The notes under the pieces are model-generated. The model searched no databases, had not been told where the DNA came from, and saw only the letters and a program-made list of their open reading frames with translations. A DNA stretch of 37,203 bases, taken from contig QHWJ01000172.1 of NCBI GenBank assembly GCA_003222535.1, positions 1 to 37,203 of the forward strand, in the 5' to 3' direction. The stretch comes from Acidobacteriota bacterium (GTDB lineage Bacteria > Acidobacteriota > Vicinamibacteria > Vicinamibacterales > CAVVIG01). The position numbers and the translations under genes were made by a program. Every line of letters starts with the position of its first letter. Position 1 is the first letter of the stretch. This document shows, piece by piece, positions 1 to 37,203 of the stretch.

Positions 1-2
1 TC

Positions 3-467
3 GATTTGCTCGAAGCGGCTTCGGTCAATGCCAGCGCCGCTCCGGCGAACCTCGATATCAACGTGGAGGACGACGAGCTATTTGGATTGGAGGCGGACAG
101 CACCCAAACCGCCGCGGCGCCTTCAGCCGCCGTCCCGTCGTATGTGGATCTGCCGACACGTCGAGCGAGCCGCACGGCGCTCTACGAAGAGCTTGAAGTC
201 CACGTCGACGACCTGCCGGCAGTCCTCGTGGACATATCGGTGAACGGCGCGCAGATTCTGTCGCCAACAGCGTTGAAGCCGAATCGCTCCGTGACGCTGC
301 TGCTGCCTTTCGGCGGGCGTTCCCTGCGATGCGTCGGGAAGGTCGTCTGGGCGCGGCTGGAGGCCTCGTCGGATGCGATGAGGTATCGCGGCGGGATCTA
401 CTTCACCAGCGTGGACGCCGCTGCCATCGAAGAGTTCGTCACGCGCGTCGCGCCGTCAGCTTTGTAA
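3..467 (+). CDS. PilZ domain protein, 5' end outside the window
   Basis: The reading frame is open to the left edge of the window, so this is the C-terminal part of a longer protein; the in-frame TTG at position 6 is probably not the true start. About 45 acidic, low-complexity residues are followed by a PilZ-like domain. Its two signature elements are visible: an arginine-rich PTRRASR segment, and about 25 residues later the DISVNGAQIL strand that matches the D/NxSxxG motif of PilZ domains. PilZ domains bind cyclic di-GMP through these two elements and usually modulate motility, polysaccharide export or partner enzymes. The missing N-terminus could carry another domain, so the output cannot be named. 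The stop TAA lies at 465-467. The family call is good; c-di-GMP binding is inferred from the motif. Confidence 0.75.
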   Translation, partial: DLLEAASVNASAAPANLDINVEDDELFGLEADSTQTAAAPSAAVPSYVDLPTRRASRTALYEELEVHVDDLPAVLVDISVNGAQILSPTALKPNRSVTLLLPFGGRSLRCVGKVVWARLEASSDAMRYRGGIYFTSVDAAAIEEFVTRVAPSAL

Positions 468-608
468 GCGGGACAATCATTGTCAGTCGAGACTGACACT
501 GAGCGTCACCGCCACGGACGCGGCCTGCATTTTCAACAAGATAGCGCCACAGCCTCGCGGATCCCGGCGGTACCCGGCTTGCTCAAGTCGTTGCAGCTTC
601 CCTTCGGA

Positions 609-1037
609 ATGGCAGCGACGATGAATAATCTGAGTGTTTACCTCTTCACGCAGTCGACCGACGACAGCGCGCCGCCGGTGATGCAACGCAGGCTGAATGC
701 GCTGCTCGCCCTCCGCGACGAGCTGCTGCAGATAGGCGATCTGCGCGTGTCGGCGTCGCCGCAGGACGCGGATCTGCACGTCGAGATTCTGAGTTTGCTC
801 GGCACCGACGAAGGCACCGCCGCCCGCGCCGCACAACGCCCGGCGCAGCGCGGCGAGCGGCGCCGCGTCCTCATCGTGCGCGTGTCGCGCGACCAGCAGC
901 AGTTCGATTTCGTCTGCTCTGATGGCGCGGGAAGCGCAAGCGCGGAGCGCCAGGCGGCGAGGCGCATCCACGCGTCGGTGGATCAGCCGCCCGTCGCGCC
1001 CAGCAGGCCCGATACCCTCTTCACGTACCCGTGCTGA
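609..1037 (+). CDS. Hypothetical protein, no recognised family
   Basis: The frame is open from 480 (a TTG), but residues before 609 are low-complexity and arginine-rich. The first plausible start is ATG 609, with a second ATG at 621, giving about 142 residues. The body begins with a beta strand (LSVYLFTQS), then a helix rich in Leu/Arg, then an acidic strand (DADLHVEILSLLG), a basic linker and a final strand/helix unit (RRVLIVRVS to SAERQAARRIHASVD). This layout resembles small secreted acidobacterial proteins that normally carry a signal peptide; none is visible here, so the 5' end may be eroded or the start misjudged. The codon pattern favours this strand over the open antisense frame. No function is proposed. 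Confidence 0.45.
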   Translation: MAATMNNLSVYLFTQSTDDSAPPVMQRRLNALLALRDELLQIGDLRVSASPQDADLHVEILSLLGTDEGTAARAAQRPAQRGERRRVLIVRVSRDQQQFDFVCSDGAGSASAERQAARRIHASVDQPPVAPSRPDTLFTYPC

Positions 1038-1149
1038 ACGTGATCAGCGCGGCGCTTGACTGAACGCCTCCCGCCTCCATCCGCTCCGATCCGACCGAGC
1101 TTCGGCGAGGCTCGCCGACGGCCGCCGGCGCGGAGTGTTTACCGTTCAC

Positions 1150-1177
1150 CCTGAGCCCTGAGCCCTGAGCCCTGAGC
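1150..1177. repeat. Four-copy 7-bp tandem repeat
   Basis: The unit CCTGAGC is repeated four times without interruption in the 245-bp gap between the hypothetical gene and the M28 peptidase. The rest of that gap (1038-1282) is GC-rich, with several GGC/GCC inverted stretches around 1095-1130 and no open frame that looks coding. A variable-number repeat is the simplest reading; no regulatory role is evident. Confidence 0.8.
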
Positions 1178-1282
1178 CGCACGGACGGCCGTCTTCCACG
1201 TCCGGTTCATGCCGTTCATGGCTCGTCACCCCCGGCCGTACTCGAGTTCTTTTGCAGTACACTTTCTGCCGAGGATGCGGCC

Positions 1283-2506
1283 ATGCGCTCATTGATCGGC
1301 AACCCTGAAAAGGGCGCTCTCCATTTGTTTTCTGTCGCCGTCGTGACCTGCTGTTTGACCGCAGGCGTCGCCTCGCCGGCGTTCGCGCAGGGTGACCCTG
1401 CTGCCGATCCCGTGAAGGTGTTGGTGGAACGGCTCGATCTGGAGAAGTACAAGGCGACGGTCAAAGGCCTCACGCAATTCGGCGATCGCCGGCAGGGCAC
1501 GGATCGCAACAGAGCAGCGGTCGACTGGATAGAGGCGCAGCTGAAAAGCTACGGCTGTCCCACCGAGCGGATCAATTACGTCTACGACCCGCCGACGGCG
1601 AATCCGGGTGGCGGACGCGGCCGCGGGAACGCCGGTCTCGCTCAGGGCGGCGGCAAGCCGCGCGGCGTCCGCACGCCCACTGGCGTGAACACGGACCCCA
1701 TGAAGCAGCCGGACGAAAAGCTCCGCGCTCTCAACATGCAGCCGACGACAGCCGGGCCGCGCAACGCGGTGTACTGCACGAAGGTGGGGACGACCCGGCC
1801 GGACGAGATGTACATCGTGAGCGCTCACATGGACGGCCACGGCTGGGGTGAGGCCGCGAACGACGACGGGTCCGGGACCGCTCTGGTGATGGAGCTCGCG
1901 CGCGTGCTCAGCGGCCCGGACGTCCGGACAGAGCGGACGATCCGATTCGTGTTGTGGAACAACGAGGAAACCGGATCGCAGGCGGCCCGCGCGTACATCG
2001 CGCAGCGGCAGGGGCTTCAGGGGAAAGAAGACCCGCCAGGCTCGGGTCGCTACCCGGAACCGAAGTGGCTCGGGATGATCCAGCACGACATGATGATGTT
2101 CGACCACGGCATGCCGCGCGCCGACGGCACGATGAGCAAGGAGCAGCGCCCCGAAGCCGACGTCAACATCGAATTCCAGGTGAGCTCGACGATGGCCGCG
2201 GCGAGCCAGAAGCTGGCGTGGGCGTTCGAGGTCGCCAACGAAAGGTACGCGACGGACTACCCGGCCGCGGTCGGCAGCCACATGACCAACACCGACTCCG
2301 GTCCGTTCCAGGATCTCATACCCGCCATCAGCCTGCGCGAGAACGAACGCGGCGTACACATCGGCAGCGGATGGGATCCGCAGTGGCATCAGCCGACCGA
2401 TGTGTTCGCGACCTACAACGACAAGGACTTCCGTCTCGGCCTCAACGCGGCGCAGACGACGCTGGGGGCGGTTGGCCAGTTGACGGGCGCGACGGTCAAG
2501 CCGTGA
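1283..2506 (+). CDS. Secreted M28-family metallopeptidase
   Basis: The protein has 407 residues with a Sec-type signal peptide (hydrophobic stretch near residues 14-33, ending SPAFAQ). It is a zinc aminopeptidase/carboxypeptidase-type enzyme of family M28 expected in the periplasm or outside the cell. All five metal/catalytic positions can be placed: H182 in SAHMDG, D194 or D195 in NDDGSG, the E228-E229 pair in WNNEETG (base plus ligand), D269 in QHDM and H369 in WHQPTD. A Gly/Arg-rich loop at 105-130 precedes the catalytic core. Start ATG 1283 directly precedes the signal peptide; no strong ribosome binding site was seen. The gene appears monocistronic. The family is certain from the motifs; the substrate is unknown, probably peptides released extracellularly. 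Confidence 0.92.
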   Translation: MRSLIGNPEKGALHLFSVAVVTCCLTAGVASPAFAQGDPAADPVKVLVERLDLEKYKATVKGLTQFGDRRQGTDRNRAAVDWIEAQLKSYGCPTERINYVYDPPTANPGGGRGRGNAGLAQGGGKPRGVRTPTGVNTDPMKQPDEKLRALNMQPTTAGPRNAVYCTKVGTTRPDEMYIVSAHMDGHGWGEAANDDGSGTALVMELARVLSGPDVRTERTIRFVLWNNEETGSQAARAYIAQRQGLQGKEDPPGSGRYPEPKWLGMIQHDMMMFDHGMPRADGTMSKEQRPEADVNIEFQVSSTMAAASQKLAWAFEVANERYATDYPAAVGSHMTNTDSGPFQDLIPAISLRENERGVHIGSGWDPQWHQPTDVFATYNDKDFRLGLNAAQTTLGAVGQLTGATVKP

Positions 2507-2701
2507 CGCCGAAACTGATGGTGAGGACGCCGGCAACCTGAGGTCGGGCGAGTTTTTTCGGGCTCGCCTCGGCGACCCTGCCGCCTCACGCTTCCCCGCT
2601 CCGGCGAGCGCCAGGAAGCCCGCCGGATTCCAGCAGAGCCGATGGGGAAAAGGTCGTCCTATCTCGTGCGCAGTGGCGGAATTCTTGCCAGTGGGGTGGC
2701 G

Positions 2702-3148
2702 ATGACACCTGAACGCCGTTCTGTCGATGGTCCCGATCGACGCCGCATCTCGCGCGGTGGCCGGCGTGCAACCGACCTGCAGGGCCGGCATCCGCGCGTG
2801 CTGGTCGCCGACAGCGACGCCGGCGCGCGAAGGCCATGTGTGCGCTATCTGAGCCTCTTTGGATTTGACGTCGAGGAGGCTGCGACCGGCGACGAGGCCG
2901 TCGTCGCTTTCAACTCGTGTCGGCCCCAGCTCGTCATTGCTGACGCGACGTTGTCGAGCGCCTCACGAATCACGACGACTGTGGCAAAGGAATTTCACAT
3001 CCCCGTCATCGTCACGACGACCGATCACGCCGGTCCGGTGCCGCCCGAGGCGACCGGCGTGCTCATCAAGCCGTTTCCCCTGGCGACGATGCTGAATGAA
3101 GTACGGCGCGCGCTGAACCTGGCGGAGCGATCGCGTACGGCATCCTAA
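2702..3148 (+). CDS. Stand-alone response-regulator receiver protein
   Basis: The frame is open from 2642, but ATG 2702 is preceded by a GGGGTGG purine block and gives 148 residues that start with the charged linker seen before many receiver domains (ERR...DRRR...GGRR). The receiver occupies residues 32-140. Its acidic pocket is D37/D39 (VADSD), the phosphoacceptor is D81 (VIADATL), the switch threonine lies in VIVTTTD near 105, and the conserved lysine is K123 in LIKPF. All key residues are present, so it should be phosphorylatable. No output domain follows, so it would work by protein-protein contact, like CheY or Spo0F. No kinase gene is adjacent. It ends just before a 26-bp palindrome that separates it from the opposing gene. 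Confidence 0.82.
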   Translation: MTPERRSVDGPDRRRISRGGRRATDLQGRHPRVLVADSDAGARRPCVRYLSLFGFDVEEAATGDEAVVAFNSCRPQLVIADATLSSASRITTTVAKEFHIPVIVTTTDHAGPVPPEATGVLIKPFPLATMLNEVRRALNLAERSRTAS

Positions 3149-3159
3149 GAATTCTGAAT

Positions 3160-3185
3160 TGTGAATTCTGAATTCAGAATTCACA
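3160..3185. terminator. 26-bp perfect palindrome between convergent genes
   Basis: The half-site TGTGAATTCTGAA is followed immediately by its exact reverse complement, with no loop. It lies between the stop codons of the receiver gene (3148) and the DUF5658 gene (3195). A further GAATTCTGAATT copy sits just upstream at 3149-3160. The element is strikingly AT-rich in a GC-rich genome. Position suggests a bidirectional terminator, but its low GC and absent loop fit a dispersed palindromic repeat or protein-binding site equally well. Confidence 0.55.
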
Positions 3186-3194
3186 GAGGGCGGA

Positions 3195-3704
3195 TTACCA
3201 ATGCAACGCGAGCATCCACGGGATGATCGCGAAGATCAGGTACAGCAGGGTCAGCGCCGACAGCGTGCGGTGCCAGGCGTGAGCGTAGAGCGCGGCAGCG
3301 CATCCGACGGCGATCGCCTTGGCCGAGACGAGCGCGATGCCGGCACCGAAGGCGGTCACATACCACGCGAGAATCGGATTGGCCTCGACGGCGGACCCAA
3401 ACCGGTCGATGCCGATGGCCGTCAGCCACGCATCGGTGCACTGGACGGCGACGAACACGAACAGCGTGGGCGCGCCAAATCCCACGGTGTTCCGCAGCGA
3501 TCCTGCGCGACGCCGCCATGCCTTGCAGTCGCGTTCGCGCTTGATGCTTACTCGACCGCGCTCGATCAGGGCCAGGTCTCCGCCGCAAGTTGTGGGCATG
3601 CGCTTGTGTTGCGAGTTCGCAAACGCCGTACCGGAGAGTAGTGTGGAATAACAACGCCGGCGCGCGAACAAGTCCGCCGTCTGCATGACATTACGTTCCG
3701 CCAC
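3195..3704 (-). CDS. DUF5658-like small integral membrane protein
   Basis: The C-terminal 100 residues form three or four hydrophobic helices with the pattern of DUF5658: a first helix containing FVAVQCTDAWLTAIGI, then the ExNP-like EANPILAWYV, then two further helices ending IIPWMLALHW. The N-terminal 60 residues are polar and arginine-rich. Start GTG 3704 has a well-placed GGAAGG five bases upstream, inside the 3' end of the preceding glycosylase gene, so the two overlap by 14 bp and are probably translationally coupled. An alternative start is ATG 3599, which would remove the polar leader but has no visible ribosome binding site. The function of DUF5658 is unknown to me. Confidence 0.72.
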   Translation of the reverse strand: MAERNVMQTADLFARRRCYSTLLSGTAFANSQHKRMPTTCGGDLALIERGRVSIKRERDCKAWRRRAGSLRNTVGFGAPTLFVFVAVQCTDAWLTAIGIDRFGSAVEANPILAWYVTAFGAGIALVSAKAIAVGCAAALYAHAWHRTLSALTLLYLIFAIIPWMLALHW

Positions 3705-5226
3705 GATGACCTTCCAGCGCCGCGGGAGATTTCTGTTCCGCCGGGCTTCCGAGGCAGTTGCGGCGCTTCATCCTTCCTGATTCTTTGCCGTTATCCGTCG
3801 CCCCCTGCCAGAGCAGCATGACCGCATAGGCCCGCCACGGGCGCCACGCCTCCGATTTACGTTCGAGCTCCCGCGGCGTGCAGCCGCCTGCGGCGCGGCG
3901 CAGGGCAAGATCGCCGCTCGGAAACGCGTCGGGCTCACCGAACGCGCGCATCGCGATGTACTCCGCCGTCCAGGCGCCGATGCCCGGAACCGCCCTGAGC
4001 GCCGAGACGGTGCCTCGTCCATCAAGGGATGGTTTGAACGATATCGTCCCGTCGGCCACCGTGCGCGCCAGGGACCGGATCGTCCCGGCACGCGCCGTCG
4101 TCACGCCCGCGCGTTCGATGGCCGCGTTCGCGAGCTGCGCAGGCGCCGGAAACAGCCGGTCGATCCCCCGACCGTCCGCGACAGGCGAGCCGAACATCGA
4201 GGCGATTCGCCCGGCTATCGTCGTCGCCGCCCGGACGGAGATCTGCTGGCCCACAATCGCCCGCACCGCGAGCTCGAAGCCATCCCACGCGCCCGGGGTT
4301 CGAATGCCCGGATGCCTCGCCAGCGGCTGACGGAGCAGCGGATCCGGCCTCAGGTGTTGCTCGATCACCGCGGGATCGGCACCCAGATCGAACACGCGCC
4401 GGACGCGCTCCACGATGAACAGCAAGGCCCGAGCATCGGAAAAGCGAACGTCCAGCACGAGCGCGGAGCGGGACTCCAGATGGGAGACGCCGATGAAGCC
4501 GGTCTTCCCTTCGATCTGGATGCTGCGCCGGTAGTGTGATCCGATGACGGACTCGACGCCGGGTGTGGCACGCGCGCTGAGGAATGCGAGCGCCGCGTCC
4601 CAGTCGTACGGAGGCCGGTACGCGAGGTGGAACCGATAGCAACCCGGATCGGCAACGACGTGGCGTCGTGCCAGTCGCCGCAGCTCCGTCGGCGTTCGTT
4701 TGTAGGTGCGGCGGATCTGGCTGTTGAAGCGGCGGAGGCTCCCGAAGCCCGACGCGTACGCGACCTGATTGATCGCGAGGGTCGTTTCGTCGAGCAGTTT
4801 TTTCGCGAAGTGCACACGACGCGTGAGCGCGACGTCGAGCGGCGTCGCGCCGAGATGCTGCAGGAAGAGACGCCGAAGATGGCGGCCCGTGACGCCGACC
4901 CGATCGGCCAGCCGCTCCACCCCGCCGTCATCCAGAGCACCCTCGGTGATCAGCCGGAGCGCGCGGGATACGAGCGCGGAGGTGCCGAGCCAGGCGGGCG
5001 TGCCGGGCGAGGCTTCCGGCCGGCAGCGAAGGCATGGGCGGAATCCCGCCGTTTCGGCGGCGGCGGCGGACGGAAAATACCGGACGTGTTCGTCCTTTGG
5101 CGCGCGTGCCGGACAAATTGGACGGCAATAGACACCGGTGCTGGTGACGGCGATGAAGAAGCGGCCGTCGAAGCGCGCGTCCCGCGATCGGCGCGCGCGG
5201 TCGCATGCGCGTTGATCCAGTTCCAT
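3691..5226 (-). CDS. alkA: Ada zinc-domain / AraC / AlkA 3-methyladenine glycosylase fusion
   Basis: From ATG 5226 the protein has about 511 residues in three parts. Residues 1-75 are an Ada metal-binding domain with all four cysteines (C34, C38 in YCRPIC; C65, C68 in PCLRC); C34 corresponds to the Ada cysteine that accepts methyl groups from phosphotriesters. Residues about 85-185 are an AraC-type double helix-turn-helix. Residues about 195-475 are AlkA, with the helix-hairpin-helix VPGIGAWTAEYIAMR near 413-427, the catalytic aspartate D439 in FPSGDLAL and the terminal WRPWRAYAVMLLW. The O6-methylguanine methyltransferase domain (PCHR) of full Ada is absent. It should sense alkylation damage, regulate transcription and excise alkylated bases. 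The last 30 residues run beyond the usual AlkA end and overlap the next gene. ATG 5259 is an alternative start. Confidence 0.9.
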   Translation of the reverse strand: MELDQRACDRARRSRDARFDGRFFIAVTSTGVYCRPICPARAPKDEHVRYFPSAAAAETAGFRPCLRCRPEASPGTPAWLGTSALVSRALRLITEGALDDGGVERLADRVGVTGRHLRRLFLQHLGATPLDVALTRRVHFAKKLLDETTLAINQVAYASGFGSLRRFNSQIRRTYKRTPTELRRLARRHVVADPGCYRFHLAYRPPYDWDAALAFLSARATPGVESVIGSHYRRSIQIEGKTGFIGVSHLESRSALVLDVRFSDARALLFIVERVRRVFDLGADPAVIEQHLRPDPLLRQPLARHPGIRTPGAWDGFELAVRAIVGQQISVRAATTIAGRIASMFGSPVADGRGIDRLFPAPAQLANAAIERAGVTTARAGTIRSLARTVADGTISFKPSLDGRGTVSALRAVPGIGAWTAEYIAMRAFGEPDAFPSGDLALRRAAGGCTPRELERKSEAWRPWRAYAVMLLWQGATDNGKESGRMKRRNCLGSPAEQKSPAALEGHRGGT

Positions 5227-5375
5227 GATTGCCAGCCAGCGATGAAAGTCCGGCTGCATCCGGGGCGGACTCCACCACGCTCCGTTCGGCGAGCATAGCT
5301 CGACGCTCAGCGCGGCTCCAGCCAGAAACGGGCATCATCGCCTGGCAACGAAGATTCGCTGAGCGACATTCGCCG

Positions 5376-6068
5376 TCACTCGGCGGTTCGAGGCGAAGCG
5401 TCGTTACAGCGCGGCTGCGCAATCAGCAGGCGGTTCTTCGGGCTGATGTTGGCGGGAATGGTCTGCGTCCAGATGCGATAGCCCTGCTGTTCGAGGCGCA
5501 TCGCCCTCACGATGTCGATCGCGACCGGGCCGTCGACCCACCCGGATAGTGCACCCGCATTGCAGGTGCCGAGGTCGTGACAGCACGGCAGCACGGCGAC
5601 GCGTGCGCGCGCCGCCACGGCACGATCGAGCACCCGATCGGTCAGGGCTCCGCAGGCGTGGCTCGAAACAACGACGTCGGTGTGCAGAATATCGACGTCT
5701 TCGAGCGCGCGGGCGACAAATGCCACGCGTCCGGACAGCCTCGGCCAGGTCTGTACCAGAGCCTCGTGCAGCTTCGCGCTCGAGGCCGGCAAGGCTTTGT
5801 CGACCACGAGCGCGCCGGGCGAAGAATCGTCGAGCAGGAGCATGATGTGGGCGAGCAAGCCGTGTCCGCCCCCGAGGTCGACGATGCGTCCACTTCGAAA
5901 GAGCCTTCGCACGCGCCGCGCCATCTCCCACGCTTCATACAGCTCTTTACGCGGCAGACACCGCGCACGGCACACGGCGCGCGCCACGCGAGCAAAGAGC
6001 GTGTCGCCAGGAAAGCGATCGACGTCCCGCTGGGCCAGGCGTCCGCGCGACGATGGTGAAAACCGCAC
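5376..6068 (-). CDS. Class I SAM-dependent methyltransferase (Methyltransf_32-like)
   Basis: A Rossmann-type methyltransferase with motif I IVDLGGGHGLLAH near residues 62-74 (numbered from GTG 6068), a second acidic strand ending VVDK, the distinctive SSHACGALTD and then VLPCCHD. The HxCG plus PCCH pair resembles the METTL25/GSTCD-like methyltransferase group (Pfam Methyltransf_32). The frame is open to a TTG at 6146, but GTG 6068 has AGAGG four bases upstream and begins just before the conserved part, so it is preferred (about 230 residues). Substrate unknown. It is divergent from the copper-monooxygenase gene, the two sharing an upstream region of roughly 200 bp, and it lies upstream of the alkA fusion with a gap of about 150 bp that holds no gene. 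Confidence 0.75.
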   Translation of the reverse strand: MRFSPSSRGRLAQRDVDRFPGDTLFARVARAVCRARCLPRKELYEAWEMARRVRRLFRSGRIVDLGGGHGLLAHIMLLLDDSSPGALVVDKALPASSAKLHEALVQTWPRLSGRVAFVARALEDVDILHTDVVVSSHACGALTDRVLDRAVAARARVAVLPCCHDLGTCNAGALSGWVDGPVAIDIVRAMRLEQQGYRIWTQTIPANISPKNRLLIAQPRCNDASPRTAE

Positions 6069-6283
6069 GCTGCCTCTGGTTGGTGACTCGGGCACCCTAC
6101 CCGACCCATCTGTCCCCGACGCTCGGCTGAAGCCTTCGCGCTCCAACCGGCCCGACGTTCAGGGCTAGATTGTGCTATGAAAAGCGTCCCGGTGGGTTAG
6201 CGTTAGCGCCTTTGTGCATGGACAATGTGCGCAACCCGCCTTAGACTTGTCCGGCTGAGGGATGGGACCCTGAGGAGGTCGCA

Positions 6284-7729
6284 ATGTCGAACGACGGTCT
6301 GCCACGAGTTCTTGGGCTTTTCAGCCTGCTGCCGGCCGCGCTTCTCGCTGCGACCGCGGGCCCAACCGCACAGGCGCCCGCGTCAACTTCCGGTGAAGTG
6401 ACATTCACCAGGGATATTGCGCCCATCCTCCAGCGGAGCTGTCAGGAGTGCCATCACGCGGACGGCGTCGCGCCGATGTCGCTCGTGACGTATGACGAAG
6501 TGAGACCCTGGGCCAGGGCCATGAAGACGCGGACCGCCCTTCGGAGCCAGAGAGGCGCGATGCCGCCGTTCTTCGTCGAGAGGAACATCGGGATCCAGAA
6601 ATTCAAGCACGACCCCTCTCTCAGTGAAGAGGAGATCGCCAGGATTGCGAAATGGGCCGACAGTGGCGCGCCTCGAGGCAACCCGGCCGACATGCCTCCG
6701 CTCCGTCAGTTCGACAGCACCGACAAATGGACGATCGGTGAACCGGATCTGGTCCTGCGGTCGAAGGACGTCACGGTCCCTGCTGTCGGGCCCGACAGGT
6801 GGGGAGACTTCGGGCTCGTGCCGACGGGTCTCACAGAGGACCGGTACGTCTCAGCCGTCGAGGTCAGAGAGGTCAACGACATTCCGAGGGGTGGCGCGAC
6901 CAGCACGGTCGGCGGACGGTACGCGTTTCACCACATGACGTATTCCAGTGTGGTTCAGGGCGAGCGTGCGTCCAACGGCGCCGACGAAGGCGGCAGCAGC
7001 TGGCCCATTCACGAAGTCGGGCGCAACGCGGATATCTTTCCGCCCGAGGCTGGCAGGCTCCTGGCTGCGAATTCGGCCCTGGCTCTGACCGCGGGCCATG
7101 TCCACTCGAACGGCCGGGAGACCACCGGGCATCTTGAATTCGCGTTCAAGTTCTTTCCAAGAGGATACAAGCCGATCTACCGCCGGTCAGCCCTGCGTCT
7201 GGGCAATGGCATCGACATCGATGTGAGGCCGAATCAAGGCAATCAGGAGCTCCATGCGTATGCCACGCTGCAGGAGCACACCAAATACATCACCTTCGAG
7301 CCCCACCTGCACGCGCCGGGCGTGCGCATGTGCCTCGAGGCGATCTGGGGCCACAACATTCAGACGCTCAACTGCGTGGGATACGACCACAACTGGGTGA
7401 AGCAATACGTATACGACGACGATGCGGCGCCGCTCTTGCCGAAGGGGACCATCGTGCACCTCATTGGTTTCCTCGACACCACTCCCGCCAACAAGAATCC
7501 GGCGGACCCGAGAAACTGGGCTGGAGGCGGCCGGCGGTCGGTCGCCAACATGTTCATCGATCTTGGCTACTCGGTGTCGCTCACCGAAGAACAGTTTCAG
7601 GCCGAGATGGCCAGACGACGCAAGAACCTGAAGAGCAGGAACGACTTCGATATCGGGTGTCCGCTGTGCTGGGCCCCTCCGCTGCAGCAGCAGACGCAGC
7701 CGACTACGGCAGCGGCAGGAAAGCAGTAA
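6284..7729 (+). CDS. Secreted cytochrome c / copper type II monooxygenase-like protein
   Basis: 481 residues; the start has an excellent GAGGAGGT five bases upstream. A signal peptide (residues 1-30) is followed by a mono-heme cytochrome c-like segment with C53-x2-C56-H57 (CQECH) and a methionine-rich stretch that could supply the sixth ligand. The C-terminal 300 residues resemble the copper type II ascorbate-dependent monooxygenase (PHM/DBH) fold: paired H216-H217 (AFHHMTY), H272 and H274 (GHVHSNG), H341 and H343 (PHLHAPG) and M349. PHM enzymes use HH/H for one copper and HxH/Met for the other, so two copper sites are plausible. Expected location is the periplasm, with the heme as a possible electron entry. 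Substrate unknown. It is coupled to the next gene by a TAATG overlap. Confidence 0.8.
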   Translation: MSNDGLPRVLGLFSLLPAALLAATAGPTAQAPASTSGEVTFTRDIAPILQRSCQECHHADGVAPMSLVTYDEVRPWARAMKTRTALRSQRGAMPPFFVERNIGIQKFKHDPSLSEEEIARIAKWADSGAPRGNPADMPPLRQFDSTDKWTIGEPDLVLRSKDVTVPAVGPDRWGDFGLVPTGLTEDRYVSAVEVREVNDIPRGGATSTVGGRYAFHHMTYSSVVQGERASNGADEGGSSWPIHEVGRNADIFPPEAGRLLAANSALALTAGHVHSNGRETTGHLEFAFKFFPRGYKPIYRRSALRLGNGIDIDVRPNQGNQELHAYATLQEHTKYITFEPHLHAPGVRMCLEAIWGHNIQTLNCVGYDHNWVKQYVYDDDAAPLLPKGTIVHLIGFLDTTPANKNPADPRNWAGGGRRSVANMFIDLGYSVSLTEEQFQAEMARRRKNLKSRNDFDIGCPLCWAPPLQQQTQPTTAAAGKQ

Positions 7730-8667
7730 TGCCAGGGGCGCGGCTGTTGCTCGCCCCCCTGGCAGCTCTCCTGTTGTTCCAATCTGCCAGCGCCCAGACC
7801 AGATTCACTTACTCGAGCGGCCAGGTCGTGTCGCCGGCATACGAGGGGTGGCGGCCCAACGAGGATGGATCGTTCACGATGTTGTTCGGGTACATGAACC
7901 AGAACTGGCAGCAGGAGCTCGACGTTCCGATTGGACCCGACAACAACATCGAGCCGGGAGGGCCCGATCAGGGGCAGCCGACGCATTTTTATCCCCGACG
8001 CAACCCGTTCCTGTTCATGATCCGCGTGCCGAAGGATCTCGGCAGCAAGGAGCTGATCTGGACCCTCACGACGAACGGGAAGACGGAGCACGCCTACGCG
8101 TCACTCAAAAACGATTACATGATCGACAACCAGGTGATCTCCACTGAAGTGGGCGGGGACGGCGGCAGCCTCCGCGACGAGCTTCGCACGAACCTTCCCC
8201 CGGAGCTCAAAGTCGAAGGGGACGCGCACCGGAGCGTCAAGGTGGGAGAAGCGCTGACGTTGATCGCGTTTGCAAAGGATCCCGACAACATACCGGCCAG
8301 GCGAGACGGAAGAGGTGCTTCGAGCGCGGCACCGCCAAACGCCGCGGCCGTCGCAAACCTCCTGTATCGGCCTCCCTCATCGCTCGTCCCCGCAAGCGGA
8401 CCGGGCCTGCGGCTGTCATGGATCGTCTACCGGGGCAAGGCCGCAACGGTGACCTTCAGCCCCGACCAGATGAAGACGTGGACCGACACGCGGGCGTACG
8501 CGAACTCTCCGTGGTCGCCTCCGTACTTCATCCCTGAGCCGCCTCCAGACAACAAATGGGTGGTTCAGGCGACCTTCCAGGAACCGGGAACCTATGTGCT
8601 CCGTGCCGTTGCCAGTGACGGCGCCTTGTTCACGTACGACAACGTGACGGTCAGCGTCACGCGCTGA
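7729..8667 (+). CDS. Secreted beta-rich partner of the copper/heme protein, function unknown
   Basis: The ATG at 7729 overlaps the TAA of the monooxygenase gene by one base (TAATG), so translation is coupled. The product has 312 residues: a signal peptide (residues 1-23, ending SASAQ) and a soluble, strand-rich body with no cysteines to speak of and many Trp, Tyr and Pro. Near the middle the motif RNPFLFMIRVPKDLGSKELIW, and at the end EPGTYVLRAVASDGALFTYDNV, suggest immunoglobulin-like or cadherin-like sandwich domains; the last 60 residues look like a PKD/Ig strand set. I do not recognise a family. Coupling and co-export suggest it binds or supports the copper/heme protein, which is inference. 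Confidence 0.75.
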   Translation: MPGARLLLAPLAALLLFQSASAQTRFTYSSGQVVSPAYEGWRPNEDGSFTMLFGYMNQNWQQELDVPIGPDNNIEPGGPDQGQPTHFYPRRNPFLFMIRVPKDLGSKELIWTLTTNGKTEHAYASLKNDYMIDNQVISTEVGGDGGSLRDELRTNLPPELKVEGDAHRSVKVGEALTLIAFAKDPDNIPARRDGRGASSAAPPNAAAVANLLYRPPSSLVPASGPGLRLSWIVYRGKAATVTFSPDQMKTWTDTRAYANSPWSPPYFIPEPPPDNKWVVQATFQEPGTYVLRAVASDGALFTYDNVTVSVTR

Positions 8668-8733
8668 CGCGTCTCTCCGCGACGGTTTCTCACAAAGAAC
8701 GAAGACTTCGTGCTCTTCCAGTCGTGAGAAAGC

Positions 8734-10068
8734 GTGATACGACGTCCATTGGGCCGGCCAGCACGTCCCGCCGCGTCTGCTGTGGACCGGAGCGAAGCTC
8801 GCACGGCAGGTGCGACGCGGGGCGCGCTGAAAATCAGGCACCTCATTCTGTTCGTCTTGTGCCTGATGTACTTCATCGCGTACATCGATCGGGTGAACAT
8901 CTCGGTGGCCGGGCCGACGATTCGGAAAGAGCTCGAGCTGACGCCGACCGAGCTCGGGCTCATCTTCTCGGCATTCGCATATCCGTACGCCGCCATGCAA
9001 ATCGCCGGCGGGTGGATGTCGGATCGGTTCGGCCCGCGCCTCGTGCTCGCGATGCTGAGCCTGGTGTGGGCGACGGCCACCATCCTGACCGGCGTGTCCT
9101 GGAGCGTCGCTTCGCTGGTTGTGTTCCGCATTCTCGTCGGCATCGGAGAGGGCGGTGCGTTTCCAACAGCCACGCGTGCGTTCGCCTGCTGGCTGCCGGT
9201 CCGGGAGCGGGGCTTCGCGCAGGGCATCACCCACAGTTTCGCGCGGCTCGGCGGCGCGGTCACGCCACCCATCGTCCTCGCGATCGTGGCGCGATATGGG
9301 TGGCGCGAAGCTTTCTATGTTCTCGGCGCGGTGAGCCTGGCCTGGACGGCCGTGTGGGTGGCATCATTCAGGGACACGCCGGACGAGCACCCATGGGTCT
9401 CCGGCTCGGAGCTGGCGGCAATCAGCGCGGACTGCGAATCGACGCGCGCGGCGCGCGGACCGACGCCCTGGCGGAAGATTCTCAGTCGCATGTGGCTCGT
9501 CACCGTGGTCGATTTCTGCTACGGATGGTCGCTGTGGGTGTTCCTGACGTGGCTGCCGTCGTACCTGTCGGATGCCCGCGGGTTCAAGCTCGATCGGATT
9601 GCGCTCATGACGACGCTGCCGCTGCTCGGCGGCGTGGTGGGCGACACGCTCGGGGGAGTGATCTCGGACACAATCTTCCGGCGCACCGGCAGGCTCCCGC
9701 TGGCGCGGCGCACGCTGCTCGTCGTCGGCCTGGGCGGAGCATTCGCGTTCATCCTGCCGGCCATCGCCACCGGGAGCGCGCTCGGCGCCGTGTACCTGCT
9801 CGCGGCGGCGTTCTTCTTTCTCGAGTTGACCAATGCCGTGCTCTGGACGCTGCCGCTCGACATCGCCGGACAATATGCGGGCACTGCCGGCGGGATCATG
9901 AACACCGGCTTCGGCGTGGCGGGTATGATTTCGCCCGTGGTGTTCGGCGTGCTCATCGAGCGGACAGGGCACTACGAGCTGCCGTTCTTCATCTCGGCGG
10001 GGCTGCTGCTGGTCGGCGCGCTCTGCTCGATGGGAATCGATCCGACCCTGAAGGTCGAAGCCGTTTAA
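8734..10068 (+). CDS. MFS transporter, anion:cation symporter (ACS) type
   Basis: 444 residues with 12 predicted hydrophobic helices. The first helix contains LCLMYFIAYIDRVNISVAG and is followed by the MFS signature GGWMSDRFGPRLVL between helices 2 and 3, both typical of the ACS family (glucarate, galactonate, phthalate and hexuronate permeases). The second half begins with the DFCYGWSLWVFLTWLPSYL helix. Start GTG 8734 leaves a 33-residue basic leader before the conserved part; no clear ribosome binding site, so the true start may be later. A TauD/TfdA-type dioxygenase lies downstream after REP-like hairpins, so an organic acid or sulfonate substrate is conceivable but unproven. Confidence 0.85.
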   Translation: MIRRPLGRPARPAASAVDRSEARTAGATRGALKIRHLILFVLCLMYFIAYIDRVNISVAGPTIRKELELTPTELGLIFSAFAYPYAAMQIAGGWMSDRFGPRLVLAMLSLVWATATILTGVSWSVASLVVFRILVGIGEGGAFPTATRAFACWLPVRERGFAQGITHSFARLGGAVTPPIVLAIVARYGWREAFYVLGAVSLAWTAVWVASFRDTPDEHPWVSGSELAAISADCESTRAARGPTPWRKILSRMWLVTVVDFCYGWSLWVFLTWLPSYLSDARGFKLDRIALMTTLPLLGGVVGDTLGGVISDTIFRRTGRLPLARRTLLVVGLGGAFAFILPAIATGSALGAVYLLAAAFFFLELTNAVLWTLPLDIAGQYAGTAGGIMNTGFGVAGMISPVVFGVLIERTGHYELPFFISAGLLLVGALCSMGIDPTLKVEAV

Positions 10069-10083
10069 GGCAACACGTGCGTG

Positions 10084-10156
10084 GTGTCCGGCTTTAGCCG
10101 GACCGTGATCTCGTCGGTCGTGTTCGCGGACCGTGACGGTCCGCCTGAAGGCGGAC
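10084..10156. repeat. REP-like palindromic element with mutually exclusive hairpins
   Basis: Three inverted repeats are packed into 73 bp: GTCCGGC-TTTA-GCCGGAC at 10086-10103, GCGGACCG-TGA-CGGTCCGC at 10126-10144, and GTCCGCC-TGAA-GGCGGAC at 10139-10156. The last two share bases and cannot form together. The outer ends (GTGTCCGGC and GGCGGACAC) are also near-complementary, so the whole block can fold as one large cruciform. There is no poly-T tail, but its place after the MFS gene means it could also slow transcription. Confidence 0.75.
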
Positions 10157-10200
10157 ACAACGTAGGTTGGTGAGACAGGTTCTGGTCTGCCGATTCGCGG

Positions 10201-11046
10201 ATGTGCCCCATTAGCCTCATGCGCATAGTCCCCACGGACGCCGTCCTCGGTGCGAACGTTCAGGGCGTCGATCTCCGCGCCCTCGACTCGGACGCCTTCG
10301 CGGCGATCCATCGGGCGTGGCTCGATTATCAGGTGCTGCTCTTCACGGATCAGGGGCTGAGCGACGAGGATCTGGTGGCCTTCAGCCGCCGCTTCGGCGA
10401 CCTCGACGAAGCGCCCGTGCAGGAGACCGGGCAGCGGTTCGTCGAGGGGCACCCGGAGATCTACGTGGTCTCGAACGTGGTGCGGGACGGCATGCCGATC
10501 GGCAGCCTCGGGTCGGGCGAAGCGGTGTGGCACACCGACATGTCGTACCTTCCCGACCCGCCGAAAGCGAGCGTGCTCTATGCGCTCGAAGTGCCGCCCT
10601 GCGGCGGCGACACCAGCTTCTGTTCCATGTATGCCGCGTGGGACGAGCTGCCCGGCCGGTTGCGACGGCGCGTCGAAGGGCTGCGCGTGAAACACGACGG
10701 CACTTACAACAGCGGCGGCTACACGCGCGAGGGCGTCACGCCGACCGGCGATCCACGCACGTCGCCCGGCACCTTTCACCCGCTCGTGGCCGTCCATCCG
10801 GAAACAGGGCGGCGGGGCCTTTATCTCGGCCGGCGGCGCAATGCCTACATCGAAGGGTTGTCGCTCGAGGATTCCAGCGCGCTGCTCGACGAAATCTGGG
10901 CCCAGGCCACGCGTGAGCCGCTCACCTGGCGGCATCGGTGGCGGGCCGGTGATCTCGTGCTCTGGGACAACCGCTGCACGATGCATCGCCGCGACGCCTT
11001 CGATCCGGCGACCCGTCGCGTGATGCACCGCACGCAGATCAAATGA
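10201..11046 (+). CDS. TauD/TfdA family Fe(II)/2-oxoglutarate dioxygenase
   Basis: 281 residues. The facial triad is visible as H111 and D113 in WHTDMSYLPDPP and H262 in DNRCTMHRRD; the 2-oxoglutarate-binding arginine is R273 or R277 in the terminal RRVMHRTQI. The core order (GANVQGVDL near the start, LFTDQGLSDEDLVAFSRRFG, then the HxD) is standard for the family. These cytoplasmic enzymes hydroxylate sulfonates, phenoxyacetates, sulfate esters or similar small acids and release succinate and CO2. ATG 10201 and ATG 10219 (residue 7) are both possible starts; neither has a good ribosome binding site. The next gene starts 52 bp downstream. Confidence 0.9.
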   Translation: MCPISLMRIVPTDAVLGANVQGVDLRALDSDAFAAIHRAWLDYQVLLFTDQGLSDEDLVAFSRRFGDLDEAPVQETGQRFVEGHPEIYVVSNVVRDGMPIGSLGSGEAVWHTDMSYLPDPPKASVLYALEVPPCGGDTSFCSMYAAWDELPGRLRRRVEGLRVKHDGTYNSGGYTREGVTPTGDPRTSPGTFHPLVAVHPETGRRGLYLGRRRNAYIEGLSLEDSSALLDEIWAQATREPLTWRHRWRAGDLVLWDNRCTMHRRDAFDPATRRVMHRTQIK

Positions 11047-11098
11047 AAGAATTCATTCCGATGTGTCGATTTCACGCCCCCTCAATCGACAGGTAAGT

Positions 11099-13543
<2,445 letters not shown>

Positions 13544-13559
13544 TCAGTTCAGAGAATCT

Positions 13560-14972
13560 GTGAAGACACGCGACCTGGCGAAGATCGGCATTCCCGCCGG
13601 CCGCTGCGCGGAGGCGGCCAGGCAGATCCTGCAGAAAGCTCATGCTGCGAAACGCAGCATGGCGACCGTGTCGGATGACCTGGGGCGCGTCGCCGCAACC
13701 CCGGCTGCATTTCTCGACGATGCCGCCTATGCGCGACTCGCACGGCTCCTGGTTGATCACGCCGTGGCCGAACGGACGTTCGTTCCGAGGGAGGTCGACG
13801 CTCCCTATCGAATCTGGGGAGACAACCTCGAGTCGACCGCCGTGCAGCAGTTGAAGAACGCATGCAAACTGCCCGTTGCCGTGTCGGGCGCTCTCATGCC
13901 GGATGCGCACGTCGGCTACGGGCTACCCATCGGCGGCGTGCTGGCGACGAGCGAAGCGGTCATTCCATACGCCGTCGGCGTCGACATCGCCTGCCGGATG
14001 AAACTGACGGTGTTGGACCTGCCCGTGAGCGCGGTGATGGACGACCAGACGCGCCTGGCAGGGGCGCTCGAACGTGAGACCCGTTTCGGGATTGGCGCCT
14101 CGTTCCGATCCCGCCGGCAACACGACGTCATGGACGCCGATTGGCGAGTGACGAGCGTGACTTCGGGACTGAAAGATCGCGCCTGGGCACAACTCGGCAC
14201 GAGTGGGAGCGGCAATCATTTCGTCGAGTTCGGTCAGCTCGCGGTGTTTGACGATGCGGCGGGACTCCCGCGCGGTGAGTACCTCGCGCTTCTCAGCCAC
14301 TCCGGCAGCCGTGGCACCGGTGCGCAGATCGCTCAGCATTACAGCCGGCTGGCGCGCGAGCTCCACCCCGAGTTGCCGCGGGAACTCTCGAATCTGGCGT
14401 GGCTCGATCTGTCGACTGAAGCCGGCCAGGAGTACTGGGCGGCGATGGAGCTGATGGGCCGGTATGCCGCGGCGAATCACGCGCTCATTCACGCTTACAT
14501 TGCCCGTGCCCTGGGCGTCGACGTCTTGCTCGACATCGAGAACCATCACAACTTCGCCTGGCGCGAGCGGCATCGTCTCCCGGATGGGTCGGAAGCTGAA
14601 GTCATCGTGCACCGGAAGGGAGCGACGCCAGCCGGTGCGGGCGTGCTCGGCATCATCCCGGGCTCGATGGGCACGCCCGGATACGTCGTCCGCGGAAAGG
14701 GCGCGGCCGCTTCATTGAATTCTGCCGCGCATGGCGCGGGCCGTCGAATGAGCCGCACCAAAGCGAAAGAGATGTTCACGTGGGACGTCGCCCGGCGGTT
14801 CCTTCGCGAGCGCGGCGTGACGCTCCTGTCAGCGGGCCTCGACGAATTGCCAATGGCCTACAAGGACATCGACGAGGTGATGGCGGCCCAGAGCGATCTC
14901 GTCGAACCCCTGGCGAGGTTTGAGCCTCGACTCGTGAAGATGGCCCCGGGCGGTGAACCGGCGGAAGACTGA
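13560..14972 (+). CDS. rtcB: RtcB family RNA-splicing ligase
   Basis: 470 residues from GTG 13560, preceded by an AGAGAA stretch. RtcB joins RNA 3'-phosphate or 2',3'-cyclic phosphate ends to 5'-OH ends using GTP and Mn. The motifs are complete: PDAHVGYGLPIGG (residues 114-126), D142 and C145 in GVDIAC, H220 in GTSGSGNHFVE, H247 in SHSGSRGTG, H330 in ENHHNFAW, HRKGATPAG at 351, IIPGSMGTPGYV and the guanylylated histidine H391 in NSAAHGAGR. Mn-ligand and nucleophile positions therefore match the characterised Pyrococcus enzyme. No archease, RtcA or RtcR gene is in the window. The long N-terminal extension (about 80 residues) is helical and matches a subset of bacterial RtcBs. Confidence 0.93.
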   Translation: MKTRDLAKIGIPAGRCAEAARQILQKAHAAKRSMATVSDDLGRVAATPAAFLDDAAYARLARLLVDHAVAERTFVPREVDAPYRIWGDNLESTAVQQLKNACKLPVAVSGALMPDAHVGYGLPIGGVLATSEAVIPYAVGVDIACRMKLTVLDLPVSAVMDDQTRLAGALERETRFGIGASFRSRRQHDVMDADWRVTSVTSGLKDRAWAQLGTSGSGNHFVEFGQLAVFDDAAGLPRGEYLALLSHSGSRGTGAQIAQHYSRLARELHPELPRELSNLAWLDLSTEAGQEYWAAMELMGRYAAANHALIHAYIARALGVDVLLDIENHHNFAWRERHRLPDGSEAEVIVHRKGATPAGAGVLGIIPGSMGTPGYVVRGKGAAASLNSAAHGAGRRMSRTKAKEMFTWDVARRFLRERGVTLLSAGLDELPMAYKDIDEVMAAQSDLVEPLARFEPRLVKMAPGGEPAED

Positions 14973-15005
14973 GACAATCGTAACGACTCATCAGGGAGCA
15001 GCCAG

Positions 15006-16421
15006 GTGACAGCGACGGATCTCGTCGATCGGCTCGCGGGGCACAAGACCGTCGGCGCGGCGCCGCGCGAGGAGCTCCTGTGGCTGGTCTCGCACGGGTC
15101 CCTTCGACATCTCAACGAGGGAGAGGTGCTGAGCGCGAAAGGCGTGCCGGTGGCGGGCCTCTTCGTCGTGCTGACGGGCCATATCGCCATTTTTGTCGAT
15201 CGTGGCGCCGGGCGGCACAAAGTGCTGGAGTGGCGCGCCGGGGACGTCGCGGGCATGCTCCCCTACTCCCGCCTGGTCAGTCCCCCTGGCGACTCGGTCG
15301 CCCAGGAGCCCTCGGAGATTCTCGCCGTCCCTCGCGGCGACCTCGCCGTGATGATTCGCGACTGCCATGAGATCACGTCGATCCTCGTCCACAAGATGGT
15401 CGATCGCGCCCGGGTCTTCACGTCGAGCGGCCTGCACGACGAGAAGATGGTCTCGCTCGGGAAGCTGTCCGCCGGACTGGCCCACGAGCTGAACAACCCG
15501 GCCTCCGCGATCGAACGAAGCGCGGCGCTCCTCGAGGAGCGCCTGAACGAGGCCGAACAGGCCGCGCGCGCGCTGGGCGCCTCGAGACTGACAGACCTTC
15601 AGCTCGCCGCGATCGATGCGGTGCGTGCGTCCTGCCTCGCCGCGCCTGTGCGGAGCGTGCTGTCTCCGATCCAGCAGGCCGAGCGCGAGGACGCCATCGC
15701 CGACTGGCTCACCGATCACGGCCTCGACGCCGGCATTGCGGGACCGCTTGCCGAAACTGCCGTGACGCTCGACGCACTCGACCGGATTGCCGAGGCGGTC
15801 GGCGGACCGCCGCTCGACGCGGCCCTCCGGTGGACAGCCGCCGGCTGTTCGGTCCGCGGCATCGCCTCGGAGATTCAGGAAGCCGCGATGCGGATCTCCG
15901 GCCTCGTCATGGCCATCAAGGGATTCACGCACATGGACCAGGCCACGGTGGCGGAGCCCGTGGACCTGACGTTGAGCCTGGGCAACACCGTCACCGTGCT
16001 CAAATCCAAGGCGCGGGCGAAATCGGTCGCCGTCGAGGTGACCGTGGAACCCGGCCTCCCGCGCGTCCGCGGCTTCGGCGGCGAGCTCAACCAGATCTGG
16101 GCGAATCTGATCGACAACGCGCTCGATGCCGTTCCTGACTCCGGTCGGGTCGAGGTGACCGCGAACCGTGAGCGGCAGCGCGTCGTGGTTCGCGTCGTCG
16201 ACAACGGGGCGGGCATTCCACCCGAGATCCGCGAGCGCCTGTTCGAACCGTTCTTCACCACCAAGCCGGTCGGGAAAGGCACCGGCCTGGGCCTCGATAT
16301 CGTGCGGCGCCTGGTCAGCCACAACGACGCCGAGATCGAGGTCGAGACGGCTCCCGGGCGAACAGAGTTTCGGGTCTCCCTTCCGCTCGCCGAGATCGAT
16401 GGAGCCGGCGGATCACGGTGA
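15006..16421 (+). CDS. Cyclic-nucleotide-binding-domain histidine kinase
   Basis: 471 residues, soluble, GTG start with AGGGAG upstream. Residues about 8-135 form a cNMP-binding/Crp-like beta-barrel (LNEGEVLSAKGVPVAGLFVVLTG...). Then comes the dimerisation helix with the phosphoacceptor H160 in LAHELNNPASAIERS, a long helical insert (170-290), and a HATPase_c domain with the N-box NQIWANLIDNALDA near 354-367, the G1 box DNGAGI, the F-box EPFFTTK and the G2 box GTGLGL. All kinase motifs are intact. The stop overlaps the start of the next gene (GTGA), so this kinase and the receiver/thioredoxin-reductase fusion form one operon. Ligand of the sensor domain is unknown; a classical phosphate-binding-cassette arginine is not obvious. 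Confidence 0.88.
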   Translation: MTATDLVDRLAGHKTVGAAPREELLWLVSHGSLRHLNEGEVLSAKGVPVAGLFVVLTGHIAIFVDRGAGRHKVLEWRAGDVAGMLPYSRLVSPPGDSVAQEPSEILAVPRGDLAVMIRDCHEITSILVHKMVDRARVFTSSGLHDEKMVSLGKLSAGLAHELNNPASAIERSAALLEERLNEAEQAARALGASRLTDLQLAAIDAVRASCLAAPVRSVLSPIQQAEREDAIADWLTDHGLDAGIAGPLAETAVTLDALDRIAEAVGGPPLDAALRWTAAGCSVRGIASEIQEAAMRISGLVMAIKGFTHMDQATVAEPVDLTLSLGNTVTVLKSKARAKSVAVEVTVEPGLPRVRGFGGELNQIWANLIDNALDAVPDSGRVEVTANRERQRVVVRVVDNGAGIPPEIRERLFEPFFTTKPVGKGTGLGLDIVRRLVSHNDAEIEVETAPGRTEFRVSLPLAEIDGAGGSR

Positions 16422-17965
16422 ACAAGCCCGTACTTCTTGTCGTTGACGACGATGCGCAGGTGCTCGCGGCGGTGCGCCGCGATCTCCGCGCGCGGTACCG
16501 TGAGTCCTACACGATCGTCAGCGCGTCCTCGGGCGAAGAGGCGCTCGCCACCATCCGCGAACTCAAGGCGCGAGGCGACTCGCTGGCCATCGTGATCAGC
16601 GACCAGCGGATGCCGGGCATCCAGGGGACCGACGTGCTCGCGCAGTCCCGCGACGTGTATCCGCTGGAACGCCTCTTCCCGGTAGTCGACGATCTGCTCG
16701 ACGACTGGCAGGCCGAGTATCTCCCCGAGGCGAAGGGACTGAGGCTGGTCGGACACCAGTGGTCGCCTCGATCGCACGAGATCAAAGACTTCCTCGCCGG
16801 CAATCTCATCCCCTATCGCTGGCTCGATGTGGCGCGGAACCCGGACACGCGAAGCCTGCTGGACGCTGCCGGGATTGGCGCCGGCGAGCTTCCCGCGCTG
16901 TTCTTCGAGGATGGGTCCGCGCTGCGCAACCCCGAGCCACGTCAAGTGGCCGAACGCCTCGGTCGATCGCTTTCGGCCACCCACGATCTGTACGACCTTG
17001 TGATTGTGGGCGCCGGTCCCTCGGGCCTCGGGGCGGCGGTGTACGGCGCATCAGAGGGGTTGCGGACCTTGCTGCTCGATCGGCACGCGCCCGGCGGGCA
17101 GGCGGGCAGCAGTGCCAGAATCGAGAATTATCTCGGGTTTCCAGCCGGGGTCACCGGCAGCGAACTGACGCGGCGCGCCGTGACGCAGGCGCAGCGCCTT
17201 GGCGCGGAGTTCCTCGTGCCGCTCGAAGTGACCGGGGTGTCCATCGACGCGGGATACAAGCACCTGACGCTCAGCGACGGCCGGGAGATCCTCACGCGGA
17301 CCATGCTGGCCGCGACCGGCATGGAGTACCGCGAGCATCCTGCGCCGGGCGTGGCGGCCCACACGGGCGCGGGGGTGTATTACGGGACGGCGACGACGGA
17401 GGCGCCGGCGTTCAGCGACCGGCGTGTTCTCGTGATCGGCGGCGGGAACTCGGCCGGACAAGCGGCCATGTATCTGGCGCGCTACGCGAAGGACGTGCAG
17501 ATCGTGGTGCGCCGCGAGTCCCTGCGCGACACCATGTCGCAGTACCTCGTCGATCAGATCGAAAAGACCGCGAACATCCGGCTCCGGGCCCGGACGGAGG
17601 TCGAACGTGTCGAAGGAAGCGGCCACGTGGAACGTGTCGCGCTCAAGCTGGACGACGCAAGTCAGGTGGAGGATGTCGACGCGGTGTTCGTGTTCATCGG
17701 CACCAGGCCGCGAAGCGACTGGCTCCCCGCCGGCGTGCTGCGCGATCCGAAGGGGTTCGTGCTCACCGGCCGGGACCTGTTCACGGACGGCGCGTACGCG
17801 CGCACCTGGAAGGAGCCGCGCGAGCCGCTGCCCCTCGAAACCAGCGTGGCGGGCGTGTTCGCGGCTGGCGATATCCGCGCCGGCGCGATGAACCGGGTGG
17901 CGTCAGCCGTCGGCGAGGGATCGATGGCGGTGCGGTTCGTTCACGAATACCTGGCGCTGACCTGA
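16418..17965 (+). CDS. Fused receiver / thioredoxin-reductase-like FAD oxidoreductase with shortened receiver
   Basis: 515 residues. Residues 1-82 are the first part of a receiver: acidic D10-D12 (VVDDD) and phosphoacceptor D62 (SDQRMPG). The text then jumps at about residue 82 (DVYP) straight to [16 protein letters not shown], which in related proteins follows only after the switch Thr and the conserved Lys (LLTAYAD... LKPWDPPEE). Those 35-40 residues are missing. Residues 105-190 are a thioredoxin-like segment, and residues 192-510 a class II flavoprotein: FAD site [18 protein letters not shown](P)H site [18 protein letters not shown] and the terminal FAD motif [23 protein letters not shown]. 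The redox CxxC of true thioredoxin reductases is replaced (GTATTEA), as usual in this fused family. It is the expected partner of the preceding kinase. Confidence 0.88.
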
Positions 17966-18058
17966 ACCCCTGTCCGCCTTCGCGGCTTCGCCGCTACGGC
18001 GAGACAGACTTCGCCTGCGCGTTACTTGCTTCGCTGAAAAGGTTAATGCTCGCTGGCT

Positions 18059-18109
18059 CCAGACTCGCCTGCCTGGACGAAGCTCGGCCGAAGGCCGAGC
18101 GAAGTCTGG
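18059..18109. repeat. Nested inverted repeat (REP-like or terminator)
   Basis: An inner perfect stem GCTCGGCC-GAA-GGCCGAGC (18082-18100) is enclosed by outer arms CCAGACT (18059-18065) and AGTCTGG (18103-18109). No poly-T follows. It sits in the 241-bp gap (17966-18206) between the convergent fusion and HAD genes, which otherwise holds further GCGAAGTCTCGCC-like palindromic fragments near 17980-18020 and no coding frame. It could end transcription from both sides. Confidence 0.65.
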
Positions 18110-18206
18110 CTGGGTGTGCGGGACGATTTCCGCAACTGGCTGCTGAAAGCTGGGAGACGCGCGCGACTGGTTGGCCTCGGGGATCGCGCCGCGTCTCCTA
18201 ATCGTC

Positions 18207-18932
18207 TTACATCGGCTCCAGAACGTGCCGCATGAAATCGTCCCAATCGGCCACGGTAAGATCGGCGTCCGGTGATGGGTCTTGCAGCTTGTTCGCGTTG
18301 AACCAGACGGCCGTCATGCCAGCCGCCTTGGCACCCGCGACGTCCGTGTCCAGTCGATCTCCCACAAACCAGATGTCGCCTGGCTGAATTCCGAGTCTTG
18401 CCGCCGCTGTCTCGAACAGGAGCACGTTCGGCTTTCGGACCGAGTAGTCCGCGGACACGACGACAAACGCGAGGTAGTCAGCGAGACCGTGCTTGCTGAG
18501 TTCGTAGCGAATGACCGGTTCGCTGAAGCTTGTGTTGCTCACGACGGCGGACGGCAGACTCAATCGATGGCACTGCTCGAGCGCCTGACGGGCCCCTGGC
18601 ATCGCCCTCGCCTGCACCGACGCCTTCCAAAACCCCATTTCGAGTTCGGCCATTGGGACGTCGAATCGAATCCCAAAGAAATCATGAATCAGTCTGGTGA
18701 GCGCCGGCCACGCCGCCTCGAGATGGACGCCGTCCCGGCGGCCCGCGACCTCAGTCGTGACCCGACTCGCCCTCTCCAGAACCTGCTCCAAACTGACGGA
18801 TGCCGGTCGAAAAGAGGCGCGCGACAGCAACCATTCATTCCCGGCCCGCAGGTCGACACTGACTTCTTCGACGAGTGTGCCGCCGTAATCAAAAAGCAAT
18901 CCTTGCGGTCCCATCTCGAATTGTCCACTCAC
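18207..18932 (-). CDS. HAD-superfamily hydrolase with atypical motif I
   Basis: 241 residues from GTG 18932 (ATG 18914 is an alternative; neither has a clear ribosome binding site). Motif I is LLFDYGGTL: the nucleophile Asp is present, but the second Asp of DxD, the usual acid/base, is Gly. Motif II is VVSNTSF, motif III the lysine in RKPNVLLFE and motif IV WFVGDRLDTDVAGAKAAG. A helical cap of about 100 residues (C1 type) lies between motifs I and II. The DxGGT variant occurs in a subset of HAD proteins and may reduce phosphatase activity or shift the reaction. It may be co-transcribed with the TRAP transporter genes upstream. Confidence 0.85.
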   Translation of the reverse strand: MSGQFEMGPQGLLFDYGGTLVEEVSVDLRAGNEWLLSRASFRPASVSLEQVLERASRVTTEVAGRRDGVHLEAAWPALTRLIHDFFGIRFDVPMAELEMGFWKASVQARAMPGARQALEQCHRLSLPSAVVSNTSFSEPVIRYELSKHGLADYLAFVVVSADYSVRKPNVLLFETAAARLGIQPGDIWFVGDRLDTDVAGAKAAGMTAVWFNANKLQDPSPDADLTVADWDDFMRHVLEPM

Positions 18933-19000
18933 GAACAGGGAGGCGCTCGTTCTTGTCCGCCCAACGTTCTGCCGCTCAGCCGCGAGCGGCGCTCACGAAC

Positions 19001-19216
19001 TCACGAAGTGGGCCGAGCGGCGGCGCGCCGCTCGTCGGCTGCGGCGGCCTGTTGGGCGGCCTTCGTCGAAGCCAGCCACGAAGCAAAGTCTCTCAGCCAT
19101 TGTCGCTGTTCATCAGTCTCCGGTACCTCGAGACCGCGTGACTGCGCGATCGTCCTGAGCGCAGTGACGGGATCAATTCCGGTGGCCACCAGAACTCCAC
19201 CCACGATCAACGGCAA
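19001..19216 (-). pseudogene. Possible C-terminal remnant of a dual-specificity/tyrosine phosphatase-like gene
   Basis: A 71-codon frame that starts four bases after the stop of the TRAP permease gene. Its first residues, LPLIVGGVLVATGIDPVTALRTIAQSRGLEVPETDEQ, look like the helix that directly follows the CxxGxxRS phosphate loop of dual-specificity phosphatases, followed by the usual 'VPETxEQ' helix. The catalytic Cys and everything before it are absent, because the upstream frame is stopped by the TRAP TAA. It is either a remnant left by deletion of a phosphatase gene or a small unrelated helical protein. The alanine-rich tail (AAQQAAAADERRAAARPTS) is low complexity. Confidence 0.4.
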
Positions 19217-19219
19217 CGA

Positions 19220-21085
19220 TTACCGTGCCGCCCAATGCGGGAGTGCGGTGGTGAGCCAGGGCACGTAGGTGATGAGCAGCACGCCGACGTGCAGCACGAT
19301 GATAATCGGCAGCACGGCACGGAAGACCGTCGGCACCGGCTTGCCGAAACGGTAGGACGCCATGTACACGTTCAGCCCCACAGGTGGCGTCAGATACCCG
19401 AGCTCCATGTTCGCCAGAAAGATGACTCCGAGCTGGATCGGGTCAACGCCGTATGCGTGCCCGAGCGGCACGAGCAGCGGCACCTGAATCACGATCGCCG
19501 AGTAGATGTCCATCAGGCAGCCGACGACGATGAGAAACAGGTTGAGGAGGAGCAGGAACAGGATCTTCGAGTGCACGGCGCTCACGGTCCAGTCCACCGC
19601 GCGAGCGGGGATCTCCGCATCGACAAGATAATTCGTAAAACCAAGCGCCACGCCCAGCACGAGCAGGATGCCGCCGATGAGCAGCCCGCACTCGGTCAGC
19701 ACACGCGGCAGATCGCGGACTACACCCAAATCGCGATGCAGCACGGTTTCGACGATGAAGACGTAGAGTGCCGTCACAGCGGCAGCCTCGACCGTCGTCG
19801 CCAGGCCGTTGAACAGGGCGGCGAACGCGACGACCGGCGTCAGCAGCTCCCATTTCGCGTCCCACAGCGCCGCTCGCGCCTCACGCACGTCGAAGCGCCC
19901 CTCCGCCCGCGCGCTCGCTCGTCCCTGGCGAACGCCCCACCATGCGGTGACCAGTGTCATGAACGCCGCCGGCACGAGGCCGCCGAGGAACATCTGCTTG
20001 ATATCGATGCGCGCGACGATCCCGTAGACGATAAGCGGGAGGCAGGGCGGAAGGAGCATGCCGAGCGAGCCGGCCCCGGTGACGAGCCCCAGCGCATCGC
20101 GCTCTGAGTACCGGGCGCCGATCAGAATCGGCATGAGCAGGCCGCCGAGCGCCAGAATGGTGACGCCGGACGCGCCCGTGAACGACGTAAAGAACGTGCA
20201 GACCAGCACCGTCACGATGGCCGGTCCACCGCGGAATCGACCGAACAGCACATTGAATACGCGCACCAGCCGCTCGGGCGCGGCGCTTTCGGCGAGCAGA
20301 TAGCCGGCCAGCGTGAACAGCGGAAGCGCCGGGATCGCCGGGTTGGTGACGAGCGAGTAATGCGAGACCGAAATCGCCGCGATCGGATTCTCGCTCCACC
20401 AGAACAGGACGAGCGCGGTGCCGCCGAGCGTCACGAACGCCGGCGTGCCCAGCACGGTGGCCACCGCGAGCGTCACCAGCGCCGGCACGAAGAGTCGCGT
20501 CGATGCGTCCGGCACGGTGGCGACCAGGATTCCGGCGGCGATTGCCGATGCGAGCGCCATCAGGCGTCCGTTCCAGTCGCTCGACGCGCGATACAGCAGC
20601 CGCGCGGCGATCGCGGCGAATCCAATCGGCAGCGCGGCCTCGATCGCCCATACCGGGACGCCATATACCAGGATCTTTCCGAACCGCTGCTCGGCCTGGA
20701 CGAACTGATAGCTTCCAACCGAGAGGAACACCGCCACGAGGCAGCCGACCGCACCCGTGAATATGCGCGCGATCGTTTGCGCGCGGCCTTTCAGCACGCT
20801 GTCGCCAAGCGTCGACAGCAGGAGCAGGCGCCCCTCGCGCGCGGCGATCATGCCGCCGAGCATGCCGGCCACCAGGCCGAGGTGTTGAACGATGAGCGGC
20901 GCGGCCGCGATGCCGACGCCAACGATGCCTCTCAGGAGGGCGTCGGCGATCGGCACGACGACCATTGCCGCGAGAGTGATCGAAATCGCGAGGTCTTCTG
21001 CTCGCTGCAGCGGACCACGAGCCTGCGAACGCCCGGCGATCGCCGGGCTCGTCGCGGGCCCGGCCGCTGTCGGTGCGGTCGACAT
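19220..21085 (-). CDS. TRAP transporter fused small/large membrane subunit (TatQ-M)
   Basis: 621 residues. Residues about 25-200 carry four or five helices that match the small DctQ-like subunit; the remaining 420 residues are the large DctM-like permease with its typical helices (FFTSFTGASGVTILALGGLLMPIL, GAGSLGMLLPPCLPLIVYG, LGVIFLANMELGYLTPPVGLNVYM). The ELGYLTPPVG and LLPPCLPLI motifs are characteristic of TRAP-T permeases, which use a sodium gradient to take up ligands delivered by a binding protein. The gene lies seven bases after the binding-protein gene. This subunit fusion is also found in the TPR-associated TRAP systems first described in Treponema pallidum. Confidence 0.9.
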   Translation of the reverse strand: MSTAPTAAGPATSPAIAGRSQARGPLQRAEDLAISITLAAMVVVPIADALLRGIVGVGIAAAPLIVQHLGLVAGMLGGMIAAREGRLLLLSTLGDSVLKGRAQTIARIFTGAVGCLVAVFLSVGSYQFVQAEQRFGKILVYGVPVWAIEAALPIGFAAIAARLLYRASSDWNGRLMALASAIAAGILVATVPDASTRLFVPALVTLAVATVLGTPAFVTLGGTALVLFWWSENPIAAISVSHYSLVTNPAIPALPLFTLAGYLLAESAAPERLVRVFNVLFGRFRGGPAIVTVLVCTFFTSFTGASGVTILALGGLLMPILIGARYSERDALGLVTGAGSLGMLLPPCLPLIVYGIVARIDIKQMFLGGLVPAAFMTLVTAWWGVRQGRASARAEGRFDVREARAALWDAKWELLTPVVAFAALFNGLATTVEAAAVTALYVFIVETVLHRDLGVVRDLPRVLTECGLLIGGILLVLGVALGFTNYLVDAEIPARAVDWTVSAVHSKILFLLLLNLFLIVVGCLMDIYSAIVIQVPLLVPLGHAYGVDPIQLGVIFLANMELGYLTPPVGLNVYMASYRFGKPVPTVFRAVLPIIIVLHVGVLLITYVPWLTTALPHWAAR

Positions 21086-21092
21086 GGTCGTG

Positions 21093-22127
21093 CTACCGGT
21101 GAGCGGACCGGTACTCCGCGACGCGCGCTCTGGCCTGGTCGAACATGTCTTCAGGCACCATCGCCCCGCGAAGCCGCGGGTAGGCGCCTTCGGCGAACAC
21201 CCGCCACTCGTCTTCGAGCTGCGGTGTCACAGCGTGCACCTGCAGGCCCGACCTCGCCTTCATGGTCGCCACCGCCTGGTCGTTCTCCTGGCGGCTCGCC
21301 TGGCGGATCCGGTTGCCGGTCTCTGTGGCGATCTGCAGGAACTGATCGCGGAGCGCCGGCGGTACCGCGTCCCACGTCTGTTTGGTGACGACCGTCGCGC
21401 CGACGATCGGCGCCCAGTTCAGTTCGAGCATGTGTTTCGTGACCGTGTAGTACTGCCCAGCCAGCGCCAGCAGCGGCAACGTGGGCACGGCGTCGACGCC
21501 GCCGGTCTGCAGTTGGATGAGCGCGTCGGCAACCTCGAGCGGCACCGGTTTGTAGCCGAACGCCTGCATGATCTGCATTTGTTTGGTGCTGCCCGACGCC
21601 GTGACGAAAATCTTCATGCCCTTGAAGTCGGCAGGACGCGTCGCCGGGCTGCGCGAGAAGAAACGCGCCCAGCCGCTGTCGCCCCAGAACAACGCGACGA
21701 ACCCCCTGGCCGCCAGCCGCTTTTCGAGATCGGGGCGCAGCTTGTCGATCACGTACTCTTCTTCCGCCAGCGACTTGAACAGCATCGGGATTTCCTGCAG
21801 CGCGGCGACCGACGGATCGATCTCCGTCAGACCGCCGACCGACAGCATCCCGGCCTGCAACTGGCCCGTACTCATGCGCTTGACGACGTCGGCCTCGCTG
21901 CCCTGCGTGCCGCCGGGATAGACCACGAGATCGACCTGGCTGTCGCTCGCCTTGCGCCACTTCTCGCCCATCTCGAGGAGCATGCGGTGATACGAGGAAT
22001 CTCTGGGAGCGACCGTCGCGAGCTTGATCCGGACCCGCTCGGCAGCACCCCCCACGACCGTTGCGGGAGACGAACCAATCACGATCGCCGCGAGCGCGGC
22101 CGGAATCAGTCGTGAACGCGGACGCAT
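21093..22127 (-). CDS. TRAP transporter periplasmic binding protein (TatP/DctP type)
   Basis: 344 residues with a signal peptide (residues 1-28, ending VVGGAAE). ATG 22127 is chosen because AGGAGG ends six bases before it; another ATG abuts at 22130. DctP-family features are present: the start of the mature protein (RIKLATVAPRDSSYHRMLLEMGEKW), VVYPGGTQGSEADVVKRM, an aromatic/Trp-rich domain 2 (LFWGDSGWARFF), the conserved arginine region RSPATRPADFKGMKIFV and QTGGVDAVPTLP. Binding proteins of this family usually clamp a carboxylate with that arginine, but TPR-associated members may bind hydrophobic ligands. It is the middle gene of the tatT-tatP-tatQM operon. Confidence 0.9.
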   Translation of the reverse strand: MRPRSRLIPAALAAIVIGSSPATVVGGAAERVRIKLATVAPRDSSYHRMLLEMGEKWRKASDSQVDLVVYPGGTQGSEADVVKRMSTGQLQAGMLSVGGLTEIDPSVAALQEIPMLFKSLAEEEYVIDKLRPDLEKRLAARGFVALFWGDSGWARFFSRSPATRPADFKGMKIFVTASGSTKQMQIMQAFGYKPVPLEVADALIQLQTGGVDAVPTLPLLALAGQYYTVTKHMLELNWAPIVGATVVTKQTWDAVPPALRDQFLQIATETGNRIRQASRQENDQAVATMKARSGLQVHAVTPQLEDEWRVFAEGAYPRLRGAMVPEDMFDQARARVAEYRSAHR

Positions 22128-22143
22128 CATCGACCTCCTGGAT

Positions 22144-23085
22144 CTACCTGGCGAACAGATCGTCTTCGCGCGTGCGCAGCCAGCGCGCGCGGCGTTGCGA
22201 CACGAGGTTCTGCAGCCGCCACTCCGGCTTCGCATCCGGGTCGATCGCCAGAGCGCGTGTGATCAGCGAATCGAACTCCGCGCGATCCTGGTTCGGCACC
22301 GACACCGATTCGGCGAGCGAGACGAACGGCGATGCGAGCTGCCCCTTGGTCAGCGCCACCTCTCGATCGAAGTGCTGCCGTGCTCGGACGATCGGATCGC
22401 CGCTGACACCCTGTCGCGAGAGCTCGTAGGTGATCAGGAATTCGTGAATCGCGCCCGAGCCGAAGTCCGGGTCCAGCTCGAACGCCCGATCGATCAGCGC
22501 TTCGACGATCGGTTGATCGGCGATGAGGTCGGGATTGTCCTTGGCCAATGAAATCGCGAGCCCCCACGCGGAGGCGCTCCAGTACAAGAGCGGCACGTCG
22601 GCCGCTTTCGTCACGCGCACGGCCGGTTTGGGGTCGCGCCGCAGCGCCTGACTGAAGCCGCGATGCCGCACGTCCAGGCCGCGGAGGCCGTAATCGCGCG
22701 CGCGCAGGTAGAGCCGTCGCGCTCTGACGCGCAGCGCCGTCGCCTTCTCCAAGTTCTGCGTCTCCATGACGTCGGCGTCCTGATGGACGTAGACGTTGGC
22801 GTATTGCGTGAAGCCACTCGCCGCGGCGAACAGCAGGCCCTGATGGTTCGGGCTTTCGGCCAGCAGGCTCTCGACCAGCTTCAGGCTGAACGGCACCGCC
22901 TGTCCGATCAGCTCCACGTCATCGTCGGCGGCGAACGTGGTCCCGCTGGCGGCCAGCGAGTCGCCCAGCTTGTTGATCGCCACTCGCTTCACGGTGGCGC
23001 ACCCAGCCGTCGCGAGCAGCACAACGGACAACAGGACGCAGACCCTCCAGCGGCGAGAACGATATGTGGATGTCGGTCTCTTCAT
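22144..23085 (-). CDS. TPR-like lipoprotein, TRAP-associated T component (TatT)
   Basis: 313 residues. A lipoprotein signal with lipobox LLATAGC puts the lipid-bearing C29 at the start of the mature protein. The rest is almost entirely alpha-helical, with repeats such as LFAAASGFTQYANVYVHQDAD, LEKATALRVRARRLYLRARDYGLRGLDVRH and ALIDRAFELDPDFGSGAIHEFL that look like degenerate tetratricopeptide repeats. This matches TatT, the trimeric TPR lipoprotein that binds the TRAP binding protein in TPAT systems. It starts the operon; the next gene begins 16 bp after its stop, with a near-perfect AGGAGG in the gap. The lipoprotein is probably periplasm-facing in the inner or outer membrane. Confidence 0.85.
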   Translation of the reverse strand: MKRPTSTYRSRRWRVCVLLSVVLLATAGCATVKRVAINKLGDSLAASGTTFAADDDVELIGQAVPFSLKLVESLLAESPNHQGLLFAAASGFTQYANVYVHQDADVMETQNLEKATALRVRARRLYLRARDYGLRGLDVRHRGFSQALRRDPKPAVRVTKAADVPLLYWSASAWGLAISLAKDNPDLIADQPIVEALIDRAFELDPDFGSGAIHEFLITYELSRQGVSGDPIVRARQHFDREVALTKGQLASPFVSLAESVSVPNQDRAEFDSLITRALAIDPDAKPEWRLQNLVSQRRARWLRTREDDLFAR

Positions 23086-23506
23086 GACTTCGCCAAGCGC
23101 TCCAATGCGGCGCTCCCTTCATTGAGCTACTGAAGGGCACGCGAGCAAATGTTACATTGAGTCGCATCGTCATCGTCCTGGCGCTCCTTCGGTTTGCTCG
23201 CGATCCCCACATAGTGCCGTTCAGGATCCGCATGGCTGCGAAGGATGTATACGAACCGCTTCTCTGCTCCATCCATGCGACGCGATCAGCATGAGTCGCG
23301 CCATCACGGGATTCGCCTGGCACGGTGACGGATTCCCCGACGTTCGGGATCCGGTCGTGCAGGCGACCCGGCGACGCCCGGCGTCGACGGGCTTCCGGGG
23401 AGGCTTGGGAGGCGCGCCGTGGGTAGAATCAACGGCCGTGCGCAGGACGGAGATTCTCGCGAGCGCGTCCTGCTTCGCAGGGCCGCAGGGGAGACAGTAT
23501 GACTCG
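23086..23506. other. Intergenic region, no recognised feature
   Basis: About 420 bp between the divergent tatT gene and the short plus-strand frame at 23507. It should contain the promoter of the TRAP operon, but no convincing -35/-10 pair or operator could be picked out. Several frames are open on both strands, but they lack plausible starts, ribosome binding sites and protein-like composition. Confidence 0.5.
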
Positions 23507-23722
23507 ATGGACAATATTCACTTCTACATCGTCCTGATCACCATGCGGCAATCGGCGGTTCTCACGAGCGGTCAAGCGTTGTCGGTTCGCACGTTCGAGG
23601 ATGCGGCGTCCGAATGGACGGTGGCCGCTGATCTTGGGACGCGGTTGCGCGCCGCGGTCAAGGAAGAAGTGAGCAGGTTCATCAACGCGTGGGGGATCGC
23701 AAACCGGAAGCAAGGTCTGTGA
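23507..23722 (+). CDS. Small hypothetical protein, probably the C-terminal end of a truncated gene
   Basis: 71 residues. The first part (FYIVLITMRQSAVLTSGQALSVRTFEDAASEW) reads as two beta strands and the end (TRLRAAVKEEVSRFINAWGIANRKQ) as an amphipathic helix. This strand-strand-helix ending, closing on a '(V/F)xFINxW...N' pattern, is what I remember from small secreted acidobacterial proteins of unknown function whose N-terminal half has a signal peptide. Here no signal peptide exists and the upstream sequence is low-complexity. A GGGGAG motif precedes a different ATG (23499) that opens only 12 codons, hinting at a damaged start. Function unknown. Confidence 0.4.
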   Translation: MDNIHFYIVLITMRQSAVLTSGQALSVRTFEDAASEWTVAADLGTRLRAAVKEEVSRFINAWGIANRKQGL

Positions 23723-23737
23723 ATCTCATCACGTCGC

Positions 23738-24133
23738 CTACGGCTTCCCCACACCGGGTCGCTTCAGAATGCGCGACGCTTTTCGCAACGTCCCGCCCGG
23801 AGTTGCACGCCCGGTGCCGGCGACCGGCAATCCCTCGGCGCGAGCCGCTGTCACCAATCGTCCATCGAACGCCACGAACGTAACAGGTCGCGCCAGCTGC
23901 CGCTGAAGGTACAGGCAACTGGCAAGCTGCACGGCATCGCCGGCTCGCAGTGGATGCCGGAGGAGCAGCGCTCGCGCACCCGCCGTCACCTCAGGAATCA
24001 ACTCGACAATCGCGAGCGCGGGGAGGTCACTCGTTGCCGCCGTGCCCGAGGCGAGCAGCCGGCGGACCGACGTACTGCCCGCCTCGCGGACGTACCGCTT
24101 CACGAGCGCGCTCGCGTCAAAGTAGCGCGTCAC
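23738..24133 (-). CDS. PIN-domain toxin (VapC-like) with an apparent internal deletion
   Basis: 131 residues, second gene of a toxin-antitoxin pair; its start overlaps the antitoxin stop by four bases. PIN ribonucleases use a cluster of acidic residues. The N-terminal motif YFDASALVKRYVREAGS gives D6, and the C-terminal part HPLRAGDAVQLASCLYLQ and VTFVAFDGRL gives D66 and D90. Between residues 36 and 37 (TSDL then PALAIVELIPEV) the usual helix pair with the second acidic residue, about 35-40 residues long, is missing. The last 25 residues (from about AGTGRATPGG) extend past the normal end and look non-homologous. The protein is probably inactive or altered. Confidence 0.75.
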   Translation of the reverse strand: MTRYFDASALVKRYVREAGSTSVRRLLASGTAATSDLPALAIVELIPEVTAGARALLLRHPLRAGDAVQLASCLYLQRQLARPVTFVAFDGRLVTAARAEGLPVAGTGRATPGGTLRKASRILKRPGVGKP

Positions 24134-24417
24134 GCCCGATCGATCCGATCCTCGACGATCGCTTCCGCAACCGACGGGCCGCGACTGCGAACGGGGCGAA
24201 ACGGCACGAGCCGCCGGTTCTCGAGACGTGTCACCGCGCCAATATCCTTCAGGCGCTCCAGAGCAGCGTCGTCCGTCCCGGCCCCGGCGAGAGGTTTCAG
24301 CTCCGCCACCGCCTGGCCTCGATCGGTAATCACCAGCGTCTGGCCCTGACGGACTCTCTGCAGGTACCCTCCGAGCCTGGTCTTCAATTCGCGGGCACCA
24401 ACCCTCGCATGGGCCAT
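24130..24417 (-). CDS. Phd/YefM family antitoxin
   Basis: 95 residues. The N-terminal 45 residues carry the Phd/YefM DNA-binding fold: VGARELKTRLGGYLQRVRQGQTLVITDRGQAVAEL. The remaining half is the flexible toxin-neutralising tail with charged and proline residues (LVPFRPVRSRGPSVAEAIVEDR). It precedes the PIN toxin with an ATGA-type four-base overlap, the standard order antitoxin then toxin. Its start codon lies inside a 21-bp palindrome that should be the autoregulatory operator. Phd-type antitoxins paired with PIN toxins are common; the antitoxin looks intact although the toxin appears damaged. Confidence 0.88.
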   Translation of the reverse strand: MAHARVGARELKTRLGGYLQRVRQGQTLVITDRGQAVAELKPLAGAGTDDAALERLKDIGAVTRLENRRLVPFRPVRSRGPSVAEAIVEDRIDRA

Positions 24418-24436
24418 GTGGTCATGATGACCACAT
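24416..24436 (-). promoter_or_regulatory. Palindromic operator overlapping the antitoxin start
   Basis: Arms ATGTGGTCA and TGACCACAT are perfectly complementary around a 3-base centre. The left arm contains the first bases of the antitoxin start codon (24415-24417, minus strand), so binding here would block both transcription and translation start. Phd/YefM antitoxins bind such short palindromes at their own promoters. No other copy was noticed in the window. Confidence 0.7.
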
Positions 24437-24468
24437 CGGGCTCCCTTGTCAACGAGGCCCGAAGCGTC

Positions 24469-25230
24469 TTATTTCCCCGGTTGCATCCCGCACGCCTTGT
24501 ATGCCGCAGCGCCGTCCGCTGAAGACAGGTAGCTCAAGAGTGCTCGCGCGGCCTCCGGCGCTTTCGCATGCGTCGAGATGAACCCGACCAGCCCCGTCGG
24601 CGTCGAGATCTCGCGCGGCAGCTGTCCCACCATCTCGACGCCCGGATCATTTACTTCGCTCGAGAACGTCACCGCGAAATCGATCTCGCCCCTCGTGACC
24701 AGCTGCATGAGGCTGACGCCCTGGATCCGCTTGATCTTCGGCTGCAGCTGGTCGTAAATCCCCAGCTGCTTCTGCGTCGCATCGAAGCTGACGCCGGCAG
24801 CGCCTCCACGGCCGCCCGCCCCGTCCGGAAATGAAATGAACTTCGCTCCGAGGAGCAGTCGCTTGACCGCGTCGGGCGTCGAGATGTCCGGCCTGGGCGC
24901 CCCCCTTTTCACGACGATCACCATGGGAACCTTCGCCAGCGGCGTCTCCGTGCTCGCGATGACGTGTCCGGATGCGATCACGTCCTGATACGGCGGCTGC
25001 ACGATGGGTACATCGAACACGTCGCCCTGAACGACCCGCTGGTGCGTAGCTCCGCCCGAGCCGATGGTCGCGGTGAGCTTGTGGCCGGTCTTGCGTTCGA
25101 ACTCCGGCGCGATGCGATCGACCGCGCATCGCATGCCGCCGGGCGCGATGAGCGTGACCTCGTCGGCCGCCGCCACGTATGAGGTCACGACAGAGAGAAC
25201 CGCGATGGTCGACGACAGCAGATACTTCAC
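24469..25230 (-). CDS. ModA-like periplasmic substrate-binding protein
   Basis: 253 residues with a signal peptide (residues 1-21, ending SYVAA). The type II binding-protein fold of the ModA/extracellular solute-binding group is recognisable: TLIAPGGMRCAVDRIAPEFERKTGHKLTATIGSGG, then DVFDVPIVQPP, the strand LAKVPMVIVVKRGAPRPDISTPDAVKRLLL and the late segment GEIDFAVTFSSEV. ModA proteins bind molybdate or tungstate, but members lacking partner genes often have other ligands. No ModB or ModC gene is nearby, so this is an orphan. It overlaps the preceding small gene by four bases (ATGA). Confidence 0.85.
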   Translation of the reverse strand: MKYLLSSTIAVLSVVTSYVAAADEVTLIAPGGMRCAVDRIAPEFERKTGHKLTATIGSGGATHQRVVQGDVFDVPIVQPPYQDVIASGHVIASTETPLAKVPMVIVVKRGAPRPDISTPDAVKRLLLGAKFISFPDGAGGRGGAAGVSFDATQKQLGIYDQLQPKIKRIQGVSLMQLVTRGEIDFAVTFSSEVNDPGVEMVGQLPREISTPTGLVGFISTHAKAPEAARALLSYLSSADGAAAYKACGMQPGK

Positions 25231-25424
25231 GGTGTCCTCCTCATGAGGATGCGGCCGATCTGTTCCCAGGTGAACGCCTTGCCGTCAATGACGAGCAACG
25301 GCACCGCCCGTGTCCGGGTTCCATTCAATGTGCCCGACGAGCCGCGGTCGGCGGTGAGCTGCCAGCCGGATTCCGTGGGCTGTAGAGGACGAGCCGCCAC
25401 CTCCTGCTGCATCTTCGCGTACAA
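25227..25424 (-). CDS. Small hypothetical protein coupled to the ModA-like gene
   Basis: 65 residues from TTG 25424 (or ATG 25412). The tail RAVPLLVIDGKAFTWEQIGRILMRR resembles a short domain of unknown function whose consensus I recall as 'V(D/I)DG..(I/F)(S/T)W(E/D)E(F/I)GR(M/I)LM', and the first part (LYAKMQQEVAARPLQPT) is helical. The protein-like frame continues upstream of the TTG for about 6-8 codons (RRTVFQR) without any start codon, so the true N-terminus may have been lost. Its stop overlaps the ModA-like start (ATGA), implying co-translation. Confidence 0.45.
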   Translation of the reverse strand: MYAKMQQEVAARPLQPTESGWQLTADRGSSGTLNGTRTRAVPLLVIDGKAFTWEQIGRILMRRTP

Positions 25425-25611
25425 ACGCTGGAATACGGTACGACGTCCGGAACCCTGACCTCGAGCACCCGACGTTTGCGGGCGGCGTCCACATCAGGAC
25501 CTTGACTCCGTGGGCGCGCGGACGTATACCTCAGCGCGCAAGGATCCGGTTCAGAAAGCCTCGGCGCGGGAGCGAACGAACGTCCGCATTCGACGAATGC
25601 GAGGTGGAGAG

Positions 25612-28600
25612 ATGCACGCAGTGATGCGGACCCTGGTCTTGTCGGCGGGCGTCGCGATGATGCCGGCCATCGCGCTCGCGCAGGCAGTCATTGCCGGATC
25701 GGTCAAAGATCCCTCCGGCGCCGTGCTCCCCGGCGTCACTGTGGAGGCGGCCAGCCCCGAGTTGATCGAGAGAATCCGGACGGCGGTCACCGACGGCACG
25801 GGTCAGTACCGCATCGAAGACCTTCGACCCGGCACCTACACGGTGACGTTCACCCTGCCGGGATTCGCGACCCTGAGGCGCGAAGGCATCGAGCTGACCG
25901 GAACGTTCGTGGCGACGATCGCGGTCGAGCTCAAGATCGGCGCCGTCGCGGAAACGGTGACGGTCACCGGTGAGAGCCCGGTCGTCAACATTCAGAGCGC
26001 ACGGCGGGAATTGACGTTGAACAATGACGTCCTCAAGGCCCTCCCCACGGTCCGCAGCTACAACGCGATGGTCTCTGTCGTGCCCGGCGTCACCACCAAT
26101 CTGAACGACGTCGTCACCGCAACGGCGACGACGCAGTTTCCAATCCACGGCGGGCGCAACAACGAAGGGCGCCTGATGATCGACGGGCTGAACATCGGGA
26201 ATCCGCCGGGGGGCAATCAACCGACCTCGTACATTGCGGACGTCGGCAACGCCCAGGAAGTCACCTTCACGACGGCTGGCGGACTGGGCGAATCGGAAAC
26301 TGCCGGCCTGGTGATGAGCGTCGTGCCCAAAACCGGCGGCAACAGAACATCGGGGTCGTTCTTCATGAGTTTCACCGGCGAGAAGTTGTCCGGTGACAAT
26401 TTCAACGACTCGCTGAGGACTGCCGGGCTCACCGCCCCGACGCCGCTCTCGAAGGTGTACGACTTGAACGGAGCCTTCGGTGGTCCGATCATGCACGACA
26501 AAGTCTGGTACTTCGTGAACGCACGCACGCAGGGCAGCCGGAGAACCATCGCAAACGTGTACTACAACCTGAGCGCAGGCGACGCGACCCAGTGGTTGTA
26601 CTCGCCGGATTTGAGCCGTCCCGCCTTCAACGATCGGACCTCCGAAAACGTCAGTGGACGCATCACCTGGCAGGTGAGCACGCGCAACAAGGTGGGCGTT
26701 TTCTGGGACGAGCAGGCGAACTGCCGGACGTGCACGGGTCTGACGACGGGGATCACCGATCCGCCGCGCGTGTCGCCCGAAGCCCGCGGCATCAGCCAGA
26801 CCAAGCCGCTCCGCGTCACGCAGCTGACCTGGTCGTCGCCCTACACGAACAAGCTGCTCCTCGATGCCGGCTGGGGCGGAATCTATTACGGGTGGGGCAA
26901 TTTCGAGCGCAATCCGAACCCGACACACGATCTGATCAACGTCGTCGAACAATGTGCCGCCGGGTGCGCGGCGAACGGCGGCATTCCGGGCCTGGTGTAC
27001 CGATCGCAGGACTGGGGTCAGAACGCCGCCGGCTCGTACAACTGGCGCGCATCCGCCTCGTACGTGACCGGGCGCCAGAGCCTCAAGGTGGGATACCAAG
27101 GTACCTACATGAGCGACATCCGGACCTGGTCCACGAACAGCCAGAATCTCGCTTTTCAATTCAACAACGGCGTGCCGAACCGGCTCACCGAATCAATATC
27201 GCCATGGGTGAACGATGGGCAGGGAGCCTGGCATGCGGTGTTCGTGCAGGAGCAGTACACGTCCGGACGCCTCACTCTTCAAGGCGCGCTCAGGTTCGAC
27301 CATTCCGCCAGTTGGTACCCGGAGCAGAAGGAAGGGCCGTCACGATTCCTGCCCACGGCGCTCGTCATTCCCAGAACGCCGGGCGTCGATGCCTACAAGG
27401 ACATCACGCCGAGAATGGGCGTGGCATACGACGTGTTCGGCAACGGCAGGACGGCCTTCAAGTTCAACGTCGGGGAGTACCTCGAAGGCATGGGGATTTC
27501 CAACAACTGGGCCAATGCGAATCCGACGCTGCGGATGCCCTGCACGGTTGGTCCGTTTGCGCCGTGCGGCGTCACACGGGCGTGGACCGACTCCAACAAC
27601 AACTTGAGGCCCGACTGCGATCTGCTGGACGGCGCCGCACAGGATCTCCGGACCAGCGGCGGCGATGTCTGTGGGGTGATCTCGAATCTGGCCTTTGGAA
27701 CGACGACACAGACCAACAATTTCGATCCGGCGCTGCTGACCGGCTGGGGCGTTCGCCCGTCGGACTGGACACTCGGCGCCGCCGTCCAGCAGCAGATTCT
27801 GCCTCGCGCGTCGATTGAGGTGGCGTACACGCGGCGCTGGTACAACCATTTCACCGTCTATGACAACCAGCTTGCAGCGGCGGGAGATTACACGCAGTAC
27901 AGCATCACGGTGCCTTCGGACACACGGCTGCCCGGCGGAGGCGGATACGTCGTGTCGGGTCTCTACGACGTGGCGCCCAGCCTCGCCGGACGCGTGAGCA
28001 ATCTCGTCACGGACGCGAAGAACTACGGCAAGTGGACCAACAACTTCAACGGGGTCGACCTCACGCTGAACGTGCGGACCGGCGCGGGCTGGACGTTGCA
28101 GGGCGGTACCAGCACGGGCCAGACAGCAGCCGACAACTGCGAGGTGAGGAACAGCCTGCCGGAAATGGGCAGCACGCCCGCCGTCAACCTCGCGCAGGGA
28201 CTCCCTGGTCTCACGACCTCACCCGTGAGCCCGACAAACCCGTACTGCCACGTCAACTACGGCTGGCTGACGCAATTGCGGGCGCTGTCGTCCTACGTCA
28301 TTCCGAAAATCGACGTCCAGTTCAGCGGCGTCTTCCAGAGCAAGCCAGGGGCGCTGCTTGCGGCGAACTACGCTGTTCCAGGCGCGGAGATCGCGCGGAT
28401 TCTTGGTCGCGCCCCTGCCGGCAACCCGGCCAACGTCACGATCAATATCCTTGCGCCCGGTGAGAGGTATGGCGATCGCGTCAACCAGCTCGACTTCCGC
28501 GCGGCGAAAATCCTGAAGTTCGGGCGCACGCGCACGATGGTCGGGATCGATCTCTACAACGCTCTCAACGCCAGCGCGGTGCTCACCTACAACAACGCCT

Positions 28601-28683
28601 TCGTCCCGGGTGGAACGTGGCTGCAGCCGCAGACCGTACTCACGGCTCGACTGATCAAGTTCTCGGCGGAGATCACATTCTGA
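25612..28683 (+). CDS. Oar-like TonB-dependent outer membrane receptor, copy 1
   Basis: 1023 residues from ATG 25612, which has GAGGTGGAG just upstream; the frame is open further to 25510. Signal peptide (residues 1-24, ending AIALAQ), then a carboxypeptidase-regulatory-like beta sandwich (AVIAGSVKDPSGAVLPGVTV, GTGQYRIEDLRPGTYTVTFTLPGF), a TonB plug from about residue 125 (GRNNEGRLMIDGLNIG is the plug core) and a large beta-barrel ending in KFSAEITF, whose terminal Phe is a BAM recognition signal. Such receptors import large ligands (glycans, peptides, siderophores) with TonB energy. No SusD-like gene is adjacent. It is a paralogue of the gene at 32249. Confidence 0.9.
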   Translation: MHAVMRTLVLSAGVAMMPAIALAQAVIAGSVKDPSGAVLPGVTVEAASPELIERIRTAVTDGTGQYRIEDLRPGTYTVTFTLPGFATLRREGIELTGTFVATIAVELKIGAVAETVTVTGESPVVNIQSARRELTLNNDVLKALPTVRSYNAMVSVVPGVTTNLNDVVTATATTQFPIHGGRNNEGRLMIDGLNIGNPPGGNQPTSYIADVGNAQEVTFTTAGGLGESETAGLVMSVVPKTGGNRTSGSFFMSFTGEKLSGDNFNDSLRTAGLTAPTPLSKVYDLNGAFGGPIMHDKVWYFVNARTQGSRRTIANVYYNLSAGDATQWLYSPDLSRPAFNDRTSENVSGRITWQVSTRNKVGVFWDEQANCRTCTGLTTGITDPPRVSPEARGISQTKPLRVTQLTWSSPYTNKLLLDAGWGGIYYGWGNFERNPNPTHDLINVVEQCAAGCAANGGIPGLVYRSQDWGQNAAGSYNWRASASYVTGRQSLKVGYQGTYMSDIRTWSTNSQNLAFQFNNGVPNRLTESISPWVNDGQGAWHAVFVQEQYTSGRLTLQGALRFDHSASWYPEQKEGPSRFLPTALVIPRTPGVDAYKDITPRMGVAYDVFGNGRTAFKFNVGEYLEGMGISNNWANANPTLRMPCTVGPFAPCGVTRAWTDSNNNLRPDCDLLDGAAQDLRTSGGDVCGVISNLAFGTTTQTNNFDPALLTGWGVRPSDWTLGAAVQQQILPRASIEVAYTRRWYNHFTVYDNQLAAAGDYTQYSITVPSDTRLPGGGGYVVSGLYDVAPSLAGRVSNLVTDAKNYGKWTNNFNGVDLTLNVRTGAGWTLQGGTSTGQTAADNCEVRNSLPEMGSTPAVNLAQGLPGLTTSPVSPTNPYCHVNYGWLTQLRALSSYVIPKIDVQFSGVFQSKPGALLAANYAVPGAEIARILGRAPAGNPANVTINILAPGERYGDRVNQLDFRAAKILKFGRTRTMVGIDLYNALNASAVLTYNNAFVPGGTWLQPQTVLTARLIKFSAEITF

Positions 28684-28808
28684 CGGTCCAGGCCCCGCTC
28701 CCTTCCTGCGTCCTGCTCGCGCAATCAATCCCGGTTGGTGCTCCAGCCTGCCTGTGCCAAGATGTGCCGTCAGCCCGACCCACAGGGCGAAGTCTTCTGG
28801 AGGAATGC

Positions 28809-29378
28809 ATGCGAAATCAATTCAGCAACACAGCTGCCGCGTGTGCGCTCGCGATCGCCTGTCTGGCGAGCGCCGCCGGCGCGCGGACTCCGGCACCGGC
28901 GGCTCAGGCCGCGCCGGCTCCCCCCGTCAGCAGCGCGGTCGCCGCGCCGACCTACACCTCCATTCCTCTGGAAATCGCCGTCAACCGGCCCGCGGCCGAG
29001 GTGTGGAAGCGCATCGGCAAGTTCTGCGATATCGGCGAATGGCTGCGGATCCCGTGCACGATCACGTCGGGCAAGGACGGTGAATTTGGCGCGGTACGTT
29101 CCGTCGCGAACGAGGTCCTCGTAGGAAAGACCGAACTGTCCTACACCTACACCCAACCGGTGAGGGACGGCCGGCCGTACAATCTCTATCACGGCACGCT
29201 CGAGGCGAGGCCCGTGACGCCCGACGCCGCCCGCGAAGCGGACAGGGCGCGAAGAGTGACACAGTTCAACGCGGCGCTCGCGAACATGAAAATCCTCGCT
29301 GAAGGCGGCACGCTGCCGCCGGCCCCCGCTCGCGGCCGCGGCGCCCCAGCGAGCGGCGTCGCGGGCCGCGAAAACTGA
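28809..29378 (+). CDS. Secreted SRPBCC/START-fold protein
   Basis: 189 residues; GGAGG lies five bases before ATG 28809. Signal peptide (residues 1-25) and an Ala/Pro linker are followed by a helix-grip domain: IPLEIAVNRPAAEVWKRIGKFCDIGEWLRIPCTITSG, a Gly-turn (GEFGAVRSV), then long strands (TELSYTYTQP, YNLYHGTLEARPVT). The 'RPAAEVWKRIGKFCDIGEWL' pattern is typical of polyketide cyclase/SRPBCC proteins, which hold hydrophobic ligands in a central cavity. The C-terminal 35 residues are Ala/Gly/Arg-rich and probably disordered. A secreted member is less common. The next gene, 78 bp downstream, has its own ribosome binding site. Confidence 0.75.
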   Translation: MRNQFSNTAAACALAIACLASAAGARTPAPAAQAAPAPPVSSAVAAPTYTSIPLEIAVNRPAAEVWKRIGKFCDIGEWLRIPCTITSGKDGEFGAVRSVANEVLVGKTELSYTYTQPVRDGRPYNLYHGTLEARPVTPDAAREADRARRVTQFNAALANMKILAEGGTLPPAPARGRGAPASGVAGREN

Positions 29379-29456
29379 CGCATTGTCAACGGCTTCGCTT
29401 AGAATGAGCGCTCTTTGGACAGCGGAGCGCGTTCCGCCCATTTGAAGGAGCGAGAC

Positions 29457-30197
29457 ATGCGAGTGAAGGCGCTGGTTGGGTTCCCGACGCTGGTGCTCAT
29501 GCTGTTTGTCGCGGCGTCGGCGCAGCAACCCGCGCCGGTGAAAGCGCCGGCCAGACCGCAGGTCGTCGCCGCGATCGCTCAGACGAAGGAAACCCAGGCC
29601 GCCATCACGCCGCAGATGGCGCTGCAGATGCTGAAGGACGGCAACGAACGGTTTGTCAGCGGAACGATGAAGAAGCGGGACTTGACGAAGCAGGTGAAGG
29701 CGACCAGCACCGGACAGTTCCCGTTCGCCACCATCGTCGGCTGCATGGATTCGCGCGCCGCACCGGAGTTGATTTTCGACCAGGGCATCGGCGACGTGTT
29801 CTCGCCGCGCGTCGCCGGCAACTTCGCGAACGACGACATCATCGGGAGCCTCGAGTACGGCTCCGGGGCGATGGGCGCCAGGGTGATCGTCGTGCTCGGA
29901 CATTCCGACTGCGGCGCCATCAAGGGCGCGTGCGACAACGTGAAGCTCGGCGATCTCCTTCCCGCCACGCTGGCCAGCATCAAGCCTGCGATCGACGCGG
30001 TGCCCAACGACGGCTCGCCGCGCAACAGCAAGAACTATGCGTTCGTGCAGCGCGTGGCCGACAAGAACGTCACGCTGGCGGTGAAGCGGATCCGGGACAA
30101 GAGCTCCCTGCTGCGCGGGATGGCCGACAAGGGCGAGATCAAGATCGTCGGCGCGATGCTCGACGTCAAGACGGGGAAGGTGACGTTCGTCGAGTAG
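29457..30197 (+). CDS. Periplasmic beta-carbonic anhydrase
   Basis: 246 residues from ATG 29457, with AAGGAG nine bases upstream. A Sec signal peptide (residues 1-22, ending ASAQQ) exports a beta-class carbonic anhydrase: zinc ligands C96 (GCMDSR), H149 and C152 (LGHSDCGAIKGA), with the D98-R100 dyad. PRVAGNF and GSLEYG are also family features. It interconverts CO2 and bicarbonate, here in the periplasm, where it could help pH control or CO2 supply. The gene is followed, after 47 bp, by a KefB-type antiporter; a functional link through proton/bicarbonate balance is possible but speculative. Confidence 0.93.
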   Translation: MRVKALVGFPTLVLMLFVAASAQQPAPVKAPARPQVVAAIAQTKETQAAITPQMALQMLKDGNERFVSGTMKKRDLTKQVKATSTGQFPFATIVGCMDSRAAPELIFDQGIGDVFSPRVAGNFANDDIIGSLEYGSGAMGARVIVVLGHSDCGAIKGACDNVKLGDLLPATLASIKPAIDAVPNDGSPRNSKNYAFVQRVADKNVTLAVKRIRDKSSLLRGMADKGEIKIVGAMLDVKTGKVTFVE

Positions 30198-30244
30198 CGC
30201 CCTGAGGCCATCATGGCCGGCGAGCCGCGACCGCCGGTGATCCC

Positions 30245-31426
30245 GTGCCCCACGAAACGGCGCTGATCTCGACGATCGCCGTCTGCCTCGCCCTCGCCTT
30301 CGTCGGGGGTTACGTCGCTTTCCGGCTGAGGCTGCCGCCGCTCGTCGGCTACCTCCTCGCGGGGATCGTGGTCGGCCCGTTCACGCCCGGGTTCGTCGCC
30401 GACACGAAGCTCGCGCCGGAGCTCGCGGAGATCGGCGTCATCCTCCTGATGTTCGGCGTCGGGATGCACTTCTCGGTGCGCGATCTGCTCGCGGTCCGCG
30501 CCGTCGCGATCCCGGGGGCGGTCGCGCAGATCATCGTCGCGACGGCACTGGGGCTGGGCCTCGCGCACCTCTGGGGGTGGAGCGCCGGTGGCGGCATCGT
30601 CTTCGGGCTGGCCCTCTCCGTTGCGAGCACGGTCGTGCTGATGAAGGCCCTCGAGTCACGCGGAGGAGCGGGGACGACCGAGGGACGCATCGCGGTCGGC
30701 TGGCTGATCGTCGAGGACCTGCTGATGGTGCTCGTGCTCGTGCTCCTGCCGGTTCTCTCCGGCTCGGGGTCGGACGCGTCGAGGACTGTTTCGTCGGGGC
30801 TCGTCGCGACCCTCGGGATCACGCTCGGAAAGCTCGCCGTCTTCGTCGCCGCGATGTTCATCGTCGGCGCCCGCCTGTTCCCCTGGATCCTCCATCACGT
30901 CAGCCGCACCGGCTCGCGCGAGCTCTTCACGCTCGGCGTGATCGCCTTGTCGCTCGGCGTGGCCTATTTCTCGGCGCACCTCTTCGGAGTCTCGTTCGCG
31001 CTCGGGGCCTTCTGCGCCGGCGTCCTCGTGAACGGCTCGCACCTCTCCGACCGGGCCGCCGCGGACATCAAGCCCTTCGAGGACGCATTCTCGGCCCTCT
31101 TCTTCGTCGCGGTCGGAATGCTGTTCGATCCGGCGATCCTGGTGCAGGAGCCGCTGCGCGTGCTCATGGTGCTCGGGGTCATCGTCGCGGGGAAGTCGCT
31201 TGCCGCGTTCGGCGTCGTGCTGCTCCTGAAGCAGCCGGTGCGAACGGCGCTGACCGTTTCGGCGGCCCTGGCGCAAATCGGAGAGTTCTCCTTCATCCTC
31301 ATCGGACTCGGCGTCGCGCTCGGGTTGCTGCCGAAGGAAGGGCAGAGCCTCGTCCTTGCCGGCTCGCTGCTCTCGATCGCGATGAACCCGCTCGTCTTCC
31401 GGCTCGTCGTGCGCCGGGGACCCTGA
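30245..31426 (+). CDS. KefB/YbaL-type CPA2 cation:proton antiporter lacking an RCK domain
   Basis: 393 residues from GTG 30245 (no clear ribosome binding site), with 11-13 hydrophobic helices. Family motifs: RLPPLVGYLLAGIVVGPFTPGF near the start, LAEIGVILLMFGVGMHFSVRDLL, and VASTVVLMKALE, all close to E. coli YbaL. E. coli YbaL and KefB continue with a TrkA-N/RCK domain to about 560-600 residues; here the frame stops after the last helix (VFRLVVRRGP). The third codon positions are more strongly G/C and GGG codons are more frequent than in the flanking genes, suggesting acquisition from another lineage. It would exchange K+ or Na+ for protons at the inner membrane. Confidence 0.85.
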   Translation: MPHETALISTIAVCLALAFVGGYVAFRLRLPPLVGYLLAGIVVGPFTPGFVADTKLAPELAEIGVILLMFGVGMHFSVRDLLAVRAVAIPGAVAQIIVATALGLGLAHLWGWSAGGGIVFGLALSVASTVVLMKALESRGGAGTTEGRIAVGWLIVEDLLMVLVLVLLPVLSGSGSDASRTVSSGLVATLGITLGKLAVFVAAMFIVGARLFPWILHHVSRTGSRELFTLGVIALSLGVAYFSAHLFGVSFALGAFCAGVLVNGSHLSDRAAADIKPFEDAFSALFFVAVGMLFDPAILVQEPLRVLMVLGVIVAGKSLAAFGVVLLLKQPVRTALTVSAALAQIGEFSFILIGLGVALGLLPKEGQSLVLAGSLLSIAMNPLVFRLVVRRGP

Positions 31427-31486
31427 GGCGGCCGAAGCCCCGCTCGCAGTCGCGCACCAGGGTCGCGAGCAGCTCGTCCATGGTCG

Positions 31487-31879
31487 TCACATGTCATTAA
31501 TGGCCACCACGCGGGCAGTCCATGGGCAGAAGCGGCCACCTCCGAAGCTCACGCCTGCTTTTTCGACATCCGAAGGACGTCCATCGCACAGCTCGATCGT
31601 GCCCTCCGCAAAGGAGACGTCCACAAGGTGCCAGCTCCACCCGCGATTCACCTCGGTGCCGTCCACGATTCTTCCATTCGGTATTCGACCCCCGGAACCT
31701 GCCTGGGCCCGGAGCGCCGCGGCAATCTGATCTTCCCCGACGAGCCGCACCCTGAAGCTCTCGTCTCCTACCTGAAAGGTGACGACTGCCACGCGCGAGG
31801 GTGGCATCGGATTTCCTCCACAACCGAGCTCACAGACGATCGTCAGGAGCGGAAGTCCCCAGCGGATCATGGTTGTCAC
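31487..31879 (-). CDS. Lipoprotein with a BP74-like N-terminal domain
   Basis: 130 residues. The N-terminus has a lipoprotein-type signal with C20 in the candidate lipobox CELGC. The mature part matches what I recall of the BP74 N-terminal domain, first defined in a Dictyostelium calmodulin-binding protein and present in scattered bacteria: VVTFQVGDESFRVRLVGED, then IPNGRIVDGTEVNRGWSWHL, and the highly conserved end TIELCDGRPSDVEKAG...FCPWTARVVAI. The two cysteines C(DGRPSD) and FC(PW) may form a disulfide. It is on the opposite strand to its neighbours. Function in bacteria is not known to me; surface binding or hemagglutinin-like roles are guesses. Confidence 0.7.
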   Translation of the reverse strand: MTTMIRWGLPLLTIVCELGCGGNPMPPSRVAVVTFQVGDESFRVRLVGEDQIAAALRAQAGSGGRIPNGRIVDGTEVNRGWSWHLVDVSFAEGTIELCDGRPSDVEKAGVSFGGGRFCPWTARVVAINDM

Positions 31880-32248
31880 TCCAGGCCCTCGAGTACGCCC
31901 TCATGATCGCGGCGAGCGTCTTCGTGCGTCGCACGCAGTGTAGTCGATTGAGAAACTCAACGGAATCGAACACGACGTCCGTCGTGCCATCGCGACACGG
32001 CGGAGCAGACCACGAGGTACATCATCAAGCGGATCGCGGCAGCAGACCGTCGGATCCATGTTTTGGAATGCAACGGACATCGGACCGCGATTCTTCGACT
32101 GGATCTGTCGCTAATTCATTGACTTTTCGCGGATCGCCTGAATATTCTTCGCTCTGCATGCCTCCCGTGGGTGTCATGTATGCAGGCCGTCGACACGTTC
32201 GTGACTTCTCGCCTTTTGGGAGCGAGTGTTCGAAAGAGGACATCTATC
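31880..32248. other. Intergenic region upstream of the second Oar-like receptor
   Basis: About 370 bp separating the divergent BP74 lipoprotein and receptor genes. It is visibly less GC-rich than the genes around it, as promoter regions often are, with TGAATATT and TTCATTGAC-type AT runs near 32110-32145 that could hold a -35/-10 pair for the receptor. No operator, RNA gene or coding frame could be supported. Confidence 0.45.
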
Positions 32249-35200
32249 ATGCGCGTCTCGACGAAGGGCCTGGCAATTCTCGCGGTCCTTCTCCTGCCCG
32301 GAACTGTCTTTGCGCAAGCCGTCCTGACGGGCACGGTTCGTGACCCATCGGGGGCGGTGCTGCCCGGCGTCACCGTCGAGGCCGCCAGCCCGGCGCTTAT
32401 CGAAAGAACGCGCTCGGGGACGACCGACGGAACGGGGCAGTACCGGATCATCGATCTGCGGCCGGGCACCTATGCCCTGACGTTCACGCTCCCCGGCTTC
32501 ACCACCGTCAGACGCGCGAACATCGAGCTCTCCGGCACGCAGACGGTCACGCTTCCGATCGAAATGCGCCTGGGCGCCATCGCGGAAACGGTGACGGTCA
32601 CGGGCGAAACGCCGCTGGTCGACGTGCAGAGCGCCAGGCGGGAGGTCGTCATGAACAAGGACGTCATCCAGGCGCTGCCGGCGGCGCGCGCCGTCGGGGC
32701 GCTGCTCAACGCGACTCCGGGCCTGACCGTCGACAACAACGGTCCGGCGCTGTCGCCAACGATGACGTTCTTCAATGCGCACTCGAGCGCGGCGAATTCG
32801 ACCGGGGTTGCCGGCGAAGGCCGGATGACGGTCAACGGCATGACCATCGCGGCCGCGAGGAGCGGCGGTGTGTCGTCGTACGTGTATGACACGCCCAACT
32901 CGCAGGAAGTGGCCATCACCGTCGGCGGCGGACTCGGCGAAAGCGACATCGGAGGCCCGGTGATGAACCTGGTGCCGAAGTCGGGCGGCAACACCTTCGC
33001 AGGCACCGCGTTCTTCAATGAGGCCGGCGGTTGGTCGCGCGGCACGAACCTGACCGACGACCTCCGCGCGATAGGCCTGACGCAAACCCCCGGCATCATC
33101 CGGTCGTATGACGCAAGCGGATCGTTCGGCGGTCCGATCAGGAAGGACCGCCTCTGGTTCTACGGCAGCTATCGCAACCTCGACACGCAGACGGCGATGG
33201 AAGGCATCACCGCCAACGCCAACGCCGGCGACGCGTCGCGCTGGGACTGGGTGGGCTCACCGATCAACGCCCGTCTGGTGCAGGACCGCCAGATGATCAT
33301 CGGCCGTCTGACGGGCCAGGTTGGAAGAAACAGGATCTCGTTCAATTCCGAATACCAGCATCGCTGCGAGGGCACGCCGCTGAAAGTCGACACGCCCGGG
33401 TGCCACAATCGCGGCGAGGACTGGATCGGCCTTGGCAACAACGCCGCGCCGTTCCAGTCGCCGGAAGCGACGTCGACGGCCGCGCGCGGCTACTTCGATG
33501 CGCCGTACTACCTGAATCAGATTTCCTGGACGATGCCGGCGACCAACAAACTGCTCGTCGAGGCCGGCTTTGCCGCGTTCCGCTACAACCCGCTCTTCGG
33601 CTTTCCACCGCCGGACGGCATCACGACCCTGATCCCGGTGCAAGAGCAGTCGAACGCGGTCAATCCGGCCACCGGCCTGCGCTTTGCGCCGCAGCCCAAC
33701 TTCACCTATCGCGGTGTCGAGCAATGGGGCTGGGCCGTGGGCAAGACCGAAGGGTGGCAGGTGGCCGCGTCGTACGTCACCGGCGCGCACAACATGAAGA
33801 TCGGGTATCAGGGTAACCGATTGGACCAGCTGGATCAGACACTGACCGGCTCAACCCAGCTCGCCTACCGGTTCAGCCAGGGCGTGCCGAACGCGGTGAC
33901 CTACCGGCTGCCTGACTTCGGCCACCGCACGCTCACGAACCTGCACGGCATGTACGTTCAGGACGGCTGGACCCGAGGCCGCCTCACGCTGCAGGGCGCG
34001 CTGCGCTACGACCGGGTCTCGAGCTACTCGCCGGTCGAGGGCAACGGCACGACGCGATCGTCGGTCTTCAACGCGGCGCCGATCTCGTTCCCGGTGGTTC
34101 CGGGCGTCGATGCGTACAACGACATCACGCCGCGCGCTGCTGTTACCTACGACGTGTTCGGCGGCGGGAGGACGGCGCTGAAGTTCAACTGGGGTCGTTA
34201 TCTTGCGTACGCCGCGAACGATCCGCCGTACACGTCGAGCAATCCGGCGGTGACCACCGTCTCGGTGGTCAGCAACCGCGGCTGGACGGACTCGAACAAT
34301 AACAAGGTCGCCGATTGCGACTTCCTCAATCCCGGCGCCCAGAACAACGCCGCAGGCGGCGGCGACGTCTGCGCCGCCGCCGTCGGCAACCAGGCGAACT
34401 TCGGTCAGGTGGGTGCGGCGACGATCGTCAATCCCGACGTGCTGCACGGCTGGGGCAAGCGTCCGGGCGACTATCAATGGGCGGCCACGCTGCAGCAGCA
34501 GATCGTCACGCGCGTCACGGCGGAAGTCAGCTACACCCGCCGGAACTTCTTCGGGTTCTTCGTCACCGACGACCTGAATCGCAACGTCAACACGGCGTAC
34601 GAAACCTACACGCTGACGGCACCCGAGGACCCGCGGCTGCCCAACGGCGGCGGCTACCCGATCACCGTGTTCGTGCCGACGGCCGCGGCCAATGCGACTC
34701 CTTCGAAGACCTATCTGACGTGGGAAAGCGACTACGGTCCGGAGCGTACCAGCTACTGGCACGGGGTCGATTTCACCCTCAACGCGCGCCTGCGCGAAGG
34801 CCTGACCACCTCGGTCGGCACAAGCACCGGCCGCGCGGTGCTCGACGACTGCGCAACGGCGACGAAGTACAACCAGGTGAACGCGGTCACCAACGTCGCC
34901 GCCGGCCCCGATCCGCGCGCCTGCCACAGCGTCGATCCGTTCCAGACGACGGTCCGCGGCCTCGCCATCTACATCATCCCGAAGATCGATGTGCTCGTCA
35001 GCGCGACTGTGCGGTCGCAGCCGCCCGTCCAGTTCGGCGCGGCTCCGGCCGGCGCCACGATCGCGGGCGGCGGCAACTCGGCGCAGTGGATCGTGCCGAA
35101 CTCCGTCGTCGCGGCGGCGCTCGGTCACCTGCCGGTTGGCGCGACGGCAACCGGCACGACGACGATTCCGATCGCAGACAACGTCAGGCGCGTGTACGCG

Positions 35201-35434
35201 GATAATCGCCGGAATCAGATCGACATGCGCTTTGCCAAGGTCGTGCGCCTGGGCCGCACGCGGTCGGACATCGGGATCGACCTCAACAACCTGCTCAACA
35301 CGAACTACGCGACGGGCTACAGCACGACGTACACGTACAGCGCCGGCAACACGCTGCAGGGCGGCACATGGGGCAACCCGACCAGCCTTTACACGCCGCG
35401 GTTCATGCGGATCAACTACACGATCAACTTCTGA
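32249..35434 (+). CDS. Oar-like TonB-dependent outer membrane receptor, copy 2
   Basis: 1061 residues from ATG 32249 (AGAGGA nine bases upstream). Same architecture as the receptor at 25612: signal peptide ending TVFAQ, a carboxypeptidase-regulatory-like domain (AVLTGTVRDPSGAVLPGVTV), a plug (AGEGRMTVNGMTIAAARSGG) and a barrel ending MRINYTINF with the terminal Phe. The first 130 residues are very similar in the two proteins, whereas the barrels and plug loops diverge, implying different ligands after an old duplication. Two cysteine pairs in extracellular loops (HRCEGTPL...PGCHN and VADCDFL...GDVCAAA) could be disulfides. It is followed by a hairpin at 35461. Confidence 0.9.
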   Translation: MRVSTKGLAILAVLLLPGTVFAQAVLTGTVRDPSGAVLPGVTVEAASPALIERTRSGTTDGTGQYRIIDLRPGTYALTFTLPGFTTVRRANIELSGTQTVTLPIEMRLGAIAETVTVTGETPLVDVQSARREVVMNKDVIQALPAARAVGALLNATPGLTVDNNGPALSPTMTFFNAHSSAANSTGVAGEGRMTVNGMTIAAARSGGVSSYVYDTPNSQEVAITVGGGLGESDIGGPVMNLVPKSGGNTFAGTAFFNEAGGWSRGTNLTDDLRAIGLTQTPGIIRSYDASGSFGGPIRKDRLWFYGSYRNLDTQTAMEGITANANAGDASRWDWVGSPINARLVQDRQMIIGRLTGQVGRNRISFNSEYQHRCEGTPLKVDTPGCHNRGEDWIGLGNNAAPFQSPEATSTAARGYFDAPYYLNQISWTMPATNKLLVEAGFAAFRYNPLFGFPPPDGITTLIPVQEQSNAVNPATGLRFAPQPNFTYRGVEQWGWAVGKTEGWQVAASYVTGAHNMKIGYQGNRLDQLDQTLTGSTQLAYRFSQGVPNAVTYRLPDFGHRTLTNLHGMYVQDGWTRGRLTLQGALRYDRVSSYSPVEGNGTTRSSVFNAAPISFPVVPGVDAYNDITPRAAVTYDVFGGGRTALKFNWGRYLAYAANDPPYTSSNPAVTTVSVVSNRGWTDSNNNKVADCDFLNPGAQNNAAGGGDVCAAAVGNQANFGQVGAATIVNPDVLHGWGKRPGDYQWAATLQQQIVTRVTAEVSYTRRNFFGFFVTDDLNRNVNTAYETYTLTAPEDPRLPNGGGYPITVFVPTAAANATPSKTYLTWESDYGPERTSYWHGVDFTLNARLREGLTTSVGTSTGRAVLDDCATATKYNQVNAVTNVAAGPDPRACHSVDPFQTTVRGLAIYIIPKIDVLVSATVRSQPPVQFGAAPAGATIAGGGNSAQWIVPNSVVAAALGHLPVGATATGTTTIPIADNVRRVYADNRRNQIDMRFAKVVRLGRTRSDIGIDLNNLLNTNYATGYSTTYTYSAGNTLQGGTWGNPTSLYTPRFMRINYTINF

Positions 35435-35460
35435 TCAGGTTCGAACGGCCGCATTGAACG

Positions 35461-35490
35461 GGCCCGGCTTTCCCCGGTGGATGCCGGGCC
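35461..35490. terminator. Candidate terminator hairpin after the second receptor
   Basis: An 8-bp perfect stem GGCCCGGC / GCCGGGCC encloses a 14-base loop, 26 bases after the receptor stop codon. It is followed by GTTGTTGCC rather than a clean T-run, so intrinsic termination would be weak. Its position between convergent coding frames fits a bidirectional terminator. Confidence 0.55.
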
Positions 35491-35524
35491 GTTGTTGCCC
35501 TCACTCAATCATTCGCCTCGCGAT

Positions 35525-35815
35525 CTACTTCGGCGTCACACGGAACAGCCCGCCGGGATTGGCGTCCTCGAGCATCCACAGCGCGCTGTCGGGACCGGCT
35601 TCCACGTCGCGAATGCGGTGCCCGACATCCCAGCGTTCGGCAGGTTTGGCTCCGCCCTTGCCGTCGAACGTGATGCGGTTGAGGGTCCGCGTTGCAATGC
35701 CGCTCATCAGCGCGGAGCCCCGCCACTCGGGGAACATCGCGCCGTTGTAGAAGTGAGATTGCCCGGCGCGATGATGGGCGTCCAGTAGATCACCGGTTTG
35801 GTCAGATCTGAATCT
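35525..35815 (-). pseudogene. 3' remnant of a PQQ-dependent sugar dehydrogenase, frameshifted
   Basis: Two minus-strand frames join into one protein-like text. From about 35815 to 35755 the frame gives DLTKPVIYWTPIIAPGNLT; then a one-base loss in a T-run around 35750-35756 shifts it, and the next frame continues FYNGAMFPEWRGSALMSGIATRTLNR to the stop at 35525 (ending GGLFRVTPK). The 'P(V/I)xYWxPxIAP...FYxG..FPxW' block and 'DVGHRIRDVEAGPDSALWMLED' ending are those of soluble aldose sugar dehydrogenases (GSDH/YliI family). Everything upstream, more than two thirds of the enzyme, is missing and replaced by the next gene. It is therefore a dead fragment. Confidence 0.75.
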
Positions 35816-36428
35816 TGAGACGCCTGTGCGCGTGCGCCGCCAGCACTGCTATGCCCGCTGCGTAGGCCCGCCGGTGCTCCTGCGTCCACGGCGGACCGGC
35901 CGGCCGGCCGGAACGACTGACGAAGTCCTCGACCTCACGAAGTGTCACGCCGAGCTGCTCCGCGGCGAGCGAAGTCTCCTCGCCACGACGGCACATGTGG
36001 ACATCGAGTCCGAGCTGCCGCGCCGCGCGGCAGATGGCCAGCTGATACAGCATCCCGTCCGCGGCGCATTGCAGCCGATACGATTTCCAAACAGCAGCGA
36101 CCGTTTCGGGAAGGCCGGCAAACGGGGGCTTCCGAATCGCGAGGGCGACGACGGCGTACGAGCGCGCCAGTTCGGTCACGACGCGCGTCAATACGTCGGA
36201 GGTGCGGACCGCGATTGACCGCCGCACCTGCGCGATGAGCGCGTTGCCCTGGTCTTCCGTCATGCCGACCGATTCGTGTTCATACGGCTGCCTCGGCAAG
36301 CCCGAATCGATCAGCGTCACGCGCCGCCGCTCGATGACGGCCGGCACCCGGCCAGGCGCCGCGACCGAGACCAGATGCGCCCATCCGGTATGCTCGGCCA
36401 CGCTCACCACGCACGGCGCGTCCTTCAT
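35802..36428 (-). CDS. Hypothetical protein downstream of a TetR regulator
   Basis: 208 residues, starting four bases after the stop of the TetR gene, so the two form an operon. The N-terminal half reads like an RNase H-like or ATP-grasp-free alpha/beta fold (VVSVAEHTGWAHLVSVAA, AVIERRRVTLIDSGLPRQPYEHE), the middle has a strand VVALAIRKPPFAGLPETVAAVWKSYR, and the end GPPWTQEHRRAYAAGIAVLAAHAHR. I have a memory of similar hypothetical proteins in actinobacteria and acidobacteria with the same 'AHTGWA' and 'GPPWxxEHR' blocks, but no function. No signal peptide or membrane segment. The C-terminal few codons overlap the dehydrogenase remnant. Confidence 0.7.
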   Translation of the reverse strand: MKDAPCVVSVAEHTGWAHLVSVAAPGRVPAVIERRRVTLIDSGLPRQPYEHESVGMTEDQGNALIAQVRRSIAVRTSDVLTRVVTELARSYAVVALAIRKPPFAGLPETVAAVWKSYRLQCAADGMLYQLAICRAARQLGLDVHMCRRGEETSLAAEQLGVTLREVEDFVSRSGRPAGPPWTQEHRRAYAAGIAVLAAHAHRRLKIQI

Positions 36429-36432
36429 GTCG

Positions 36433-37044
36433 TCAACTTCGCCGCTTCACGCCACGCACCAGATATGGCCGGAGCGTGGCCTCGAGGTCGTCGCGCAAGC
36501 GCTCAGCAGCGGAGCCCTCCCGATACAGCGTCCACGCCAGGAAAGAACCATCGAGCGTGACCTCGATCATGCGCGCCAGCGCCCGAACGTCGGTATCGGC
36601 CCGGAGTTCGCCCACAGATACGGCATCGGCCACCAGCTGCTCGTAACGAGCCCGCGCCGCCCGCTTGAGCCGCAGCAGGTGGCGGCGCAGCACCGGGTCC
36701 GCCAGGTCGTTCTGCAGGTAGGCGAGATTCCGCAGTGCGGCGCGAGGTGACTCCGCCAACCTGGCATGAACCGCCGTGGCGGCACGCACCGCCTGGAGCG
36801 GCGAAGCCGTCCGGGCGTCCAGCGGCGCGCCAAAGCCGATGTCGCCGGTGGAGGCGCCGTGCCGGGCGTGCGCGTGCAGCAGTTCTCGGTTGGAACCAAA
36901 GCGCTGCACCAGAGCGCCCGCCGTCACGCCCGCCTCCGCGGCGATCGCCCGCAGTGTCAGCTCCGCAGGTCCGCAGCGCAGCATGACCCGCACCAGTGCC
37001 GCGAACACATCGACATCCTCTGCCTTGCGGCGCCGTGGACTCAT
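36433..37044 (-). CDS. TetR family transcriptional regulator
   Basis: 203 residues from ATG 37044 (the frame stays open upstream to the window edge, but those residues are the antisense of the dehydrogenase fragment). The DNA-binding helix-turn-helix is ELTLRAIAAEAGVTAGALVQRFGSNRELLHAHARH near residues 25-60, the classic TetR_N pattern, followed by an all-helical ligand-binding domain (AVRAATAVHARLAESPRAALRNLAYL to the final helices). It likely represses its own operon and, before the deletion described at 37046, a divergent short-chain dehydrogenase. The ligand is unknown. Confidence 0.88.
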   Translation of the reverse strand: MSPRRRKAEDVDVFAALVRVMLRCGPAELTLRAIAAEAGVTAGALVQRFGSNRELLHAHARHGASTGDIGFGAPLDARTASPLQAVRAATAVHARLAESPRAALRNLAYLQNDLADPVLRRHLLRLKRAARARYEQLVADAVSVGELRADTDVRALARMIEVTLDGSFLAWTLYREGSAAERLRDDLEATLRPYLVRGVKRRS

Positions 37045-37045
37045 C

Positions 37046-37203
37046 TCGTTGTTGTACGGCTTCCTCTGGCAGGCGGACCTGAAGAGCGCGGACGCGATCT
37101 TTCGGCAGGGGCTCACATCCCGCATCATGACGGCGAAGTATGCGGCACTCGCCATGATGCCCGCCAAACGCGGACTCATCGTGGAAGTGACGGAGAACGA
37201 CAT
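37046..37203 (+). pseudogene. 5'-truncated short-chain dehydrogenase/reductase, runs off the window
   Basis: The plus-strand frame that ends at the window edge gives LLYGFLWQADLKSADAIFRQGLTSRIMTAKYAALAMMPAKRGLIVEVTEND. This is the helix and strand just before the catalytic region of DHRS1-like SDR proteins ('FW...L......F..G...H...S..AA..M....RGLIVEV(T/S)'). The N-terminal Rossmann part with TGxxxGxG and the NNA motif would lie where the TetR gene starts, so it is absent. The break is at about 37045-37055, immediately next to the TetR start codon. Either the gene was cut by a deletion that removed the shared promoter, or TetR was placed over it. The 3' end is beyond the window. Confidence 0.65.

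Follow-up and report, generated by a model that had tools for sequence, protein, structure and literature searches.

A flavoenzyme of an Acidobacteriota bacterium that lacks the second half of its receiver core next to an apparently intact histidine kinase

The window analyzed here, a stretch of 37,203 nucleotides from an Acidobacteriota bacterium, is one contig (G000:C150) of an assembly of 8.06 Mb, which consists of 450 contigs and is 95.5% complete. It harbors the gene of a sensor histidine kinase, directly followed by the gene of a flavoenzyme (Table 1). The two genes overlap by 4 bp, which suggests that their translation may be coupled. Within the kinase, Pfam identified a HATPase_c domain (5.7e-26), a cNMP-binding-like domain and a HisKA match of 0.004, the latter lying below the curated cut-off. 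The phosphoacceptor helix and the three HATPase_c motifs listed in Table 1 were assigned from sequence patterns. With these motifs present, and with a gene that is colinear with its orthologues and normally constrained, the kinase looks intact, as had been assumed in the original prediction.

Table 1. Positions of the genes and features at the kinase-flavoenzyme locus, in nucleotides of the window.
Feature	Position	Strand	Basis
Partner sensor histidine kinase, 471 aa	15006..16421	+	ORF, Pfam, motifs, colinearity with orthologues
Kinase: cNMP-binding-like domain	within 15006..16421	+	Pfam cNMP_binding 3.6e-9
Kinase: phosphoacceptor helix LAHELNNPAS	nt 15477	+	motif
Kinase: HATPase_c N box	nt 16104	+	motif
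Kinase: HATPase_c DNGAGIP	nt 16200	+	motif
Kinase: HATPase_c GKGTGLGL	nt 16272	+	motif
GTGA 4-bp overlap of kinase stop and enzyme start	16418..16421	+	sequence
Enzyme: receiver remnant, glutaredoxin-like domain and thioredoxin-reductase-like flavoprotein, 515 aa, GTG start	16418..17965	+	
Receiver remnant, residues 1-83: beta1-alpha1-beta2-alpha2-beta3-(short) alpha3; D10-D12, D62	16418..16666	+	Pfam, alignment, AlphaFold2
Deletion junction CTG|GAA with GG microhomology; missing here: 108 bp / 36 residues with beta4-alpha4-beta5, the switch Thr and the essential Lys	16664..16669	+	
Alpha5-like helix kept (residues 89-100), link between receiver and next domain	16682..16717	+	AlphaFold2 (low confidence here); sequence conserved in relatives
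Glutaredoxin/thioredoxin-fold-like linker domain, residues 106-181, no cysteines	16733..16960	+	predicted element order
Thioredoxin-reductase-like FAD/NAD(P)H core, residues 190-515	16985..17965	+	Pfam Pyr_redox_2 6.3e-38; TrxR/AhpF matches
Site where CxxC is replaced in the core	nt 17372-17401	+	alignment with TrxR

The enzyme had been assigned to a family in which a receiver is fused to a thioredoxin-reductase-like protein, and this is borne out by Pfam as well as by the alignment. Such REC-TrxB proteins are a recognized class of response regulators (PMC9739842, PMC5847659), and the combination of REC and thioredoxin reductase has been termed "Mycobacterium-like" (PMC5847659). SCO7297 and SCO7298 of Streptomyces coelicolor are listed as a pair with SCO7297 as the kinase (PMC9739842), and the transcripts of SCO7298 are reported to rise with sulfane sulfur and with acid shock (PMC9952706, PMC2631018). 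As in the window, a receiver is fused to a thioredoxin-reductase-like flavoprotein, whose gene lies next to that of a histidine kinase; this is a likeness of architecture. The literature search revealed little on this flavoenzyme beyond naming and expression data. It returned the REC-TrxB class by name and no study that was recognized as dealing with a receiver-truncated member, although one could exist beyond the literature searched.

The kinase-enzyme pair is widespread. A kinase match (E <= 1e-8) lies on the same strand at 11 of 12 class-level loci. Among the best 80 of 572 confirmed candidates, 70 loci have such a match, 67 of them on the same and three on the opposite strand, and some of these kinases lie downstream or farther off, so that not all are direct neighbors. 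The enzyme itself is patchily distributed, with a match at E <= 1e-120 in 11 of the 162 genomes of the order, the window's included.

In comparison to its closest orthologues, the enzyme of the window lacks exactly 36 residues (108 bp, in frame) between Leu83 and Glu84, corresponding to residues 84-119 of the full-length relative L005. This agrees with the 35-40 residues or 105-120 bases that had been predicted to be missing. The join lies at 16666/16667 with an ambiguity of 2 bp, and residues 81-88 read YPLERLFP. On the DNA level, L005 has CCGCTGG to the left of the gap, and on its right both L004 and L005 have GAGGAACG, with a shared GG. No repeat longer than 2 bp was seen at the join when compared to L004 and L005, and an assembly error by repeat collapse is therefore unlikely; a microhomology of 2 bp would rather suit a deletion. 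The reading frame is open over its whole length, so that the frame is preserved as stated in the original prediction. One in three random deletions would keep the frame in any case, and lineages that still need the reductase would filter for those that do. A search of the 95.5% complete assembly to which the window belongs returned nothing close to the missing segment, the best hit covering query residues 9-47 of 56 at 47% identity (E 0.0097), and there is no close second copy of the enzyme either. A further gap of two residues after about residue 413 represents ordinary length variation.

What remains of the receiver covers positions 2-63 of the 111 positions of the Pfam Response_reg profile (32.0 bits), compared to positions 2-104 in full-length L005 (64.5 bits). 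The phosphoacceptor Asp62 is intact within SDQRMPG (nt 16598-16618), as had been noticed before, the acidic pocket D10-D12 is retained, and D62 is found in all 90 aligned sequences, which include the best 80 of 572 candidates. The switch Thr on beta4 and the conserved Lys on beta5 are absent. A complete N-terminal receiver domain, by which REC-TrxB proteins are defined, is thus not present; as judged from the alignments, the protein descends from the REC-TrxB family and is not a full member of it.

To place the missing segment in its family, orthologues were drawn from the window's family, order and class. The closest of them (G011, G023, G097, G029, G041 and G021) share 73-84% identity with the window enzyme and are 553 residues long, and G366 and G441 also carry the whole segment. 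An alignment of 90 sequences was composed of the window protein, nine relatives from the searches of related genomes (48-84% identity to the window enzyme) and the best 80 of 572 confirmed candidates. It leaves out the receiver-less L034 of genome G160, cNMP-type relatives, as well as L017, L028, L029 and L031. In this alignment, all 89 receiver-bearing relatives have the segment at a length of 36 residues, and the window protein has none of it. T90, A91, Y92, D94, N103, K113, P114, W115 and P117 each occur in all 89, and invariant positions are numerous across the lost stretch in this sample. The switch Thr and the essential Lys, which the original prediction had placed in the lost segment, are T90 and K113. 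The 89 relatives are not a neutral set, since 80 of them are the best of 572 candidates and L034 was dropped before alignment. The segment is also present in the four more distant receiver-bearing proteins L017, L028, L029 and L031, at lengths of 36, 36, 36 and 39 residues; all four have the Lys and three of them the Thr, which is Val in L031.

Close relatives that all have the short form, the objection raised together with the original prediction, were not found: all 89, with the best 80 of 572 among them, have the long form. This argues for a lineage-specific loss and against a short-form subfamily. The relatives searched include no genome of the window's genus, and the deletion is thus seen once. 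A wider sample of 396 genomes of the phylum, in which three candidates were scored per genome, contained 49 genomes with a match at E <= 1e-120. Of their 51 matches, 48 are full length, starting no later than residue 3 and reaching at least residue 551; the three others are the window, G304 and G491. The latter was dropped as a parallel of receiver loss, because a run of N lies just upstream of the match. A check of receiver motifs at 32 further loci, the window included, was positive in 28 of the 31 others, and the unmatched L124, L149 and L168 (genomes G171, G348 and G465) are covered by alignments from end to end.

A chimeric contig with its junction inside the gene is not suggested by sequence identity, since both kinase and reductase are closest to L004/L005. 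In non-synonymous differences, however, the remnant is no farther from L032 than from L004 (16 vs. 18), and the window groups with L032 in the protein tree (support 0.768) and with L004/L005 in the nucleotide tree (0.993). This conflict may reflect a faster evolution of the L004/L005 receivers.

In receivers, beta4, alpha4 and beta5 define the two signaling states, and the Thr and Lys read and bind the phosphoryl group; their loss together with a cut sheet would amount to the loss of the domain and not to a locked state. The AlphaFold2 model of the window protein displays three receiver strands and neither beta4 nor beta5, so that the (beta-alpha)5 fold is absent from the predicted structure. 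Its block pLDDT drops to 46-61 at residues 71-110, a stretch that takes in the alpha5-like helix 89-100, and confidence is high again from residue 111 on, except for a dip at about 231-250. The alignment used consists mostly of intact receivers and may even flatter the remnant. For comparison, the full-length relative L109, the first row of the 41-protein alignment used for its model, shows five receiver strands, with beta4 at 83-88, alpha4 at 93-103 and beta5 at 107-110, and a block pLDDT of 83-95 over residues 1-120 with one block of 73. Two of the five core strands and the helix between them being lost, the receiver appears broken rather than frozen, and the remnant should not form a normal receiver. 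The proposal that the protein is locked in one signaling state is thus not favored by the models. The window protein resembles the degenerate or pseudo-receivers of atypical response regulators such as BldM and WhiI in that normal phosphorylation is not expected of either. Those receivers generally keep the whole fold and lose active-site residues, whereas here Asp62 is kept and elements of the fold are lost.

The linker domain downstream of the helix is built in the AlphaFold2 model from E109-112, H117-128, E134-137, H143-151, E160-162, E168-170 and H174-180, an order for which a glutaredoxin/thioredoxin-like fold may be the appropriate name. In the 90 sequences (best 80 of 572 included), Cys occurs in at most nine at any column of this domain. 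The output domain behind it matches Pyr_redox_2 at residues 192-501 and shares the FAD/NAD(P)H core with bacterial NADPH thioredoxin reductases and AhpF. The best sequence match of the relatives' profile in the PDB is 7jyp (E 1.5e-64), and the best fold matches of the window model are AhpF (4xvg) and thioredoxin reductase (4gcm). The rest of the enzyme had been considered intact, and it does look so, with no other lesion seen and its constraint not significantly relaxed.

Thioredoxin reductases have a redox CxxC, and this is absent at the active-site position from 90 of 90 sequences, again with the best 80 of 572. The first Cys of the YCAAC/YCAIC motif of solved thioredoxin reductases aligns with Gly359, which is Gly in 90/90; position 362 is Cys in 0/90, and G355, Y358, G359 and E364 are fixed in 90/90 of this same sample. 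The window protein has no cysteine in its 515 amino acids and scores 216.6 against TIGR01292, whose cut-off is 343.45. To state that the family has no conserved cysteine would be too strong, since 65 of these 90 (best 80 of 572 included) have Cys at position 368 (L005 numbering). A CxxC is found elsewhere in L088, L095 and L122 (L005 positions 426, 329 and 426), none at the active-site position. The name is therefore doubtful, and without the dithiol the enzyme would have to use an acceptor or a chemistry other than that of thioredoxin reductase.

Codon models (an own simple implementation, GY94-like, F3x4) were used to compare the constraint on the window branch with that elsewhere. All omegas given here are rough, because the models are simple and the synonymous distances large (1.4 to 2.1 neutral changes per codon on the window branch in the joint fits). 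For the kinase, omega is 0.075 on the window branch and 0.078 elsewhere. The reductase part yields 0.103 vs. 0.067, which tends toward relaxation and is not significant (2dlnL 1.95). The 82-codon remnant gave 0.031 vs. 0.083 when fitted alone (2dlnL 1.71), 0.069 vs. 0.078 with seven taxa and branch lengths shared with the reductase, and 0.095 vs. 0.070 with nine taxa. In none of these fits is the remnant significantly relaxed or accelerated on the window branch, and the 95% bound for the unconstrained fraction of this branch is about 0.09 (seven taxa) or 0.11 (nine taxa). Three readings therefore fit these values: a deletion that is young on the scale of the branch, a stub that continues to be constrained, or an artefact. 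An unrelaxed remnant would fit a recent event but is no argument for selection of the deletion itself, so that the suggestion that the change was selected gains no support here.

Receiver loss is also observed in other lineages. In the class, 13 of 193 genomes match at E <= 1e-115, namely the window, 11 with a receiver and G160 without. In G160 (L034/L136), the reductase core is open over 417 codons from a GTG, receiver homology is lacking before about residue 128, and a kinase of this type was not detected in the genome at E <= 1e-40. On contig C60 of G161, a genus-mate of G160, both genes of a homologous kinase-enzyme pair, located through its kinase, are disrupted. Near residue 74 the kinase match changes frame and falls into two parts, and the enzyme has lost residues ~23-341, so that roughly its first 22 residues are left together with the stretch beginning at about residue 342; this favors plain decay in the G161 lineage. 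Another, more distant pair on contig C8 of the same genome is whole.

In G304 (L172) the whole receiver is lost, and homology to G260 of the same genus starts at about residue 120 and runs through the enzyme and the kinase, whose gene is kept downstream of the enzyme. Here, dN/dS is 0.074 (NG86) or 0.057 (YN00) for the reductase core and 0.123 or 0.110 for the kinase, and neither contains a premature stop. Thus, a receiver-less core beside its kinase is, by these rates, conserved in at least one other lineage, although part of this constraint may predate the loss. The proteins of G304 and G160 share the glutaredoxin-like domain and the flavoprotein core with the window protein. Their break lies at the beginning of alpha5 or inside it and leaves nothing of the receiver, whereas the window protein retains its first 83 residues in frame. 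The searches require a good reductase match, by which lesions that destroy the reductase are under-counted, and since lesions sparing the reductase are favored in this way, the shared boundary is partly a matter of ascertainment.

We regard as probable, with considerable reservation, that a real and fairly recent in-frame deletion has taken beta4-alpha4-beta5 from the receiver of the kinase-coupled flavoenzyme and has decoupled the enzyme from its kinase. Three other explanations have to be weighed against this. The module might have become dispensable and the deletion be its first lesion, the protein being misfolded or inactive. The pair broken in both genes in G161, the absence of kinase and receiver from G160 and the patchy occurrence of the enzyme in the order all point in this direction. 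No other lesion was seen in either gene of the window, however, and neither gene is significantly relaxed on the window branch, so that early pseudogenization appears unlikely. Somewhat less likely still is an artefact of sequencing or assembly, by which 108 bp of an ordinary receiver gene would have been dropped. There is a single assembly in 450 contigs, no genome of the same genus is among the relatives searched, and the normal constraint on the remnant is what a whole gene would show; the latter counts equally for an artefact and in this respect against a decoupling. On the other hand, the join contains no repeat longer than 2 bp that could have collapsed, the frame is preserved, no other contig carries the missing piece and receiver loss is found in other genomes.

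Very improbable, in our view, is the original idea that selection favored the deletion for locking the receiver in a single signaling state, with the kinase still active. In its favor, the frame, Asp62 and the sequence of alpha5 are kept, and the kinase looks intact under normal constraint. Against it stand the predicted loss of the very elements that define the two states and the absence of any sign of adaptive change in the remnant under the codon models; furthermore, point changes at Asp62, Thr90 or Lys113 would be a likelier route to such a lock.

If a recent deletion is indeed the cause, the receiver would fold abnormally and accept no phosphate in a useful manner. The remnant would be a loosely folded N-terminal stub, behind which the helix, the glutaredoxin-like domain and the flavoprotein core could work without control by the adjacent kinase. 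That the decoupled enzyme is "on" by default is slightly favored over its being off or merely unregulated, since G304 keeps the core under constraint without a receiver. More tentatively, and with more doubt than confidence, the three lineages of one phylum (window, G304 and G160) might represent a repeated release of a kinase-controlled flavoenzyme whose core lacks the dithiol of thioredoxin reductase. The receiver would have been removed or broken at or just before alpha5 each time, with an open reductase core left behind, most recently in the window, where the first half of the receiver is still present, and the kinase that persists in two of the three would have another partner or be a relic.

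If real, the deletion represents a natural experiment, in which an enzyme was cut loose from two-component control and its kinase was left in place, with at least one clean parallel in G304. A comparison of the short and the full protein would reveal the effect of the receiver on a widespread flavoenzyme. Its name "thioredoxin reductase" is not to be trusted, since the CxxC is absent across the sample of 90 sequences with the best 80 of 572 candidates.

The CxxC of thioredoxin reductases is absent from the flavoprotein core throughout the REC-TrxB sample, which comprises the window protein (core at 16985-17965) and 89 aligned receiver-bearing relatives. Here, a GxxYGxxxxE stretch takes its place, of which the G, Y, G and E are invariant (90/90). 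The window protein contains no cysteine at all, and 65 of the 90 sequences carry one at position 368 (numbering of the full-length close orthologue L005).

Features of the window kinase and of related loci
Feature	Location	Strand	Remark
L172 enzyme	G304:C14:33000-42000, 3695-4999	-	receiver-less relative
cNMP-binding-like domain of the kinase	window 15006-15400		Pfam 3.6e-9
L141 kinase-enzyme pair	G161:C60:10000-26000, ~6490-8590	-	broken
L002, second reductase	G000:C148:73485-77178		same genome as window

At L172, a locus of the same phylum, the entire receiver upstream of approximately residue 120 is gone, while both the reductase core and the kinase are intact and conserved; a possible TTG start is preceded at a short distance by a GGAGAGG stretch. 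At L141, the reading frame of the kinase is interrupted and the enzyme has lost approximately residues 23-341.

The cNMP-binding-like domain of the window kinase contains a GDVxGxLPYSR...PPG stretch at what we take to be the site of the phosphate-binding cassette in cAMP-binding proteins. The ligand of the domain may be a different one.

The L002 reductase is 45% identical and lacks a receiver, and its N-terminus presumably resembles a cNMP-binding domain, judging by a sequence motif. Due to this, the reductase core seems to be joined to varied regulatory domains.
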